DNA of 57,665 bases. Source: Actinomycetota bacterium (GTDB lineage Bacteria; Actinomycetota; UBA4738; HRBIN12). The stretch is taken from contig DASSCU010000023.1 in assembly GCA_035697485.1 (NCBI GenBank), forward strand, positions 1-57,665. The letters are read 5' to 3'. This document shows positions 1 to 57,665 of the stretch, in pieces; the first letter of the stretch is position 1, and each line of letters opens with the position of its first letter. The notes under the pieces were generated by a model that was not told the origin of the DNA, did no database searches, and saw nothing but the letters and a program-made list of their open reading frames with translations. Position numbers and translations under genes: made by a program.

Positions 1-158
1 TTCTGAACCGCGGCGAAGCTCATCGGGTAGGCCTCGGCCAGCCGCGACACCGAGGGCTCGCCCCCGACGGAGCGGCGAAGGATGTCGCGGCGGGTCGCGT
101 CGGCCAGTGCGTGGAACAGGTCGTCCACCGCCTCGTCGGTCAGCTCATCTACAACCAT
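1..158 (-). CDS. ArsR-family transcriptional regulator, C-terminus outside the window
   Basis: Reading leftward from the ATG at 158 gives an acidic start, then LFHALADATRRDILRR and VSRLAEAYPMSFAAVQ. This is the classic N-terminal winged-helix opening of ArsR/SmtB-type repressors: the DATRRDIL helix followed by the recognition helix with (M)SxxAVQ. Only 52 codons lie in the window, so ligand or metal residues and any fused domain cannot be judged. It reads in the same direction as the S9 peptidase upstream of it, with 73 bases between them. A palindrome overlaps its start codon (see the operator entry), suggesting autoregulation. ArsR proteins of this DATRR type often pair with an SRPBCC protein, but that gene would lie outside the window. 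Family call is strong; ligand unknown. Confidence 0.85.
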   Translation of the reverse strand, partial: MVVDELTDEAVDDLFHALADATRRDILRRSVGGEPSVSRLAEAYPMSFAAVQ

Positions 159-167
159 CTGGTTGTA
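150..167. promoter_or_regulatory. 18-bp palindromic operator candidate over the arsR-like start codon
   Basis: TACAACCA-TC-TGGTTGTA has two perfect 8-base arms around a 2-base centre. It spans the ATG of the ArsR-family gene (CAT at 156-158 on the plus strand). A dimeric winged-helix repressor would fit such a site, and its position would block transcription start or elongation of its own gene. The match to ArsR operators of this general shape is from memory; binding is inferred. Confidence 0.55.
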
Positions 168-231
168 CGTTACCAGCCTCGCTGACGACCGTCCAGCGGG
201 GGGGTTCCAGCCTCGCGATGGACGGCGGCCG

Positions 232-2163
232 TTACAACTCGCGGCGGAACAAGCCTACGATCCGCTCGAGTCGATCGCGGCGGCGATCCGGACGGCCGAC
301 CCCCGCCATCCAGTGGCTCTCCTCGGGGTAGCGGACCATGCGCACGGGCAGACCCCTCGCCCTGCGGAGCGCGAACACCAACTCGCTGTTCACGGGGGGA
401 CAGCGGTGGTCCTGTTCGGCCTGGAGCAGCAGGAGCGAACCCCGGAAGCGTGTGATCCGCGCGGAGGGCGAGGCGGCGAGGTAGTCGGCAGCGGCCTCGG
501 GCAGCGGTCCCAAGCCCGTCAGGCCATCGGAGATCGCGGACCCGTAGTCGCCGGCACCGTACTCGGCGATCAGGTCGGCGACGGGGTTCTCCGCGACCAC
601 GGCGCGGACGCGACCCGGGTGGTGACCCGCCATCCAGAGCGCCTCGAAACCGCCGTAGGACAAGCCGAGCACCCCGATCCGATCGCGATCCACGACGCCC
701 TGCTTCGCCAGATCGTCGACCAGACGCAACCATTGACGCGAGTCGGGCACTCCCCAGCGACCGTCCAGGTCCTTCGTGAACGCCTGCCCGTACGAGGTGG
801 ATCCCGACGGGTTCGCCCATACCACGTGCAACCCGGCGCTCGCCAGCGCCATCATCTCCAGCCACGGCACGGGTGCATGCGAGGCGTAGGGACCACCGTG
901 GATCTGCAGCACGGTCGGTCGGCGGCCTCGGCCACCGCGCACCATCCAGGCTTCGATGCGACCCGTGCGCCGGTCGAACCGGCTCACGGTTTCGACCTGC
1001 CTGCGGAAGGGACCGAACCAACGAGCCCCCTCGCGGGTCAGTCGCCGTGGCTCGCTCCCGGGACGGAGCTCGTAGAGATCGGCGGGCTCGGGACCGATGT
1101 TCGCGAGCGCGACGACGCGGTCGCCGCCCGACTGGACATCGACGGCCACGACGTCGCCGTCGACCAGCCGCTCGGTGGTGCCGTCGAGCCCGAACCGGGT
1201 CGGATGGGCGCGTCCGTGGTCGGCGACGGATGCCAACAGGTGGCTGTCGTCGGACCAGCGCAGCAACGGCTGCACGTCGGGGATCAGATCGCCGTAACTC
1301 GTCGGCAACACCGGGCGGTCGAGGTCGGCGGCGAGGCGGTCGGGAGCCTTCCGGCGCGGGCGCTGCACGTACAGGTGCGGCTCCCGCCAGAAGGCGTTGT
1401 CGGGCTCCACGCCGATCATGGCCAGCGCACCACGGGGGGACCATGCGGCCGCCCAGACGCTGCCGCCCAATGCTCCCGCCTCGCGTGGCCGCCCGCCCAC
1501 GGTCCTGATCGTGTACGCGCGGTAGGCCTCCTCGGAGAAATCCGGACGAAGGTCTGCCAGGAACCCGATCCGGTCGTCGCGCAGCCAGCGGGGCTGGGTG
1601 ACGTCGACGTCGACGGGCGTCACGCGACCGGGCTTCCCGCGGCCGCTCGCGTTGACCACCCATACGGCGTTGCGCTGGTCGCGGATCCCCACGCCGTCGA
1701 CCCGCCACACGAGCGAGTCGATCGCGAGCGCGGTCGGGTCGTCGGGTTTCCCGACGGAGAACCGCCGCTCACCGGAGGGTCCGAGCAGCAGCACCCTGCG
1801 GCCGTCGGGCGACCACTCGGCAGCACCAACCCCGCCCGCGATCACCGGCAGCATGCGCGCCTCGCCGCCGGACAGGCGCATCACGAACGCCTGCGCCTCC
1901 TTCTCATGACGATCGGAGATGAAGAGCACGCTCTCCCCGTCGGGCGAGATCCGTGGCGAGCCGTCCGCCGCCGTACCCATCGTCAAGCGCTCCGCGCGTC
2001 CACCGGCCGCGGGAAGACGCCAGAGGGTCGAGCGATAGGCGTTGCCCACGATCGACTGCACGGCGAACACCACCGTCTCGCCGTCGGGGGACAGGGAGAA
2101 GCCGGTGACCTTCCGCTCGTGCCGAAGGTCGCCGGGCGTGAACGGTCGCGGCGAGGTCGCCAT
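232..2163 (-). CDS. S9 family prolyl oligopeptidase/acylaminoacyl peptidase-like protein
   Basis: A 643-residue protein with an N-terminal beta-propeller built of TolB/WD-like blades (repeated SPDG motifs, e.g. GFSLSPDGETVVF near the start and SPDGESVLFISD) and a C-terminal alpha/beta hydrolase. The catalytic triad is readable: Ser502 in GLSYGG, Asp585 in EQDHRCPP and His617 in EESHWMAG. It should cleave short peptides or acyl-peptides in the cytoplasm, since no signal peptide is seen. Length is normal for the family. It follows the winged-helix gene by 36 bases on the same strand and is probably co-transcribed. No Shine-Dalgarno is obvious before the ATG. Exact substrate cannot be told. Confidence 0.93.
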   Translation of the reverse strand: MATSPRPFTPGDLRHERKVTGFSLSPDGETVVFAVQSIVGNAYRSTLWRLPAAGGRAERLTMGTAADGSPRISPDGESVLFISDRHEKEAQAFVMRLSGGEARMLPVIAGGVGAAEWSPDGRRVLLLGPSGERRFSVGKPDDPTALAIDSLVWRVDGVGIRDQRNAVWVVNASGRGKPGRVTPVDVDVTQPRWLRDDRIGFLADLRPDFSEEAYRAYTIRTVGGRPREAGALGGSVWAAAWSPRGALAMIGVEPDNAFWREPHLYVQRPRRKAPDRLAADLDRPVLPTSYGDLIPDVQPLLRWSDDSHLLASVADHGRAHPTRFGLDGTTERLVDGDVVAVDVQSGGDRVVALANIGPEPADLYELRPGSEPRRLTREGARWFGPFRRQVETVSRFDRRTGRIEAWMVRGGRGRRPTVLQIHGGPYASHAPVPWLEMMALASAGLHVVWANPSGSTSYGQAFTKDLDGRWGVPDSRQWLRLVDDLAKQGVVDRDRIGVLGLSYGGFEALWMAGHHPGRVRAVVAENPVADLIAEYGAGDYGSAISDGLTGLGPLPEAAADYLAASPSARITRFRGSLLLLQAEQDHRCPPVNSELVFALRRARGLPVRMVRYPEESHWMAGVGRPDRRRDRLERIVGLFRREL

Positions 2164-2199
2164 CCGGACAGTGGACCACGGCGACGGAGACGGCGCGAC

Positions 2200-3228
2200 C
2201 TACTCGTCCCAGGTGACCACGATCGGCTCGAGCCCGGGCAGAGGCAGGGACACCGCTTCCGCCTCGACCGCAGCCCTCGCAGAGCGAGACAGACGACGCC
2301 AGGTCTGGATCGTCACCCGCTCGTGGGCACGCCGCCATGCCCCGACGACCTCGCCCTCGACGAGGAGGGCGCCGGGCCACACGCGCGGGGTCCAGAGCTC
2401 ACGGCGTCGATCGGGGTTCGGGACCAGGAGTTCGCGCTCGGCTCCCTGCAGGAGGAAGTAGGCGTCCCCACTCGGCAGGAGTCGTGCGGGCGCCGCGGGA
2501 TTCGGAGCGTCGCGGAACATCGGCTCGTCGCGGGTGAGGATCCAGGCGTCGCCGATCGATGTTCGCACGGGGGTCAGCGACCGGCGCAGCGCGTCGAACG
2601 CCGCGACGCCTTCCCTCGCGGCGATCCCCGCCCACTCGGCGAACGCGGCCGGCGTCGTGGGACCGAAGACGTGCAGGTGCCGGCGCGCGAGCTCGAGGCG
2701 CGCGTTGCGAGGATCGACCTCGGGCGCCGGCACGGTCCGGACGATCGGCTGTCGCGCGCCGTCCCACCGGATCACGACCGTGCCGGTCGGGGCGGCGTAC
2801 CTCAGCGCGTTCGGCTGGACGCCGAGCGCCCGCCCGGCCTCGCCGTACGTCATGCTCGACCCGTCGAGGAGGGCGTGTAGGCGGGCGGCCAGGTCCTCCG
2901 CCCTCCGCCGGGGGCCGGCGCCGTCCGGCAGCCTGCCGAGCGAGAAGATCGCGAGGTCGCGCGCGGCCACCACGTAGGCGCTGTACCGGGGCCCCCAGAG
3001 CTGGACGAGCGTCGGATCTTCCCACGTGGTCGAGCGAGTCCCGGCGACGCGGGCGTGGATCGAGAGGAGCGCAGCTCGGGGCATGCTGTCCTGAAGGCCC
3101 GCCCACGCCGCGCGCCGGAGCGAACGCCCTCCGCGTGGGAGCCGCTCGTCGAGCGCGCCGACGCCCCGCCGGAACGCGAGGATCTGCCTCCGCGTCAGGG
3201 AGAGCGGCGATCTCATCGCGCACATCAT
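2200..3228 (-). CDS. Winged-helix DNA-binding domain protein (HTH_42/YcaQ-type relative)
   Basis: A 342-residue protein starting LSLTRRQILAFRR, with W-rich central segments (LVQLWGPRYSAYVVAARDLAIFSLGRLP split over two helices), FGPTTPAAFAEWAGI, and a C-terminal part that presents WTPRVWPGALLVEGEVVGAW. This order is typical of the large winged-helix family related to crosslink-repair glycosylase YcaQ. The Gln-x-Asp motif seen in the paralogue at 5223 is not evident here, so glycosylase activity should not be assumed. Two in-frame ATGs occur within five codons (3228, 3216). It follows the frameshifted gene by three bases, so the two were probably one transcription unit. Family call good, function unknown. 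Confidence 0.8.
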   Translation of the reverse strand: MMCAMRSPLSLTRRQILAFRRGVGALDERLPRGGRSLRRAAWAGLQDSMPRAALLSIHARVAGTRSTTWEDPTLVQLWGPRYSAYVVAARDLAIFSLGRLPDGAGPRRRAEDLAARLHALLDGSSMTYGEAGRALGVQPNALRYAAPTGTVVIRWDGARQPIVRTVPAPEVDPRNARLELARRHLHVFGPTTPAAFAEWAGIAAREGVAAFDALRRSLTPVRTSIGDAWILTRDEPMFRDAPNPAAPARLLPSGDAYFLLQGAERELLVPNPDRRRELWTPRVWPGALLVEGEVVGAWRRAHERVTIQTWRRLSRSARAAVEAEAVSLPLPGLEPIVVTWDE

Positions 3229-3231
3229 GGG

Positions 3232-4402
3232 TCACCCGGGGACCGTTCCCTCGTGTTCTCCGCTGCCGTGCCAGAGCTCGACGTGGTTCGCGTGCGCCGG
3301 CAGGTACGCCCCCTCGCTGTCATGCGCGTCATAGAAGTCGGTGTCGATGTGGTGCGCCTGCACGGCTCCGGGCAGCATGATGGTGCTCCGGACGCCGGGG
3401 AACTTCCCGAACTTCTCGTACATGTACCGGGCCACCTCGGCCATGCAGTCCACGAACTCCTCGCTGTAGGGAGTGACGGTCCCTTTCACACGACGGCTCT
3501 CTCGCCATGGGCCCGGGCCATCGGGATCGTAGGCACCGTTCGGGCCGAACTTCCGCTCGACGAACGCCTCCACGGCGGCGCGCATGTCGGGGAAGTAGGG
3601 CGGACAGAGGGCTTCGTCGACGCCGTCCAGCCCGACCGGGTTGGGGGTGAGCCAACGTTCGTCTTCGACGGAGCGGAACCCCAATCCATCGACCCCGTCG
3701 CCCGCGTCGGCACCCAGCACGCTCAGACCGTCCACGCCGTTGAAGTAGAGCCCACCGAGACCGAGTGCTTGCAGGACGAGGACGATGTTGTGACCCATGA
3801 ACGCGAGCTCCAGACACACGCTCTCGTTGATGTCGGCCAAGAGCTCTGCGAGCGGGAGCTGCTTCTCCCTGTCGAGCAGACCGGACCGGATGAAGGGCTC
3901 GAGGTCGCCCGCCGGCCGACCGGTTTCGTGATCCACGACCACCACGCCATGCCGGATCATGAGGGCGAGGAACCCGAGGCATTCCTCGCTGGCATCGCCC
4001 ACGGGCATGAAGAGGGTCGAGCCCGGTCTGTTCACCCACCAAAGGTTCGGTGGGAGGACGTGGGGCGCAGCGGACGGCAGGTCGAGGCGCCCATCCCGGA
4101 TGCGAGTCGTGTGATCACGGCACACCGCCAGGACCTGCTCCAGGCCGTCGGCTTCCCGGTTCAGCAGGCGTCCGCGGGCCGAAGGGAACGCCGAAGCTCC
4201 ACCCGGAAACACCGGTGGCCGCTGCGACGAGGATCGACCGTTCGAGCTCGGAGAGCGGCTTCGCCTCTCGATCGGAGCGGAATGCCAAGGGCCCCGAGGG
4301 GATCTCCATCCCCATCCCGAAACGCCTCGCGCGGCGCCCGAACACGGCGCTCATCAGTGGGAACTCGAGGAGCGCCTCGAGTCGACCCTGCCGATCCGTC
4401 AC
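3232..4402 (-). pseudogene. Conserved hypothetical gene broken by a frameshift (and probably an internal deletion)
   Basis: Two reading frames together give one protein. The upstream part starts at GTG 4402 behind a strong GGAGG (7-base spacing) and reads LLEFPLMSAVFGRRARRFG, then PLSELERSILVAAATG and WSFGVPFGPRTPAEPG. The downstream part, in another frame from about 4190, reads LEQVLAVCRDHTTRI, NRPGSTLFMPVGDASEECL and the C-terminus to 3232. From memory, intact relatives carry about 40 more residues between these halves, so the break may combine a frameshift with a small deletion. Both halves look well conserved, so the damage is recent or a sequencing/assembly error. The function of the family is unknown to me. 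It heads the minus-strand operon with the winged-helix and S9 genes. Confidence 0.6.
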
Positions 4403-4456
4403 CTCATCACCTCCGTCCGGGAACACCACGAAGCCGCGTCGAGACATGGGAGAGTG

Positions 4457-4470
4457 CAGGTTCGAACCTG
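4457..4470. promoter_or_regulatory. 14-bp perfect palindrome in a divergent intergenic region
   Basis: CAGGTTCGAACCTG sits in the 109-base gap between the divergent frameshifted gene (start 4402) and the pterin dehydratase fusion (start 4512). A short hairpin (CCCCG-tcaag-CGGGG) follows at about 4477-4491. A symmetric site midway between divergent starts suggests a shared operator. No regulator in the window is tied to it. Confidence 0.35.
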
Positions 4471-4511
4471 AAGACGGCCCCGTCAAGCGGGGTCATCCGC
4501 GAGGAGGGCGC

Positions 4512-5150
4512 GTGGGCGAGACGGTGACACCGCGGCGGTTCCACGAGATCGGCTGGAGGGTCGTGAGGGACGACGCGTGCGCGCACTTCCGCACCGGGTC
4601 GTTCGCGGCGGGCGTGGCGCTCGTGGACGCGATCGGCGAGCTGGCCGACACCGCGAACCATCACCCCGACGTCGACCTGCGGCCGGACGGTGTGACGGTG
4701 CGTCTGAGGACGCACAGCACCGGTGGGCTGAGCGAGCGCGACGTCGAACTCGCCCGCCAGATCTCAGGGGTGGCGCGAGAGCAGGGCGCCCCCGTCGATC
4801 TGACCGAACTGCAGATCGTCCAGGTCGCGATCGACGCGCTCGTCATCCCCGACGTGTTGCCGTTCTGGCGCGCCGTGCTCGGCTACCGGCAGGTGGGCGA
4901 CGCGGGCCTGATCGACCCTCACTTCCAGGGTCCGCCGTTCTGGTTCCAGCAGATGGACGCGCCGCGCCCACAGCGCAACCGGATCCACATCGACGTCTAT
5001 GTGCCGCACGACCAGGCGGAGGCGCGCGTCGAAGCGGCGATCGCCGCCGGTGGCCACCTGGTCAGCGACGAGAACGCGCCGGAGTGGTGGACCCTGGCCG
5101 ACCCCGAGGGCAACGAGGTCGACGTCGCCCCGTGGCCCGACCGCGACTGA
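4512..5150 (+). CDS. Pterin-4a-carbinolamine dehydratase-like domain fused to a VOC (glyoxalase-like) domain
   Basis: The first ~95 residues follow the 4a-hydroxytetrahydrobiopterin dehydratase pattern: RFHEIGWRV, then TANHHPDVDL with the paired active-site histidines, and VTVRLRTHSTGGLSERD. After a short linker, LQIVQVAIDALVIPDVLPFW opens a VOC domain that runs through NRIHIDVYVPHDQ and WWTLADPEGNEVDVAPW, the usual metal-binding and closing strands of glyoxalase-like proteins. The start chosen is GTG 4512 behind GAGGAGG; GTG 4524 is an alternative. 212 residues. Such fusions are seen in actinobacteria. The dehydratase half would recycle pterin cofactor; the role of the VOC half is unclear. 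It is transcribed away from the frameshifted gene. Confidence 0.85.
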   Translation: MGETVTPRRFHEIGWRVVRDDACAHFRTGSFAAGVALVDAIGELADTANHHPDVDLRPDGVTVRLRTHSTGGLSERDVELARQISGVAREQGAPVDLTELQIVQVAIDALVIPDVLPFWRAVLGYRQVGDAGLIDPHFQGPPFWFQQMDAPRPQRNRIHIDVYVPHDQAEARVEAAIAAGGHLVSDENAPEWWTLADPEGNEVDVAPWPDRD

Positions 5151-5187
5151 TCGCGAGCCGGGAACTCCGGTGTGGTGGTCGAGCCCC

Positions 5188-5216
5188 ATGACGCCGTCGA
5201 AGTCAACGCATAGTCT
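5188..5216 (+). promoter_or_regulatory. Leaderless-type promoter of the YcaQ-like gene
   Basis: ATGACG (5188-5193) and TAGTCT (5211-5216) are spaced by 17 bases. The -10-like hexamer ends six bases before GTG 5223, so transcription would begin at or next to the start codon. No Shine-Dalgarno precedes this GTG, which supports a leaderless mRNA. Confidence 0.5.
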
Positions 5217-5222
5217 CGCGTC

Positions 5223-6377
5223 GTGACCACCGTCCACCGGCTCTCCCGGGCCGACGCGCGCCGGATCGCCGTGCGCGCCCAGCTGCTCGACGCCGAGCGA
5301 CCGACCGGGCTGCTCGAGCTGGTGCGCCACCTGAGCATGCTCCAGCTCGATCCGATCGCAGCGGTCGCCCCGAGCGCCGACCTCGTCGCGTGGAGCCGCC
5401 TGGGGTCGGCGTACTTCCCTTCGGAGCTGCGCGGGCGCCTCGAGGACCGATCGCTCCTCGAGCTGAATGCGATCGTCCGGCCAGCGGAGGACCTCGCGCT
5501 CTACCGTGCCGACATGGCGGACTGGCCCGGGCGTGGCGAGCTCCGCGACTGGCAGGCGGGTCGACGGGACTGGGTCGAGGCCAACGACGCCTGCCGGCGG
5601 GACATCCTTGCGACGCTGGGGCGTTCGGGCCCGCTGACGATGCGTGAGCTGCCCGACACCATCGCGAAGCCCTGGGCGTCGACCGGGTGGACCAACGACC
5701 GCAACGTCGAGAGACTGCTCGACTTCCTGGTGCAGCGCGGTGAGGTCGCGGTCGCCGGCCGCGAGGGACGGGAACGGCTGTGGGATCTGGCGTCGCGGGT
5801 CTACCCCGACGACCCCGTCGTCCCCGCAGAAGTAGCGCAGGGCATCCGTGACGAGCGGCGGCTTCGCGCCCTCGGCATCGCCCGGGCTCGCGCGCCGAAA
5901 AGCCCGGTGGAGCCGTACGACGTGGGTGAGGCGGGTGAGCCCGCCGTCGTCGAAGGAGTCAAGGGAGAGTGGCGCGTCGACCCCTCGCTGCTGGGTCGTC
6001 GGTTCTCCGGGCGCACCGCGCTGCTGTCGCCGTTCGACCGGCTGGTGCACGACCGCAAGCGCTTAGCCGAGCTGTTCGACTTCGACTTCCAGCTCGAGAT
6101 GTACAAGCCGGCGCCGAAGCGCCGGTGGGGGTACTACGCGCTGCCTGTGCTGCACCGAGATCGACTGATCGGGAAGGTCGACGCCACCGCGGACCGCAAA
6201 GTGGGGGTGCTCAGGGTCGATGCGATCCACGAGGACGAGCCGTTCAGCAAGGCCGCGGCGGCGGCGGTGCGCCGCGAGGTGAACGACCTCGCCCGCTGGC
6301 TCGAGATCGACCTGGTGCTGCCGGGCTCACGCTCGATCGAGCCCGCGGAAAGCCTTGTTTCGACCCTCCGAGCGTGA
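5223..6377 (+). CDS. YcaQ-like winged-helix protein (putative interstrand-crosslink DNA glycosylase family)
   Basis: A 384-residue winged-helix protein. LSMLQLDPIAAVAPSADLV carries the Gln-x-Asp motif regarded as catalytic in YcaQ/AlkX glycosylases, which unhook alkylated bases and crosslinks. The central helix-turn-helix (ILATLGRSGPLTMRELPD) and the C-terminal SPFDRLVHDRKR, FDFDFQLEMYKPAPKRRWG and YYALPVLHRDRLIGKVD segments are hallmark strings of the family. Starts at GTG 5223, which has a -10-like TAGTCT right before it and no ribosome-binding site. It is more canonical than the paralogue at 2200. Likely cytoplasmic DNA repair; activity is inferred from family. Confidence 0.87.
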   Translation: MTTVHRLSRADARRIAVRAQLLDAERPTGLLELVRHLSMLQLDPIAAVAPSADLVAWSRLGSAYFPSELRGRLEDRSLLELNAIVRPAEDLALYRADMADWPGRGELRDWQAGRRDWVEANDACRRDILATLGRSGPLTMRELPDTIAKPWASTGWTNDRNVERLLDFLVQRGEVAVAGREGRERLWDLASRVYPDDPVVPAEVAQGIRDERRLRALGIARARAPKSPVEPYDVGEAGEPAVVEGVKGEWRVDPSLLGRRFSGRTALLSPFDRLVHDRKRLAELFDFDFQLEMYKPAPKRRWGYYALPVLHRDRLIGKVDATADRKVGVLRVDAIHEDEPFSKAAAAAVRREVNDLARWLEIDLVLPGSRSIEPAESLVSTLRA

Positions 6378-6385
6378 AGCAGCAG

Positions 6386-6391
6386 TAGGCT
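6386..6391 (+). promoter_or_regulatory. -10 element of a leaderless promoter for the cyclase gene
   Basis: TAGGCT ends seven bases before GTG 6399, the same arrangement as TAGTCT before GTG 5223. No Shine-Dalgarno is seen and no good -35 hexamer could be picked. Confidence 0.4.
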
Positions 6392-6398
6392 CCTTCGG

Positions 6399-7595
6399 GT
6401 GACCTGGTATCGGCGCGACGACGCCGCCGAGCGAGCGGGGGTCGACGCCGACTACGTCGATCGCCTGGTCGAACTCGGCATCCTCGCCCCCGCGGAGCCG
6501 GATCGCTTCTCGCCCGGCGACGTGCGCCGCGTGCTGATGGCTCGGTCCCTCGAGGACGCCGGGATCCCGCTCGAGGGCGTGGCCGCCGCGATCGAGCAAG
6601 GCGCCCTGACGCTCGACTTCATGGACGCGACCGCGTACGAGCGGTTCGCGACCCTCTCCGGGGAGTCGTTCCGACAGGTCAGCGACCGAACCGGGATCCC
6701 GCTCGAGCTGCTCATGTGCATCCGAGAGGCGATGGGCATGGAGCAGCCGTCGCCCGACGATCGTCTCCGCGAGGACGAGATGGCGATCGTGCCGTTCATC
6801 GAGCTCCAGGTGTCCGAAGGGTTCCGACATTCAGCGATCGAGCGACTGCTCCGGGTCGACGGCGACAGCACCCGCCGGATCGCCGAGCAGGAGGCGGCGT
6901 GGTGGAACGCCGAGGTGATTGCGCCGGCTATCGCCGCGGGAAAGGGCCCGGACGAGATCGCCAACGCCGAGTTCGCCGACCGCAGCGCGCCGCTCGCGGA
7001 GAAGGCCGTCGTCGCCATGTATCGCATGCACCAGGCGCGCGCCTGGACGGCCAACATCATCGAGGGCTTCGAGGCGATGATGGAGGCGGCGGGCATCCAC
7101 AGCCGCCTCGAGCGCTTGCCGGCGATCTGTTTCCTCGACATCACGGGGTACACGAGACTGACGCAGGAACACGGCGACGATGCGGCCGCGGACCTGGCCT
7201 CGACCGTCGCCCGACTGGTGCAGCGCAGCTCCGTGCAGCACCGCGGCAAGCCGATCAAGTGGCTCGGCGACGGGGTGATGTTCTACTTCGGCGAGCCCCG
7301 CTTGGGCGTCCGCAGTGCACTCGAGATGGTCGACGAGTTGGCTGCGGCCGGGCTTCCGCCCGCGCACGTCGGTCTGCACGCGGGTCCGGTCCTCTTCCAA
7401 GAGGGCGACTACTTCGGCCAGACCGTCAATCTCTCCGCGCGCATCGCCGACTACGCGCGACCCGGCGAGGTATTGATCAGCAAGGCGGTCGCCGACGCCT
7501 CACAGGACGAAGGCCTCGCGTTCGGCGACATCGGCTCGGTTGAGCTCAAGGGTGTCGCTGGACCGGTGCACCTGCTCCGTGCACTCCTCGCCTGA
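6399..7595 (+). CDS. Class III adenylate/guanylate cyclase with an N-terminal MerR-like helix-turn-helix domain
   Basis: 398 residues. The first ~75 residues (AAERAGVDADYVDRLVELGIL, here split as AAERAGVDADY and VDRLVELGIL, then RFSPGDVRRVLMARSLEDAG) resemble a MerR-type winged helix used to read an input. A helical middle (residues ~80-235) follows. The C-terminal cyclase has both metal aspartates, Asp247 in FLDITGYTRL and Asp291 in WLGDGVMFYF, plus the QTVNLSARI segment with the transition-state Asn and Arg. It should make cAMP or cGMP in the cytoplasm; no membrane helix is present. The promoter appears leaderless. Whether the HTH still binds DNA is unknown; it may act as a protein or ligand module. 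Confidence 0.88.
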   Translation: MTWYRRDDAAERAGVDADYVDRLVELGILAPAEPDRFSPGDVRRVLMARSLEDAGIPLEGVAAAIEQGALTLDFMDATAYERFATLSGESFRQVSDRTGIPLELLMCIREAMGMEQPSPDDRLREDEMAIVPFIELQVSEGFRHSAIERLLRVDGDSTRRIAEQEAAWWNAEVIAPAIAAGKGPDEIANAEFADRSAPLAEKAVVAMYRMHQARAWTANIIEGFEAMMEAAGIHSRLERLPAICFLDITGYTRLTQEHGDDAAADLASTVARLVQRSSVQHRGKPIKWLGDGVMFYFGEPRLGVRSALEMVDELAAAGLPPAHVGLHAGPVLFQEGDYFGQTVNLSARIADYARPGEVLISKAVADASQDEGLAFGDIGSVELKGVAGPVHLLRALLA

Positions 7596-7715
7596 CCCGG
7601 TACGCCTCCCAATAGCCGCGGCCCGGCCAGCCCTGTCGGTCCGGGACGTCCTCCTCTGGTCGGGGGGTGCGTTCCTTGGCTTGATGGCGGAGGAAGGACC
7701 CCGAGGGAGGTGCAC

Positions 7716-8240
7716 ATGCAGAACAACATCTTCTTCGTGAGCGTGTGGGTGGTGTGCGGGATCGCGACGATCGTCGCGGGCCTGCTGGCGACCCGGAGCA
7801 GGCGATGGATGTACGTCGGACGGGGCGCAGTGGGCGTGCTCTTCCTGATCGGCGGCGCGCTCCTCCATGCGATCAACATCGCGACCGACGGCGACTACGC
7901 GAACTTCGCGGACCCCGCGCACTTCGGCTCGGTGACCGACGCATGGCGTGCCTTCGTTCCCCCGAACCAGGATCTGCTCATCGGCCTGCTGGCCGTGTTC
8001 GAGGCGACCGTCGGCGTGTTGATCCTGAGCGGCGGACGCAGAACGCAGCTCGGCTACGCGGGCGTGATCGCCTTCTACGTCGCGCTGTGGATGTTCGGCT
8101 GGTTCGAGACCGTCTGGGTGATCCTGATGCTTCCACCGATGGTGTTGCTGCTCCGAGCGGAGCGCCGCGCCGCAGCGCCGCCCGCGTCGGAACCGCCCGC
8201 CGGCGTCGACGAGAAGCCGCTGGCGAACGTCGGCTCCTAG
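7716..8240 (+). CDS. Small multi-spanning membrane protein of unknown function
   Basis: 174 residues with four to five hydrophobic segments: VWVVCGIATIVAGLLA near the N-terminus, AVGVLFLIGGALLHAI, LLIGLLAVFEATVGVLIL, and a long YVALWMFGWFETVWVILML region that could be two helices. The tail is charged and Pro/Ala-rich and probably cytoplasmic. ATG 7716 is chosen because GGGAGG lies five bases upstream; GTG 7710 is in frame but overlaps the ribosome-binding site. I do not recognise a named family. The gene stands 120 bases after the cyclase, on the same strand. Confidence 0.75.
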   Translation: MQNNIFFVSVWVVCGIATIVAGLLATRSRRWMYVGRGAVGVLFLIGGALLHAINIATDGDYANFADPAHFGSVTDAWRAFVPPNQDLLIGLLAVFEATVGVLILSGGRRTQLGYAGVIAFYVALWMFGWFETVWVILMLPPMVLLLRAERRAAAPPASEPPAGVDEKPLANVGS

Positions 8241-8303
8241 CCACCGCCGGGATGCCCCCCCGAACGGCTCAAGAGCCCAAGATCGGCGTCGTGTCGCCCC
8301 GAA

Positions 8304-8795
8304 TCACGTCGCAGCGTTGGGGGCTGCGTGTTCGGCCGCCGCGCGCGGCTCCAGGACGACGACCGCCGTCTCTCGCGGGCGGCGCGCAGCGTAGCCCTCG
8401 AGGTTCCGGTCGATCTCTGCCCAGCGCTGCCACAGCCGTTCACGCTCCTCGCCCACCGCGGCCCTGCCGAGCACCTCGTGCCGGATCCCACCGGCCAGCT
8501 CGACGACCGCCTCCGGATGGGCCTGCAGGTTCAGCCACCAGGCCGGCTCGGGCGCACCCCAGCCGTTCATGGCCATCGAGACCAGGTTGGACCCGTCCTC
8601 GTAATAGCCGACGATCACGCTCCGCGGCTCGCCGCTGCGTCGGCCCGTGGTGGTGAGCCGCAAGGCGCCCCACTTGCCCGGGCGCGGGGGCCACAGCCCC
8701 TTGCGCCCCTTGCTGACCCGGAGGATCAGCCGGTGCACGTGCCAGGCGGTCACGACGAACCACCGCGGCGGAAGACGTGCCTTGCCACCCGCCAT
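8304..8795 (-). CDS. Nitroreductase/quinone reductase family, deazaflavin (F420)-dependent type
   Basis: 163 residues with the Ddn-family signature: LTTTGRRSGEPRSVIVGYY, SMAMNGWGAPEPAWWLNLQ and AHPEAVVELAGG. These proteins use reduced F420 to reduce quinones or nitro compounds, often at the membrane face. A hydrophobic/basic N-terminus (RWFVVTAWHVHRLILRV) could associate with membrane. The start at ATG 8795 follows GAGGGAG. It is divergent from the SARP-type regulator gene. Presence of the family suggests the organism makes F420, which is common in Actinomycetota; the substrate is not predictable. Confidence 0.85.
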   Translation of the reverse strand: MAGGKARLPPRWFVVTAWHVHRLILRVSKGRKGLWPPRPGKWGALRLTTTGRRSGEPRSVIVGYYEDGSNLVSMAMNGWGAPEPAWWLNLQAHPEAVVELAGGIRHEVLGRAAVGEERERLWQRWAEIDRNLEGYAARRPRETAVVVLEPRAAAEHAAPNAAT

Positions 8796-8959
8796 GTGCA
8801 CTCCCTCTGTCGCAGACGGCCTCACCATAGCTCTCGTCGATCGGTGGGGACCCAGGATCGGTGAAGTACCCACAGGCTCGCGAGGGTGGACAGGGTCGGA
8901 GGCCGTTCCGAGACTCGAAGCGGTACGGTCGTCCAGGAGGTTGGGCTGAAGGATCCCCC

Positions 8960-9721
8960 ATGAGCGAACGAGAAGAAGGTATGCGCGGCAGGCGTATCAG
9001 GCCTGGGGCGCTACGGATGTCCCTTCTCGGCGGCTTCCAGCTCGAGGATGTAGACGCCAAGCTGATCCTGCCGGAGGGATCACAGCGCCTCCTCGCGTTC
9101 CTCGCGTTGAAGGGTCGGTCGGTCCGGCGCCGAACCGTCGCGGGAACCCTCTGGCCGATCGCCTCTGAGGACCGCGCGAACTCGAGCCTTCGATCCGCAT
9201 TGGCTCGTCTCGACGCCGGGGCCCGGGCGGCGGTCGAAGCCACCGCCAAGGACCTGCGGCTGGCTGACGATGTCACCGTCGACCTCTGGGACACACGGTC
9301 GATCGCCCACCATCTGCTCGAGCAGACTCAGGGATCCGGCACGGACAACCTCGGTTCTGGGGCCATCTCGGCGCTCTCGAATGAACTCCTCCCTGACTGG
9401 TACGACGAGTGGGTGCTGGTCGAATCCGAGGACTGGCGACAGCTTCGCCTCCACGCGCTGGAAGCGCTCGCCGAGTCCCTGACGAAGATCGAGGAGTTCG
9501 CCGGTGCAGCCGAAGCCGCCCTCGCAGCGGTGAGGGCCGAACCGCTGAGGGAAAGCCCCCGGGCCGCCATGATCCGGGTGCACATCGCAGAGGGAAATCC
9601 GACCGAGGCGCTTCGGGAATTCGACCGATACGGGGAGTTGCTGATGCTCGAGCTGGGAGTCGAACCGACCGAACGCCTCCGGGCGCTCGTCACCGACCTT
9701 TGGACCGTCGCGCGACCGTGA
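8960..9721 (+). CDS. SARP/AfsR-type transcriptional regulator (winged helix plus BTAD)
   Basis: 253 residues. The N-terminal part (MSLLGGFQLED, LPEGSQRLLAFLALKGR, RRTVAGTLWP, SSLRSALARL) is an OmpR-like winged helix as in SARP regulators. The rest is the alpha-helical bacterial transcriptional activation domain: LLPDWYDEWVLVESEDWRQ, RLHALEALAESL, then AALAAVRAEPLRESPRAAM and ALREFDRYGELL. It ends soon after LGVEPT, so there is no NB-ARC or TPR extension: a small SARP. Start ATG 8960 is the first Met at the right distance from the domain. It probably activates nearby genes; candidate repeats lie just downstream (9751-9780). Confidence 0.88.
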   Translation: MSEREEGMRGRRIRPGALRMSLLGGFQLEDVDAKLILPEGSQRLLAFLALKGRSVRRRTVAGTLWPIASEDRANSSLRSALARLDAGARAAVEATAKDLRLADDVTVDLWDTRSIAHHLLEQTQGSGTDNLGSGAISALSNELLPDWYDEWVLVESEDWRQLRLHALEALAESLTKIEEFAGAAEAALAAVRAEPLRESPRAAMIRVHIAEGNPTEALREFDRYGELLMLELGVEPTERLRALVTDLWTVARP

Positions 9722-9750
9722 CGGACGGCCCTCCAGGATGTGGGCACATC

Positions 9751-9780
9751 TGTCACACCGGCGTCACGGGGCGGTGACGC
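9751..9780. promoter_or_regulatory. Direct repeat plus inverted repeat, possible SARP-type operator
   Basis: TGTCACA (9751-9757) and CGTCACG (9762-9768) are heptamers 11 bases apart, and GCGTCAC (9761-9767) is mirrored perfectly by GTGACGC (9774-9780). SARP proteins typically bind heptamer direct repeats spaced by one helical turn. The site lies between the SARP-type gene and the coupled membrane-protein pair starting at 9858. Binding is inferred only. Confidence 0.4.
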
Positions 9781-9857
9781 TTGATCGCGAAGATGGCTTG
9801 AACGCCGGAAAGGGGTCACACCCCAGGGAGATCGGCGTCACCAGTAGGAGGCACAGC

Positions 9858-10445
9858 ATGGACATGCCGAGCGACTCGACGAGTCCCCCGCGTCGGATGT
9901 GGCTCTGGGCAGTGGCGATCCTCGTCAGCCTCCCGATCGGGGGGTACATCGCAGACCTGGTCGTCGACGGCGTCGACTCCGTCGGAGCGGCGCTCGCCGG
10001 GGGCATCATCGTGGGCGCGGTCATCGGAGCGGCAGAGTGGTTCGCCCTGCGGAAGCGGGTCTCGTGGCTCTGGATCCCGGCGACGATCGCAGGGATGGCC
10101 GTCGGCCTGGTCGCGGGAGCGGCCATCGTGGACTACGGGATCGGCCGAGGAGATCTCGTCCTCATGGGTGCCGTCAACGGTGCCGCGGTTGGCGCGATGC
10201 AGGCGCTGGTGCTCGCACGACATCGGATACCCGGCGCCGTGTGGTGGGCCGCAGCGAACCCGCCTGCCTGGGCGCTGGGGTGGTTCGTGAGCTCGTACGT
10301 GATCTCGAGGAACATCGGGGAGCGGTTCCCGATCTTCGGCGCGAGCGGGGCCCTCGTCTTCGGAGTGCTGACCTGGCTCCTCCTCGCAGGTCTGTTCCGT
10401 GCAGCTCCCAACGCTCGGGGAGCCGCTGCGAGAGCCGCTGCGTGA
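9858..10445 (+). CDS. Glycine/alanine-rich multi-spanning membrane protein, unknown function
   Basis: 195 residues, mostly membrane helices: MWLWAVAILVSLPIGGYIA, AALAGGIIVGAVIGAAEWF, IPATIAGMAVGLVAGAAIV, LMGAVNGAAVGAMQALVLA, AWALGWFVSSYVI and ALVFGVLTWLLLAGLF. Small-residue-rich repeats (GGIIVGAVIG, NGAAVGAMQA) suggest an internal repeat. Start ATG 9858 follows AGGAGG by 7 bases. The last four bases are shared with the start of the next gene (GTGA), so the two proteins are probably made together. No family name recognised. Confidence 0.8.
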   Translation: MDMPSDSTSPPRRMWLWAVAILVSLPIGGYIADLVVDGVDSVGAALAGGIIVGAVIGAAEWFALRKRVSWLWIPATIAGMAVGLVAGAAIVDYGIGRGDLVLMGAVNGAAVGAMQALVLARHRIPGAVWWAAANPPAWALGWFVSSYVISRNIGERFPIFGASGALVFGVLTWLLLAGLFRAAPNARGAAARAAA

Positions 10446-11128
10446 GCGTCGAGGTCGCCGCAGGTGTGGTGCTCGTCGTCGCGCCGCTCTGGTTCAACGC
10501 TACCTTCGCCCTGCTCGGCAAGCGCTTCGAGTACCCGGACATCCTGCGCCGACCTACGGCGGAGGTTCTCGAACGCTTCCGTGCCGGCGGTTCAAGCCTG
10601 ATCCTCCTGTGGTGGACGTTCATGCTGTCGGGACTGCTGCTGATCGCCGGAGTCGTGCTGCTCGGCCAGGTCCTCGGCTTCGCGGGCATCGTCCCGGTCG
10701 CGGTGACGGTCGGGGTCCTTGCCGGTCTGGTCCAGATGCTGGGCCTCCTGCGGTGGGTGTACGCGGTCCCAGCGCTCGCCCGCGCCTATACGGACCCGAC
10801 CCTCGTCCCCGAGCAGCGAGAGATCCATGCTGCGATCTTCCGCGTCATGCACCAGTACCTGGGGGTCGGTGTGGGCGAGCATCTCGGCTATCTCTTCACC
10901 GGCTTGTGGTCCGTATTGATCGGCATCGGTGTTCTCGAAGCAACTGCGCTGCCGACGTGGCTCGGCTGGCCGGGGATCGTCATCGGCGCCGGGCTGATGG
11001 TTGGCTCAGCGGAGTTCCTCGGACCGAACGAGGAGCGCGGGTGGGCGCTTGCGGGGACCGCCATCCCGATCCTCTACATCGCGTGGTCCCTCTGGCTCCT
11101 CGCCATGGGGATCGCCCTGATCGTGTGA
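10442..11128 (+). CDS. DUF4386-like multi-spanning membrane protein
   Basis: 228 residues with about six helices. The segment RWVYAVPALARAYTDPTLVPEQREI, here seen as RWVYAVPALARAYTDP, and the AAIFRVMHQYLGVGVGEHLG segment match the DUF4386 pattern as I remember it. The C-terminal SAEFLGPNEERGW followed by two helices also fits. GTG 10442 overlaps the stop of the preceding membrane gene by four bases, indicating translational coupling. Function of the family is not known. It ends 107 bases before the end of the convergent response regulator gene. Confidence 0.75.
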   Translation: MSVEVAAGVVLVVAPLWFNATFALLGKRFEYPDILRRPTAEVLERFRAGGSSLILLWWTFMLSGLLLIAGVVLLGQVLGFAGIVPVAVTVGVLAGLVQMLGLLRWVYAVPALARAYTDPTLVPEQREIHAAIFRVMHQYLGVGVGEHLGYLFTGLWSVLIGIGVLEATALPTWLGWPGIVIGAGLMVGSAEFLGPNEERGWALAGTAIPILYIAWSLWLLAMGIALIV

Positions 11129-11235
11129 CCTATCGGATCCGCCGATACCTGCGTCTCGCCGAGATCCCGCACCCGAGGTGCGAGAACGAAGTCCCCGTGA
11201 AGCTCCGAGCGGCCGGGGCGAAGGCTGCCTGGCCC

Positions 11236-11883
11236 CTAGGGTGTGCGGAGGAACGCGAGCACCGCGAGAACGCGGCGATGCTGGTCGGCCGACCCGGAGA
11301 GCTCGAGCTTCTGGAAGATCTGGGTCACGTGCGCCTCGACGGTCCGTTCCGTCACGAAGAGCCGAGATGCGATGGCCTTGTTCGACATCCCTTCCGCGAC
11401 CAGACCGAGGACCTCCCGCTCCCGCTCCGTCAGCCGTTCCAGGGGGTCCTCGCGGCGTCGGCGCCCGAGCAGACGAGAGACGATCGTGGGGTCGATCACC
11501 GTCTCGCCGTCCGTGATGCGGCGAAGCGCGTCGACCACGACGGCGATGTCCTGCACGCGGTCCTTGAGCAGGTACCCGACGCGTTCCGGCTGGTCCTGGA
11601 TCAGCCGCATCGCATAGCTCGGCTCGACGTACTGTGACAGGAGGAGCGCGCCGACCTCCGGGTGGTCCGCTCGGATCGTCTGCACAGCGACCAGGCCCTC
11701 GTCCGTGTGGGTGGGTGGCATCCGGATGTCGACGATCGCGACATCGGGAAGAACGGACCGGACGTGGCGCAGCAGCGCATCGGCGTCCTCGGCCTCGGCC
11801 ACGACATCGACGCCAGCGTCGCGGAGCAAGCGAACGATGCCCTCGCGTGTCAGCATCGTGTCGTCGGCCACCACTACCCGCAC
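11236..11883 (-). CDS. NarL/FixJ-type response regulator (partner of kinase A)
   Basis: 215 residues. The receiver domain starts VRVVVADDTMLTREG, has the phosphoacceptor Asp in VAIVDIRMPP and the conserved Lys in YLLKDRV. The C-terminal LuxR helix-turn-helix is LTEREREVLGLVAEGMSNK, AIASRLFVTERTVEAHV and FQKLELS. It is a DNA-binding output regulator. GTG 11883 with GGAGG before it overlaps the end of the kinase gene by ten bases, so kinase then regulator are co-translated. Targets are unknown; the adjacent solute-binding lipoprotein gene is an obvious candidate. Confidence 0.93.
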   Translation of the reverse strand: MRVVVADDTMLTREGIVRLLRDAGVDVVAEAEDADALLRHVRSVLPDVAIVDIRMPPTHTDEGLVAVQTIRADHPEVGALLLSQYVEPSYAMRLIQDQPERVGYLLKDRVQDIAVVVDALRRITDGETVIDPTIVSRLLGRRRREDPLERLTEREREVLGLVAEGMSNKAIASRLFVTERTVEAHVTQIFQKLELSGSADQHRRVLAVLAFLRTP

Positions 11884-13628
11884 GGAACCTCCCCTCGGAT
11901 GCGTCGTGGTTCCAGGACGAGCTCCCCACCCGCGGCGCCCAGCCGATCCTGGAGCCCCACCAGCCGTGACGTCCGCCCGGCACCATCGTCCTCCACCGTG
12001 ATGACGAGCCTTCCCTCGGCGCGCGTCGCGGAGATCATCGCGTGCGTCGCGCCTCGTCCGGCCGCGTCGCTGATCCCTTCCTCGGCGACGAGGTACGCCG
12101 CGGCGTCCGCGGCAGCGGCGCATCCGTCCGTCACGGCGTCACGGATCTCCACGGGGATCGGGGCCGCATCGGCCAGGCTCTCGAGCGCTGGGCCGAGGCC
12201 GGCCTCGGCCAGGATCGCCGGGTAGATCCCGTGGGCGAGCTCGCGGAGCTCGTCGAGCGCCGGCTGCGACCTATCGAGGGCGTCCTGCAACAGGGTCGCG
12301 GTCGTCGCGTCTCCGTCGGCCTGCGCCGCCGTCAGCGCGAGCCGGATGTCGTAGGAAAGTGCGAGCAGCCGCTGCTGCGCGCCGTCGTGGAGGTCCCGCT
12401 CGAGCCGGCGCCGCGCGGCATCCCCGGTCTCGACGATCCTGGCACGCGAGGCTCGGAGCTCATGGAGCTGCGCGAGCACTTCGGCCTGGAGACGTTCGTT
12501 CTCGAGGCCGAGCCGGACGGCGGTCCCGAGCTCACGCTGAAGGTCCGGCAAGGTCGCGAGGTGGGAGACGACCGCGACACGACGGTCCTCGTGCAGGAGC
12601 GTCGTCACCGACCGCCCGGGCTCACCGGTCGGTTCGGGCACCCGCGCACCGGTCGCGTCGACGAAGCGAGCCGACGCCGGGAGCCAGTACGCGATCCGAA
12701 GCTCCGGGTCGCCGAGCGCCAGGCCGAGCGCCGTCTCGACGGAACCGGGGGCGGGCACCTCACGCAGGTTGGTGACGATCTGCGTGACGGCGCGGTGTTG
12801 GAGCCGTGAGCGCACGGCGGCCCACACGACGGCGAGGGCCAGCAGGACGACGCTCAGAGCCCCAACCACGAAGCTCATGAAGAACACGGGGTCGGCTGGG
12901 TTCTCGATCGGTGTCCCCAACAACGCGACGACTCGTCCCCAGATCGCGCCGGTAAGCATCACCGTGGGAGCGACGATCGGGATCGCTGCACGTCGTGCCG
13001 AAGCCGATCCGGTGGCGAGCCGCCAGGCGACCGACGCGATGAGCGCGGTCGCCGCCGCGACCGTGAACCACCGGTCCGCCAAGACGATCGCCCGCGCGAA
13101 GCCAGGAACGGAGCGGACGAGGAAGACGTTGTCGGTGCAGTTGATCCAGCAGTCCAGATCGAAGAACGGATCTCGGAACAGCGCCAGGCCGATCCCGACG
13201 AGGACGGCTTCGAGGTACACCGCACGCACGAGCCATCGATCGTTCCGCGACCTCACACCTCCGGTCGGGTACGCGAGGATGATGTGGGCCAGCAGCGCGA
13301 AGGTGAACCCGGACATCAGCATCCCGAGGCTCCGCACCACCGGCGGACCGAAGTACCACCCCTCCCAGATCGGCGCGAACCACGTGAACCCGGCGATGAC
13401 CGCGAGCTCGCCGAGCTTCCGGATCGGCTCGACCGACGTCACGACCAGCCCGCCGACGAACAGGGACAAGCCGGCGACGACGACCAGGGCGGCGGTCGCT
13501 CCCGAGCGCCCCGCATAGCTCGTGGCTCCCGGCACCCGCGCGACGGCGAGGGCCGCCAGCGCGTAGGCCAGCCCGATCGCGCCCACCGCGAGCCGCTTCC
13601 GATTGGTCCATCGGATCGAGAGGGTCAC
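11874..13628 (-). CDS. Membrane sensor histidine kinase, HisKA_3 type (kinase A), with a degenerate N box
   Basis: 584 residues. The N-terminal ~290 residues hold seven to eight membrane helices with a periplasmic-looking DLDCWINCTDN loop. A GAF-like linker (residues ~300-390) and coiled coil follow. The dimerisation helix has the phosphoacceptor His414 in RDLHDGAQQRLLAL. In the ATPase domain the G1 box is VEDDGAG, but the N box reads GISDAAGRGA, with Asp521 where most kinases have Asn. The C-terminal G2-like PGxGT stretch is also missing. Nucleotide binding may therefore be weak. Start is GTG 13628. The response regulator gene overlaps its 3-prime end. It diverges from the solute-binding protein gene. 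Confidence 0.9.
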   Translation of the reverse strand: MTLSIRWTNRKRLAVGAIGLAYALAALAVARVPGATSYAGRSGATAALVVVAGLSLFVGGLVVTSVEPIRKLGELAVIAGFTWFAPIWEGWYFGPPVVRSLGMLMSGFTFALLAHIILAYPTGGVRSRNDRWLVRAVYLEAVLVGIGLALFRDPFFDLDCWINCTDNVFLVRSVPGFARAIVLADRWFTVAAATALIASVAWRLATGSASARRAAIPIVAPTVMLTGAIWGRVVALLGTPIENPADPVFFMSFVVGALSVVLLALAVVWAAVRSRLQHRAVTQIVTNLREVPAPGSVETALGLALGDPELRIAYWLPASARFVDATGARVPEPTGEPGRSVTTLLHEDRRVAVVSHLATLPDLQRELGTAVRLGLENERLQAEVLAQLHELRASRARIVETGDAARRRLERDLHDGAQQRLLALSYDIRLALTAAQADGDATTATLLQDALDRSQPALDELRELAHGIYPAILAEAGLGPALESLADAAPIPVEIRDAVTDGCAAAADAAAYLVAEEGISDAAGRGATHAMISATRAEGRLVITVEDDGAGRTSRLVGLQDRLGAAGGELVLEPRRIRGEVPCG

Positions 13629-13761
13629 CGCGGCGATTGTGACACCTCACCACCGAGCGGCGTCCGTGCTGGCCACAGTCCCGGTCTGGGGGGAGCCACG
13701 ATGTTCCAGCCCGCTCCGCCGCCTACCGTCGCCATCGACCGTCGAGACAGGAGGTGGCAGG

Positions 13762-15243
13762 ATGCAGCGGATGCGTGGAAGGGCGAGGTTCACGATCGTC
13801 GCCGTCGCCGTCGCCATGGTGGTCGGCGCCTGCACGAGCGAGGGCACGAGCGAGGGACGAACCGGCGACAAGGCCGGCGGCACCGGTGAGCCCGTGGTGC
13901 TGAAGATGGCCACCACGAACGGCGACTTGGACTTCACGCCGCAGATCAAGTACCTCGTGGAGCGGGTGGCGCAGCTCTCGGACGGGAACGTCCGGATCGA
14001 CCCGGTGTACGAGGTCGGAGATTTCGCGCCCGACGCGGAGCAGCAGGTCGTGCGCGGGGTCGCCGCCGGGGAGTTTGACCTCGGCTACGTCGGCACGCAG
14101 GGCTTCGAGGCCCTCGGCGCGGAGAACTTCGTGGCGCTCACCGCGCCGATGCTCATCGACAGCTACGCGCTCGAGGACGCCGTGATCAAGAGCGGGGTCA
14201 CCGATCAGATGTTGCAGGGACTCGAGGATGTCGGCGTGACCGGCCTCGGTGTCCTGGCCGGTGCCCTGCGCAAGCCGGTCACCGTGAAGCGCCCCGTCCT
14301 CGGTCCCTCCGACTGGCAGGGGATCACGTTCGGGACGTTCGACTCGGAGGGCCAGGCGGAGGCGATCCGAGCGCTCGACGCCACCCCGATGAAGGTCGTC
14401 GGGGATGAACGCGACCGGGCGCTCGAGGAAGGCTCGATCGACGGGTTTGAGTCCAGCCTCCTCTCCTACCGACTCAACGGGCAAGAGCGGTCGGCACCCT
14501 ACGTGGCAGCCAACGTCAACCTGTGGCCGCTGACGCTCGCCGTCGTCGGTAACCCCGACGCGGTCACGGAACTCAGCGAGCAGCAGCGAGCGTGGCTCCA
14601 CCAGGCGATGGACGACGCCGCCCAGCGCTCGACCACGCTCGTCGACACGGATGAGAGGAGCCTCGAGGAGTCCTGTGATCTTGGCGCTCGGTTCGCGCTG
14701 GCGTCCGACGCCGACCTCGCGGGGCTCCAGGAGGCCTTCGCTCCGGTGTACGCGTCGCTCCAGGAGGACCCAGCGACGCAGGGCTTCATCGAGCAGATCC
14801 AGCAGCTCAAGCTGTCGACGCCGTTCGAGCCAGCTCCGGCGTTCGGAGCGGAGTGCATGGGCGAGGCGCCGGGCCAGGCGGGCACGGCCGCCGGGAGTGC
14901 GGATGCGAAGGCGGCCAGCAGCCTCAACGGCGTGTACCGCTTCTCGATCAGCAAGGAAGAGGCGACCGCCGCCGGGGCGGGCGACGACCCCGACTACCCG
15001 ACCACCCAAACCGTCTGGTTGGAGGACGGGGACTGGACGATGGAGGGGCCCGAGGGTAGCAACGGCGGCACCTACGTAGTGAACGGGGACGAGATCTCCT
15101 TCGAGACGCCTTCGTACGACGTCATCAACACCTTCACGTTCACCCGCGACGAGGAGGGCAACCTCACGCTGGAGGCCGTTGAGCCGATGGACCCCGGCGA
15201 CCGGATCCTCATGACGACGAAGACCTGGACGAAGATCGACTGA
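13762..15243 (+). CDS. TRAP-type (DctP-like) solute-binding lipoprotein with an extra C-terminal domain
   Basis: 493 residues. The signal peptide ends in VVGAC, giving a lipidated Cys24. Residues ~40-390 follow the DctP pattern: [33 protein letters not shown], then [14 protein letters not shown] and [18 protein letters not shown]. After a linker comes an ~110-residue beta-rich module starting [14 protein letters not shown] and ending [14 protein letters not shown], with [11 protein letters not shown] and [13 protein letters not shown]. It would bind an organic ligand outside the cell. No TRAP membrane subunits are nearby, but a kinase gene lies on each side. ATG 13762 follows GGAGGTGG. The 3-prime end overlaps the convergent kinase B gene by 35 bases. 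Confidence 0.88.
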
Positions 15244-16879
15244 TCGTCGTCCCGGATGACGACGGCTCGCCGCCGAGGGGAACCTCGGCGGCGAGGCGCG
15301 TCCCGCTTCCGGGAGCGCTTTCAACTCGAAGTATCCCGCCGAGCGTCTCGATCCGGTCGGCGAGTCCGCGCAGGCCAGACCCCGCGGCCGGATCCGCGCC
15401 GCCCACACCGTCGTCCTCGACGACGACCATGATGGCCCGATCGCTCGTCGTCACGGACACGGCCGCGCGCGATGCCGATGCGTGCTTCGCGACGTTCGTG
15501 AGCGCCTCGGAGCAGACGAAATAGGCGACGAGCTCTGCGTGGCCACCGAGACGGCGGCTCGGAACCTGGACCTCGACCGGGATGGGGAACGATTCCAACA
15601 GCGCTGCGAGCGCTCCGTCCAGTCCGAGGTCGGACAGGATCCTCGGGTGGAGCCCACGAGCCAGGCGACGCAGATCCTCGAGCGTCTCATCGAGCTGGGC
15701 CTCCGCGGCGGCGATCCGTTCCTCGGTGGCCCCCCCGTCCGACGCTGCCCTGCTGCTGCGAAGAACATCGCCGATATCGCGGAGGCGACGCTCGGCGCCT
15801 TCTTGGAGCCGATGCTCCAATGCTCGACGCTGCTCATCGCCCGCATCGAGCAGCCGACGACGCGACGCCTCGAGCTGGGAGACTCGCGCCTGCACCTCGG
15901 CGCGGAGCCGGGCGTTCGAGACCGTCAGACGGGTGGCGGCGGTCACCGCCTCCAGCAGCGCCGGATCGCCGAGCACCGCAGGGTCGTGCACGAGGACGGC
16001 GACGGGCTCGTGCTCACCCTCGACGACCGTCGATGCGCGATCGGATCCGTGGGTCGGCAACGTCAGCGCCTCGCCCTCCGCATCGACGAAGACTCGCGAA
16101 TCGGGTTGCCAGTAGCCCACCTCGAGTGACGGATCCCCGAGCGCCCGCGCCAGCTCCGCGCGCAGGTTCCCCGATCGGGCCTCGCCGAGCTCGACCACGA
16201 GATCGGTCACGGCGGCTCGCCCCCAGCGGGCCGATACGAGCCGCGCGGTGAGCCCCGCGGCGACCGCGACCACCATCGCCTCGTAGGCCAGCAAGACGAC
16301 GGTCCCGACATCGGGGCCAGGCGCGACGAGACGAGCGACGGCGCCCGCCACGATCACCGCGCTCATGCCCACCGCGGCCTCGACCGCGATGAGCCGGGCA
16401 CGTCGGTCGAGTCCGATCGAGCGAGCGTAGCCCGCCGCAGTCACGGCGACGAGCGCGGCCGCGAGGGCGATCGTCATCGGCTCGTTGTCCCAGACCGCGG
16501 GCAGGATCGCGACGGCGTAGGAGACTCCGATCGCTGCCTTGGCGAGCGCGGAAGGGGTCCGCCCTGTCGGGTAGCCGATGATCGAATGGAAGAGCGGACC
16601 TCGATGGAGGTAGATGCACTGGCCCCCGATCCATCCCGCGACCCCTCCGGCGCTCGCCCAATTGCCGAGGAACCACGTGAAGCCGGTCGCTGCCAGCAAG
16701 GCACCCGTGGGATTCCGCGGCTCGCGGATCCGGACGAACAGACCGCAGGCGATCAGACTCCACCCGGTCACGAGGTCGGGGATCCACCGGGCAGGATCGT
16801 TCAGATCGAACGCGGCGCTCTCCGCGAGGAGGCCGAGCACCACACCCGCGACCGCGAGCGGAGTGGTGGATCGACGCAT
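15209..16879 (-). CDS. Membrane sensor kinase-like protein (kinase B) lacking the phosphoacceptor His
   Basis: 556 residues. The N-terminal half has about seven membrane helices. A coiled coil leads into a HisKA_3-like helix that reads [13 protein letters not shown], where active kinases have DLHDGAQQRL; the phosphoacceptor position is Gln359. The ATPase domain, by contrast, is canonical: [10 protein letters not shown] (Asn462), [22 protein letters not shown] and SAPGSGTRL. So it may bind ATP yet be unable to phosphorylate itself at the usual site. The His three residues upstream is out of register. The Ser/Arg-rich tail is read opposite the end of the solute-binding gene. It follows the receiver gene by eight bases. 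Confidence 0.9.
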
Positions 16880-16887
16880 CGCCCCGG

Positions 16888-17241
16888 TCAGTCGACCATC
16901 TCAGCGAGGGCCTTCCCCGAGAGCTCGCGCTTCGGGATGAACCCTCGCGACGGTGTGTCGCCGAGCCGCGAACCATAGGCGGCCGCCTCACGGCTCGAGA
17001 TCAACACGACCGCGGGTGGGTCGGCCGTGCCGGCGAGTCGAGCGGCCACGTCGAACCCGTCGATGCCCGGCAGCTGGATGTCCAGGAGGACCACCTGCGG
17101 CCGGAGCATCGCGATGGCCTCGAGCGCGCCCTCACCGTCCTCGCTCTCCCCGACGACGTGGAAACCGTCAGCTTCGAGCATCGCTCGCGCCGACCTCCTG
17201 AACGCTTCGTGATCGTCGACGATGAACACGGTCGGGTGCAC
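16888..17241 (-). CDS. Receiver-only response regulator (partner of kinase B)
   Basis: 117 residues, a single receiver domain: FIVDDHEAFRRSARAML with the acidic pair, VVLLDIQLPGIDGF with the phosphoacceptor Asp, LISSREA for the switch Ser, and FIPKREL with the Lys. It stops after LAEMVD with no helix-turn-helix, unlike the regulator at 11236. It could be a phosphate sink or act by protein contact. GTG 17241 is the start that gives the exact receiver beginning. It is first in the unit and kinase B follows. The 154-base gap to the divergent reductase gene holds the promoters. Confidence 0.9.
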   Translation of the reverse strand: MHPTVFIVDDHEAFRRSARAMLEADGFHVVGESEDGEGALEAIAMLRPQVVLLDIQLPGIDGFDVAARLAGTADPPAVVLISSREAAAYGSRLGDTPSRGFIPKRELSGKALAEMVD

Positions 17242-17395
17242 GCCTGCATCGTGGCATACGCGAGCAGAGCCGGACATCGTGGCTAGCAACACTCGTCGGC
17301 GGGCCCACCGCGGACCCACCCCCGTTGATCGTGAGGCGGCCCTACGCGCCGTACGCTGTCGTGACGTTCCCGTCGAGGCGAAAAGGGAGGAGAGG

Positions 17396-18049
17396 ATGGC
17401 GACGCTCGTTGTCGGAACATTCCTGACGCTCGACGGAGTCATGCAGGGACCCGGGGGTCCTGATGAGGATCGCAGCGGAGGGTTCACTCACGGCGGCTGG
17501 TCCGTCGGCTACTGGGACGACGCCATGGGACAGATGATCACGCGGTGGACCGCGAAGGCCGATGCGCTTCTCCTCGGGCGGACGACCTACGAGATCTTCG
17601 CGGCGCACTGGCCGCACGTCCCCGACGACGACCCGGTCGGCGCGGTGTTGAATCGCGTCCCCAAGTACGTGGCCTCCACCACACTGGAGACGGTTGAGTG
17701 GAACGATTCGACCCTGCTCGAAGGCGACGTGCCGAGAGCCGTGGCCGGGCTCAAGGACGCGCGCATCGGCGAGATCCAGGTCCACGGCAGTTGCGGGCTC
17801 TTGCAGATCCTGATCGAGCACGACCTGATCGATGAGTATCGCCTGTGGACCTTCCCGGTCCTCCTCGGCAGCGGCAAGCGGCTCTTCGAGACGGGCACGG
17901 TCCCCGCCGGCGTCGAGCTCATCGACAGCACGACCTCCTCCACAGGCGTCGTCATCAGCCGGTATCGTCGCGCGGGCGACATCAGATACGGCTCGTTCGA
18001 GGTCGACGAGCGCGGAGGAGTCGAGTCGCTCTGGACGGGGTCGGATTAG
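17396..18049 (+). CDS. Dihydrofolate reductase family protein (RibD C-terminal-like)
   Basis: 217 residues. LVVGTFLTLDGVMQGPGGPDED opens the fold, here read as TFLTLDGVMQGPGG, followed by ADALLLGRTTYEIFAAHWP, VPKYVASTTLE and IQVHGSCGLLQILIEHDLI. DEYRLWTFPVLLGSGKRLF is the usual NADPH-side closing motif. These proteins are NAD(P)H-dependent reductases related to RibD and DHFR; substrates are generally unknown. ATG 17396 follows GGGAGGAG. One of four members of the family in this window (others start at 52062, 55671 and 56451). Confidence 0.9.
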   Translation: MATLVVGTFLTLDGVMQGPGGPDEDRSGGFTHGGWSVGYWDDAMGQMITRWTAKADALLLGRTTYEIFAAHWPHVPDDDPVGAVLNRVPKYVASTTLETVEWNDSTLLEGDVPRAVAGLKDARIGEIQVHGSCGLLQILIEHDLIDEYRLWTFPVLLGSGKRLFETGTVPAGVELIDSTTSSTGVVISRYRRAGDIRYGSFEVDERGGVESLWTGSD

Positions 18050-18086
18050 CACACGAGGCGCCCCCAGCAGCCGGTGCGGCCGATCG

Positions 18087-18614
18087 CTACTCGACCCGAT
18101 ACTCCCACCCCTCCTGCCACTCGAACGACTCGACGAGCGGCTCCAAGGCGACGTCTTCGACCAGATGATCGAGACCCCAGCGTGTGGCCGTGTGTCCGAC
18201 CACGAGGACGCGCGATCCGTCCCAGCGAACCTGAAGGTCGCGCAGGAACCAGCCGACCCGTTCAACGGCCTGTCGCCAGCTCTCGCCGGAGGGGTAGGGG
18301 ACGTCGATGTGCTCGGCTCGTTCGAGCATGTCGGGGGCTACGCCCGCGAACTCACCGTAGTCGCACTCGCGGAGCCGCCAGTCCATGAAGATCGGCACCG
18401 TGGGGTCCGCGAACGCGACCCGTACCGTCTCGACTGCCCTGGCCAGGTCGGACGTGAAGATGGCCTCGATCCCGTCGTTCGCGCGCCTGCGGCCCATCTG
18501 CTGGGCTTGCTCGCGACCAGCGGCGGACAGCCGCCCAGGCCGCCACCCGGTGGCAACGCCCCTCTCGTTGTCCTCGGTGGTCGAGTGCGTTTCGAAGACG
18601 AGCTCGATCGGCAT
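18087..18614 (-). CDS. Histidine phosphatase family protein with an altered RHG motif
   Basis: 175 residues. The phosphoglycerate-mutase-like fold is clear from LSAAGREQAQQMGRRR, FTSDLARAVETVRVAF, WRLRECDYGEF and the second catalytic His in VLVVGHTATRWGLDHL. The first motif, normally RHG, reads ETHSTTEDN, so His is kept but the preceding Arg is Thr and the Gly is Ser. I remember this variant in actinobacterial relatives. Activity may still be phosphatase, with changed phosphate contacts. Start at ATG 18614, 24 bases inside a longer open frame, because the domain begins right there. Convergent with the reductase gene at 17396. Confidence 0.85.
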   Translation of the reverse strand: MPIELVFETHSTTEDNERGVATGWRPGRLSAAGREQAQQMGRRRANDGIEAIFTSDLARAVETVRVAFADPTVPIFMDWRLRECDYGEFAGVAPDMLERAEHIDVPYPSGESWRQAVERVGWFLRDLQVRWDGSRVLVVGHTATRWGLDHLVEDVALEPLVESFEWQEGWEYRVE

Positions 18615-18727
18615 CGCACCCAACCCTACGGCCCGCACCGATAGGGCGAGAGCCGTCGTTCCGGAAGGTGAAGCGTCTCCGCTTGAAGTCCGGTCAGATC
18701 CTCATCGCCTGTAGGCCGAGCCGGTCC

Positions 18728-19099
18728 TCACGCGGGCGCGAGTCGGATCGTCGTAGCTCGTGCCTTCGGGCTCGTGATGTGGTCGACGGCCGCGGACGAT
18801 CGGCCGTACTTGCGCCGGTACGCCTCATCGATCTCGTCGTCCAAGTCGTGATCCGCTTCCTCCAAGACGACATCTGCGTCGACTTCGCCGGCCGAGATGT
18901 GGCCCGCATGCCGCGTCTGCACGCCGCGGAACCACGCCCCGTCCGCACCGTTCACCGATCGGACGTACACGTCGTCGCCGTGGCGGACGACCCAGATGAT
19001 CCGAGGGCGCTGAAGCGTGCCATCACGCCGCATCGGCGCGATCTCGAGCTCGTCAGCACCCCCCAACTCGGCCAGCTCTTCGTCCGTCCACCTGGTCAT
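18728..19099 (-). CDS. DUF2255 family protein
   Basis: 123 residues opening MTRWTDEELAELGGADELE, with RPRIIWVVRHGDDVYVRSV, GADGAWFRGVQTRHAGHI and a Tyr/Arg-rich EAYRRKYGRS near the end. This is the DUF2255 pattern as remembered: a small flavin-split-barrel-like protein of unknown role. Start ATG 19099 sits behind GGAGGGAGG. Same strand as the phosphatase gene, 113 bases upstream of it. Confidence 0.8.
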   Translation of the reverse strand: MTRWTDEELAELGGADELEIAPMRRDGTLQRPRIIWVVRHGDDVYVRSVNGADGAWFRGVQTRHAGHISAGEVDADVVLEEADHDLDDEIDEAYRRKYGRSSAAVDHITSPKARATTIRLAPA

Positions 19100-19335
19100 C
19101 GATCCTCCCTCCTTCCGATCCATGCTCCTCGTCGAACGAGACAGACGCGGGATCGATGCGGCTCACGATTGCTCCCGCACCTCGTGGGCGGGCACATCGG
19201 CCTCACGCACCGACGATACCCACTCGCGACGTGAGCACATGCCGCCGGCCCCCTACGACACTGCGATGAGGCCCCTGCGACATGGCTAAGGTGATCGTGC
19301 ATCGGTCCATCGAACGGCACCGACGAAGCGACCCG

Positions 19336-19824
19336 ATGGCAGACGAGACCAGAGACCCCCACGTCCTCGCGCCCGGACGGGCGCCCACGCCGTTCACCGC
19401 CGACGAGATCCGAGGTGGCTGTCCGGCCGGGCGGACCATCCGGCTCCGGGTCGACGTGGTCGGCGAGACTCCGTTCCTTCGGGTCAGCCGGTTCGTCGAG
19501 TGCGACGAAGCCGGCGCCACCATCGAGCGATCCCGGCTGTCGCTCGATGGCGCCCCACTCGCCGAGCCCGAGCTGGATCGGGTGACCTGGCGAGACCTGC
19601 AGGCCCACGCTTCGTTCCCTGCCGACGACACCATGATCGAGCCCGAGCGGATCGAGACCGCGATCGGCGCGCTGGCCTGCCTGCGCTATACGGTGCGCGA
19701 CGGCGCGACCGACGAGGTCTTCTGGTTCGCCAAGGACCTGCCCGGCATGCCCATCCGGTCGCTGACCCGGACGGACGGCCAGGTCGTCGCGACCGCTTCA
19801 GTGGTGGACAACACGATCCCCTGA
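19336..19824 (+). CDS. Conserved hypothetical protein
   Basis: About 162 residues, soluble, acidic. It reads PFTADEIRGGCPAGRTIRLRV, here seen as PFTADEIRGGCPAGRTI, then RFVECDEAGATIER and DRVTWRDLQAHASFPADD, with DEVFWFAKDLPGMPI near the C-terminus. The last part resembles beta strands of small lipoprotein-like or YbaY-like folds, but I cannot name a family. Two starts are possible (ATG 19282 and ATG 19336); neither has a good ribosome-binding site, and the shorter one is taken. The gap before it (19100-19335) shows nothing else. Confidence 0.6.
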   Translation: MADETRDPHVLAPGRAPTPFTADEIRGGCPAGRTIRLRVDVVGETPFLRVSRFVECDEAGATIERSRLSLDGAPLAEPELDRVTWRDLQAHASFPADDTMIEPERIETAIGALACLRYTVRDGATDEVFWFAKDLPGMPIRSLTRTDGQVVATASVVDNTIP

Positions 19825-19853
19825 TCAGCGGATCCAGCACCCCCGATGGGCGA

Positions 19854-20147
19854 ATGGACACGGAGCCTCCCGCGTTCGAGTCGTTCTTCGAGGAAGAGAA
19901 GGAACGCCGCTCCGGACCCTGTCGGTCATCACCGGAGCAGGGCCGAGGCGGAGGACCTGGCCCAGGAGGCGTTCACCAAGGTGTTCGAGCGTTGGGAGAC
20001 GGTGGCGGCGATGGAGGACCCAGCTGGGTTCTGCACCGGACCGCCATGACCTCTTCCGCAACCACTACCGGCGCCCCCGAGTCGCCCTCGCTCGCGCGGT
20101 CGGGATCGGGCCCGAGCAGGACGTGTTCAAGTCCGTGGATGACCGGG
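19854..20147 (+). pseudogene. Decayed ECF sigma factor gene, region 2 only, several frameshifts
   Basis: Three reading frames in succession spell an ECF sigma factor. Frame one gives MDTEPPAFESFFEEEKER. Frame two gives RAEAEDLAQEAFTKVFERW and ETVAAMEDPAGF, the core of region 2. Frame one returns for VLHRTAM, then frame three gives DLFRNHYRRPRVALARAVG and EQDVFKSVDDRE. Region 4, the -35-binding half, is absent; homology stops where the convergent hypothetical gene (ends 20127) begins. This is a clear gene relic, likely non-functional. Confidence 0.75.
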
Positions 20148-20846
20148 AACCGCCACCCGGGCCGCGCGCCGCTCAGCGTCCTTGCGAACCATCGGGAGGC
20201 TCAGGTAGCGGATCAGGATGATCCCCGCCGACATCGGCGCCCAGTACAGCCGGAAGCGCCGGCGCGCCGTCTCGTCGGTGCTCTGCACTCGCGTCCGCGT
20301 GACGAACAGCGACTCGTTCTCGCCGAGCGGCTCCGCCCCGAGGGTCCACACGATCTTCACGTACCCCGGCTCGTCGAAGGCGGCGAAGTCCTCCGCCGGC
20401 AGCGCGTGGAAGACCACCTCCTCGTGCCAGGGCTGCGTGTAGGCACCGACGACGATCTCGCGATCGGGTTCCTCGGCGAGGACCCCCCAGCCTCCTGCGA
20501 GCGTCTCGTCGAGGATCGGCCGCGAGCCCTGGGGGCGGAACGGCTCGCCGTGCAGGAGGCTCGGGACCGAGCGGAGCCAGAAGATGCCCCTCACGAACGG
20601 CGAGGCTTGCAGGTCCAGCTCCTTCGCCGCGGCGAACGTGATCGCCGCCGGGGCGTGGACGGGGAAGCTGTGATACTCGTCAACTTCCGGCTCGGGGATG
20701 AAACGATCAAGGAACGGGTCCGGAGGCCGGCGTTCGGGATGCACGCGCCCGTATCGCGCCCACGTGATCACCGAATAGGTCCCGTACGTGGCGATCCCCG
20801 CGCCGACCAGCCCGGCACCGATCCGGATCGGTCGCGAAACGTTCAT
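20127..20846 (-). CDS. Membrane-anchored SRPBCC-like conserved protein
   Basis: 239 residues. An N-terminal hydrophobic stretch (IRIGAGLVGAGIATYGTYSVI) precedes DPFLDRFIPEPEVDEYHSF, APAAITFAAAKELDL and GGWGVLAEEPDREIVVGAY. After that come PAEDFAAFDEPGYVKIVW, FVTRTRVQSTDETARRRF and YWAPMSAGIILIRYLSLPM. The layout suggests a START/SRPBCC-type ligand-binding fold tethered to the membrane; I recall the family but not a function. ATG 20846 overlaps the stop of the SRPBCC gene upstream (ATGA), so the pair is coupled. Confidence 0.7.
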   Translation of the reverse strand: MNVSRPIRIGAGLVGAGIATYGTYSVITWARYGRVHPERRPPDPFLDRFIPEPEVDEYHSFPVHAPAAITFAAAKELDLQASPFVRGIFWLRSVPSLLHGEPFRPQGSRPILDETLAGGWGVLAEEPDREIVVGAYTQPWHEEVVFHALPAEDFAAFDEPGYVKIVWTLGAEPLGENESLFVTRTRVQSTDETARRRFRLYWAPMSAGIILIRYLSLPMVRKDAERRAARVAVPGHPRT

Positions 20847-21478
20847 GGTGTCACCCCCACGTCGGACATCGATCGCACGCGCTCAGCGCGCGCCTTGATC
20901 CCACGAAGCGCCTTGCGGATCATGACGATGTCGCCCGTTGAGGCGACGACCGCGTAGAGCATCCTGGGAGTCAGCACCGGCGGGAAGGTCGCGCGGAGAC
21001 GTGTGATCAGCCTCGTCGAGTTCTCGTCGACCCGATCGAGCATCCACTCCCAGGAGTACTCGCCCTTCTGGTCCCACCAGAGCATCCGACGCTCGGGCTC
21101 GAGCTCCTTCACCCACACCCCGATGTCCTTGCCGGAGACCATCGGAACGAGGTCGCCCACATCGAGGTGCTGCAGCTCCGGGACGATCACATCCGCACTC
21201 GGGACCCTCGCGTTGTCGATCCAGTCGTACGTGTACCAACCTGCCCGGCCGCTGCCGATCTGCACGAGCCAGGGCCACACGTGTTCCGGTGGGGCGTCGA
21301 TCGTGATCGCCCGCGTGGCGTGAAAGTCGGCCATCTGCACGATCGAGTCACCCGGCAGCGACCGCCCGACCTCCTCGTCGGTCGCTCCCCATCGCATGGT
21401 CCACGGGCGGACGACCGTGAAGTAGACGAACGCGAGCGCCGCAAGCGCGCTGACCACGACCAACCTCGCGCGACTCAT
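20843..21478 (-). CDS. SRPBCC family protein with an N-terminal membrane anchor
   Basis: 211 residues. One N-terminal helix (VVVSALAALAFVYFTVV) is followed by an SRPBCC-like domain: ITIDAPPEHVWPWLVQIG, GWYTYDWIDNA, then WVKELEPERRMLWWDQKG and TRLITRLRATFPPVL. The opening IDAPPEHVWPWL with GxGRAGWYTYD is common in actinobacterial polyketide-cyclase-like proteins. Start ATG 21478 follows GGAGGGAGAG. It forms a two-gene unit with the next SRPBCC-like gene; both might handle a hydrophobic ligand at the membrane face. Ligand unknown. Confidence 0.82.
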   Translation of the reverse strand: MSRARLVVVSALAALAFVYFTVVRPWTMRWGATDEEVGRSLPGDSIVQMADFHATRAITIDAPPEHVWPWLVQIGSGRAGWYTYDWIDNARVPSADVIVPELQHLDVGDLVPMVSGKDIGVWVKELEPERRMLWWDQKGEYSWEWMLDRVDENSTRLITRLRATFPPVLTPRMLYAVVASTGDIVMIRKALRGIKARAERVRSMSDVGVTP

Positions 21479-21579
21479 CTCTCTCCCTCCTCCGGTCAGC
21501 ATCCGACCGAGCCCGCAGGTCGATGAGGGGCATGGGTTGGGTGACCGGGGGGCCTTCTGGTCCGGTGTCGCGCGGCTCG

Positions 21580-22200
21580 TCAATCGAGCCTGGGGCCAGT
21601 CCCGTCATCCCCTTCCGACACCTGGGAGGAGATGAGGGCCTTGGCGGCGGCCGCAGCTCTGCGACCGTGACTGCCCGGGCCGAATACCCGAGCGGCGCTC
21701 CAAGCGCCGTCCATGATCAGAAGCAGCTCCTCTGCGAGCGCGTTCGCGTCCCGAGCACCCGCCCGCTTCGCAAGCTCTCGGAAACGATCCACGACGGCTC
21801 GCTTGTGTTCGATCGCCGCGCGGTGCCCCGGGTGGTCGGGCTCGGGGAACTCACCGGCGGCCCCCACGAACGCGCACCCCGTGCACTCCGGACTCGAGGC
21901 GAGCTTCGCCACACCCTCGAACACGGCCTCGAGCGCCTGCCGCGGATCCGTGTGCGGCTCGATCAACCCATCCATCCACGCGAGTAGTTGTTGATCCGTG
22001 CGCCCGAGGTAGACGGCGATCAGGTCGTCCTTGGAGGGGAAGTGGCGGTACAGCGTCATCTTGGCGACGCCGGACTCGGCGACGATCGTGTCCACCCCGA
22101 CCGCTCGGTACCCATCCCGGTAGAACAGGCGGTCGGCCGTCTGCAGGATCCGCTCCCGAGCCGAGGGCCGGCGGTCAGACCCCTCATCTCGCTGCTGCAC
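21580..22200 (-). CDS. TetR/AcrR family transcriptional repressor
   Basis: 206 residues. The N-terminal helix-turn-helix reads ARERILQTADRLFYRDGY, then VDTIVAESGVAKMTLYRHF and PSKDDLIAVYL, the canonical TetR motif. The C-terminal ligand domain contains CTGCAFVGAAGEF, as in the LmrA/YxaF-like TetR group. GTG 22200 is chosen because GGGAGG lies eight bases upstream. It is divergent from the NADP-reductase/SDR operon, and two copies of one operator lie in the 105-base gap, so it very probably represses that operon and itself. The inducer is unknown. Confidence 0.92.
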   Translation of the reverse strand: MQQRDEGSDRRPSARERILQTADRLFYRDGYRAVGVDTIVAESGVAKMTLYRHFPSKDDLIAVYLGRTDQQLLAWMDGLIEPHTDPRQALEAVFEGVAKLASSPECTGCAFVGAAGEFPEPDHPGHRAAIEHKRAVVDRFRELAKRAGARDANALAEELLLIMDGAWSAARVFGPGSHGRRAAAAAKALISSQVSEGDDGTGPRLD

Positions 22201-22230
22201 CCGCACTCCCTCCCGGTCCGCTCGGTCGGC

Positions 22231-22259
22231 TTGACATGATACAGACCTGTCTCTACCAT
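22231..22259 (+). promoter_or_regulatory. Promoter of the NADP-reductase/SDR operon
   Basis: TTGACA (22231-22236) is a perfect -35 hexamer; TACCAT (22254-22259) follows after 17 bases as -10. The first operator copy lies entirely within the spacer. The start codon is at 22306 with GAAGGAGG before it. Confidence 0.7.
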
Positions 22260-22288
22260 CGCCACCCTTGGAAGTAGACAGGTCTGTA
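22240..22288. promoter_or_regulatory. Two inverted copies of a TetR operator
   Basis: TACAGACCTGTCT (22240-22252) and its exact reverse complement AGACAGGTCTGTA (22276-22288) are separated by 23 bases. Each copy is itself nearly symmetric (ACAG/CTGT core). One occupies the -35/-10 spacer, the other lies just before the ribosome-binding site of the downstream gene. A TetR dimer on both sites would block both divergent genes. Confidence 0.72.
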
Positions 22289-22305
22289 CCGAAGGAGGAT
22301 CGACG

Positions 22306-22986
22306 ATGAAGGTGGGAGTGATGGGCACGGGCACGGTCGGGCGCGTCATCGGGGCGAGGTTCGCCGAGCTCGGTCACGACGTCACGATCGGGACGCGAGA
22401 CGTGGGCGCGCTCCTGGCCAGGACGGAGCCCGACCAGATGGGGAACGAGCCGTTCGCGTCATGGAGACAACAGCACCCGGACGTGATGGTCGACACGTTC
22501 GCCGGGGCGGCCGCGTCGGCTGAGGTCCTCGTGAACGCGACGAACGGCGCGGGCTCCCTCGAGGCCATACGCGCGGCCGGCGAGGAGAACGTGGGCGGCA
22601 AGGTCCTGATCGACATCGCCAACCCGCTCGACTTCTCCGGTGGGATGCCGCCGTCGTTGATCGTGTCGAACACCGATTCGCTCGGCGAGCAGATCCAGCG
22701 CGCGTTCCCGGCCGTGAAGGTCGTGAAGGCGTTGAACACGATGAACGCCCACGTGATGGCCGATCCCTCGCTCGTCGCGGACGGCGAGCACACCGTGTTC
22801 GTGAGCGGCAACGACGAGCAGGCCAAGGGCCAGGTCACGGAGATCCTGCGCTCGTTCGGCTGGAAGCACATCCTGGATCTCGGGGACATCACCACGGCCC
22901 GTGGCACCGAGATGTACTTGCCGCTGTGGCTCCGGATCTGGGGAGCGCTCGGGACCGGCACGTTCAACGTCGCGGTCGTGCAGTGA
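22306..22986 (+). CDS. NADPH-dependent F420 reductase-like / NAD(P)-binding oxidoreductase
   Basis: 226 residues. The Rossmann start MKVGVMGTGTVGRVIGARF is followed by GHDVTIGTRD, VLVNATNGAGSLEAI, DIANPLDFSGGMPPSL and VVKALNTMNAHVM. This is the FNO-like/YwqN-like NADP reductase family: NADP binding is clear, but whether it uses F420 or another hydride carrier cannot be decided. Ends in a short hydrophobic stretch. ATG 22306 follows GAAGGAGG. Its last four bases overlap the SDR start (GTGA). Controlled by the adjacent TetR, as judged by the operators. Confidence 0.87.
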   Translation: MKVGVMGTGTVGRVIGARFAELGHDVTIGTRDVGALLARTEPDQMGNEPFASWRQQHPDVMVDTFAGAAASAEVLVNATNGAGSLEAIRAAGEENVGGKVLIDIANPLDFSGGMPPSLIVSNTDSLGEQIQRAFPAVKVVKALNTMNAHVMADPSLVADGEHTVFVSGNDEQAKGQVTEILRSFGWKHILDLGDITTARGTEMYLPLWLRIWGALGTGTFNVAVVQ

Positions 22987-23837
22987 GCCAGACGGCGCGG
23001 GATCGGATCTGCCTCGTCACCGGCGCCACGTCTGGTATCGGCAGGGCGACGGCACAGGCGCTCGCAGCGATGGGATCGACGACGGTACTCGTCGCGCGCG
23101 ATCCGGCGAAAGGCGAGACGACCGCGAACGAGATCCGTCGCGCTACGAGCAACGATCGCGTCGAGGTGCGGATCGCCGACCTCTCTTCGCAGGCCTCGAT
23201 CCGCACCCTCGCCGGTGCATTCGGGCAGAGCCACGACCGGCTCGACGTCCTCGTCAACTGCGCGGGCGCCTTCTTCCGCACGCGTCGCACGACGGTCGAC
23301 GGCATCGAGATGACGTTCGCGCTGAACCACCTCGCCTACTTCCTGGTCACGACCCTGCTCCTCGATCGGCTGAGGAGCAGCCCATCTGCCCGGATCCTGA
23401 ACGTGACGGCACCGGCGACGACCAAGGTCGACGTCGACGACCTGCAGGGCGAGCGTCGGTACCGACCCTTCACGGCTTTCGGCGCGTCGAAAGTGGAGAA
23501 CCTGATGTTCACCTTCGAGCTCGCCCGGCGGCTGGAGGGCACGCAGATCACGGTGAACGCCGTGCATCCCGGCCGGGTCCGATCGAACCTCATGCACGAG
23601 GCGCCTGCGCCCTTCCGGGCCTTGACCAAGCTCGTTTCCGGCTCGCCCGTTCGGGCCGGCGCGGCGATCGCCCAACTCGCGACGGCCCCCGAGTACGCCG
23701 GCAAGACCGGTCGCCTCTACCACGACGGCGGGGGGATCGAGGCGCCGGCGCGGTCCGGGGACGAGGGACTCCGGCGGCGCCTCTGGGAGATGAGCGAGCA
23801 GCTCACGCGCGGCGGATCGGAAGCGTCGGCATCGTGA
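22983..23837 (+). CDS. Short-chain dehydrogenase/reductase with Phe in place of the catalytic Tyr
   Basis: 284 residues. Cofactor motif TGATSGIGRATAQAL, NCAGAFFRTR and the active-site Asn in FALNHLAYF are intact. The catalytic Ser region reads NVTAPATTK, and the Tyr-x3-Lys motif reads AFGASKVEN, so Tyr is Phe166 while Lys170 is kept. PGRVRSNLM follows as usual. Relatives with this AFGASK variant seem familiar from actinobacteria, so it may be a subfamily rather than decay. The start GTG 22983 overlaps the preceding stop. Likely a redox partner or a non-classical reductase in a TetR-controlled stress or detoxification operon. Confidence 0.85.
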   Translation: MSQTARDRICLVTGATSGIGRATAQALAAMGSTTVLVARDPAKGETTANEIRRATSNDRVEVRIADLSSQASIRTLAGAFGQSHDRLDVLVNCAGAFFRTRRTTVDGIEMTFALNHLAYFLVTTLLLDRLRSSPSARILNVTAPATTKVDVDDLQGERRYRPFTAFGASKVENLMFTFELARRLEGTQITVNAVHPGRVRSNLMHEAPAPFRALTKLVSGSPVRAGAAIAQLATAPEYAGKTGRLYHDGGGIEAPARSGDEGLRRRLWEMSEQLTRGGSEASAS

Positions 23838-23987
23838 GGGCGCCCGCGTCAGGACCGCCGACGGGGACCCGATCCCCACTTCCACCACCCATGCCACGGG
23901 AGAGATACATCCGGGAATCGGAAGTCAGACACGCGAACCGGCTGCTCCTGCGGAGGCTGGGCCTCCCCGTCACGGCGTTCTCGGCGT

Positions 23988-25373
23988 TCATCGCGCCACC
24001 GCCGTCGGCAGGATCCTCGCCTCCACCTTCGACAAGGCGGTGTCCAGCACCTCGACGGCCCGCTCGGCCTGGGCTTTCGTGAAGACCAACGGAGGGGCGA
24101 ACACGAGGGTGCCGCCACCCAGAGGCCGCGGTCCGAACAGTCCCATCTGCATCGTCGCCTGAGTGACCTGGTCGGCGACGTGCAGGTCGGATGCGAAGTC
24201 CTCGTTCCGAAGGGGGTCTCGCAGCTCGACGGCCATGAAGAGGCCCAGCCCGCGGACGTCTCCCACCGCCGGATGGGCGCGGAGGCCTTCGAGGAGCTCG
24301 AGCATGTAGGCCCCGACCGTTGCCGAGTTGTTGACCAAGCCCTCTCGCTCGATGATCCCGATGTTGGCGAGCGCCGCCGCCGCCGAGACGGGATGTCCCC
24401 CGTAGGTGTGGACGTCGAAGAAGACCGGGATCCTGACCGCGATCTCCCGCCTCGCGACGGCCGCCGCCATCGGCGCGTAGCCGCTCGTCAGACCTTTGGC
24501 AACGACCATGAGGTCGGGAACGACGTCAGAGTGCTCGACGCCGAACCACCGCCCGGTCCGTCCGAACCCACACACGACCTCGTCGGCGATCAGCAGGACG
24601 CCGTAGCGGTCGCAGATCTGGCGGACCTTGGCCAGGTAGCCGGCCGGAGGGACGATGCACCCTGCCGTCCCCATGATCGGCTCCAGGATCACGCAGGACA
24701 CCAGGTCAGGATCGCTGCCGAGGATCGCCTGCTCGATCGTGCTGCCGCAGGCGAGTCCGCACGAGGGATGGGTCAATCCGAGCTCGCATCGGTAACAGTA
24801 GGCCGGCATGGCGTTGGCGAACCCCGCCACAGGCACGGCCGGATCGGCCGAGCGACGGAACTCTTGGAACTGAGGGCTCCAGCCGGTCGCCGAAAGGGCT
24901 CCCATCGTCGATCCGTGATACGCCCGGCGAAGCGACACGACCTTGTACCGTCGGCCATCGCCGTTGGCCTGGTGATACTGGCGGGCGAGCTTGATCGACG
25001 CCTCGACGGCTTCGGAGCCGCTGTTGCAGAAGAACGACGGCGAGAGATCGCCCGGCGTGAGGTCGGCCAGTCTCCGCGCCAGCTCGATCGTGACCGCGCT
25101 CGTCACAGAGGCTGGGCTCGTGTAGTTCAGTCGCAAGGCCTGCTCGTACATGGCTCGGGCGATCTCCTCTCGCCCGTATCCGGCAAGGACGGCGAAGAGC
25201 CCGCCGGCCATGGCGTCGAGGTACTCGCGCCCGTCGACGTCGTAGAGCAGCGCTCCCTCGCCGCGATCCAACACCCAGGGGCCTGATTCGATCAGCCACT
25301 GCCTCGGCGTCATGTGGAAGATGATGTTGTCGAGCGCGTCGTGCTTCAGTTCAGTCACATCTCCGGTGTGCAC
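23988..25373 (-). CDS. Class III (omega) PLP-dependent aminotransferase
   Basis: 461 residues. Hallmarks are FFCNSGSEAVEASIKLAR, RRAYHGSTMGALSATG, LIADEVVCGFGRTG with the PLP-contacting Asp, and the Schiff-base Lys293 in VVAKGLTSGYAPM. TYGGHPVSAAAALANI and RPLGGGTLVFAPPL complete the fold. A Cys-rich insert, YCYRCELGLTHPSCGLAC, follows the FANAMPA segment; similar inserts are known in relatives. Amino donor cannot be predicted. GTG 25373 lies three bases after the stop of the decayed gene upstream, suggesting one transcription unit with the serine hydrolase. Confidence 0.9.
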   Translation of the reverse strand: MHTGDVTELKHDALDNIIFHMTPRQWLIESGPWVLDRGEGALLYDVDGREYLDAMAGGLFAVLAGYGREEIARAMYEQALRLNYTSPASVTSAVTIELARRLADLTPGDLSPSFFCNSGSEAVEASIKLARQYHQANGDGRRYKVVSLRRAYHGSTMGALSATGWSPQFQEFRRSADPAVPVAGFANAMPAYCYRCELGLTHPSCGLACGSTIEQAILGSDPDLVSCVILEPIMGTAGCIVPPAGYLAKVRQICDRYGVLLIADEVVCGFGRTGRWFGVEHSDVVPDLMVVAKGLTSGYAPMAAAVARREIAVRIPVFFDVHTYGGHPVSAAAALANIGIIEREGLVNNSATVGAYMLELLEGLRAHPAVGDVRGLGLFMAVELRDPLRNEDFASDLHVADQVTQATMQMGLFGPRPLGGGTLVFAPPLVFTKAQAERAVEVLDTALSKVEARILPTAVAR

Positions 25374-25376
25374 CGT

Positions 25377-25711
25377 TCATCGCCTCGCTCGTTGGATCGC
25401 CGCCTCAGAGAGGAATCTCCTGATCGCCTCCATGACCTCGACGGTCTGCTCCGCGTCGGGGTTGCGGCCCGCGCGCTCGACGATCTGAAGACCGTCCAGC
25501 CCTTGAGCAGGTGGCGACCAGCGAAGATCATCGCTTCCGGGCGGCACCTCGTGCGCCACGCTCCCGACATCAGCTCGCGCGCCAAGAGGAGAGGGTGGAG
25601 CCGTGCTGGTCTGCGCCCGCGATCCGCATGAAGTTCGGGAAGTACTCCCTTGGCGTCTCGGATCGGCATGGTTGTGGCTCGCGCCAGCCGTTCAGCCCTG
25701 AGCGTCGTCAT
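25377..25711 (-). pseudogene. Decayed small gene, possibly an alpha/beta-hydrolase remnant
   Basis: The ATG at 25711 overlaps the serine hydrolase stop (ATGA), and the frame starts TTLRAERLARATTMPIRDA. It then seems to shift: one frame gives REYFPNFMRIAGADQHG before a stop, and another gives GLQIVERAGRNPDAEQ and TVEVMEAIRRFLSE to the stop at 25377. The last part resembles the C-terminus of alpha/beta hydrolases, where GxGHxP carries the catalytic His, but here His is Arg. Coupling at both ends implies that an intact gene once sat here. Family assignment is tentative. Confidence 0.4.
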
Positions 25712-27309
25712 GCGTCACTACCTCCTCTCGGATGAGACGAGTGGCTTGCTCGCCGAACCGCCCGCGCGGTCGTGGCAACGGCGAGCGCACCAAGCGCTCC
25801 GGTGGCCCACAACCTGGGGTTCGTCGTGGCCGAACGCTTCCGGGCAGACAGAGGCTTGCCCTCGGCCAGGTGCACGGCCGTCACCCGCCCTCCCGGTTCG
25901 CGCGTGAACACGAGACGCAGCGTGCCGAGCCCGAACCGGGAGAGATCGATCCGGAAGACGTACGGATCGCTCGGGTCATCAGGATGGAGCGCTAACACCC
26001 GATAGGCCCCAGGCATCGGGGTCAAGACTCGAAGCACGAGGCGGCCACCCCTGACGAGTACCTCCGCCCCGGCGCCGGCCGCCATCCTGGCCCGGGCATC
26101 GGTGAGCCGCGCCGAGAGCTGGTACCAACCGCAGAGTTCCGCCCACAGCTCCGGGTGCTGCGGTATGTCGGTACGGATCGTCCGGTCCGAGACGCCGAGC
26201 AGATGGTTGACGAGCCCGGCCACCTCGTTCGGCAGCCAGAACATCGCGCGCCTGGCGCCATTCGTGAAGGCCAGCACGCCCACTCCGTCGTCGGGAGCCA
26301 CGACGAGCTGACAATCGAAGCCGGGCAGGATCCCACCGTGCTCCATGACGCGATGGCCTCCGGCGTCGCCGCGGTCGAACGCCAGTCCGATGCCCGGTAC
26401 GCGGGGATCCGGCTGGTAGTGGGGCTCGAACATGGTGGCAAGCGTCGCCGGCTTGAGGATGGACCTATGTTCGTTGGCGCCACCGCCGAGGAGGGCCGCG
26501 ACGTAGCGAGCCATGTCCCTCGTGGTGGAGTAAGCGCCGCCCCCGCCCACCGTCACCACCTCGTAGTCGGTGACCGCCTTGGCGCCTCCGGAGCCCAGCG
26601 TGTATCCCGTCGCGAGGCGCGACCGGACCCGCTCGGATCGGACGAGGTCGGTGTCGGCCATACCGAGGGGGTCGAAGATGTGCTCGCGCATGTAACCGTC
26701 GAACGACGTCCCGCTCACCTCCTCGACGATCCGGCCCAGCGTCGCGAAACCGTGGTCGGTGTACGTGAATCGAGTGCCCGGCTCGGTCCGGATCGGCAGG
26801 CCGCCTCGGTAGTAGTCCGCGAGGGACGGCACCGGCCGACCCTGCTTCACGGTCTCGCCGAAGAGCGGCCTGGCCACGTCCAGCGGGTGCAGCACTTCAG
26901 GGATCCCCGCGGTATGGGTCAGCAGGTGTCGCACCGTCGCAGGCCGGAAGCCGGCCTTCGCGGGGATCAGCTGGTAGCCGCGCAGGTAGTCGTTGGCAGG
27001 GGCGTCGAGGTCGATCGATCCTTGCTCCCATAGCTGCATCGCCGCGATCGCCGTGAAGGTCTTGGTGATCGAGCCGATCCGAAAGACCGTCTCCTCGGTG
27101 ATCGGTGTGCCCGAGGCGACGTCCACGACCCCATGTCCGTGGAAGAACTCGAGGGAGCCATCACGGACCACGCCCACCGCCAGACCGACGGCGGGCCATC
27201 GGTTGAGGACCTCTTCGATCCTGGCCCTGAGCTCGAACTCGTCGATCCTGGGGGACCCGTGATCCCGAGACCCGGCGATGGTTCCGCTGTCCTTCGTCCC
27301 GGGTGACAT
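25708..27309 (-). CDS. Serine hydrolase, beta-lactamase/penicillin-binding (class C-like) family
   Basis: 533 residues. The nucleophile is Ser80 in GSITKTFTAI (SxxK, Lys83). The second motif is FTYTDHGFATLGRIVEE, with Tyr but an Asp-His in place of the usual YxN. A third motif HGG is seen in VMEHGGILPGF. About 150 extra C-terminal residues form a beta-rich domain (WYQLSARLTDARARM, RIDLSRFGLGTLRLVF) and end in a small hydrophobic patch. No signal peptide is evident, which is common in these esterase/EstB-like enzymes. ATG 27309 has GGAGG at seven bases; ATG 27315 is too close to it. First gene of the minus-strand unit with the decayed gene and the aminotransferase. Confidence 0.9.
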   Translation of the reverse strand: MSPGTKDSGTIAGSRDHGSPRIDEFELRARIEEVLNRWPAVGLAVGVVRDGSLEFFHGHGVVDVASGTPITEETVFRIGSITKTFTAIAAMQLWEQGSIDLDAPANDYLRGYQLIPAKAGFRPATVRHLLTHTAGIPEVLHPLDVARPLFGETVKQGRPVPSLADYYRGGLPIRTEPGTRFTYTDHGFATLGRIVEEVSGTSFDGYMREHIFDPLGMADTDLVRSERVRSRLATGYTLGSGGAKAVTDYEVVTVGGGGAYSTTRDMARYVAALLGGGANEHRSILKPATLATMFEPHYQPDPRVPGIGLAFDRGDAGGHRVMEHGGILPGFDCQLVVAPDDGVGVLAFTNGARRAMFWLPNEVAGLVNHLLGVSDRTIRTDIPQHPELWAELCGWYQLSARLTDARARMAAGAGAEVLVRGGRLVLRVLTPMPGAYRVLALHPDDPSDPYVFRIDLSRFGLGTLRLVFTREPGGRVTAVHLAEGKPLSARKRSATTNPRLWATGALGALAVATTARAVRRASHSSHPRGGSDA

Positions 27310-27587
27310 CGCCATGCCTCCTTCGTCTCCCGCCCGACACCGCGGGACTCGCCCTTCCTAGGCGGCCACCTGTACGCTCCCACCCCAGAACCTCCGGTCG
27401 AGGGCCGCCCGACCCTGCTCCAGCAGGGCCCTCCCGACCCGACCTCGAAGTCGATCGCTCCCACCAGCCCGAGCTGCGTCCGGCGTCCGCATCCTTCCCT
27501 CGGTCCCTCAGCGGTTGAGACCACCGATCGAGTCTGGTGTGGAGTGTTACGACCTAGTCCCGGCGGTTCGACACCGCTGGGGCGCAT

Positions 27588-28931
27588 TCATGCCGACACG
27601 GCGTAAAGGTGCCAACTGTCCGGCACACCCTTCAGTTCGCGGATGCCGGCATCTTCGAACTCGATGCCCGAGCCTGCGACGAGGTCCTTGACGGTGTGCG
27701 AGACGAGGACCTGAGAAGCTGCCGCTTGGGACGCCACGCGCGAGCCGATGGTCACCGCCAAGCCGCCGAACTTGTCCTCGATCCTTTCGCACTCACCCGT
27801 ATGGATACCTGCTCGGACCTCGATACCGATGTCACGAACGCGGTCCACGATCTCGCTCGCGCAGTTGATCGCTCTCGCAGGTCCGTCGAACGTCGCATAG
27901 AACCCGTCACCCGCGGTGTCGTTCTCCGTGCCGCGCCAGCGGTCCAACGCGGAACGCACGATCCGATGATGCTCGTAGACGAGCGACTTCCAGCCGAGGT
28001 CACCCAGCGCTGCTTGCCGTTCGGTCGAGCCCACGATGTCGGTGAACAGCACGGTAGCCAACACGCGATCGATGGTCGGACCGCGACGAACGCCCGTGAT
28101 GAAGGCCTCGATCTCCGACGCGAGCTCCTCGGTGTGGTCCCAGAACGGGATGTGGTCGCTGCCAGGCACCTCGACGAACCGCGCATCAGCGATGTGCTCG
28201 GCCACGTACCGTGGACTGCGGACGTCGACGAGATCATCGCCAGTTCGATGCAAGACCAACGTAGGGATGTGCATGGAAGGAAGGATGCCGCGGATATCGG
28301 TGTCGCAGTTCTTGCGAGCCTCTGCGGCGCACACACCCGGACTCTGAGTCAGTCGCTGGAACTTCTCGAGCCATCGTAGCTCACGCTCGTCCCCGACGAG
28401 CGACGGGATCACCTCGGGGTGCTCGGCGGCCATCGACTTCCGGCCCCAAGACTCGTGGAACAACTCGATCTGCTTGTCCCACTCCCTCCTGGTCCATTCC
28501 CAGGTGATCTCGTCGTCGCGTACCCATGTCGGGCTGGGATCCAGCATCGCGAGATGCGAGAACCGATCGGGGTGGGAGGCAGCGCACATCGCGACGATGA
28601 AGTTCGTCTCCTCGAATCCGAACAACGCCGAGCGTTCGGAACCGGCGTCGTCCAAGACCGAGAGGACGTCATCGACGGCAACCTCGAGGGTCGCCACCTC
28701 GCTGGGTGAGAAGCGCTCCGAGCAGCCGATCCCCCGCCGGTCCATCACGATCAGCCTCGAGAACGCCGCCAACCGTTCCAGGAAGATCGAGTAGCGCGCG
28801 CTCTCCCACATCACGTCGACGTTCGAGAGGCCGCCGGGGAGATAGAGGAGATCAACTGAACCGTCACCCACCACCTGATAGGCGAGAGAGACGTCACCGT
28901 TCCAGGCGTAGCGGGTTTCCGGTGCCCCCAT
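27588..28931 (-). CDS. Alpha/beta-hydrolase-like domain fused to a class III adenylate/guanylate cyclase
   Basis: 447 residues. Residues ~1-270 follow an alpha/beta hydrolase: YQVVGDGSVDLLYLPGG, RLIVMDRRGIGCSERF, LVLHRTGDDLVDV and VPGSDHIPFW. The nucleophile elbow, normally GxSxG, reads GFEETN with Glu107, so the domain cannot work as a serine hydrolase. Residues ~275-447 are a cyclase with LFTDIVGSTERQ, ENDTAGDGFYATF and GLAVTIGSRVASQA, containing the metal and catalytic residues. The dead hydrolase may be the sensor. ATG 28931 lies inside the end of the upstream membrane gene (38-base overlap). Confidence 0.88.
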   Translation of the reverse strand: MGAPETRYAWNGDVSLAYQVVGDGSVDLLYLPGGLSNVDVMWESARYSIFLERLAAFSRLIVMDRRGIGCSERFSPSEVATLEVAVDDVLSVLDDAGSERSALFGFEETNFIVAMCAASHPDRFSHLAMLDPSPTWVRDDEITWEWTRREWDKQIELFHESWGRKSMAAEHPEVIPSLVGDERELRWLEKFQRLTQSPGVCAAEARKNCDTDIRGILPSMHIPTLVLHRTGDDLVDVRSPRYVAEHIADARFVEVPGSDHIPFWDHTEELASEIEAFITGVRRGPTIDRVLATVLFTDIVGSTERQAALGDLGWKSLVYEHHRIVRSALDRWRGTENDTAGDGFYATFDGPARAINCASEIVDRVRDIGIEVRAGIHTGECERIEDKFGGLAVTIGSRVASQAAASQVLVSHTVKDLVAGSGIEFEDAGIRELKGVPDSWHLYAVSA

Positions 28932-29514
28932 CGCTCGGAGTGTCCTCCACGTCGAGAGCGCCGTCCACTCGCCGCCTGCGGGCCACTTCCTTCCGCACAC
29001 GACGCGGGCCCGGGAAAGGAGCCGTGATGGCGAGGGACCCATAGATCACGGCGAGGCCGAGGTATTCCGACAGCTCGAACGGTCCGACCGCTCGCACGAT
29101 CTGGTCGTACACCATCGGCGCGCCATACCCGATCGTGTTCCCGACCAGCAGCGCCCACCATGCCCATCGCTCGCCGCGGCGGAAGCCATTGGCCGCGATG
29201 GCGATCGCCAGCAACGAGAAGGCCACGCCGTAGATGCCGAACATGCGGAAGAGCAGCGTCATGTACTCGGCAGTCTTCGGAGACGTGGCAGCGATCTGCT
29301 GCCACGATCCCCCGGTGAAGCCCTCATAGCCTGCGGCCAGGATCGGGGTCGAACCTGGTCCCGACAGCCGCCCGGGCGCCAGCGCCGCCATCGCGCACCA
29401 CGCGAGGAGCCCCACATCGGCGATCACGACGACGATCCAGGCGACGCGGCGCCATCGCGCGATCGCCCTCGCCCAGGTTCCAGATCCGTGCCGATCTTCC
29501 ACAGGGACTTCCAT
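28894..29514 (-). CDS. Four-helix membrane protein, unknown function
   Basis: 206 residues. Helices are WIVVVIADVGLLAWCAMAAL, MFGIYGVAFSLLAIAIAA, WAWWALLVGNTIGYGAPMV and EYLGLAVIYGSLAITAPF, with a basic C-terminal tail. The GYEGFTGGSWQQI loop after the first helix would lie outside. ATG 29514 follows GGAGGAGA. Its 3-prime end overlaps the hydrolase-cyclase gene, so the two are coupled; it may feed a membrane signal to that cyclase, which is inference only. Confidence 0.75.
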   Translation of the reverse strand: MEVPVEDRHGSGTWARAIARWRRVAWIVVVIADVGLLAWCAMAALAPGRLSGPGSTPILAAGYEGFTGGSWQQIAATSPKTAEYMTLLFRMFGIYGVAFSLLAIAIAANGFRRGERWAWWALLVGNTIGYGAPMVYDQIVRAVGPFELSEYLGLAVIYGSLAITAPFPGPRRVRKEVARRRRVDGALDVEDTPSDGGTGNPLRLER

Positions 29515-29685
29515 GGTCTCCTCCTCCCATGTTTCCTTCGACTTGCCGCCCGCCAGCGACGGATGCCTATCGAGCTTGTCGTGTGCGCGGCTCGGCCGAC
29601 ATCGGGGTGTCACCCTGACTCCGACCCTGATTCCCAGCGTCCGCGACGCGTCATCGGGACCAGGAGAAGACCGGGTCCAGCGAAC

Positions 29686-32600
29686 CTAACTCGGACGCGC
29701 ACTCGCCGTTCGGTCGGCGCGTTCGACTGCGCGCGCGAGGTCGGCGCGCGTCGTGACGTCCACCTTGTGGAAGATGTTGCGCAGGTGGGTTTCGACCGTC
29801 TTCTGGCTCAGGAACAGTTCCGCGGCGATCTCAGGATTGGTCTTGCGGTCGACGACGAGCTGCGCCACCTGGCGTTCGCGTTCGGTCAACGTTGCGATGC
29901 CAGATCCGTCTGACTGTCCCGGCCGCGAGCGCCGGTGGGGGCGACGACCGAGCCTTCCGAGCTCTCGCTCCGCGCCTTCCCGGAAGCGCCGCGCGCCGCA
30001 CGCATCGAACGCTGCCGCTGCACGCTGAAGCTCCGCAACGGCGCGGTCGCTCTGGCCGGCTTGGGCGAAGGCTCGGCCAGCGAGCGTGCGCGAAAGGGCT
30101 GCCTCGATCGGGGCCCCAACTTCCTCAGCGGCATCGGCCGAGGCGAGTGCGCGTTCGGAAGCGCGGGCGAAGTCCCCCACGTGGAGAGCGACGGCAGCGC
30201 CGGCACGATCGGCCCAAGCGGCCGCGAGGGGAAGCCCCATCGCGTCTGCCGTGACCCCGGCAAGGTCGGCTGCGCGTTCGGCCTCGGCGCGGCGATCGAG
30301 CGCGAGCCAGCAGCGCGTGAGCAGCTCAAGGCAGTACGCCCTCCACCCGCCGGGGATGAGCGTCAGCGCCTGGCCACCAGCACGACCGAGGAGCAGCTCG
30401 ACCCCCTGTTCCGGCTGGCCGTCTTCGAGCAGAACGCCGGCGAGCCTCACCGCAGCCCAAGCCGCGACGAAGCCTTCGTCCAGGTCGCGCGCGAGCTCGA
30501 CGCCCTCCTCAGCGGTCGCGAGCGCGATGTCGAGATCGCCGACGGCGACCGCGACGACGGAGCGGTTGAAAAGGTTCCCGGCGAGAGCCGGCGGTGTCCC
30601 GAGCAGACGAGCGGCCTCGATGCCGCCGTCAAGGAGTTCTGTGGCCTCGGTCAGCTTCGCGCGCACGTACCAGACCCTGGGCAGGATCTGATACAGGCCG
30701 AAGGGATCCCCCCCGCGCCCTATCGTTCGAGCGAGGTTGAGGGCACGACTCGCGTGTGCCTCGGCCTCGGCGTAGAGGTCGAGGTAGAGCTCGGCCGCAG
30801 CGAGCCAGGCCGCCGCGTCAAGACGGAGCGAGAGCTCGTCATCGGAGAGCCCGTCGACCAGCGCTGCGGCTTCTGCACGTTGGGACTGAGCTGTCTGGGT
30901 CGGTCCCGTCATGGCGTCTGCGAGAGCGGACACGGCGAGCGCCGCTGCCATCAGGGCCGCATCTCCCAGCACCTTCGCGGCGCTGACCGCGCGCCCGGCC
31001 CAGTCGTGCATCGCCTCGTATCTCGAGCGGTAGAACTCGTTCAGGGTCACCTCGATCAGCAGCCCGACGGACTCGACCGAGGACGGCTCGGGGAGGCCGC
31101 GAAGAGCCGTCACGAGACGCGCGTGGGCCTGCTCGTATCGCCCGAGGAAGCGTTCCACCCTTGCGCACGCCGTCGTCAGGGTCGTGCCGAGCGTGCTCGA
31201 TCGCTCCGGGACGAACGCGATCGCGTCCAGCAGCGCCTCATGACTGTCGGCGAAATGACCCGCCGCAGCCAAGGCCCCGGCACGGGCGAGCAGAAGCTCG
31301 ACGCGGTCCTGCACCGGCGCGGTCTGTGGAAGCAGCCGCAGCGCCCCACCGAACCACCGTGCGGCGCTCTCGGGCGCGAGGCGTGCCGTTGCCTCGCCCG
31401 CCTCGCGCAAGACCGCGACGGCGGCGACGTCGCCCTGGCGCGCAGAGCGCTCGACGTGGTGCGCCCGCGCGGTCACGGCCGCGCCTCGCGCAGCGAGCGC
31501 CTCAGCGCACCGCTCGTGCGCGCCGAGTCGCCAGCCTCCCGGGGTGGTCTCGTAGACCGCCCGTCGCACGAGCGGGTGCCGGAATCGGAACCGCCGCGGC
31601 ACGTCCGTCTGGCGGATGAGGTCGAGCTGCAGGAGCTCGTCGACGGTCTCCATCGTCGACTCCTCCGACGTCCTCGCGGCCGCCCCGGCCAGCTCGGGCT
31701 CGAACGGGTCGCCCGCCACCGCGGCGCCTTCCAACACCAAGCGCGCCGGCTCGGACAGCAGCGTGAGCTCCTCGGTCAGCGAAGCGGCGACGGCAGACGG
31801 CACCTCGATGGCCAGGGACAGCTCGGCAGCGGCGGAAGAGGCCCCACCCGTGAGGTCGAGCGCCCGCGCGAGCTGCTGAAGATAGAACGGGTTACCGCCG
31901 CTCTCTTCGTAGAGGGCGGCCGCGTGCACCGTGTCGACAGCCTCGCCGAGGAAGGCACGCGCCTCGACCTGACTCAGTGCCCCCAGCTCGATCCGGGTCA
32001 GCAACCCCTCGCGACAAAACCGCTCGAGGGCGACCGACAGGCGGTCGGGCAACTGGCGCGGACGAACGGCGAACACCATCAGCACCGCTGCAGCCGGCGG
32101 TCGGCGCAGCAGCGCGCCGAGCAGCTCGACGGACGCGGAGTCGGCCCAGTGGACGTCATCCAGCACGAGCACGAGGGGCGTCGGCGCGGCGAGTCGCTCG
32201 AGGAGCTCGCGGAGCGCACGATGGCTGCGATAGCGCTCGTGCTGGAGCGCCACCCCGCGGCCGTCGGCGAACGCCGACAGGGACGGGAAGACGTGCGCGA
32301 GCTCCGCTTGGACATCGTCATCCACCGCCGCGAGCCGTTCCGGCTCCAGGCCCGCGACGTAGTCGTCCAACGCATCGAGGAAGACGGAGAACGGCAGCCC
32401 GCGCTCGAGCTCCGATGCCGCTCCCGAGAGAACGAGGTGCCCGCGGGCCTCGGCGCGAGCGGCGAGCTCCTTGAGGAGCCGGGTCTTGCCGATCCCCGGT
32501 TCACCCGCCAATTCGAGGGCCCCCGGATGGCCTTGGTCGAGCTCGTCCAGGAGCCACTCGAGCGAGTCGAGCTCTTCGGCTCGCCCCACGAGCAGATCCG

Positions 32601-32697
32601 CGGGGGATACGCGAGCAGCGATGCCGAAGGGTGCGTCGCCCCGGTCCCCGCGGTAGCCCGCGACCGGCGAACGTGGCCGACCTGGTTCAGATGACAC
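29686..32697 (-). CDS. Large LuxR-family (LAL/MalT-like) ATP-binding transcriptional regulator
   Basis: About 1003 residues. Walker A is GEPGIGKTRLLKELAAR, Walker B is LVLVLDDVHWAD, and the helical NB-ARC/AAA part continues to about residue 400 (PRRFRFRHPLVRRAVYE). A long TPR-like alpha-helical region follows. The C-terminal LuxR helix-turn-helix is LTERERQVAQLVVDRKTN, PEIAAELFLSQKTVETHL and NIFHKVDVTTRADL. Such LAL proteins sense a small ligand and activate catabolic or secondary-metabolism operons. GTG 32697 is taken because GGAGGG lies ten bases upstream; ATG 32724 has no ribosome-binding site. It is divergent from the lipid-module operon starting at 32955, which may be its target. Confidence 0.92.
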   Translation of the reverse strand: MSSEPGRPRSPVAGYRGDRGDAPFGIAARVSPADLLVGRAEELDSLEWLLDELDQGHPGALELAGEPGIGKTRLLKELAARAEARGHLVLSGAASELERGLPFSVFLDALDDYVAGLEPERLAAVDDDVQAELAHVFPSLSAFADGRGVALQHERYRSHRALRELLERLAAPTPLVLVLDDVHWADSASVELLGALLRRPPAAAVLMVFAVRPRQLPDRLSVALERFCREGLLTRIELGALSQVEARAFLGEAVDTVHAAALYEESGGNPFYLQQLARALDLTGGASSAAAELSLAIEVPSAVAASLTEELTLLSEPARLVLEGAAVAGDPFEPELAGAAARTSEESTMETVDELLQLDLIRQTDVPRRFRFRHPLVRRAVYETTPGGWRLGAHERCAEALAARGAAVTARAHHVERSARQGDVAAVAVLREAGEATARLAPESAARWFGGALRLLPQTAPVQDRVELLLARAGALAAAGHFADSHEALLDAIAFVPERSSTLGTTLTTACARVERFLGRYEQAHARLVTALRGLPEPSSVESVGLLIEVTLNEFYRSRYEAMHDWAGRAVSAAKVLGDAALMAAALAVSALADAMTGPTQTAQSQRAEAAALVDGLSDDELSLRLDAAAWLAAAELYLDLYAEAEAHASRALNLARTIGRGGDPFGLYQILPRVWYVRAKLTEATELLDGGIEAARLLGTPPALAGNLFNRSVVAVAVGDLDIALATAEEGVELARDLDEGFVAAWAAVRLAGVLLEDGQPEQGVELLLGRAGGQALTLIPGGWRAYCLELLTRCWLALDRRAEAERAADLAGVTADAMGLPLAAAWADRAGAAVALHVGDFARASERALASADAAEEVGAPIEAALSRTLAGRAFAQAGQSDRAVAELQRAAAAFDACGARRFREGAERELGRLGRRPHRRSRPGQSDGSGIATLTERERQVAQLVVDRKTNPEIAAELFLSQKTVETHLRNIFHKVDVTTRADLARAVERADRTASARPS

Positions 32698-32954
32698 AAC
32701 CCACCACCCTCCGGGTCGCTCCATGCGAAGCCAGAGGCGGAAGCCTGGATAGGGCCGATGGCCCCCCTCATCCCGGGACCCATGCGACCGAAGGGGCCGT
32801 CGAGCCGGGTGGTGCCCTCGAGACGCTCGGTCAGAGCGTGCAGGCTCCTCCGGGCGGGGGATGGATCAGACTCGTCGGGCCAGGAAGAGAATCAGGGCCC
32901 AGCTCAGGGTGATACCCCGATGTCGGCCTCCGGCCGGGCGGGCACGCTTCAGGC

Positions 32955-33197
32955 ATGTCCAGGTACGTCCTTCACCACCGTCACACATCCGACGAGTGCG
33001 GCGTGGTGTTCGCCTCGTTCAAAGGCAACGAGAGCCCGCTTCGCCATCGAGCGACCCTTGCCTCGTGCCGCTCCGGCGGGCACGAGATCTGGTGGACGGT
33101 GGACGCCGAGAGCGAAGAGGTCGCGCTCAAGATGCTGCCGTTCTACGTGGCCGAGCGCACCACCATCACGCGCGTCAGCGAGGTTCAGATCCCATGA
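32955..33197 (+). CDS. Small conserved protein of unknown function, first gene of the lipid-module operon
   Basis: 80 residues: YVLHHRHTSDECGVVFASF, LASCRSGGHEIWWTVDA and a C-terminal ALKMLPFYVAERTTITRV. The His-rich start (HHRH) with Cys and a later GGHE could bind metal. I recall homologues with the same spacing in actinobacteria but no function. Cytoplasmic. Its stop overlaps the next small ORF by four bases (ATGA). Confidence 0.7.
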   Translation: MSRYVLHHRHTSDECGVVFASFKGNESPLRHRATLASCRSGGHEIWWTVDAESEEVALKMLPFYVAERTTITRVSEVQIP

Positions 33198-33277
33198 ACG
33201 CCTACCGACTCCGGCGCAGCCGGTCCAGCTCGAGCAAGAACGCCGCGACACGAGCCTGGGAGGGGTGGTACCGATGA
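33194..33277 (+). CDS. 27-residue basic micro-ORF coupled on both sides
   Basis: The ORF starts at ATG 33194 inside the stop of the 80-residue gene (ATGA) and ends with TGA 33275-33277 overlapping the ATG of the next gene (again ATGA). It encodes a short Arg/Ser-rich peptide starting MNAYRLRRSRSSSSK and ending AWEGWYR. It could be a real small protein, a translational-coupling device, or a chance bridge. It contains its own GGGAGGGG, which also serves the next gene. Too short for usual gene finders. Confidence 0.45.
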   Translation: MNAYRLRRSRSSSSKNAATRAWEGWYR

Positions 33278-34143
33278 CCGACAGTCGTGTTTCACCAGCG
33301 TCACCCGCGGGTGACGTCGCGGAGCGCGAGAGGGGGCCAGGAGGTCCTCCGGCGGTGCCGTCCCCGCCCGCGACCTCTGCCCGTCCCTCGGGATGGAGCC
33401 TGGGCCGCATCACGGCGCTCGTGATCGGGGCGCTGCTGGTCCTGGTCTCGATCGGGCTGCTGGGCGTCGGGGGAACCGGCCTGTGGGCCGACCTGACGCA
33501 GCGAGATCCGGCGGGGTACGTCACGACCGACGTCCACGCGTTCTCGACCTCCGGATCGGCGTTGGTGACCGATCGGGTCGAGCTCGACTCGCCGGGCGTC
33601 GGGTGGCTGTACTCCTCGGCCGTGCTCGGGGAGGTTCGGATCCGGGTCACGCCGGTGGGCTCCGACTCGCCGGTGTTCGTGGGGATCGGTCCCTCGAACG
33701 ACGTCGACCGCTACCTCGCGGGGGTGGACCACACGCTGATCTCCGAGTTCTGGGGGAACGAGGTGCAGACCATCGAGGGTGGCGCGACCGCATCCGCTCC
33801 CGGAACGCAGGAGTTCTGGGTCGCCTCCGCCACGGGCCCTGGGGCCCAGACCTTGACCTGGGATCCGGCCAACGGATCGTGGACCGTCGTCGTGATGAAC
33901 GCCGACGGGCGACGGGAGATCGGCGTGGGCGCGGACCTGGGAGCCACGTATCCGGCACTGCTGGGCATCGCCATCGGCTCGCTGGTGGCAGGGGGGATCT
34001 TCCTGATCGGCGGGGCGCTCCTCATCGGAGGTGCGATCCGTCGGAGCCGCGCACCCAACGGTCCCGGCTCGGGGGAGGTGATGACGAGGACGAGAGACAC
34101 CGTGACCAGCCGTGATCCGAGGAGAGAGGAGGAACGACGATGA
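33274..34143 (+). CDS. Two-helix membrane protein with a large extracytoplasmic domain
   Basis: 289 residues. A Pro/Ser-rich cytoplasmic head is followed by helix one (ITALVIGALLVLVSIGLLGV). Then comes an outer domain of about 150 residues with beta strands: GYVTTDVHAFSTSGSALV, VRIRVTPVGSDSPVFVGIG, DVDRYLAGVDHTLI and DPANGSWTVVVMNADG. Helix two is ALLGIAIGSLVAGGIFLIGG. The family seems familiar from actinobacteria, without known function. ATG 33274 follows GGGAGGGG. Four-base overlaps with the neighbours on both sides indicate one translation unit. Confidence 0.8.
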   Translation: MTDSRVSPASPAGDVAERERGPGGPPAVPSPPATSARPSGWSLGRITALVIGALLVLVSIGLLGVGGTGLWADLTQRDPAGYVTTDVHAFSTSGSALVTDRVELDSPGVGWLYSSAVLGEVRIRVTPVGSDSPVFVGIGPSNDVDRYLAGVDHTLISEFWGNEVQTIEGGATASAPGTQEFWVASATGPGAQTLTWDPANGSWTVVVMNADGRREIGVGADLGATYPALLGIAIGSLVAGGIFLIGGALLIGGAIRRSRAPNGPGSGEVMTRTRDTVTSRDPRREEERR

Positions 34144-34514
34144 GTCGGTTCGAAGTACGAGCCCGGCTGAAGGTCCGCGACGGGCAGCTGGAGGGGTTCA
34201 AACGGCAAGCGGCCGAGATGATGCGGCAGACGAGGGAGAAGGACTCCGGAACGCTGGCCTACGACTGGTTCCTCAGCAACGACGGGACGGAGTGCGAGGT
34301 CCGCGAAGCCTATGTGGATGCGGACGCCCTGGTCGATCACGCGTTCCACGTCCGCGAGGCGCGGGACGTCATGTTCGAGCGATTCGCCTTCGACCACACG
34401 ATGGCCTTCTACGGCGAGCCGTCACCTCGGCTGGTCGAGTTGGTGGACAAGATCGGGGTGAACGTCACGCACTTCACCCTCCTGCAGGCACTTGAGCCTG
34501 CAGGCGTCCACTGA
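34140..34514 (+). CDS. Antibiotic biosynthesis monooxygenase (ABM)/putative quinol monooxygenase
   Basis: 124 residues with the ABM dimeric ferredoxin-like fold: FEVRARLKVRDGQLEGFKR, EKDSGTLAYDWFLSNDGTE, CEVREAYVDADALVDH and FAFDHTMAFYGEPSPRL. Such proteins are cofactor-light monooxygenases or simply small binding proteins. ATG 34140 overlaps the preceding stop (ATGA). A paralogue of similar size is encoded at 54677-55027. Confidence 0.85.
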   Translation: MSRFEVRARLKVRDGQLEGFKRQAAEMMRQTREKDSGTLAYDWFLSNDGTECEVREAYVDADALVDHAFHVREARDVMFERFAFDHTMAFYGEPSPRLVELVDKIGVNVTHFTLLQALEPAGVH

Positions 34515-34588
34515 CCGAGGTCAGAGGGAGGAGCCAAGCAGACCATCACGGAGTCCAAGCGGTGGTCATCGGCACACGGCCCGAGGTC

Positions 34589-34633
34589 GCCGAGGACACG
34601 ATGGCCGAGGACACGATGGCCGAGGACACGATG
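34589..34633 (+). repeat. Three perfect tandem copies of a 15-base unit
   Basis: GCCGAGGACACGATG repeats three times without a mismatch (34589-34603, 34604-34618, 34619-34633). Being 15 bases, it keeps frame and would read AEDTM three times if translated, offering three ATG starts. It lies just before the best start of the hydrolase gene (GTG 34649), so it may be leader sequence rather than coding. Confidence 0.8.
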
Positions 34634-34648
34634 CGTGAGGAGGAGACG

Positions 34649-35473
34649 GTGGGCAGGGTAGGTTCAGTGAGCTCGGTCGGACGCGACCTCTACCACGTCG
34701 AGGTAGGCGAGGGCGTCCCGATCCTCCTGATCCACCCTTCCGGCGCGACGGCCTCGACTTGGGGCTCGGCGGTCGACGAGCTCGGCCGGATCGGGCGAGT
34801 GATCACCTACGACCGCCGGGGGTATGCCCGGACCGGCGGCGAGCCGGTCCGCACGGTCTCAACGCACACGGCCGATGCCGCCGCGCTCCTGGAGCACCTG
34901 GGGACGGCGCCCGCCGTCGTGGTCGGCACGAGCTCCGGGGCGGTGATCGCGATCGACCTCGCGGTTCGCCGTCCGGACCTGGTCCAGGCGGTCATCGAAC
35001 ACGAAGGCCCATGGCGGTTCACCCGTCACCTCCCGACGGGTTCGCAGGTCAGGACGTTCGCCACGATGGGATCGTTCGCCCTGCGCGGCCAGCCGAGCGA
35101 CGCCGCCGAGGCGTTGTTGCGGTCCGCATACAGCTACCGCGAGGGCGGCAGCGCCTGGGACGCCTTCCCCGAGGAGTGGCGGCGGGCCGGCAGGGAGAAC
35201 GCGAAGGCAACGCTGTGGGACTTCCTCTCCACGATCGGCAACCATCCGACCGCGAAGGATCTCGGGACGATCAGGGTCCCCGTCGCATGCAGCTACGGCG
35301 CACGGAGTCCCGACTTCATGGCCCGCTGTACGCGGTCGTTCGCCGCTGCCATCCCCGGGGCGAGGATGCATCGGATCGAAGGGGCCGCCCACGCAGCCCC
35401 CTTCGATGCAACGGACAACTTCGTGCAGCTGATCAGCGACACCGCACGAAGGGAATCGAGCGTGCCGTCGTGA
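34649..35473 (+). CDS. Alpha/beta hydrolase
   Basis: 274 residues from GTG 34649, which has GGAGG five bases upstream; an open frame extends up to GTG 34562 through the 15-base repeats. Motifs: VPILLIHPSGATASTW as oxyanion-hole strand, RVITYDRRGYARTGG, nucleophile Ser in VVGTSSGAVIAID (GxSxG), and His in IEGAAHAAPFDA. Cytoplasmic esterase, lipase or similar. The stop overlaps the WS/DGAT start (GTGA), so the two enzymes are made together; it could release or process acyl groups used by that acyltransferase. Confidence 0.87.
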   Translation: MGRVGSVSSVGRDLYHVEVGEGVPILLIHPSGATASTWGSAVDELGRIGRVITYDRRGYARTGGEPVRTVSTHTADAAALLEHLGTAPAVVVGTSSGAVIAIDLAVRRPDLVQAVIEHEGPWRFTRHLPTGSQVRTFATMGSFALRGQPSDAAEALLRSAYSYREGGSAWDAFPEEWRRAGRENAKATLWDFLSTIGNHPTAKDLGTIRVPVACSYGARSPDFMARCTRSFAAAIPGARMHRIEGAAHAAPFDATDNFVQLISDTARRESSVPS

Positions 35474-36879
35474 CCGAAGCGCGCCTCCTGGACCGGTTGA
35501 CCGCGTCGGACCTGTTCCTGCTGATGTGGGACGACTACGGCTGGTCCACCGACATCGGCGGTCTGGCCATCCTCGACGGCAGCGGCCTGCTCGACCGCGA
35601 TGGCTGCGTTCGGATCGAGGACGTCCGCCGGTTGGTCGAGCCGAGATTGCAGCAGATCCCTCGGTTCCGGCAGCTGCTTCGCCGGCCCGGGTTGGGGCTG
35701 GGCTGGCCGCTGTGGACCGATGCTCCCTCCTTCGACATCGCCGACCACATCCGGGTGCGCGCCGTGAACGCGCCCGGTGACGAAGCTCAGCTGCTGCAAG
35801 CGTGTCAGGAACTGGCACGGCGGAAGCTTGATCCGGCCAGGCCCTTATGGGAACTGTGGGTGCTCCCCGGCTTGCAGGAGCGGCGGGTGGCTGTGTACTT
35901 CAGGCTGCATCACGCCTTCGCCGACGGCGCTGCGGCGCTGGCAGCCTTCGGGGCGCTCCTGGACATGACCCCTGACGCTCCGACACCTGTCGCACCCAAG
36001 CGGACGCCGACGCCGATCCCCACGGACTCCGAGCTGCTGCGCGACAACCTGCGACGCCGCGGGCAGGAACTCGGCCGCGGATGGACAGGACTCATCCATC
36101 CAAGCAGGACGATACGCAGCGCGCGGGAGGCCTGGCCGGCGTGGCGGGAGGTCCTCGCGGAGGAGCCCGCCCCACGGACGAGTCTCAACCGACCGGTCGG
36201 AACCGCGCGACGGCTGGCGCTGATCCGCAGTCGTCTCGACCTGGCCAAGCAGATCGCTCATGCACACAACGCCAAGGTCAACGACGTGGTACTGGCCGCG
36301 GTTGCCGGCGGCCTCCGCGAGCTGCTGGCGAGCCGCGGCGAGGATGTGGAGGGTCTGGTGCAGCGCGCGATGGTGACCATCTCCCTGCGCGACGAGCATC
36401 CTTGGGAGGCTCAAGGCAACAGGCCGGGGTGGATGATGGTTCCGCTCCCGCTCGGCGAGCCCGAACCTCTCCGGCGGCTGGAACTGATCACCGCCGAGAC
36501 GGCCACGCGCAAGAACGAAGCCCGCCCTGAGGCGGGCAGCGGGATCTTCAGGTTCGTCGCCGGGCAGCGCGTTTGGTACCGGCTGTTCCCGCGACAGCGG
36601 TCGGTGAATCTGGTCGTGACCAACGCCCCCGGCCCGTCGGTGCCGCTCTACCTCGCCGGCGCACGGCTGCTGGAGGTGTTCCCCATGATGCCGACGATGG
36701 GCAACCTGACGCTCGTCGTGGGCGTGCTGTCCTACGAGGACCAGCTGAACTTCACCGCGGCGGCCGACTATGACCGCTGCCCAGATGTGGAGGTGTTCGT
36801 CCAGGGCGTGCGCAGCGCTCTCGACGACCTTGCGCGATCGCTGGCTGTGCCTGCCTCTCGAGCAGGAGCCGAAACCTGA
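35470..36879 (+). CDS. Wax ester synthase/diacylglycerol acyltransferase (WS/DGAT) family
   Basis: 469 residues, the normal length. The catalytic HHxxxDG motif is His147-His148-Ala-Phe-Ala-Asp152-Gly in YFRLHHAFADGAAAL. ARRKLDPARPLWELWVLPG precedes it, and KVNDVVLAAVAGGLRELL, MVTISLRDEHPWEAQGN and NLVVTNAPGPSVPLYLAGA follow, all typical. It esterifies acyl-CoA to an alcohol or diacylglycerol, forming storage lipids at the membrane. GTG 35470 overlaps the stop of the hydrolase gene. Preferred acceptor unknown. Confidence 0.93.
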   Translation: MTEARLLDRLTASDLFLLMWDDYGWSTDIGGLAILDGSGLLDRDGCVRIEDVRRLVEPRLQQIPRFRQLLRRPGLGLGWPLWTDAPSFDIADHIRVRAVNAPGDEAQLLQACQELARRKLDPARPLWELWVLPGLQERRVAVYFRLHHAFADGAAALAAFGALLDMTPDAPTPVAPKRTPTPIPTDSELLRDNLRRRGQELGRGWTGLIHPSRTIRSAREAWPAWREVLAEEPAPRTSLNRPVGTARRLALIRSRLDLAKQIAHAHNAKVNDVVLAAVAGGLRELLASRGEDVEGLVQRAMVTISLRDEHPWEAQGNRPGWMMVPLPLGEPEPLRRLELITAETATRKNEARPEAGSGIFRFVAGQRVWYRLFPRQRSVNLVVTNAPGPSVPLYLAGARLLEVFPMMPTMGNLTLVVGVLSYEDQLNFTAAADYDRCPDVEVFVQGVRSALDDLARSLAVPASRAGAET

Positions 36880-36889
36880 GGAGGAACCC

Positions 36890-37513
36890 ATGTCGAGGAT
36901 GTTGACCGAGGATGTGCTCGTGATCTCGCAGAAAGCGAAGCTGATCGAGACGATGAACGAGTACGAGGTGTTCGACGGCGCCGGCGCCCCGATCGGCACG
37001 ATCCGCGAGCTCGAGCAATCCATGACGATGCGCGCGGTCAGGCTCTTCAGCGACATCGATCAGTTCCTGACGCACAAGCTCGGTGTGTTCGATGCCGACG
37101 GGCAGGCGGTCTGCACGCTGTTTCGGCCCGCGAAACTCATGAAGTCCACGATCACGATCGCCGACGCGGCGGGGTCCGAGCGCGGGGCGATCCTGCAGGA
37201 CAACGTGATGGGCAAGAAGCACTTCACGCTCATCGACGCGAGCGGCCAGAAGATCGGGTCCATCGACGCCGAGAACTGGCGTTCGTGGGACTTCGCGATC
37301 CACGACGCGGCCGGCGCCGAGGCCGGCCGGGTCACGAAGAAGTGGAACGGGGTCTTGAAGGAGGGCTACACGACCGCCGACACGTACGTCCTGGAGATCG
37401 AGAGCGAGGTGTCCGACGACCTTCGTTTGCTCATGGTGGCGTCCGCCGCTGGGCTGGACGTCGCGCTCAAACAGGACGACACGGGGGGTTGGGGGTTCGG
37501 CGGTATCGGGTGA
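36890..37513 (+). CDS. LURP-one-related/phospholipid-scramblase-like protein
   Basis: 207 residues of LOR/scramblase fold: LVISQKAKLIETMNEYEVF, GAPIGTIRELEQS, FTLIDASGQKIGSIDAEN, DFAIHDAAGAEAGRVTKKW and TADTYVLEIE. The sequential strands around a central helix match the tubby-like LURP-one family. The end AGLDVALKQDDTGGW is the usual C-terminal helix. Bacterial members have no proven role; lipid binding is suspected. It lies ten bases after WS/DGAT with GAGGAGG before ATG 36890, as last gene of the lipid module. Confidence 0.83.
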   Translation: MSRMLTEDVLVISQKAKLIETMNEYEVFDGAGAPIGTIRELEQSMTMRAVRLFSDIDQFLTHKLGVFDADGQAVCTLFRPAKLMKSTITIADAAGSERGAILQDNVMGKKHFTLIDASGQKIGSIDAENWRSWDFAIHDAAGAEAGRVTKKWNGVLKEGYTTADTYVLEIESEVSDDLRLLMVASAAGLDVALKQDDTGGWGFGGIG

Positions 37514-37596
37514 TCGAGTCCCATCAGCTCGGGACCTCGCCCACTCGGACACCCCAGCTCCAGTGAGTGGCGCCGCGCTCACGGTTCGCTTCGTGT

Positions 37597-39036
37597 CTAT
37601 GGGCTCGTCCAGGAGAACCGCGGTGGAGGTGGACGGCACCGCATCTTCGTCCGCGCTCGGAGCTCGTCGAGCTCTGCCCGGCGAGCCGGATCCGTCGCGA
37701 TGTTCCGCAACTGGTAGGGATCACGCCGAAGGTCGTACAGCTCCTCCTCCCCGGTGTCGTAGTGGACGAACAGCCGATCCACGGTCCGAAGCGCGCAGTA
37801 TGTCGGAGGGTCGGCATGGTGAGGACCGGTGCGGAACTGGAGGTGCTCGATCAAGAATTCGGTCCGGATGGCGGAAACATCGCCGCGCAGGAGCGGCACC
37901 AAGGAGCGGCCCTCGGCGCCGGGCGTCTCCATCCCCACTATCTCGCCGATCGTCGGCACGAGATCGATGTTGACCGCCAAAGCGTTGGTGGACGTGCCCC
38001 GCGTGAGGGGGTCGTAGCGGACAACCAAGGGGATCCGGATCGATTCCTCGTACGGCGTGAGCTTGTAACTCCACCGATGCTCGCCGACGGCCAGGCCGTT
38101 GTCACTCATGAACACGAGCAGGGTGTTGCGTAGGTTGCCACGATCACGCAGTGCGCGCACCGTGCGAACCACGAGGTCGTCGACGGCCTTCAGCGCCACG
38201 GCCTGCGCGTTCCACCTCTGCTCGGATCGACGATCCTGAGATCCGAGCGCCTGGATGTAGGCGGGCTTGTCGGACACGTCACGCTCGGCAACGTTCGGTC
38301 CGGGACTGAACGGGATCAAGGGCTCGGCCTCGGCGTACCGGGGCCCGGGCGTGTTCGGGTGATGAGGGGCCGCGGGCGCCAGGAACAGGAAGAGTGGATC
38401 GTCGGAGGGCATCTCGCGGATGAATCGCTCGGCGAGGCGGGCCAGCACATCCGTCGAGTAGTCGGCCGCCGCTGATCCGAATTCTCGACGCCGGCCGTTC
38501 ACGCTCATGTCGTAGTCGTAATAAGGGGATGGGCCGCGGAGGAACGCTACCCAGCGGTCCCACCCGGGCGGCACGTACCATGGCTTCGCGTAGCCGTTCA
38601 GGTACTTGCCTACGAAAGCCGTCCGGTAGCCGGCATCATCGAGCCACGTGGCGAGCGTGGACCGGTCATCGAAGGCCGCGGCTCCCCCGTCGGGGGGGAA
38701 GTTCGTGTACACGCCGGTCGTGTGCGAGTACGCGCCCGTGAGGATCGAAGCGCGCGAAGGGCAGCACAAGGGGTTGACGACGAACGCCTCACGGAACGTC
38801 ATGCCGTGTGCGCGCACCGTGCGCCGGAGTCCGGGCATCTCCCCGAGCGTGTCCCATCGTTGGTCGTCGGTAACGATCAGGACGATGTCGGGGCTCTGCG
38901 GTTCGGCCTCGCTGGGCTGGATGGTGGTTGTGGAGGCGGTGACGGGCACCTCGGTGCACGCCACCGAGGCGAGCCCCAGCGCAAGCCCCGCCGTTGCAGC
39001 CCACGATCTGCCGGTCTTCACTTCCTGCTTCTTCAT
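37597..39036 (-). CDS. Type I sulfatase, probable lipoprotein
   Basis: 479 residues. The N-terminal hydrophobic segment ends in LASVAC (Cys27), a plausible lipobox. Metal residues Asp57-Asp58 are in VLIVTDDQRWDTL. The formylglycine signature is C91-C92-P-S-R (PLCCPSRASILTG), with Cys91 to be oxidised. GYRTAFVGKYLNGY, PAAPHHPNTPGPRY and LLVFMSDNGLAVGEHRW complete the active site. It hydrolyses a sulfate or possibly phosphate ester outside the membrane. A formylglycine-generating enzyme is not in the window. It lies 40 bases downstream of the two large membrane-protein genes and reads in the same direction. Confidence 0.92.
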   Translation of the reverse strand: MKKQEVKTGRSWAATAGLALGLASVACTEVPVTASTTTIQPSEAEPQSPDIVLIVTDDQRWDTLGEMPGLRRTVRAHGMTFREAFVVNPLCCPSRASILTGAYSHTTGVYTNFPPDGGAAAFDDRSTLATWLDDAGYRTAFVGKYLNGYAKPWYVPPGWDRWVAFLRGPSPYYDYDMSVNGRRREFGSAAADYSTDVLARLAERFIREMPSDDPLFLFLAPAAPHHPNTPGPRYAEAEPLIPFSPGPNVAERDVSDKPAYIQALGSQDRRSEQRWNAQAVALKAVDDLVVRTVRALRDRGNLRNTLLVFMSDNGLAVGEHRWSYKLTPYEESIRIPLVVRYDPLTRGTSTNALAVNIDLVPTIGEIVGMETPGAEGRSLVPLLRGDVSAIRTEFLIEHLQFRTGPHHADPPTYCALRTVDRLFVHYDTGEEELYDLRRDPYQLRNIATDPARRAELDELRARTKMRCRPPPPRFSWTSP

Positions 39037-39076
39037 CCGTGAGCCAACGTTGGCACGAAGCCTCGGGCGCCGTCCA

Positions 39077-41089
39077 TCAACGTGCGTCCTCAGCCCTCGT
39101 CACGGGCTCCTCATCCCGACCTCGGCGGTCGATGAAGTGGCGGGCCGCCGCCGCGATGATTCCGACAACGGCGACCACGATGGCGAGCGTGGTCCCCCAT
39201 TCACCCGTCTGGAAACCCAGATGCTCCGCCGCGAGGCCCGAAAGGACGAGCACTGACACCCCCGTCGCGGGGGCCAGACAGGCTCGCGCGATCGGATCGC
39301 TCGGACCCGTGCCCCACGCCCAGCCGATCCCCACCACGCCGACTCCGACGAGCAGGAAGAGCGCAGTCCCGATGAGTGACATGAGCGTCGGGGCAATCGG
39401 GTCGGACGGCTGGACCAGTTCGGATCTCGGGGGTGGCCCGCGAACGATCGCGAGCCAATCCGTCACCCTCCAACTCGGATGGTCCTGGACGAGCCGGTCG
39501 AACGACACATGGAACGGTCGGAGCACGATCACGAGCGGATCGCTCGAGAGCAGGGGGCGGACCCGTTCCCACAGCTCGAGCGACGTCTCGTCGAACCCGG
39601 GTACGTCGGGACGGAGCGTCGGCCTTCCCTGCAGGAGGGCGGTGGGATCGCCGAGGTATGGCGTCACATCCAGGATGAGGTCGGGTTCGAGCTCCGCCCG
39701 CAAGCGCCGCAGCATCGGGACAGAGCCGAAGTCCGCACCTGAGGTGGCTTGGTCCCCAGCCGGCCCGTCCACCACCACGAGCGCAGGCCGGTCGGCCGCG
39801 CCGATGTAACGAGCCACGGCCTGTAACTGGGCGAGCCGCTCGTTCGAGGTCGGGGCAGGCCTCGACGTCCAGACCTCGTGGGTCTGCGCGACCGACAAGA
39901 CGACCAGGGCGAGGGCGAGCAGCCCGAGGACGGCGGCCGCGGCTCGAGCCAGGAGCACCGGCCCGGCGCGCCCTACCGACGAGCGCCCGACCCGGATGAC
40001 CCCCTCCATCAGAGCCACCCCGAGGATCGGGATCGCGAGCGCGAACGTCAGCGCACGCTGTACTGGCACGGTTCTGCCGGCCTCGAAGAGGATGACGGCG
40101 CCAGCCGGCAGCAGGGCCCACGGCGCCAGCAACCAGAGCGATAGTCGCGAGGCTCGCCTGGCGAGGAGCGCGATAACACCGCCGACAGCCGCCACGGCCG
40201 GCGCCGGAAACCGATAGAGCGGCCGCTGTCGTTCGAAATTGTCGACGAGGCTATCCCTCGTGATCCCGAGAGAGGCTCGGGGGGTTCCAGGCGTGCCGAG
40301 GAGCGCCGCCGCTCCCACGACGAAGCCAACCGCCGTCGTCCCGAGGGTTGTGACCACGGACAGACGCCGCCATGAGGCGCCCGCCCTCCGTTCCGCGACC
40401 GAGCTTGGGATCGCCCCGAGCGATACGAGGAGCAGCAGGCCCGAGAACACCGCAGCGAACTGCCAGTGAACGGCGAACGCGGCGCCGAGCAAGAACGTCG
40501 AAGCGAAGTGCACACGACGATCCCCGGCGGCCGCAACAACGCAGGCGGCCGCGGCGAGGAGCAGCGGCATGACGAGCAGCTGCTCGAGGTAGCCGTTGGC
40601 GGCCAAGGCGACCTGCACGGACGCACCCACCCCGGCCACGTACGCGGGCAGCGCCCAGATCCGCGCCCGCATCGCTGCCCGCGCGAATCCTGCCGCGGCG
40701 AGCCCCGTCACGGCGGCCATCACGGCGGGAAGCACATACACGAGCCTTCGTGGCTCGGCGATGCCTGTGGCTTTGGCGATCGCCCCGATCACCGGAAGCC
40801 CCGGCCGATCCGCGTTCGTGTTGAGGGCCTGCGTGCGCCCATCGAACGGAGGCAGCGCGTCGAGACCACCGTCGGCGACGATCTCGATGCGCCACTCATG
40901 CTGCGCCGTGTCGCTGCCGGCCGGTGCCACCTGGGCCGGATCCCGATATCGATCGAGGAACACCCAGCCGACGAGCCCGGCGGCAGCAGCCAGCGAGGTT
41001 GCAAGCGCGATGGAAGACGCGACGACGACAAGGACGTGCGGGACCTTCTTCGTCCGACCCGGAACCTGTGGGCCGGAGCGCTCGTGCAT
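39077..41089 (-). CDS. Multi-spanning membrane protein, GT-C-like (paralogue 1 of a tandem pair)
   Basis: 670 residues. One N-terminal helix (VVVASSIALATSLAAAAGLV) is followed by a loop with GSDTAQHEWRIEIVADGG, an acidic/His segment like the first loop of GT-C glycosyltransferases. About nine or ten helices follow, then a soluble domain with a Rossmann-like VVDGPAGDQATSGADFG segment and LVIVLRPFHVSFDRL. Three more helices close the protein. Length and layout match the next gene. A lipid-linked sugar transfer role is an inference from topology alone. ATG 41089 is chosen over an upstream in-frame start. Confidence 0.75.
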   Translation of the reverse strand: MHERSGPQVPGRTKKVPHVLVVVASSIALATSLAAAAGLVGWVFLDRYRDPAQVAPAGSDTAQHEWRIEIVADGGLDALPPFDGRTQALNTNADRPGLPVIGAIAKATGIAEPRRLVYVLPAVMAAVTGLAAAGFARAAMRARIWALPAYVAGVGASVQVALAANGYLEQLLVMPLLLAAAACVVAAAGDRRVHFASTFLLGAAFAVHWQFAAVFSGLLLLVSLGAIPSSVAERRAGASWRRLSVVTTLGTTAVGFVVGAAALLGTPGTPRASLGITRDSLVDNFERQRPLYRFPAPAVAAVGGVIALLARRASRLSLWLLAPWALLPAGAVILFEAGRTVPVQRALTFALAIPILGVALMEGVIRVGRSSVGRAGPVLLARAAAAVLGLLALALVVLSVAQTHEVWTSRPAPTSNERLAQLQAVARYIGAADRPALVVVDGPAGDQATSGADFGSVPMLRRLRAELEPDLILDVTPYLGDPTALLQGRPTLRPDVPGFDETSLELWERVRPLLSSDPLVIVLRPFHVSFDRLVQDHPSWRVTDWLAIVRGPPPRSELVQPSDPIAPTLMSLIGTALFLLVGVGVVGIGWAWGTGPSDPIARACLAPATGVSVLVLSGLAAEHLGFQTGEWGTTLAIVVAVVGIIAAAARHFIDRRGRDEEPVTRAEDAR

Positions 41090-41201
41090 AGCTCCGCAGT
41101 GTCGCAAATCATCAACCGACCGTCAGGCGGCCCCTCGCATCCGCCGCCACAGTCTCGTTCCTCCGGGCGGACCCTGACCGAGGGTCCAGCCCGACGTGGC
41201 G

Positions 41202-43217
41202 CTAGGCCCGCGGGCGGATGCGCGTGGCCGCCACCCAGCCGACCACTGCCACGATAAGGAGGGCCGAGAGGCCAACCCCTCCCCCCGGATCGGCCCCCGC
41301 GAGGGCGGCCGCGGTCCCGATCAGGACGACGACCACGATGCCGAAGGCCGGTGCGAGGGCAGCCTCGTCACCCATCGCCCTCTCTCCGCCTCGAGACGCG
41401 AGGTGCGAATACCCGCCGCCCACCACGCCGAGAAGGAGGATCGTGACGCTCGCGGCTGCCCAAGCGCTGATCGGCGACGCCGAGGCATACTCCGGCAACT
41501 CCTCCGGAGGAGGTGACGATCGCCCGGAGACGGCCAGGTCATCATCGACAAGCTCTGCACCCTCCGACAGAACCAGCTCCCACGATCGCTCATGCATGTA
41601 CATCCGCGGGAACACGATCACCGCCCCGTCGCGGATCGCCGCGGACACGTCTGGCCAGGTTCTTTCCGAAATGCCATTGAGGACTTGACCCAGTTCGTCG
41701 GCGCGGGGAGGAAGCCTCTTGGGTTCGCCAGCGAGGAGGCGCTCCGGGTCGCCCACGTACATGAACAGGTGGCTGGCCCGGGGACCGTCCAGGAAGGATC
41801 GGGCGATGTTGAGACGCACCTTCCAGAGCAAGGCCCCCTGGGCCTGCCACGGCTCGAACACCATCACTACGGGAACGTCCGCAGGATGCCCTCGTGCGAA
41901 GGCCGCGACTTGCCGCGCCGGCGGTGCGCGATCGCTCCAAGGATCGGAGGCGGCCGCCCGAAACCCGGCGAGCCCAAGTAGCCCGGCCACGAGGGCCGCC
42001 CCCAGACCGAGAAGCGCCGCTCCCCCGACCGCGACAGCCCGCACGCGCCCCAACCCGCGACCGGCCAACTCCGCGATCCTTACGGCCACCAATCCGGTCA
42101 CCGCCCCGAGTGGCACTGCCAACATCAGCGTCCGATGCCCCGGGAAGCCGGGTGCGACGAGCATGACGGCCACCCCTGCCAAGCATGCAACGACCCAAGC
42201 GAAGAGCAGGCGTTGTGCACTCGGGTCGCCGCGTCTCCACCCGCGCAGCGCCACGAGGAACAGTCCAGCGATGACCAGCGGCGCGACCGGGACTACCCAC
42301 TCCCATGTGTTCCCGAGTCGCCGAACGAAATACCCTTGCACCAGCTCGAGGTCGCCGAGCTCTCCGAGCGATCGGCGCATGATGGCGAACACGACGAGAA
42401 GAGTGCCGACGGTGCCCAGCGTGAGCGCCGCGAGCGCGAAGACCGGTCGGAGATCGAGCGGTCGGGCTCCCGCTCCACCGTGACGAGCCCTCCCGGTCAG
42501 CGAAGCGACGACGGACAGACCGAGCCACAACGCCACGATGGCGAACCAAGCCGGAAGGATCCCGGGATGTGCCAGTCCCGCAGCGAGGAACGCCGTGGCC
42601 GCGAGGGCATATGCAGCCCACGATGAGGTCCTGCTCCGGACAACGGCGGCCATCCCCGCGGAGAAACAGACGAGCGCGGTCAGATTGGCGATGTAGCCGG
42701 TGAGGCGGCTCGTCCCACCGAACGTGGCCGCCCCGATCGCGACCGGCAGCATCGCCCACACCGGCAGCGAGAGCGCCTGGCGCAGCAGCGTGGCGACCGC
42801 GAGACCAAGTACCGCGCAGAGCGCGATCGCGATCAACGTTGGTGCGAGATCCCCGGGCACCACGCCGGATCCCTGAAGGAGCGCGCCCATCGCCAAGGTC
42901 CCGGGGCGGGGATCGATGGACTCGAGAAGCCCGGCTCGCACGGCGCGGAACTGCCAGGCGTAGCTGAACTGGTCCGCTCCGATGATGTGCACTCGGCTCC
43001 CAAACGACCAGGCGTACAGGGCAACGATCACCGTGGCTGCGGCACCGCTGGCCACTATCCCCGCGACTCCATCGGAACTCCATCGTGCGACAGGCTCGGA
43101 TCCGGGCTCCATCAGGACCGCGCCGTCGGTGCTCCGTTGCTGCTCACCACGGGTTGCTGACGCCGGAGGTGTCGTGCGAGATGGACCTTCCCCACGCTGA
43201 GTGTCTCCGGCCCTCAT
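41202..43217 (-). CDS. Multi-spanning membrane protein, GT-C-like (paralogue 2 of a tandem pair)
   Basis: 671 residues with the same plan as paralogue 1: N-terminal helix (GIVASGAAATVIVALYAW), first loop IIGADQFSYAWQFRAVRAG, about ten helices, then a soluble domain (VVMVFEPWQAQGALLWKVR, GAVIVFPRMYMHERSWEL) and three C-terminal helices. ATG 43217 is preferred because a TAGACT element lies eight bases upstream, fitting a leaderless mRNA. It is divergent from the pyruvyl transferase operon. A glycosyltransferase role is inferred from layout only; it could also be a flippase or ligase. Confidence 0.75.
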   Translation of the reverse strand: MRAGDTQRGEGPSRTTPPASATRGEQQRSTDGAVLMEPGSEPVARWSSDGVAGIVASGAAATVIVALYAWSFGSRVHIIGADQFSYAWQFRAVRAGLLESIDPRPGTLAMGALLQGSGVVPGDLAPTLIAIALCAVLGLAVATLLRQALSLPVWAMLPVAIGAATFGGTSRLTGYIANLTALVCFSAGMAAVVRSRTSSWAAYALAATAFLAAGLAHPGILPAWFAIVALWLGLSVVASLTGRARHGGAGARPLDLRPVFALAALTLGTVGTLLVVFAIMRRSLGELGDLELVQGYFVRRLGNTWEWVVPVAPLVIAGLFLVALRGWRRGDPSAQRLLFAWVVACLAGVAVMLVAPGFPGHRTLMLAVPLGAVTGLVAVRIAELAGRGLGRVRAVAVGGAALLGLGAALVAGLLGLAGFRAAASDPWSDRAPPARQVAAFARGHPADVPVVMVFEPWQAQGALLWKVRLNIARSFLDGPRASHLFMYVGDPERLLAGEPKRLPPRADELGQVLNGISERTWPDVSAAIRDGAVIVFPRMYMHERSWELVLSEGAELVDDDLAVSGRSSPPPEELPEYASASPISAWAAASVTILLLGVVGGGYSHLASRGGERAMGDEAALAPAFGIVVVVLIGTAAALAGADPGGGVGLSALLIVAVVGWVAATRIRPRA

Positions 43218-43225
43218 GACCGGGG

Positions 43226-43231
43226 AGTCTA
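43226..43231 (-). promoter_or_regulatory. -10 element of a leaderless promoter for the GT-C-like pair
   Basis: On the minus strand TAGACT ends eight bases before ATG 43217, with no ribosome-binding site. The -35 region is not convincing. Confidence 0.4.
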
Positions 43232-43409
43232 GGTCTCGGTGATCGGAGTGGTGATGGGACCGGTGATCATGACCCTGTTCGCGATACACCTGTGTCCCTT
43301 CGCGCCGATCAGAGCGGCAGCCACACCGAGCCCGAGAGTCCCGGGTGGGCCGGGTCCCCCAGCACGCCACACGATACGGACATCTGCCACCGTGGCGAGG
43401 GAGGGAACG

Positions 43410-44681
43410 ATGGCCGATCCGAGGATCCTGCTGATCGGATACAACGGCGCGAACAACACCGGAGCTGAGGCGCTGCTCCTCTCCGACCTCGCAGACGTCC
43501 GCGCCGTGTTCGGACCTCGTGCGCCGATCACGATCCCGGCCCTCGAGCCGGCGAACCTCCGTCGATACGTTGGCGACGCACCAGGCGTCCGGGTCGAGCC
43601 CCTCCCCACGATCTTCCCCCTCACCGTCCGGCGGCTCGTGCGGGAACACGACTTCGTGATGCTCGTCGAGGGCAGTGCGTATATGGACACGTGGACGTCG
43701 GCGCTCCTGTGGTACTTCCTGTGGGCGACACGCTGCGCGGCCGTCCACGGGACGCCGTGCATCGCGTACGCGGTCGATGCCGGTCAACTCCGTCCGAGGA
43801 ATGCGCGCTTGGTCCGGCGGCAGGCGAGCCGGACCGACCTCATCGTCACGCGCTCGGCGGCCGCCGCCGGGCGTCTCCGGTCGTGGGGCGTCGCCGCGCC
43901 GATCGAGACCACTGCCGACAACGCCTTCACGTTCCGCCCCGAAGGACGGGATCGAGGGTGGCTCCATGATGCGTGGCCCGATGCCGGCCCTTCGCCGATC
44001 GGGATCGCCGCGGTCGACCTCTTCCTGTGGCCGGTCGTGATCCGCCCGTTCGGACGACGAGCCGACCGCTACCGATGGCCTTACTCCTTCAGCCGATCAA
44101 CCGCCCGCCGCCAAGCTTCCACGCGGCTCGCTGAGGGATACGCGAGGATCGCCGACCGGGTCGTGACGGAGCACGAGCGATCCGTCGCACTCATCTGCAT
44201 GGAGGAGCTCGACGAGACGTTCGCGCGGGCGATCTACGAGCGGATGCGCCGACCAGACCGAGCCCGGATCTTCTCGTCCCGCGACCTGGACGCGTCGAAG
44301 ATGACCGTGCTCCTGCGGAGCCTCGGTGGGCTTCTGACGTCGCGCTACCACGCCTCGATCCTCTCGATGTCAGCCGGCGTACCACAGGTGGCAATCGGAC
44401 ACGACCTCCGGCTCCGCACCCTGTTCGAGGAGTTGAAGCTCGATCGCTGCTTCGTCGGTCCGGGAGGCGACGGCGACCTCGCGAAGCACCCGGTCGATCT
44501 TGAGGCCATGGTGGACGCGGCGTCGGCACGTCTGGACGACGTCCTCGCTGCTCCGACCGGCGTCACGAGCGCGCTGCTCGATGGCTACGAGCGACATCTC
44601 CACGACGCCCGACGGAACCGCGAGCTGCTCCAGGCCTTCGCCGACGCGCACGGATGGGGAGCCGAGCCGTGGGCAGCGTAG
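43410..44681 (+). CDS. Polysaccharide pyruvyl transferase family protein (CsaB-like)
   Basis: 423 residues. ILLIGYNGANNTGAEALLL is the signature start of the family, followed by VMLVEGSAYMDTWTS, IAYAVDAGQLRPRNARLV and ADNAFTFRP. The C-terminal half has VALICMEELDETFARAI, LLTSRYHASILSMSAGVP and QVAIGHDLRLRTLFEEL, the conserved SRYHA-SI-S-GVP motif. Members move pyruvate from PEP to sugars of surface polymers. ATG 43410 follows GGGAGGGAA. First gene of a five-gene plus-strand unit, divergent from the GT-C-like pair; together they suggest envelope glycan or glycolipid work. Confidence 0.9.
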   Translation: MADPRILLIGYNGANNTGAEALLLSDLADVRAVFGPRAPITIPALEPANLRRYVGDAPGVRVEPLPTIFPLTVRRLVREHDFVMLVEGSAYMDTWTSALLWYFLWATRCAAVHGTPCIAYAVDAGQLRPRNARLVRRQASRTDLIVTRSAAAAGRLRSWGVAAPIETTADNAFTFRPEGRDRGWLHDAWPDAGPSPIGIAAVDLFLWPVVIRPFGRRADRYRWPYSFSRSTARRQASTRLAEGYARIADRVVTEHERSVALICMEELDETFARAIYERMRRPDRARIFSSRDLDASKMTVLLRSLGGLLTSRYHASILSMSAGVPQVAIGHDLRLRTLFEELKLDRCFVGPGGDGDLAKHPVDLEAMVDAASARLDDVLAAPTGVTSALLDGYERHLHDARRNRELLQAFADAHGWGAEPWAA

Positions 44682-47383
44682 TCCTGCTCACGGGCGCGAC
44701 GGGGTTCGTCGGGACCGAAGTCGGCAGCCGGCTCCTCGATCGGGACGACGTCTCTCTCATCGCGTTCGTCAAGGCTGCGACCGACGACGAAGCGCGCCGT
44801 GTGGCGCTCCGCAGCTGGTACGACCGGACCGCGCTCACGGGAGCCATCGGGGGTCGCGTCGAAGTGATCGCCGGCGACCTGACGCAACCGCTGCTCGGCC
44901 TCGACCCGGACGCGTACGCGACACTCGTTCGCCGGCTCACCCACGTCGTGCACGCGGCCGCGAACGTTCGCTTCGACGCATCGCTCGACGACCTGCGCTC
45001 CACGAACGTGGTCGGGACCGCGAACGTCCTGGCGCTCGCCCGCGCGGCTCACGCCGATCACGGGCTCGAGCGTCTCCTGCACATCTCGACCGCTTACGTC
45101 GCGGGCCGCCGGACGGGCGAGATCGGGGAGGACGACCTCAGCGACGGGTCCGGCTTCGAGAACGACTACGAGCGGACGAAGTTCGAGGCGGAACGGCTCG
45201 CCCGCGATGCGATGGCGGGTCTTCCGATCACCGTCGCACGTCCCGCCATGATCGTCGGCGATTCACGGACCGGTGAGATCGCGACGTTCAACACGTTCTA
45301 CGTGCTGCTCCGCCGGTACCTCACGCGGCGTACCTATGCCATGCCCGTCAGCCCCCGCCTGCGGGTGAACGTCGTGCCGGTTGACTACGTCGCCGATGCG
45401 ATCGTGCAACTGCTGATGGATCCTCGCGCCGAGGGACGCACCGTCCATCTCACTGCCCCGTGGTCGTCGCTCCCGACGGCAGCCGAAGTGCTCCGTGAAG
45501 TCCGGGGGTGGGCGCGAGTCGAGCTCGGCCTCCGGCTCCCTCGGCCGATCCTCGTGCCCCTGCCCGGAGTGCCCTGGCCCCGACGTGGCGGTGATCGGCT
45601 CGACATCCTGTTGCCGTACCTGCGCGAGCGTCGCACGTTCCGACGCGACCACGCCGATCGGCTGATCGGACCGTATGAGCTGCGCTGGCAGACATACCTC
45701 CCGAACCTGATCCGCTACGCGGTCGGCCGTGGCTTCCTCCACCGTTCCGGACGGACGGTCCACGAGCAAGCGATGTACCGGCTGCGGAGTCGGCGGCTGC
45801 CGGTGCGATACGTCGACATCGTCGACGGGCAGGCGCATCCGCGGTCGGCGGAGGGCGTGCGCACCGACGTGCTGGCGTCGGCGAACGCGCTTCGCGGGAT
45901 CGGCATCGGCGCCGGCACGCGGGTCGCGATCGTCGGACCGAACGGGACGCGGTACCTGACACTCGAGCTGGCGCTCGGCCTCCTCGGCGCGATCACCGTT
46001 CCGCTCTACGCCACGACGCCGTCCGACGAGATCGACGCGATCCTGCGATCGAGCGGCGCGGAGGCGCTGATCGTCGGATCGCCTCGGATCCTCGAGAACC
46101 TTGGGCCGGTCGCGTCATCCCTGCCGACCGTGTCGTTCTGCCGCGGGGTACCTCCAGAAGGAGTTCTCGACTGGGGCGACCTGGTCGCCAACCGCGCCGA
46201 GGCGCCTGAGATCGAGCGGGCGCCCGTCGGGCTCGCGGACGTCGCAACGCTCCGCTACACGTCGGGGACCACCGGTTTCCCGAAAGGTGTCACGTTCACC
46301 CATGGGCAACTGCGATGGATGGCCGAGTCGATCGCGTCGCTCGTGCCGTGGCGTGCGCGCACGAGGCCGGTTTCCTACGTGTCGTTCCTCCCGATGAACC
46401 ACGTTGTCGAGGGGATCCTGGGGACGTACGGGCCTTATTCGATGCCGGCTCCCGTCGAGGTCGCGTTCGTCGAAGACATCCAGGACGTGCCGGACGCCCT
46501 CCGCTCGGTTCATCCGACGGTGTTCTTCTCTGTCCCGCGGCTCTACGAGAAGGTGTGGGCACGCGTCGAGGCGAGCGCGGTGGGCCGGCGCTTCCTGGCA
46601 TCGCGCGACGGGCCGGCGAAGCGCGCCCTGGGCTCGGCGGTCCGCCGGACCGTGCTGAGGCGCGCTGGCCTCGGGCGCTGCGCGCAGCTGATCGTCGGGT
46701 CGGCCCCGATACCGGACGGTCTCCTCACGAGATTCCACGAGATCGGCGTCGAGGTGCACGACGCATACGGTCTCACCGAGGCACCCCTGCTCACGCTGAA
46801 TCGGTCGGGGCGCAACCGGATCGGCACGGTCGGCGAGCCGCTTCCAGGGACCACCGTGCGCATCGCGGAGGACGGCGAGATCCTGGCGAGGGGTCCCCAG
46901 GTGACGATCGGCTACGCAGACCAAGGCGCGACGCAGCCGTTCCGCGATGGTTGGCTCACGACCGGCGACCTCGGGCACATGGAAGACGGCTACCTCGTGA
47001 TCGACGGCCGCAAGAAGGAGTTGCTGAAGACCTCCTACGGGAAGTACCTGAACCCGGCGAAGATCGAGGCGCGGCTCCGAAGCATCCCCGGAGTGACGAA
47101 CGCCATGGTCATGGGCGAGGCTCGACGCTTCTGTACGGCGCTGCTGTGGGTCGAAGGGACGCCAACGGACGCACGGCGTGACGTCGTCGCGGAAGCGATC
47201 ACCGAGATCAACCGTTCCCTGTCCCACCCGGAACAGGTGAAGCGTTGGGCGGTGCTCGCCGACGACCTCTCGATCGGCGCCGGCGACCTGACGCCGAACC
47301 TCAAGCTCAAGCGCGAGCGGATCGTCGCGCGTCATGCGGACGTGATCGACGGGCTCTACGAGCGGGAGGAGGTCCGCGTATGA
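44669..47383 (+). CDS. Fusion of an NAD(P)-binding thioester-reductase-like SDR with a long-chain acyl-AMP ligase
   Basis: 904 residues. Residues ~1-370 are an extended SDR of the male-sterility/thioester-reductase type: VLLTGATGFVGTEVGSRLL, VVHAAANVRFDASLDDL, LLHISTAYVAGRRTGE and the Tyr167-x3-Lys171 pair in NDYERTKFEAE. Residues ~385-904 are an ANL adenylating enzyme: YTSGTTGFPKGVTFTH at residue 530, PTVFFSVPRLYEKVWARV (long-chain/FAA1 style), DAYGLTEAPLLT, WLTTGDLGHMEDG and NLKLKRERI with the catalytic Lys. No carrier domain lies between. Order is the reverse of carboxylic acid reductases. It probably activates a fatty acid and reduces it, or couples two steps. GTG 44669 overlaps the previous gene by 13 bases. 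Confidence 0.9.
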   Translation: MGSVVLLTGATGFVGTEVGSRLLDRDDVSLIAFVKAATDDEARRVALRSWYDRTALTGAIGGRVEVIAGDLTQPLLGLDPDAYATLVRRLTHVVHAAANVRFDASLDDLRSTNVVGTANVLALARAAHADHGLERLLHISTAYVAGRRTGEIGEDDLSDGSGFENDYERTKFEAERLARDAMAGLPITVARPAMIVGDSRTGEIATFNTFYVLLRRYLTRRTYAMPVSPRLRVNVVPVDYVADAIVQLLMDPRAEGRTVHLTAPWSSLPTAAEVLREVRGWARVELGLRLPRPILVPLPGVPWPRRGGDRLDILLPYLRERRTFRRDHADRLIGPYELRWQTYLPNLIRYAVGRGFLHRSGRTVHEQAMYRLRSRRLPVRYVDIVDGQAHPRSAEGVRTDVLASANALRGIGIGAGTRVAIVGPNGTRYLTLELALGLLGAITVPLYATTPSDEIDAILRSSGAEALIVGSPRILENLGPVASSLPTVSFCRGVPPEGVLDWGDLVANRAEAPEIERAPVGLADVATLRYTSGTTGFPKGVTFTHGQLRWMAESIASLVPWRARTRPVSYVSFLPMNHVVEGILGTYGPYSMPAPVEVAFVEDIQDVPDALRSVHPTVFFSVPRLYEKVWARVEASAVGRRFLASRDGPAKRALGSAVRRTVLRRAGLGRCAQLIVGSAPIPDGLLTRFHEIGVEVHDAYGLTEAPLLTLNRSGRNRIGTVGEPLPGTTVRIAEDGEILARGPQVTIGYADQGATQPFRDGWLTTGDLGHMEDGYLVIDGRKKELLKTSYGKYLNPAKIEARLRSIPGVTNAMVMGEARRFCTALLWVEGTPTDARRDVVAEAITEINRSLSHPEQVKRWAVLADDLSIGAGDLTPNLKLKRERIVARHADVIDGLYEREEVRV

Positions 47384-47931
47384 GCCTCCGGACCCGGGCG
47401 CTCCCCGATCGGATCCCAGAACCTGTGAGGCGCTGGGCGCTGCGCGCGCTCTTCCGAGCGACGGTGGATGCGTTCGGCGCGCCGATGCCGGATCTTCGTG
47501 GATGCTCGGCCGACGCGATCCTCAGCGCCTACGCGACGTGCACCGACGTGCTCGCTGGGAGCCTGCTCCTCGATCCCGAGCGCCGGCCGCTCGTCGAGCG
47601 ATGCCTCCGATCGAACATGGAGCGGCTCGGCCGCCGTGTCCGAGTCGCGCTCGGCGTCCGGACAACTGCAGATGCGCTCGATGTCGCGCACCGGCTCTAC
47701 GGGCTGATCGGGATAGACCTGACCGGCGACGACCGAGGGCAGGTCGTCGTCACCCGATGCTCGTTCGCGACGCGCTACTCGCCGGACGTGTGTCGCGTGA
47801 TGTCGGCTTCTGACGCGGGACTGTTGGCCGGGTTGACGGACGGTGGCCGGCTCACCTTCTCCGAGCGCATCACGACGGGTTCACCGGTATGCCTCGCGAC
47901 GCTCAGTATCGGTGGGGAAGGTTCGCGGTGA
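47380..47931 (+). CDS. Small conserved protein of unknown function with C-terminal Cys motifs
   Basis: 183 residues. The first half is helical and basic (PDRIPEPVRRWALRALFRA). The C-terminal half has VVVTRCSFATRYSPDVCRV and a closing TTGSPVCLATLSI, a pattern of spaced cysteines resembling small V4R or ATC-hydrolase-like proteins, but the match is too weak for a call. ATG 47380 overlaps the fusion gene stop (ATGA) and its own stop overlaps the GMC start (GTGA), so it is tightly bound into the pathway operon. Confidence 0.65.
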   Translation: MSLRTRALPDRIPEPVRRWALRALFRATVDAFGAPMPDLRGCSADAILSAYATCTDVLAGSLLLDPERRPLVERCLRSNMERLGRRVRVALGVRTTADALDVAHRLYGLIGIDLTGDDRGQVVVTRCSFATRYSPDVCRVMSASDAGLLAGLTDGGRLTFSERITTGSPVCLATLSIGGEGSR

Positions 47932-49253
47932 AGACAGCGATCGTCGTCGGGAGCGGGGCCGGGGGGGCCACGGTTGCGAAGGAGTTGCAGGGCGCGTTCG
48001 ACGTCACGGTGCTCGAAGCTGGTCGACCGTACCGTCGATGCGAGCTCGACAGACGCTCGATCGCTCGACTCGCTCGGAGCCGGCTCCTGGTGGATCCCCG
48101 GCTTCTCAGGGTTGCGTACCCAGCGATGCGGGTCGGCCGCACCGCCGACATGCTCGTCGTTCACGGCAGCGGGACCGGGGGGACGACCACCGTGGCGACC
48201 GGCAACGGGATCCGAGCCGACGACGACCTCCGCGCGCTCGGCATCGACCTGGACGAGGAATTCGCCCAGATCGCAGCCGAGATCCCCGTGTCGGTCGAAC
48301 ACCGGCGCCGATGGCACCCGACGACCAGGCGGCTGTTCGCCGCCGCCGAGGACCTCGGCCTCGCCCCGCAGCCGACACCGAAGATGGGACGCGCCGAAGG
48401 TTGTCACCACTGCGGACGCTGCGTCTTGGGGTGTCCGTACGGGATCAAGTGGGATGCACGGCGCTCTCTCGACGTCGCCGTCGCTCACGGAGCGCGGGTG
48501 CGGACGGGCACCCGGGTAGACCGGGTCGTGACCGAGGGAGGACGCGCCGTCGGCGTCTTGACGACCGGGCCTATGAGCCGTCGGTCGCTCAGGGCCGATC
48601 TCGTCGTCCTCGCGGCCGGCGGCCTCGGCACGCCGGCGATCCTCGAGCGCTCGGGGGTCCGATGCGAACCGACGCTCTCGGTCGACCCCGTGCTCACAGT
48701 CGCGGCGCGAGTGCCGTCGGCTTGGCAGTGCAACGAGATCGAGATGCCGTTCGTCGTGCGTCGTGACCGCTACATCCTGTCGCCTTACTTCGACTGGTTG
48801 AGCTTCGCCCTCGACCCACGCTGGCGATACCCGCCGCAGGACATCGTCGGCGTGATGGTGAAGATCGCCGACGAGGGAGGCGGCCGAGTCGAGGAGCGCC
48901 GCGTGCGTACCCATCTGACGTCGGTCGATCGGTTGCGACTGGAAGAAGGTGCGGCGCTCGCCCGCGAGCTTCTGGCGGGCACCGGGGTCGATCCGGAGTC
49001 GACGTTCGAGGGCATCCTGAACGGTGGGCACCCCGGCGGAACGCTGCCCCTCACCCACGCCACCGCACTGACACTGCACGACGAGCGCCTGCCGGAGAAC
49101 CTCTACGTGGCCGACGCGACGCTCTTTCCGCGATCGTTGGGCCTGCCGCCGATCCTCACGATCGTCGCGCTCGCGACCCGCGTGGCACGGGCCGCCGCGA
49201 ATGCCTGTCTGCCAGCGCACGACCTGAAGTCCGCGAGCGAGATCGGTGTGTGA
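47928..49253 (+). CDS. GMC-family FAD oxidoreductase with a CxxCxxCxxxC motif
   Basis: 441 residues. FAD binding starts AIVVGSGAGGATVAKEL, with VTVLEAGRPY ending the second strand. VHGSGTGGTTTVATGNG follows. Cys159, Cys162, Cys165 and Cys169 (GCHHCGRCVLGCPYGIKW) resemble a ferredoxin-type iron-sulfur ligand set; similar cysteines occur in some GMC relatives. LVVLAAGGLGTPAILERSG and GGHPGGTLPLT near the end are typical. It could oxidise an alcohol to aldehyde or the reverse within this lipid or glycan pathway. GTG 47928 overlaps the previous gene. Slightly short for the family, which suggests a compact substrate domain. Confidence 0.88.
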   Translation: MKTAIVVGSGAGGATVAKELQGAFDVTVLEAGRPYRRCELDRRSIARLARSRLLVDPRLLRVAYPAMRVGRTADMLVVHGSGTGGTTTVATGNGIRADDDLRALGIDLDEEFAQIAAEIPVSVEHRRRWHPTTRRLFAAAEDLGLAPQPTPKMGRAEGCHHCGRCVLGCPYGIKWDARRSLDVAVAHGARVRTGTRVDRVVTEGGRAVGVLTTGPMSRRSLRADLVVLAAGGLGTPAILERSGVRCEPTLSVDPVLTVAARVPSAWQCNEIEMPFVVRRDRYILSPYFDWLSFALDPRWRYPPQDIVGVMVKIADEGGGRVEERRVRTHLTSVDRLRLEEGAALARELLAGTGVDPESTFEGILNGGHPGGTLPLTHATALTLHDERLPENLYVADATLFPRSLGLPPILTIVALATRVARAAANACLPAHDLKSASEIGV

Positions 49254-49268
49254 ACGCGAAGGGGGTCG

Positions 49269-50267
49269 ATGACGATGAAGGCGTGGGTGTACGAAAGGTA
49301 CGGGTCGCCCGACGTGCTCAGGTTCGAGGAGGTCGAGACACCGACGCCGGCCGGTGATGAGGTGGCGGTGCGCGTTCAAGCCTGTGGGCTCAACGCGGCC
49401 GACTGGCACGTGATGCGGGCCGACCCGTTCCTGGTTCGGCTCAGGTTCGGGCTCCGGCGGCCTCGCCACCCGATGATCGCCGGCTGCGACATCTCGGGCG
49501 TGGTCGAGTCGGTCGGCGAGCGCGTCACGCGGTTCTCTTCGGGCGACCACGTCTTCGCGGAGGTGGGGTTCACCGGGGGCCTCGCCGAGCTCGTCACGGT
49601 CCGAGCCGACCACATCGCGATGATGCCGACCAACTGCACGTTCGAGCAGGCCGCCGCGGTGCCCGTGTCGGGCGGCACGGCGCTCCAGGCGATCCGCGAT
49701 GCCGGCCAGGTCGGGCCCGGAACGACCGTGCTCCTGATCGGAGCATCGGGCGGCGTCGGCACCTTCGCCCTGCAGATCGCCCGAGCCCTCGGCGGAGCGG
49801 TCACCGCGGTGTGCGGTCCGGCGGCCCTCGAGCTCGTCCGCTCCCTCGGCGCCGTCGAGGTGATCGACTACACCGCCGAGAAGTACGTTGACGCCGGCCG
49901 GACCTACGACGTCGTCGTGAACAACGGGGGCACCCACTCGCTGCATTCTCTCCGCCGCACTCTCACCCCCAGGGGCACCCTTGCGGCCGTGGGTGGCTCA
50001 CAACACGGCGGCCTGTTCGGCCCCGGCGCGGTCGCGATGCGCGGCAAGATCGTCGCGCCGTTCGTGTCGCAGCGGCTCGTGGCCGTCGAAGGTGAGAACG
50101 ACGAGGCCACCCTCGCGACCCTCGCGGCGATGATCGAGGCGGGCGACGTTACCCCGGTGATCGATCGTGTCTACCCGCTCGGGGAGGCACCCGACGCGCT
50201 CCGATACGTCGAAAACGGACACCCGAAGGGCAAGGTCGTCGTGACGGTCGGCGAGGAGCGGATCTGA
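49269..50267 (+). CDS. Zinc-free medium-chain dehydrogenase/quinone oxidoreductase-like protein
   Basis: 332 residues. MKAWVYERYGSPDVLRFEE, VRVQACGLNAADWHVMR, IAGCDISGVVESVGERV and VLLIGASGGVGTFALQIA (NADPH-binding Rossmann) define the MDR fold. YDVVVNNGGTHSLHSLRR and HPKGKVVVTV close it. No catalytic-zinc Cys or structural-zinc cluster is present, so it belongs with quinone oxidoreductase/enoyl reductase-like members. It follows the GMC gene by 15 bases and is probably the last gene of this operon. An in-frame second ATG lies six bases on. Confidence 0.88.
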   Translation: MTMKAWVYERYGSPDVLRFEEVETPTPAGDEVAVRVQACGLNAADWHVMRADPFLVRLRFGLRRPRHPMIAGCDISGVVESVGERVTRFSSGDHVFAEVGFTGGLAELVTVRADHIAMMPTNCTFEQAAAVPVSGGTALQAIRDAGQVGPGTTVLLIGASGGVGTFALQIARALGGAVTAVCGPAALELVRSLGAVEVIDYTAEKYVDAGRTYDVVVNNGGTHSLHSLRRTLTPRGTLAAVGGSQHGGLFGPGAVAMRGKIVAPFVSQRLVAVEGENDEATLATLAAMIEAGDVTPVIDRVYPLGEAPDALRYVENGHPKGKVVVTVGEERI

Positions 50268-50371
50268 GGCGGACGGGGCGGGGCTCATCGTGCATCTCGA
50301 GTACCGATCGGCTGGCACATCGACATAGGACATCTCTCCGGGTCGACCCCTCACAGGTAAGCGTCGTCGTG

Positions 50372-51040
50372 TCAGGGGGCGAACTGCTTCCAGTGCCCCT
50401 CGGAGACGACTTCGACGGCGTCGTCGGTCACTTTGATGGCGGTCTGATCGTCGATCGCATAGCACGGCACCGGCATGCCGGCGGCCCATCGTTCGGCATC
50501 GGCCATGGTGTTCTCCGGCAGGTCCTCGTGATCCAGGTGCGGAAACATCGAGAAACCAACCAGTCCCAGCGTTTCATCGCCACCCGTGGGCGGCTTCCAG
50601 CCGACGAAGTCCTCCCCGATGCTGGGGGCCATCACCATACTCCCGGCGCTCAGGCCCACGTAGACCGTCTCGCGCAACGACGGCAAGAGGTCCGCCAGCC
50701 CGGACTGACGCATCCAGTAGCACAGATACAGGGGATCGCCGCCATTCACCAGCAGGGCGTCGGTCTCCTCGACCACGGTGACCCAATGCTCTCCATCGAG
50801 GCTGGGCAGCGCCGTGAGCTCCAGCACGCCCAACGATCTCCAGCCGAGTTCGCACATGGGGGTCCTGGGCTCTCGCCCGGCGATGAAGTTCCATGCCCGG
50901 CCAGCACCACCCGGGTTGGCGTACGTCGCGGTCGGGATGCAGAGAGCGTTGGACTCGGCGATCGGTTTGCCCAGGAGATCGACCAGCGCGTCGTGGATGC
51001 TCGTGTTCTTGATGCCAGCGGACGTGAGCAGAAACCTCAA
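50372..51040 (-). CDS. Peptidase S51/dipeptidase E-like (type 1 glutamine-amidotransferase-like) protein
   Basis: 222 residues starting at TTG 51040 with GGGGAGG four bases upstream. MRFLLTSAGIKNTSIHDAL opens the fold. DALLVNGGDPLYLCYWM and the nucleophile Ser131 in YVGLSAGSMVMAP (GxSAGS) are the S51 signatures; GFSMFPHLDHEDLPENT gives the later His-Glu region. Peptidase E cleaves N-terminal Asp dipeptides; cyanophycinase relatives share the fold. No signal peptide. Convergent with the quinone-reductase-like gene. Confidence 0.87.
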   Translation of the reverse strand: MRFLLTSAGIKNTSIHDALVDLLGKPIAESNALCIPTATYANPGGAGRAWNFIAGREPRTPMCELGWRSLGVLELTALPSLDGEHWVTVVEETDALLVNGGDPLYLCYWMRQSGLADLLPSLRETVYVGLSAGSMVMAPSIGEDFVGWKPPTGGDETLGLVGFSMFPHLDHEDLPENTMADAERWAAGMPVPCYAIDDQTAIKVTDDAVEVVSEGHWKQFAP

Positions 51041-51175
51041 GATGCCTCCCCTGGTCGTTATCTCTCGCCCAAGACGAGTCGCTTAGGGTGAGATACGCAA
51101 CACGCCGACCGACCAGCTTCGCAACACTTTCGGGTCCTCGTACGTCCTGGTGATGTGGGTGCGAAAAGGACGACG

Positions 51176-51589
51176 ATGGTCGCCGACATGGGAGCCGAGC
51201 AGTGGCGTGCAAGCCGGCTGGCGGAGGTCTACGTGCGGTCGGCCCCGGCCGGGTACCGGCTCGCCTACCTGCTGACGGGCGACCGGGCGCTCGCCGAGGA
51301 TCTCGTCCAGGAGACGTTCCTTCGGTTCGTCGGTCGCCTGCACCACCTGCGAGACCCCGAGGCGTTCGACGCCTACCTCCGCCGGACGATCGTCAACTTG
51401 TCGAAGGACGTCTTCCGCCGCCGTGCGATCGGGCGGTCCTACCTCCAGCGGCGGACCGCCGAGGTCCGCGAAGGCCACATCGACCGAGACGTCGCCGCGT
51501 ACGAATCGATGCGCACGGCGCTGCTCTCGCTCCCGCCACGGCAGCGCGCTGCGATCGCTCTCCGCTACTACGAGGATCTCCACGAGTAG
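51176..51589 (+). CDS. ECF sigma factor truncated before region 4
   Basis: 137 residues. Region 2 is complete: YRLAYLLTGDRALAEDLVQ, ETFLRFVGRLHHLRDPEAF and DAYLRRTIVNLSKDVFRRR. The linker LPPRQRAAIALRYYEDLHE reaches the first helix of region 4, then TAG stops it. Normal proteins of this SigE/SigM-like group continue about 40 residues with the helix-turn-helix that reads the -35. No frame after 51589 restores it. A truncated, probably inactive gene, or a special short form. ATG 51176 follows AAAAGGA. Confidence 0.75.
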   Translation: MVADMGAEQWRASRLAEVYVRSAPAGYRLAYLLTGDRALAEDLVQETFLRFVGRLHHLRDPEAFDAYLRRTIVNLSKDVFRRRAIGRSYLQRRTAEVREGHIDRDVAAYESMRTALLSLPPRQRAAIALRYYEDLHE

Positions 51590-52061
51590 AAGCTGGGAGT
51601 TCGAGGCATCAAGCCTCAGTGACGAGAACACACCGTCGTCCTTCGTCGGTCGGTCGGTCCCTCGGTCGGTGGGGTGCCCACAGTAGACCAGAGGCCGTTC
51701 GTCCGGCCACGATCATCACCCGACCACCTGACTGACGACGCAGGTTGATCGAAGAACGTGATGTTCAACACGTCCACGCGATAGCGTGATCATCGTCGAG
51801 TTCAGCCAACCGCACCCATGCGCCGAGCAGTGAATCAGCGAATGAGGTCGAGGGCTGCGGGATGATCCGTTCAGGGTGTACAAGAAGGGATGCCTTCTCA
51901 TGGATCTCGCACCGACGTTCTGATGCTCAACGAGAGTTCGGGACCTACTCTGCACGTCAGACGTACTGCCCATGAAGCCGACCGCTAGAGGATGACTCGC
52001 GTGGCGGCCGAAGAGGCGCCGGAACGGATCACGGGAACATCCGAGCTTCTGGAGGAACAGG
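51590..52061. other. 472-base non-coding stretch
   Basis: No plausible gene. Right after the sigma gene stop is a short hairpin, GAGGC-atcaa-GCCTC (51603-51617), without a T run. A tetranucleotide run and a second hairpin, CACGC-gata-GCGTG (about 51776-51789), follow. GC content dips locally around 51720-51900 compared with neighbours. It may hold remains of the lost sigma region or its anti-sigma gene, but no such motif could be read. Confidence 0.5.
51646..51670 (+). repeat. TCGG tetranucleotide run
   Basis: TCGGTCGGTCGGT (51646-51658), a CCC interruption, then TCGGTCGGT (51662-51670). A short microsatellite-like repeat in non-coding DNA downstream of the truncated sigma gene. Confidence 0.7.
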
Positions 52062-52625
52062 GTGAGCGATACGAGCACTGGAAAGGTGGTCGTGAACAGG
52101 TCGATGTCGCTTGATGGCTTCATCGCCGGTCCCGGCCACACGATGGACTGGGGCGCCGGTCGCCCTCTCGCCGACTTCGTGGCACCGGACGATCTCCAGG
52201 AGATCGCGGCCGCTACCGGCGCCATGCTCATCGGCCGGCGGACCCACGAGGTGGGCAAGAGGATGGAGGCCGACGAGCCAGGGAGCGTCGACTACCCCTC
52301 TTCCGGACCCTTCTTCGTCCTGACGCACGAGCCGCCGGACCCGCCGGACCCTGGGGTCACGTTCCTCAGCGGCGATATCGGGGAAGCGGTCGCCACGGCA
52401 CTGGACGCTGCGGGCGGGAAGAACCTGGAGATCCTCGGCGCCGACGTGGCCGGCCAGTGCCTGGGGCGGGGGCTCGTCGACGAGATCTTGGTGTATGTGA
52501 TGCCGGTGCTGCTCGGCGACGGCATTCGCTTCTCCCCCCCGAGCCTCCCCAGGATCGACCTGGAACCGGTCAGTAGCTCGCGGTCGCGAGACGTCACCAT
52601 CCTCCGGTTCCACGTCCGCAAGTAG
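52062..52625 (+). CDS. Dihydrofolate reductase family protein (RibD C-terminal-like)
   Basis: 187 residues. NRSMSLDGFIAGPGHTMDW opens the domain, then GAMLIGRRTHEVGKRMEAD, FFVLTHEPPDPP, NLEILGADVAGQCLGRGLV and DEILVYVMPVLLGDGIRF. NAD(P)H-dependent reductase of unknown substrate. GTG 52062 has GGAGG six bases upstream. Compared with the copy at 17396 it has a shorter opening loop and no Gly-rich tail. Confidence 0.9.
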   Translation: MSDTSTGKVVVNRSMSLDGFIAGPGHTMDWGAGRPLADFVAPDDLQEIAAATGAMLIGRRTHEVGKRMEADEPGSVDYPSSGPFFVLTHEPPDPPDPGVTFLSGDIGEAVATALDAAGGKNLEILGADVAGQCLGRGLVDEILVYVMPVLLGDGIRFSPPSLPRIDLEPVSSSRSRDVTILRFHVRK

Positions 52626-52822
52626 TACCGGCGCTGCATCCCCTCTCGCTGTTCCGCGCCGCTCGGTCGTAGGTGGGTGGTGGAGGGGAACGGGTGTGGT
52701 GATGTCGAAGTCCCCTGACCACGGGAAACGATACCCTCTCCCGATGTCGCAGCTGACGAGACGACGTGCTCGGCGCCTTCATGAGAGGCGCACGAACCCG
52801 TGGGAGGATCCTCTGGTTTGAG

Positions 52823-52948
52823 TTAGACGGTGCGAGGTCGCCACGGCTCGTGCTCGTGCTCGTGCCAGACCAGCTCGGGGTCGAGCGCGCGCACCCGCAG
52901 CTGGCATTCGGTGTGCGGCTCATCGAGTTCGCCGAACCAAACCGCCAC
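52823..52948 (-). CDS. Possible small protein or gene fragment
   Basis: In the 375-base gap between the reductase and phosphatase genes, one minus-strand frame ends TAA at 52823 and reads VAVWFGELDEPHTECQL, then RVRALDPELVWHEHEHEPW. Third codon positions are almost all G or C, as in real genes here. Upstream residues ERPIVIGGD read well too, but a TAG follows at once and no good start exists beyond GTG 52948. It is a short acidic, His-rich peptide or the tail of a lost gene. The rest of the gap (52626-52822) shows nothing. Confidence 0.3.
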   Translation of the reverse strand: MAVWFGELDEPHTECQLRVRALDPELVWHEHEHEPWRPRTV

Positions 52949-53000
52949 GTCGCCGCCGATGACGATCGGACGCTCGCCCTAGGGCCGAGCGTCGCCATCG

Positions 53001-54548
53001 CTACTCGGTGACGGTGATGTCCGTAAAGCCGGCTGACTTGTACTGATCGGTGAGTAGGTAGTGGATGCGGTAATCACCGGGCGGCAGCGGCCACGGTCCT
53101 CCCTGGGAATCCTCGTCGAAGGTCATCTCGCCGAAGACCTGCGGCGGCAGTGCCCCCGACTCGTGTCCGCCGGTGTACGCCCAGATGAGGTAGTCATCGA
53201 CCTTGGGGTCTGCGGCTGAGGCCTCGTAGAAGCCGATCCAATCCCAACGGTTGGCCGGACCGTCGTCCCACGTCACCGTGATCGGTTCTCCGGTCGTGTA
53301 GGTGTCCTTGTCCGTGGAGAGCGCGATGTCGTCCCGGAGCGATCGCACCCAGAAGGCGTTCCGGGCGATCTCGCTCCCCCCGGTATCGAGCATCACGACC
53401 TCGTATCCACCCGGCTCGAGGGTTGTCGTCGCCAACGCCACCTCCCTCGGCGGTTCCGCGGTGGTGGTCTGGATCGGCCCGGACAGTGAAGCACCCTCCG
53501 GGATGATCGCGAGGTCGACCTGATCGTGACCGGGCGCGTTCGCGTAGGCCGTGAGCTGTTGGCCCTCTGTGAGCAGACGCCGAGTGAGCGAGAGCGTGGT
53601 CGGCAGGGCGACCGGTGTGAGCTCGAATGTCGACAGCACGGCCCGGTGGTCGGAGGTCCAGGGCTTGAACGCACGATCCACGTCGGCTCCGCCCTGTTCA
53701 CCCAGGAGTTGGGAGTCCAGGGTGGTGACCGGGCCGCCAGCGAAGACGTAGTCGATGCGGTCGCCGAAGCCACCCTTGCGGAAGTCGGGGTTGTCCTTGG
53801 TGATGCCGGGCACGGCCACGGGGTCCGGGTAGACCGCTCGATAGGTATCGTAGAGGCCCGCCTCGACCAGGGCCTCCGTCGTCGGCCAGGGGATCGGTCG
53901 GTCGATGCCTTCGCGGGTGCCCACCGTCGCCTCGGTGTAGTCCTCGTGCGATGGCGTGTTGAAGTCACCGGTCAGGAACACCGGATAGCCCTCCGAGGCC
54001 AGCCGCTCCATATCGGGGATCAGGATCTGCATCGAGGCCGTGCGGACCTCCCTCTCCGAGGCCATCACGTCCGCGAGCGGCATCCCGTCGAGGAGCTGAT
54101 GCGGCCCGTACTTCACGTAGTCCAGGTGGGTGTTGAAGAAGGCGACCACGAAGCCCGGCTGAACCTCGATGTAGGCGTAGAGGCCGTCGGCTCCTGATGG
54201 TTCGTGGATCGGATACTTCGAGAGGATCTGCAGACCCACGTTGTAGTAGGGATATCCGGTCTCGCGAGCGATCGCAGGGAGCCGGTTGTAGGACTCGAGG
54301 ACGCCGATGATGTCGGCGTCCACCTCGCGGATCACCTCGTCCGTCGTCTCGTCACCGCCGTACTCGATGTTGTAAACGAGGACGTCGAGCTGCACCGGCT
54401 GCCCCAGAGTGGACCCGCTGCTCGTGGCCCGTGGTGAGGAGTCCTTCGCGACCGGTTCATCGGAGCCGGTACATGCGGCCGCCAGCAACAGCAGCGTAAG
54501 GAAGGCAGTTGTGAATCGATCTCGAGTGCGCGCGCCCGGCCCGACCAC
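53001..54548 (-). CDS. Lipoprotein with endonuclease/exonuclease/phosphatase (EEP) domain
   Basis: 515 residues. The signal ends in LLAAAC (Cys26), a good lipobox. Residues ~50-310 are the DNase I-like EEP fold: LDVLVYNIEYGGDE, IIGVLESYNRLP, VAFFNTHLDYVKYG, VFLTGDFNTPSHEDYT, GFGDRIDYVFAGG and PWTSDHRAVLSTF, with the metal and His residues in place. A C-terminal beta-sandwich part (TTGEPITVTWDDGPANRWDW, here shortened to EPITVTWDDGPANRWDW, and LPPGDYRIHYLL) follows. It acts outside the membrane on nucleic acid, phosphoinositide or sphingolipid-type substrate. GTG 54548 has TAGGGT six bases upstream, fitting a leaderless start. Confidence 0.9.
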   Translation of the reverse strand: MVGPGARTRDRFTTAFLTLLLLAAACTGSDEPVAKDSSPRATSSGSTLGQPVQLDVLVYNIEYGGDETTDEVIREVDADIIGVLESYNRLPAIARETGYPYYNVGLQILSKYPIHEPSGADGLYAYIEVQPGFVVAFFNTHLDYVKYGPHQLLDGMPLADVMASEREVRTASMQILIPDMERLASEGYPVFLTGDFNTPSHEDYTEATVGTREGIDRPIPWPTTEALVEAGLYDTYRAVYPDPVAVPGITKDNPDFRKGGFGDRIDYVFAGGPVTTLDSQLLGEQGGADVDRAFKPWTSDHRAVLSTFELTPVALPTTLSLTRRLLTEGQQLTAYANAPGHDQVDLAIIPEGASLSGPIQTTTAEPPREVALATTTLEPGGYEVVMLDTGGSEIARNAFWVRSLRDDIALSTDKDTYTTGEPITVTWDDGPANRWDWIGFYEASAADPKVDDYLIWAYTGGHESGALPPQVFGEMTFDEDSQGGPWPLPPGDYRIHYLLTDQYKSAGFTDITVTE

Positions 54549-54554
54549 GGGGGC

Positions 54555-54560
54555 ACCCTA
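54555..54560 (-). promoter_or_regulatory. -10 element of a leaderless promoter for the EEP lipoprotein
   Basis: On the minus strand TAGGGT ends six bases before GTG 54548. TTGCTC lies 18 bases further upstream as a possible -35. No ribosome-binding site is present. Confidence 0.45.
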
Positions 54561-54676
54561 ACGAGATTGCCATCAGCGGAGCAAGTCAGCGTCGGGGAGC
54601 GGTCGCGGGGCTCGAGGCGCACGCATCATCGCTCAGCGGGGCCTCAGTACCCCGAGGCTTGGCGCCCGAGCGGTGG

Positions 54677-55027
54677 CTACATCGACTGGTAGGGCATGAA
54701 GAGAACCGGGACGTCACTGTCGGCCAGCCTTGCTCTCAGCTCTGCGCTCGGCTCACCGAGGAGTTCGCCGTGAACCACGGAGACCGTCGTAAGGACCTCC
54801 GCCGAGGGGTCGGCCAGGTTCTCGGCGTGCTCGAGGGCCGCCTCGGAGTCCCTGTACCGCTCGATGATGACGCACTCGGATTGATCCTCGTTGAGGTAGG
54901 TGTCGAACTGCAGCGTTCCGGTGTCCTTGGTCCGCACGATCTCCATCGCCCGAGCGGACAAGCGCTTGTACTCGTCGAGCTTGCCTTCGTGGAACTTGAA
55001 TCGCGCGATACCCAAGAGCTCAGCCAC
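54677..55027 (-). CDS. Putative quinol monooxygenase (ABM family)
   Basis: 116 residues: LLGIARFKFHEGKLDEYKR, LSARAMEIVRTKDTGTLQF, YLNEDQSECVIIERYRDSE and a C-terminal GEPSAELRARL. Same fold and motif order as the protein encoded at 34140, and clearly a paralogue. GTG 55027 has GGAGG five bases upstream, though a longer open frame exists. It sits 23 bases after the reductase gene at 55051-55671 and is probably co-transcribed. Confidence 0.85.
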   Translation of the reverse strand: MAELLGIARFKFHEGKLDEYKRLSARAMEIVRTKDTGTLQFDTYLNEDQSECVIIERYRDSEAALEHAENLADPSAEVLTTVSVVHGELLGEPSAELRARLADSDVPVLFMPYQSM

Positions 55028-55050
55028 GGGGTCCTCCGATCTTGGCGCGT

Positions 55051-55671
55051 TCAGTCGTCGGGCGCGTCTGTGCCAGGCGGACCGGCCAGGACGCGAGGAA
55101 CGTACTCGAGCAACTGGATGCGACCATCGAACGTCCGGCTGGTGATCATGTCGAGTGCGACATCCGGGTACCCGTCGTAGATCCAGTCGCTCCCGGTGCT
55201 TCCCGTGATGACCGGGAACACGACCACGCGGAAGCGGTCCACGAGGCCGGCTTCGAGCAAGGAGCGGCACCGGGTGAGGCTGCCCATCGTGCGCATCGAG
55301 CTGGCGTCCTCCTTGTCCTTCAGTTCCCGCACGACCTGAACAGCGTCTCGAGGGATGAGTTGCGTGTTCGTCCACGTCAGGGGCTCCTCCAACGTGCGCG
55401 AGAAGACGATCTTCGACATCGCGGCGAGCGCATCCGTACCCGGCTCGCCCTCGGCTGCGAACCCGGACATGAGGCGGTAGGTGTTCGCGCCCATCAAGAC
55501 CGTGTAGCCGGCTTCCGGCTGCTTGCCCAACCACGCCAGGTACTCCGGACCCTGCAAACCCCACCAGCCCGGCCAACCCTCAGCGGCTCCGTAGCCATCG
55601 AGTGAGGTGATGAAGTCCACGAGTAGTTCCGGCGTCTTCGTTCCGTCCACTTGGGTGTCGCGCTCCTCCAT
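55051..55671 (-). CDS. Dihydrofolate reductase family protein (RibD C-terminal-like)
   Basis: 206 residues. LLVDFITSLDGYGAAEGWP opens the fold, then YTVLMGANTYRLMSGF, KIVFSRTLEEPLTWTNT, RTMGSLTRCRSLLEAGLV and DRFRVVVFPVITGSTG. W-rich opening (PGWWGLQGPEYLAWL) distinguishes this branch. ATG 55671 is chosen because the domain begins there. It leads a pair with the ABM gene; reductase plus quinol monooxygenase would suit handling of a quinone or phenolic compound, an inference. Confidence 0.88.
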   Translation of the reverse strand: MEERDTQVDGTKTPELLVDFITSLDGYGAAEGWPGWWGLQGPEYLAWLGKQPEAGYTVLMGANTYRLMSGFAAEGEPGTDALAAMSKIVFSRTLEEPLTWTNTQLIPRDAVQVVRELKDKEDASSMRTMGSLTRCRSLLEAGLVDRFRVVVFPVITGSTGSDWIYDGYPDVALDMITSRTFDGRIQLLEYVPRVLAGPPGTDAPDD

Positions 55672-55803
55672 AGCGCCGAGTCCCTTCTGGTCAGCTCGAT
55701 TGCTCGGCTCGCGACCGCACCTTTCCCCGGAAGCGTGGGCCCCAACCGGCTCGACGGTTCTTGCCCGTCGTGTGACCACTGGATGTGCGTGGGAGGTGGT
55801 GGC

Positions 55804-56451
55804 TTAGACGCCCGCGCGGGTGAACGTCATGTGTGTGACCCCGCTGGGCGAGGAGGTGGCCTCGACCTGGTAGTCCTTCTCGACGCCCTCCAGTCCGTCC
55901 CAGAGCCGAACGCCGCGGCCGAGAAGGATGGGGACGACGACGGTGTGCATGTGATCCACGAGCCCCGCATCGAGGAAGTCGCGGATCACGGTGGCGCCTC
56001 CACCGATGCGCAGGTCCTGTCCGCCCGCAGCCTCCCGAGCGGTCTCGAGCGCTTCGGCGGGTGACGCGTCGAGGAAGTGGAACGTCGTGCCGCCCTCCAT
56101 CTCGATCGGCGGACGAGTGTGATGGGTGAGGACGAAGACCGGTGTGTGGAACGGTGGGTTGGGACCCCACCAGCCCTTCCACTCCCGGTCCTCGTGCCAT
56201 CCTGGGTAGCCGAACTTCCCGGCACCCATGATCTCGGCGCCGATCCCGGGGTTGTGCAGCCGCGCGAAGGCGTCGTCGAGGCCGCGGGTGCCGCCGGGCT
56301 CGCCGACCATCTCGTGCCAATACCGGGTCGTGAACATCCATTCGTGCAGTCGTTCGCCGGCGTGGCCGAACGGTGCGTCGTGGCTCTGAGGTTCGCCGGT
56401 CCCGAAACCGTCGAGGGAGATGGAGAAGTTGTGGACGCGGACGATCGACAT
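55804..56451 (-). CDS. Dihydrofolate reductase family protein (RibD C-terminal-like)
   Basis: 215 residues. VRVHNFSISLDGFGTGEPQ starts the domain; GAEIMGAGKFGYPGWHED, FVLTHHTRPPIEMEGGTTF, RIGGGATVIRDFLDAGLVD and HMHTVVVPILLGRGVRLW follow. This branch (SISLDGFGTG, MGRxxFGP-like) is common in Actinomycetota. ATG 56451 has GGAG at ten bases. It is the first of three same-strand genes with the reductase and ABM genes, though 132 bases separate it from the next. Confidence 0.9.
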   Translation of the reverse strand: MSIVRVHNFSISLDGFGTGEPQSHDAPFGHAGERLHEWMFTTRYWHEMVGEPGGTRGLDDAFARLHNPGIGAEIMGAGKFGYPGWHEDREWKGWWGPNPPFHTPVFVLTHHTRPPIEMEGGTTFHFLDASPAEALETAREAAGGQDLRIGGGATVIRDFLDAGLVDHMHTVVVPILLGRGVRLWDGLEGVEKDYQVEATSSPSGVTHMTFTRAGV

Positions 56452-56698
56452 GGTTGCTGCTCCTTCGGATCCAGGGTTCACGTTTCCACCGGGTTGAGTT
56501 CGCATCGTAGACGCCCATGAAACTCACCGCTGTGGACGACACCGAGCGCCAGGGTCGTGCACCGCCCAGCGGGACCTGCGCCCGGCCCCTGGCGGATACT
56601 CACCGTTCACTGATCCGGTTACGGCGCCGTCCGTCAGCGGGTCATGGATGCCCGACGCCGCGCTTGACGCGATGCCTCGTCGCCCAGACCATCAGGAT

Positions 56699-57274
56699 AT
56701 GAGTCCTGGGAAGTTGTACTTCTGCTTCGGGGTCGGGTTCGGCAACTTCAGCACGGGGCGCGAGTGGCGGATGGCCGACTTGGTGAAGATGATCGGAGAC
56801 AAGGACCCGGAACGCTTGGATGTGATCGCGTGGTACGGCTCGACCGGCAACGTGGCCGTCAAGGGGGAACGACCTACGGACGTGCTGTCGTTGCTCCGGG
56901 ATGTGAGCGGCCGGGACTGGGCGGTGGTGGACCGATCCAGGGTCTTGCGAGGTCTGGAGGCCCTGAACGGATGGGACCCTCGAGATCGCAGGCCGCGAAC
57001 TCGCTGGACCGGAGGGCTCGCGTTCGCCGTGTCCGGAGACCGAGGAGGGGCGGTGGAAGACACCGAACGGGCCAAGCTGCGCCGGCTAGAGAGCGGCATG
57101 GTGGCCGTTTACAAGAACGACGCCGTGACCGTCGCGGGTCACCTGGATCGGAGTCAGCGTCGCGGTGGGTGGGGAGCGATCAGCCTAGATGTGTCCCGCC
57201 AGGTCGAGGGCGTCTGGACGGCCCGAAGCAGACGCACCATCGAGGGACTGCTGGATCGCGTCGAGAGGAGCTAA
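56699..57274 (+). CDS. Hypothetical protein, possibly a distant DUF1697-like protein
   Basis: About 191 residues: KLYFCFGVGFGNFSTGREW, RMADLVKMIGDKDPERLDV, IAWYGSTGNVAVKGE and WAVVDRSRVLRGLEALNGW. The order (opening strand, M-A-D-L helix, then S-x-GN before a V-V strand) recalls DUF1697, whose consensus has MADLR and SGNV, but other family signatures are missing. The C-terminal half is basic. ATG 56699 lacks a clear ribosome-binding site; ATG 56648 and 56675 are in frame. The 56452-56698 gap is otherwise empty. Convergent with the last gene. Confidence 0.5.
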   Translation: MSPGKLYFCFGVGFGNFSTGREWRMADLVKMIGDKDPERLDVIAWYGSTGNVAVKGERPTDVLSLLRDVSGRDWAVVDRSRVLRGLEALNGWDPRDRRPRTRWTGGLAFAVSGDRGGAVEDTERAKLRRLESGMVAVYKNDAVTVAGHLDRSQRRGGWGAISLDVSRQVEGVWTARSRRTIEGLLDRVERS

Positions 57275-57322
57275 GGACTCCTCCCACGATCCGGGTCGTC
57301 GAAGGGCGGGCACAAGCCCCCT

Positions 57323-57665
57323 TCATGTCGCCCGGGGCAAGTAGCTGCGCTCGCAGTCGCAATCGGGCTCGCCACAAGGCACTCCTCCGAACCCGTCGTA
57401 GTGTCCGTGCCCGCATTCGGGACATCTCGCCCACTGAACTTGCCGGTGCTGGCCCGCAGCGTTCGCGAGCTTCCGAACATGCTCCGCAGTCCATGATCCC
57501 TCGCCCGTTAGCATCCCCCCGCTAACCACTACGGCATTCGCACGCTCATCCTCGTTGATGAACCTCGCGGGATCGCCGGCGACCATCGTTAAACCGGCTT
57601 CCGCGAACTCGACGAGCGCTCTGGCAAGGCTCTCAGCTTGCCTTGGGTCGTAGACGACCAGCACA
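57323..57665 (-). CDS. Hypothetical protein with a C-terminal Cys-rich (zinc-ribbon-like) motif, probably cut by the window end
   Basis: At least 113 residues, read off the right edge. LVVYDPRQAESLARALVEF, NAVVVSGGMLTGEGSW and then WARCPECGHGHYD and GVPCGEPDCDCERS. Cys-x2-Cys followed by Cys-x4-Cys-x-Cys suggests a zinc ribbon. A GTG at 57664 could be a start, but the frame is open to the edge, so the N-terminus is uncertain. Family not recognised. It lies 48 bases from the convergent hypothetical gene. Confidence 0.45.
   Translation of the reverse strand, partial: VLVVYDPRQAESLARALVEFAEAGLTMVAGDPARFINEDERANAVVVSGGMLTGEGSWTAEHVRKLANAAGQHRQVQWARCPECGHGHYDGFGGVPCGEPDCDCERSYLPRAT

Follow-up and report, generated by a model that had tools for sequence, protein, structure and literature searches.

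A conserved four-gene cassette encoding a pyruvyl transferase-like protein and a reductase-ligase fusion in Bacteria and Archaea

Results

Four adjoining genes, for a pyruvyl transferase-like protein (PyrT), a fusion of a reductase with an AMP-binding ligase, a cysteine-bearing protein (Cys protein) and a GMC-type FAD oxidoreductase, almost certainly form a real unit, given their gene order, their co-occurrence in whole genomes and their correlated divergence, all of which were computed. Our tentative reading of this unit, plausible but a little short of an even call, is a self-contained, horizontally spread biosynthetic cassette that makes a pyruvate-bearing product. The enzyme families are all known; the gene combination and its distribution across both domains are new. 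A full-text search of 5.39 million open papers (most subscription papers and bioRxiv preprints fall outside its scope) found no paper describing the combination, which agrees with the sequence-only reading that preceded this analysis.

Layout of the locus

The window is the whole stretch of DNA that was analysed, 57,665 nucleotides of a contig from an Actinomycetota bacterium. Five genes had been described in it as running head to tail, and the coordinates of the open reading frames match that description to the base. At the first three junctions the genes overlap by 13, 4, and 4 bases, and a gap of 15 bases separates the fourth gene from the fifth. The fusion (44669) and the GMC gene (47928) both start with GTG. 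The five genes are as follows.

43410..44681, plus strand: PyrT, polysaccharide pyruvyl transferase-like (PF04230); Pfam PS_pyruv_trans, 1.8e-11
44669..47383, plus strand: fusion of an N-terminal NAD_binding_4 SDR (fatty-acyl/thioester-reductase-type) with an AMP-binding ligase and a C_3 domain; Pfam
47380..47931, plus strand: Cys protein, ATC_hydrolase family (PF14196), predicted V4R/TRAPPC3-like fold; Pfam matches of orthologs, AF2 and Foldseek
47928..49253, plus strand: GMC-type FAD oxidoreductase with a four-cysteine motif; GMC_oxred_N, 7.6e-24
49269..50267, plus strand: quinone-reductase-like MDR protein, outside the conserved cassette; Pfam ADH_zinc_N_2/ADH_N

Two large proteins encoded on the minus strand (window positions 39077-41092 and 41202-43112) are the pair that had been called GT-C-like. 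They are related to one another (27% over about 160 residues, E 5e-4), and their Pfam matches are weak.

Conservation of the four-gene unit

When a single genome from each species was scanned, relatives of the fusion were recovered in 34 further loci, 41-58% identical and mostly full length, with some partial. The titles of the contigs include Chloroflexi, Spirochaetes, Betaproteobacteria, Firmicutes, KSB1, Thermotoga, and Acetothermia, and, among the Archaea, Methanomassiliicoccales, Methanobacteriaceae, and other Euryarchaeota. Most of these loci are from metagenome-assembled genomes, and their titles may be wrong. The copies titled 'Thermotoga' (L047) and 'Acetothermia' (L068) are near-identical across the cassette, and the one titled 'KSB1' (L054) clusters with methanobacterial copies.

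At least one of the genes for PyrT, Cys protein, and GMC adjoins the fusion in 30 of the 34 loci; four loci carry the fusion with none of the other three genes nearby. Searches with the window proteins (tblastn and blastp) placed all four genes together in about 20 loci; at loci cut off by a contig end, three or two of them were seen. The usual order is PyrT-fusion-Cys-GMC, the exceptions being L044 (fusion-PyrT-Cys-GMC) and L061 (Cys-GMC-PyrT-fusion), and at most junctions the genes overlap briefly, often by 4 bases. The usual arrangement of PyrT, fusion, Cys protein, and GMC is also found in a second genome from the phylum of the window (G052), whose fusion has 58-59% identity. In a Spirochaetes-titled contig (L048:4590-6488) the Cys protein and GMC lie in one open reading frame with a short linker between the homologous parts; this single frame could stem from a sequencing error that deleted a stop codon.

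Co-occurrence and distribution

All nine PyrT-bearing genomes that were searched in whole also hold GMC and Cys genes, counting G052, in which the GMC gene is split over contigs or frames, and G075, in which the Cys gene is likewise split. The fusion also exists outside the cassette (L056, L060, L067, and L069); all four of these fusion-only genomes are without PyrT, GMC, and Cys protein anywhere, and the neighbors of their fusions are of four different kinds, Fe-S assembly genes among them. The shared clustering, with the first four families together in about 20 contigs of many lineages, and the whole-genome co-occurrence rule out a chance neighborhood that no relative shares.

PyrT orthologs were recovered with E-values of about 1e-175 to 1e-205, whereas paralogs in the same genomes were at best as good as 1e-16. 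Orthologs are present in 14 of the 147 genomes from the order of G061 (L063, titled Methanomassiliicoccaceae), in 6 of the 139 from the family of G063 (L045, titled Methanobacteriaceae), in 1 of the 400 from the phylum of G062 (L040, titled Chloroflexi), and, with distant paralogs left out, in 2 of the 396 from the window's own phylum. Because the distribution is patchy and gene order is conserved, we infer that the cassette spread horizontally between Bacteria and Archaea. A GMC query gave no match to plasmid-borne copies in PLSDB, and PADLOC gave no match to a defense system.

Within the window's phylum, the distant paralogs of PyrT (L086-L091) often occur as tandem pairs and are not accompanied by the other three genes. 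Their surroundings, named by eye, look alpha-glucan-like, with a GT4-like synthase, GH57-like and galT-like proteins, a methyltransferase, and a phytoene-desaturase-like FAD protein. As a clue to function these paralogs were uninformative, the alpha-glucan-like setting having no fusion, Cys protein, or GMC.

Co-divergence within the cassette

Distance matrices were compared for the 16 loci that have all four genes. The correlation is 0.93 between GMC and Cys protein and 0.73 between PyrT and the fusion, whereas correlations across the two halves (PyrT and fusion versus Cys protein and GMC) are weak at 0.29-0.40. This cross-half correlation is low because Cys protein and GMC occur as two deep types: a bacterial type, to which the window belongs (7 GMC rows, support 100/100), and a second type comprising the archaea and a few bacterial contigs. 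For GMC the mean identity is 0.41 between these groups and 0.56-0.58 within them, and for the Cys protein 0.25 and 0.39, respectively. PyrT and the fusion show no bacterial/archaeal split, as their mean identities between groups are 0.52 and 0.50, compared with 0.49-0.56 within groups. Within each Cys-GMC type, all gene pairs are positively correlated.

The two halves may have been exchanged, or may do separable jobs. PyrT and the fusion would handle the same precursor everywhere, with Cys protein and GMC probably adapted to something that differs between the types. A common precursor would argue against the idea that the fusion generally acts on a bacterial fatty acid. A long-chain fatty acid as substrate, along the lines of the sequence-only reading, finds no support: the cassette is also found in methanogens, and the fusion has no bacterial/archaeal split.

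The pyruvyl transferase-like protein

The window PyrT matches PS_pyruv_trans with 44.9 bits (gathering score 25.3), and all 24 PyrT orthologs match PF04230. The CsaB equivalog model TIGR03609 gives an E-value of 4.3e-25, but its score of 88.7 bits is below the curated cut-off of 213.1. The AlphaFold model (AF2; pLDDT 92.3) has a predicted GT-B fold, and its top Foldseek matches are UDP-GlcNAc 2-epimerases and GT-B glycosyltransferases; Pvg1 (5ax7) is absent among the best 50 matches listed. Weak Glyco_transf_4 matches also occur among the orthologs. These structural and profile matches would suit a GT-B glycosyltransferase that makes a glycoside and does not use PEP. We consider this alternative improbable, given the PF04230 and CsaB-model matches and the arrangement of the conserved residues. 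R148, S311-R312-x-H314, and R334 are invariant in 24 of 24 sequences. By motif and spacing, PyrT R148, R312, H314, and R334 would correspond to the PEP-binding residues R148, R306, H308, and K328 of CsaB: the SRxH motif is followed by an Arg 20 residues past the His, in the place of CsaB K328. CsaB is disabled by R148K/Q and by H308A/R, and K328R stays active (PMC10435577).

The reductase-ligase fusion

Pfam assigns NAD_binding_4 (9.7e-54) to residues 7-245 of the fusion and AMP-binding (8.3e-55) to residues 397-749, followed by AMP-binding_C_3, after which the chain ends; no Pfam match to a carrier or acyltransferase domain was obtained. In all 27 rows, S140-T141, Y167, and K171 of the SDR and E704, D767, R781, and K879 of the ligase are unchanged. 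Among solved structures, those of carboxylic acid reductases and thioester reductase domains come nearest, with 5mso (5.1e-70) the best match of the ligase half. The ligase half also matches the FadD11 model for long-chain acyl-CoA ligases with 3.8e-69. The fusion falls below the cut-off of the carboxylic acid reductase model NF041592 (172.8 versus 1300 bits).

The main rival to our reading concerns the order of steps. In it PyrT acts first and pyruvylates a common polyol or sugar to give a ketal; the fusion then activates and reduces the free carboxylate of that pyruvate, and GMC and Cys protein act on the reduced group. The co-divergence of PyrT with the fusion would fit this order, as would the lack of a bacterial/archaeal split in both, which is expected for one universal precursor, and the resemblance of the ligase half to carboxylic acid reductases. 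However, the ligase half closely resembles long-chain acyl-CoA ligases as well, and we know of no enzyme that reduces a pyruvate ketal, nor of any pyruvylated molecule for which such a reduction is known. We regard this order as unlikely.

The Cys protein and the GMC oxidoreductase

The window's own Cys protein has no Pfam match, while PF14196 (ATC_hydrolase) is matched by 22 of 28 orthologs (best 1.3e-11). Its AF2 model (pLDDT 93.9) matches TRAPPC3/Bet3 in Foldseek with a probability of 1.00, at E-values of about 1e-3 or weaker and a TM of about 0.5. Further Foldseek matches are H-NOX, MJ1460 of the vinyl-4-reductase family, and the sensory domain (V4R) with which PoxR responds to phenol. C127, C138, and C171 are invariant in the alignment; these cysteines may bind metal, carry an acyl group, or take part in redox. 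The protein, whose family had previously been left unnamed, can be placed in the ATC_hydrolase family, with a predicted V4R-like fold.

The GMC protein matches GMC_oxred_N, and G8 and G10 of its FAD-binding GxGxxG motif are invariant. A 4Fe-4S-like motif with ferredoxin spacing, C159-x2-C162-G-x-C165-x2-G-C169, is invariant in 24 of 24 sequences. Several orthologs have Fer4-type Pfam matches (best 1.1e-6), and the cysteine region aligns with the Cys-rich region of the FAD glucose dehydrogenase 6a2u. The closest GMC relatives outside the cassette, in the same phylum (E 1e-49 to 1e-76), mostly adjoin a protein of ~300 residues, and the five examples scanned carry two ferredoxin-type 4Fe-4S motifs; no Cys protein or PyrT was found near these relatives. 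Because of the four invariant cysteines, the Fer4 matches, the 6a2u alignment, and the ferredoxin-like neighbors of relatives, the cassette GMC is best read as a putative oxygen-independent, Fe-S-linked dehydrogenase.

A sister GMC family of the same phylum is found at L126-L135 (e.g. L129:5874-8111), mostly paired with a ~300-residue protein whose five scanned examples carry two 4Fe-4S motifs. It is possibly an undescribed ferredoxin-linked GMC dehydrogenase.

GMC enzymes usually oxidize alcohols, and the ligase half of the fusion resembles FadD enzymes. Both features would suit a salvage or catabolic route, in which GMC oxidizes a long-chain or isoprenoid alcohol, the fusion makes acyl-CoA of the acid, and PyrT tags a side product. 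Against this, neither beta-oxidation nor any other catabolic family recurs beside the cassette, and a reductase domain joined to the ligase suits reduction better. A catabolic role therefore seems to us quite doubtful.

Genes outside the cassette

The sequence-only reading had named co-occurrence of the five families as a check. The first four do cluster; the fifth does not follow, because a quinone-reductase gene comes directly behind GMC in none of the other loci that extend past it. The nearest such genes elsewhere are in L070, on the opposite strand and 3 kb away, and a weak one in L059. We therefore rejected the fifth gene as part of the cassette. The GT-C-like pair, which had been drawn into the pathway, adjoins none of the other cassette copies and was likewise rejected. 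A single pyruvylated glycolipid made by the five genes together with this divergent pair is highly improbable; the fifth gene lies close enough on the same strand for co-transcription to be possible, but neither it nor the pair adjoins another cassette copy. A glycolipid with a sugar acceptor, as originally proposed, also finds no counterpart in the flanks, where no glycosyltransferase family recurs.

The flanks of 22 loci supplied 85 proteins for a family scan. FMN_red turned up in 3 loci; the other recurring families were of general kinds (transporter, PAS, alpha/beta-hydrolase, and ADH). Since no further family recurs, the cassette looks self-contained. A gene for an FMN reductase (NADPH-dependent) or flavodoxin-like protein directly adjoins the cassette at L048:3-560, L053:7672-8454, and L071:3093-3878; this neighbor might be an electron partner of the cassette.

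Discussion

We favor, tentatively, a biosynthetic cassette with a pyruvate-bearing product. We have moderate confidence in the types of reaction, namely the activation and reduction of a carboxylate, a second redox step, and pyruvyl transfer; in this respect the chemistry first proposed for the locus (acid activation and reduction, FAD-dependent redox, pyruvyl transfer) holds up. The order of steps and the product are suggested only weakly. With ATP and NAD(P)H, the fusion would activate a carboxylate and reduce it to an aldehyde or alcohol. GMC, with its putative four-cysteine Fe-S site, and the Cys protein as its dedicated partner would carry out a second, oxygen-independent redox change, the electrons from GMC presumably passing to ferredoxin or flavodoxin. 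PyrT would place PEP-derived pyruvate onto hydroxyls of the intermediate. The product may be a small, acidic, pyruvate-bearing lipid-like or specialized metabolite built from precursors common to bacteria and archaea.

In a bolder version, which we find conceivable but somewhat unlikely, an unrecognized pathway was passed between Bacteria and methanogenic Archaea and yields a single pyruvate-derived lipid or cofactor common to both; the most daring form has the pyruvate ketal itself as the substrate that the fusion activates and reduces.

The persistence of the four genes as a group in both Bacteria and Archaea, for the most part in a single order and with about 50% identity in the fusion, points to a product under selection. 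The cassette ties orphan ATC_hydrolase-like proteins of predicted V4R fold to a putative iron-sulfur GMC enzyme, shows that a pyruvyl transferase-like protein and a putative carboxylate-reducing fusion occur in methanogens, and provides a clearly bounded group of genes to express. A lipid product, if that is what the cassette makes, could also help to trace certain microbes of sediments or wetlands.

Comparison with known systems

Like carboxylic acid reductases, the fusion combines adenylation and NAD(P)H reductase domains in one chain; unlike them (A-T-R), it has the reductase first and is without the carrier (T) domain. The order of a FAR-type domain followed by an ACS domain is shared with ElbD of the Myxococcus xanthus elb ether-lipid operon, which is described as having a FAR1-like N-terminus, an acyl-CoA synthetase, an acyl-carrier protein, and an acyltransferase domain (PMC9131029). 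By that description, the fusion differs from ElbD in being without the ACP and acyltransferase domains, and the elb operon differs from the cassette in having no pyruvyl transferase, GMC, or ATC_hydrolase gene (PMC9131029).

PyrT is in the same Pfam family as the ketal-pyruvyltransferases CsaB and Pvg1 and shares their GT-B fold, as predicted; in contrast to them, it has no recurring secondary cell wall polymer or S-layer genes beside it. The Cys protein belongs with the ATC_hydrolase family PF14196 and the V4R/TRAPPC3 proteins by the Pfam matches of its orthologs and its predicted fold, but stands apart as a constant neighbor of GMC. Although the cassette GMC has four cysteines in ferredoxin spacing, a partner of the ATC_hydrolase family with a predicted V4R-type fold, and no recurring cytochrome gene, it resembles the Fe-S GMC dehydrogenase 6a2u as a flavoprotein with a cysteine cluster in the same region and a dedicated partner gene.
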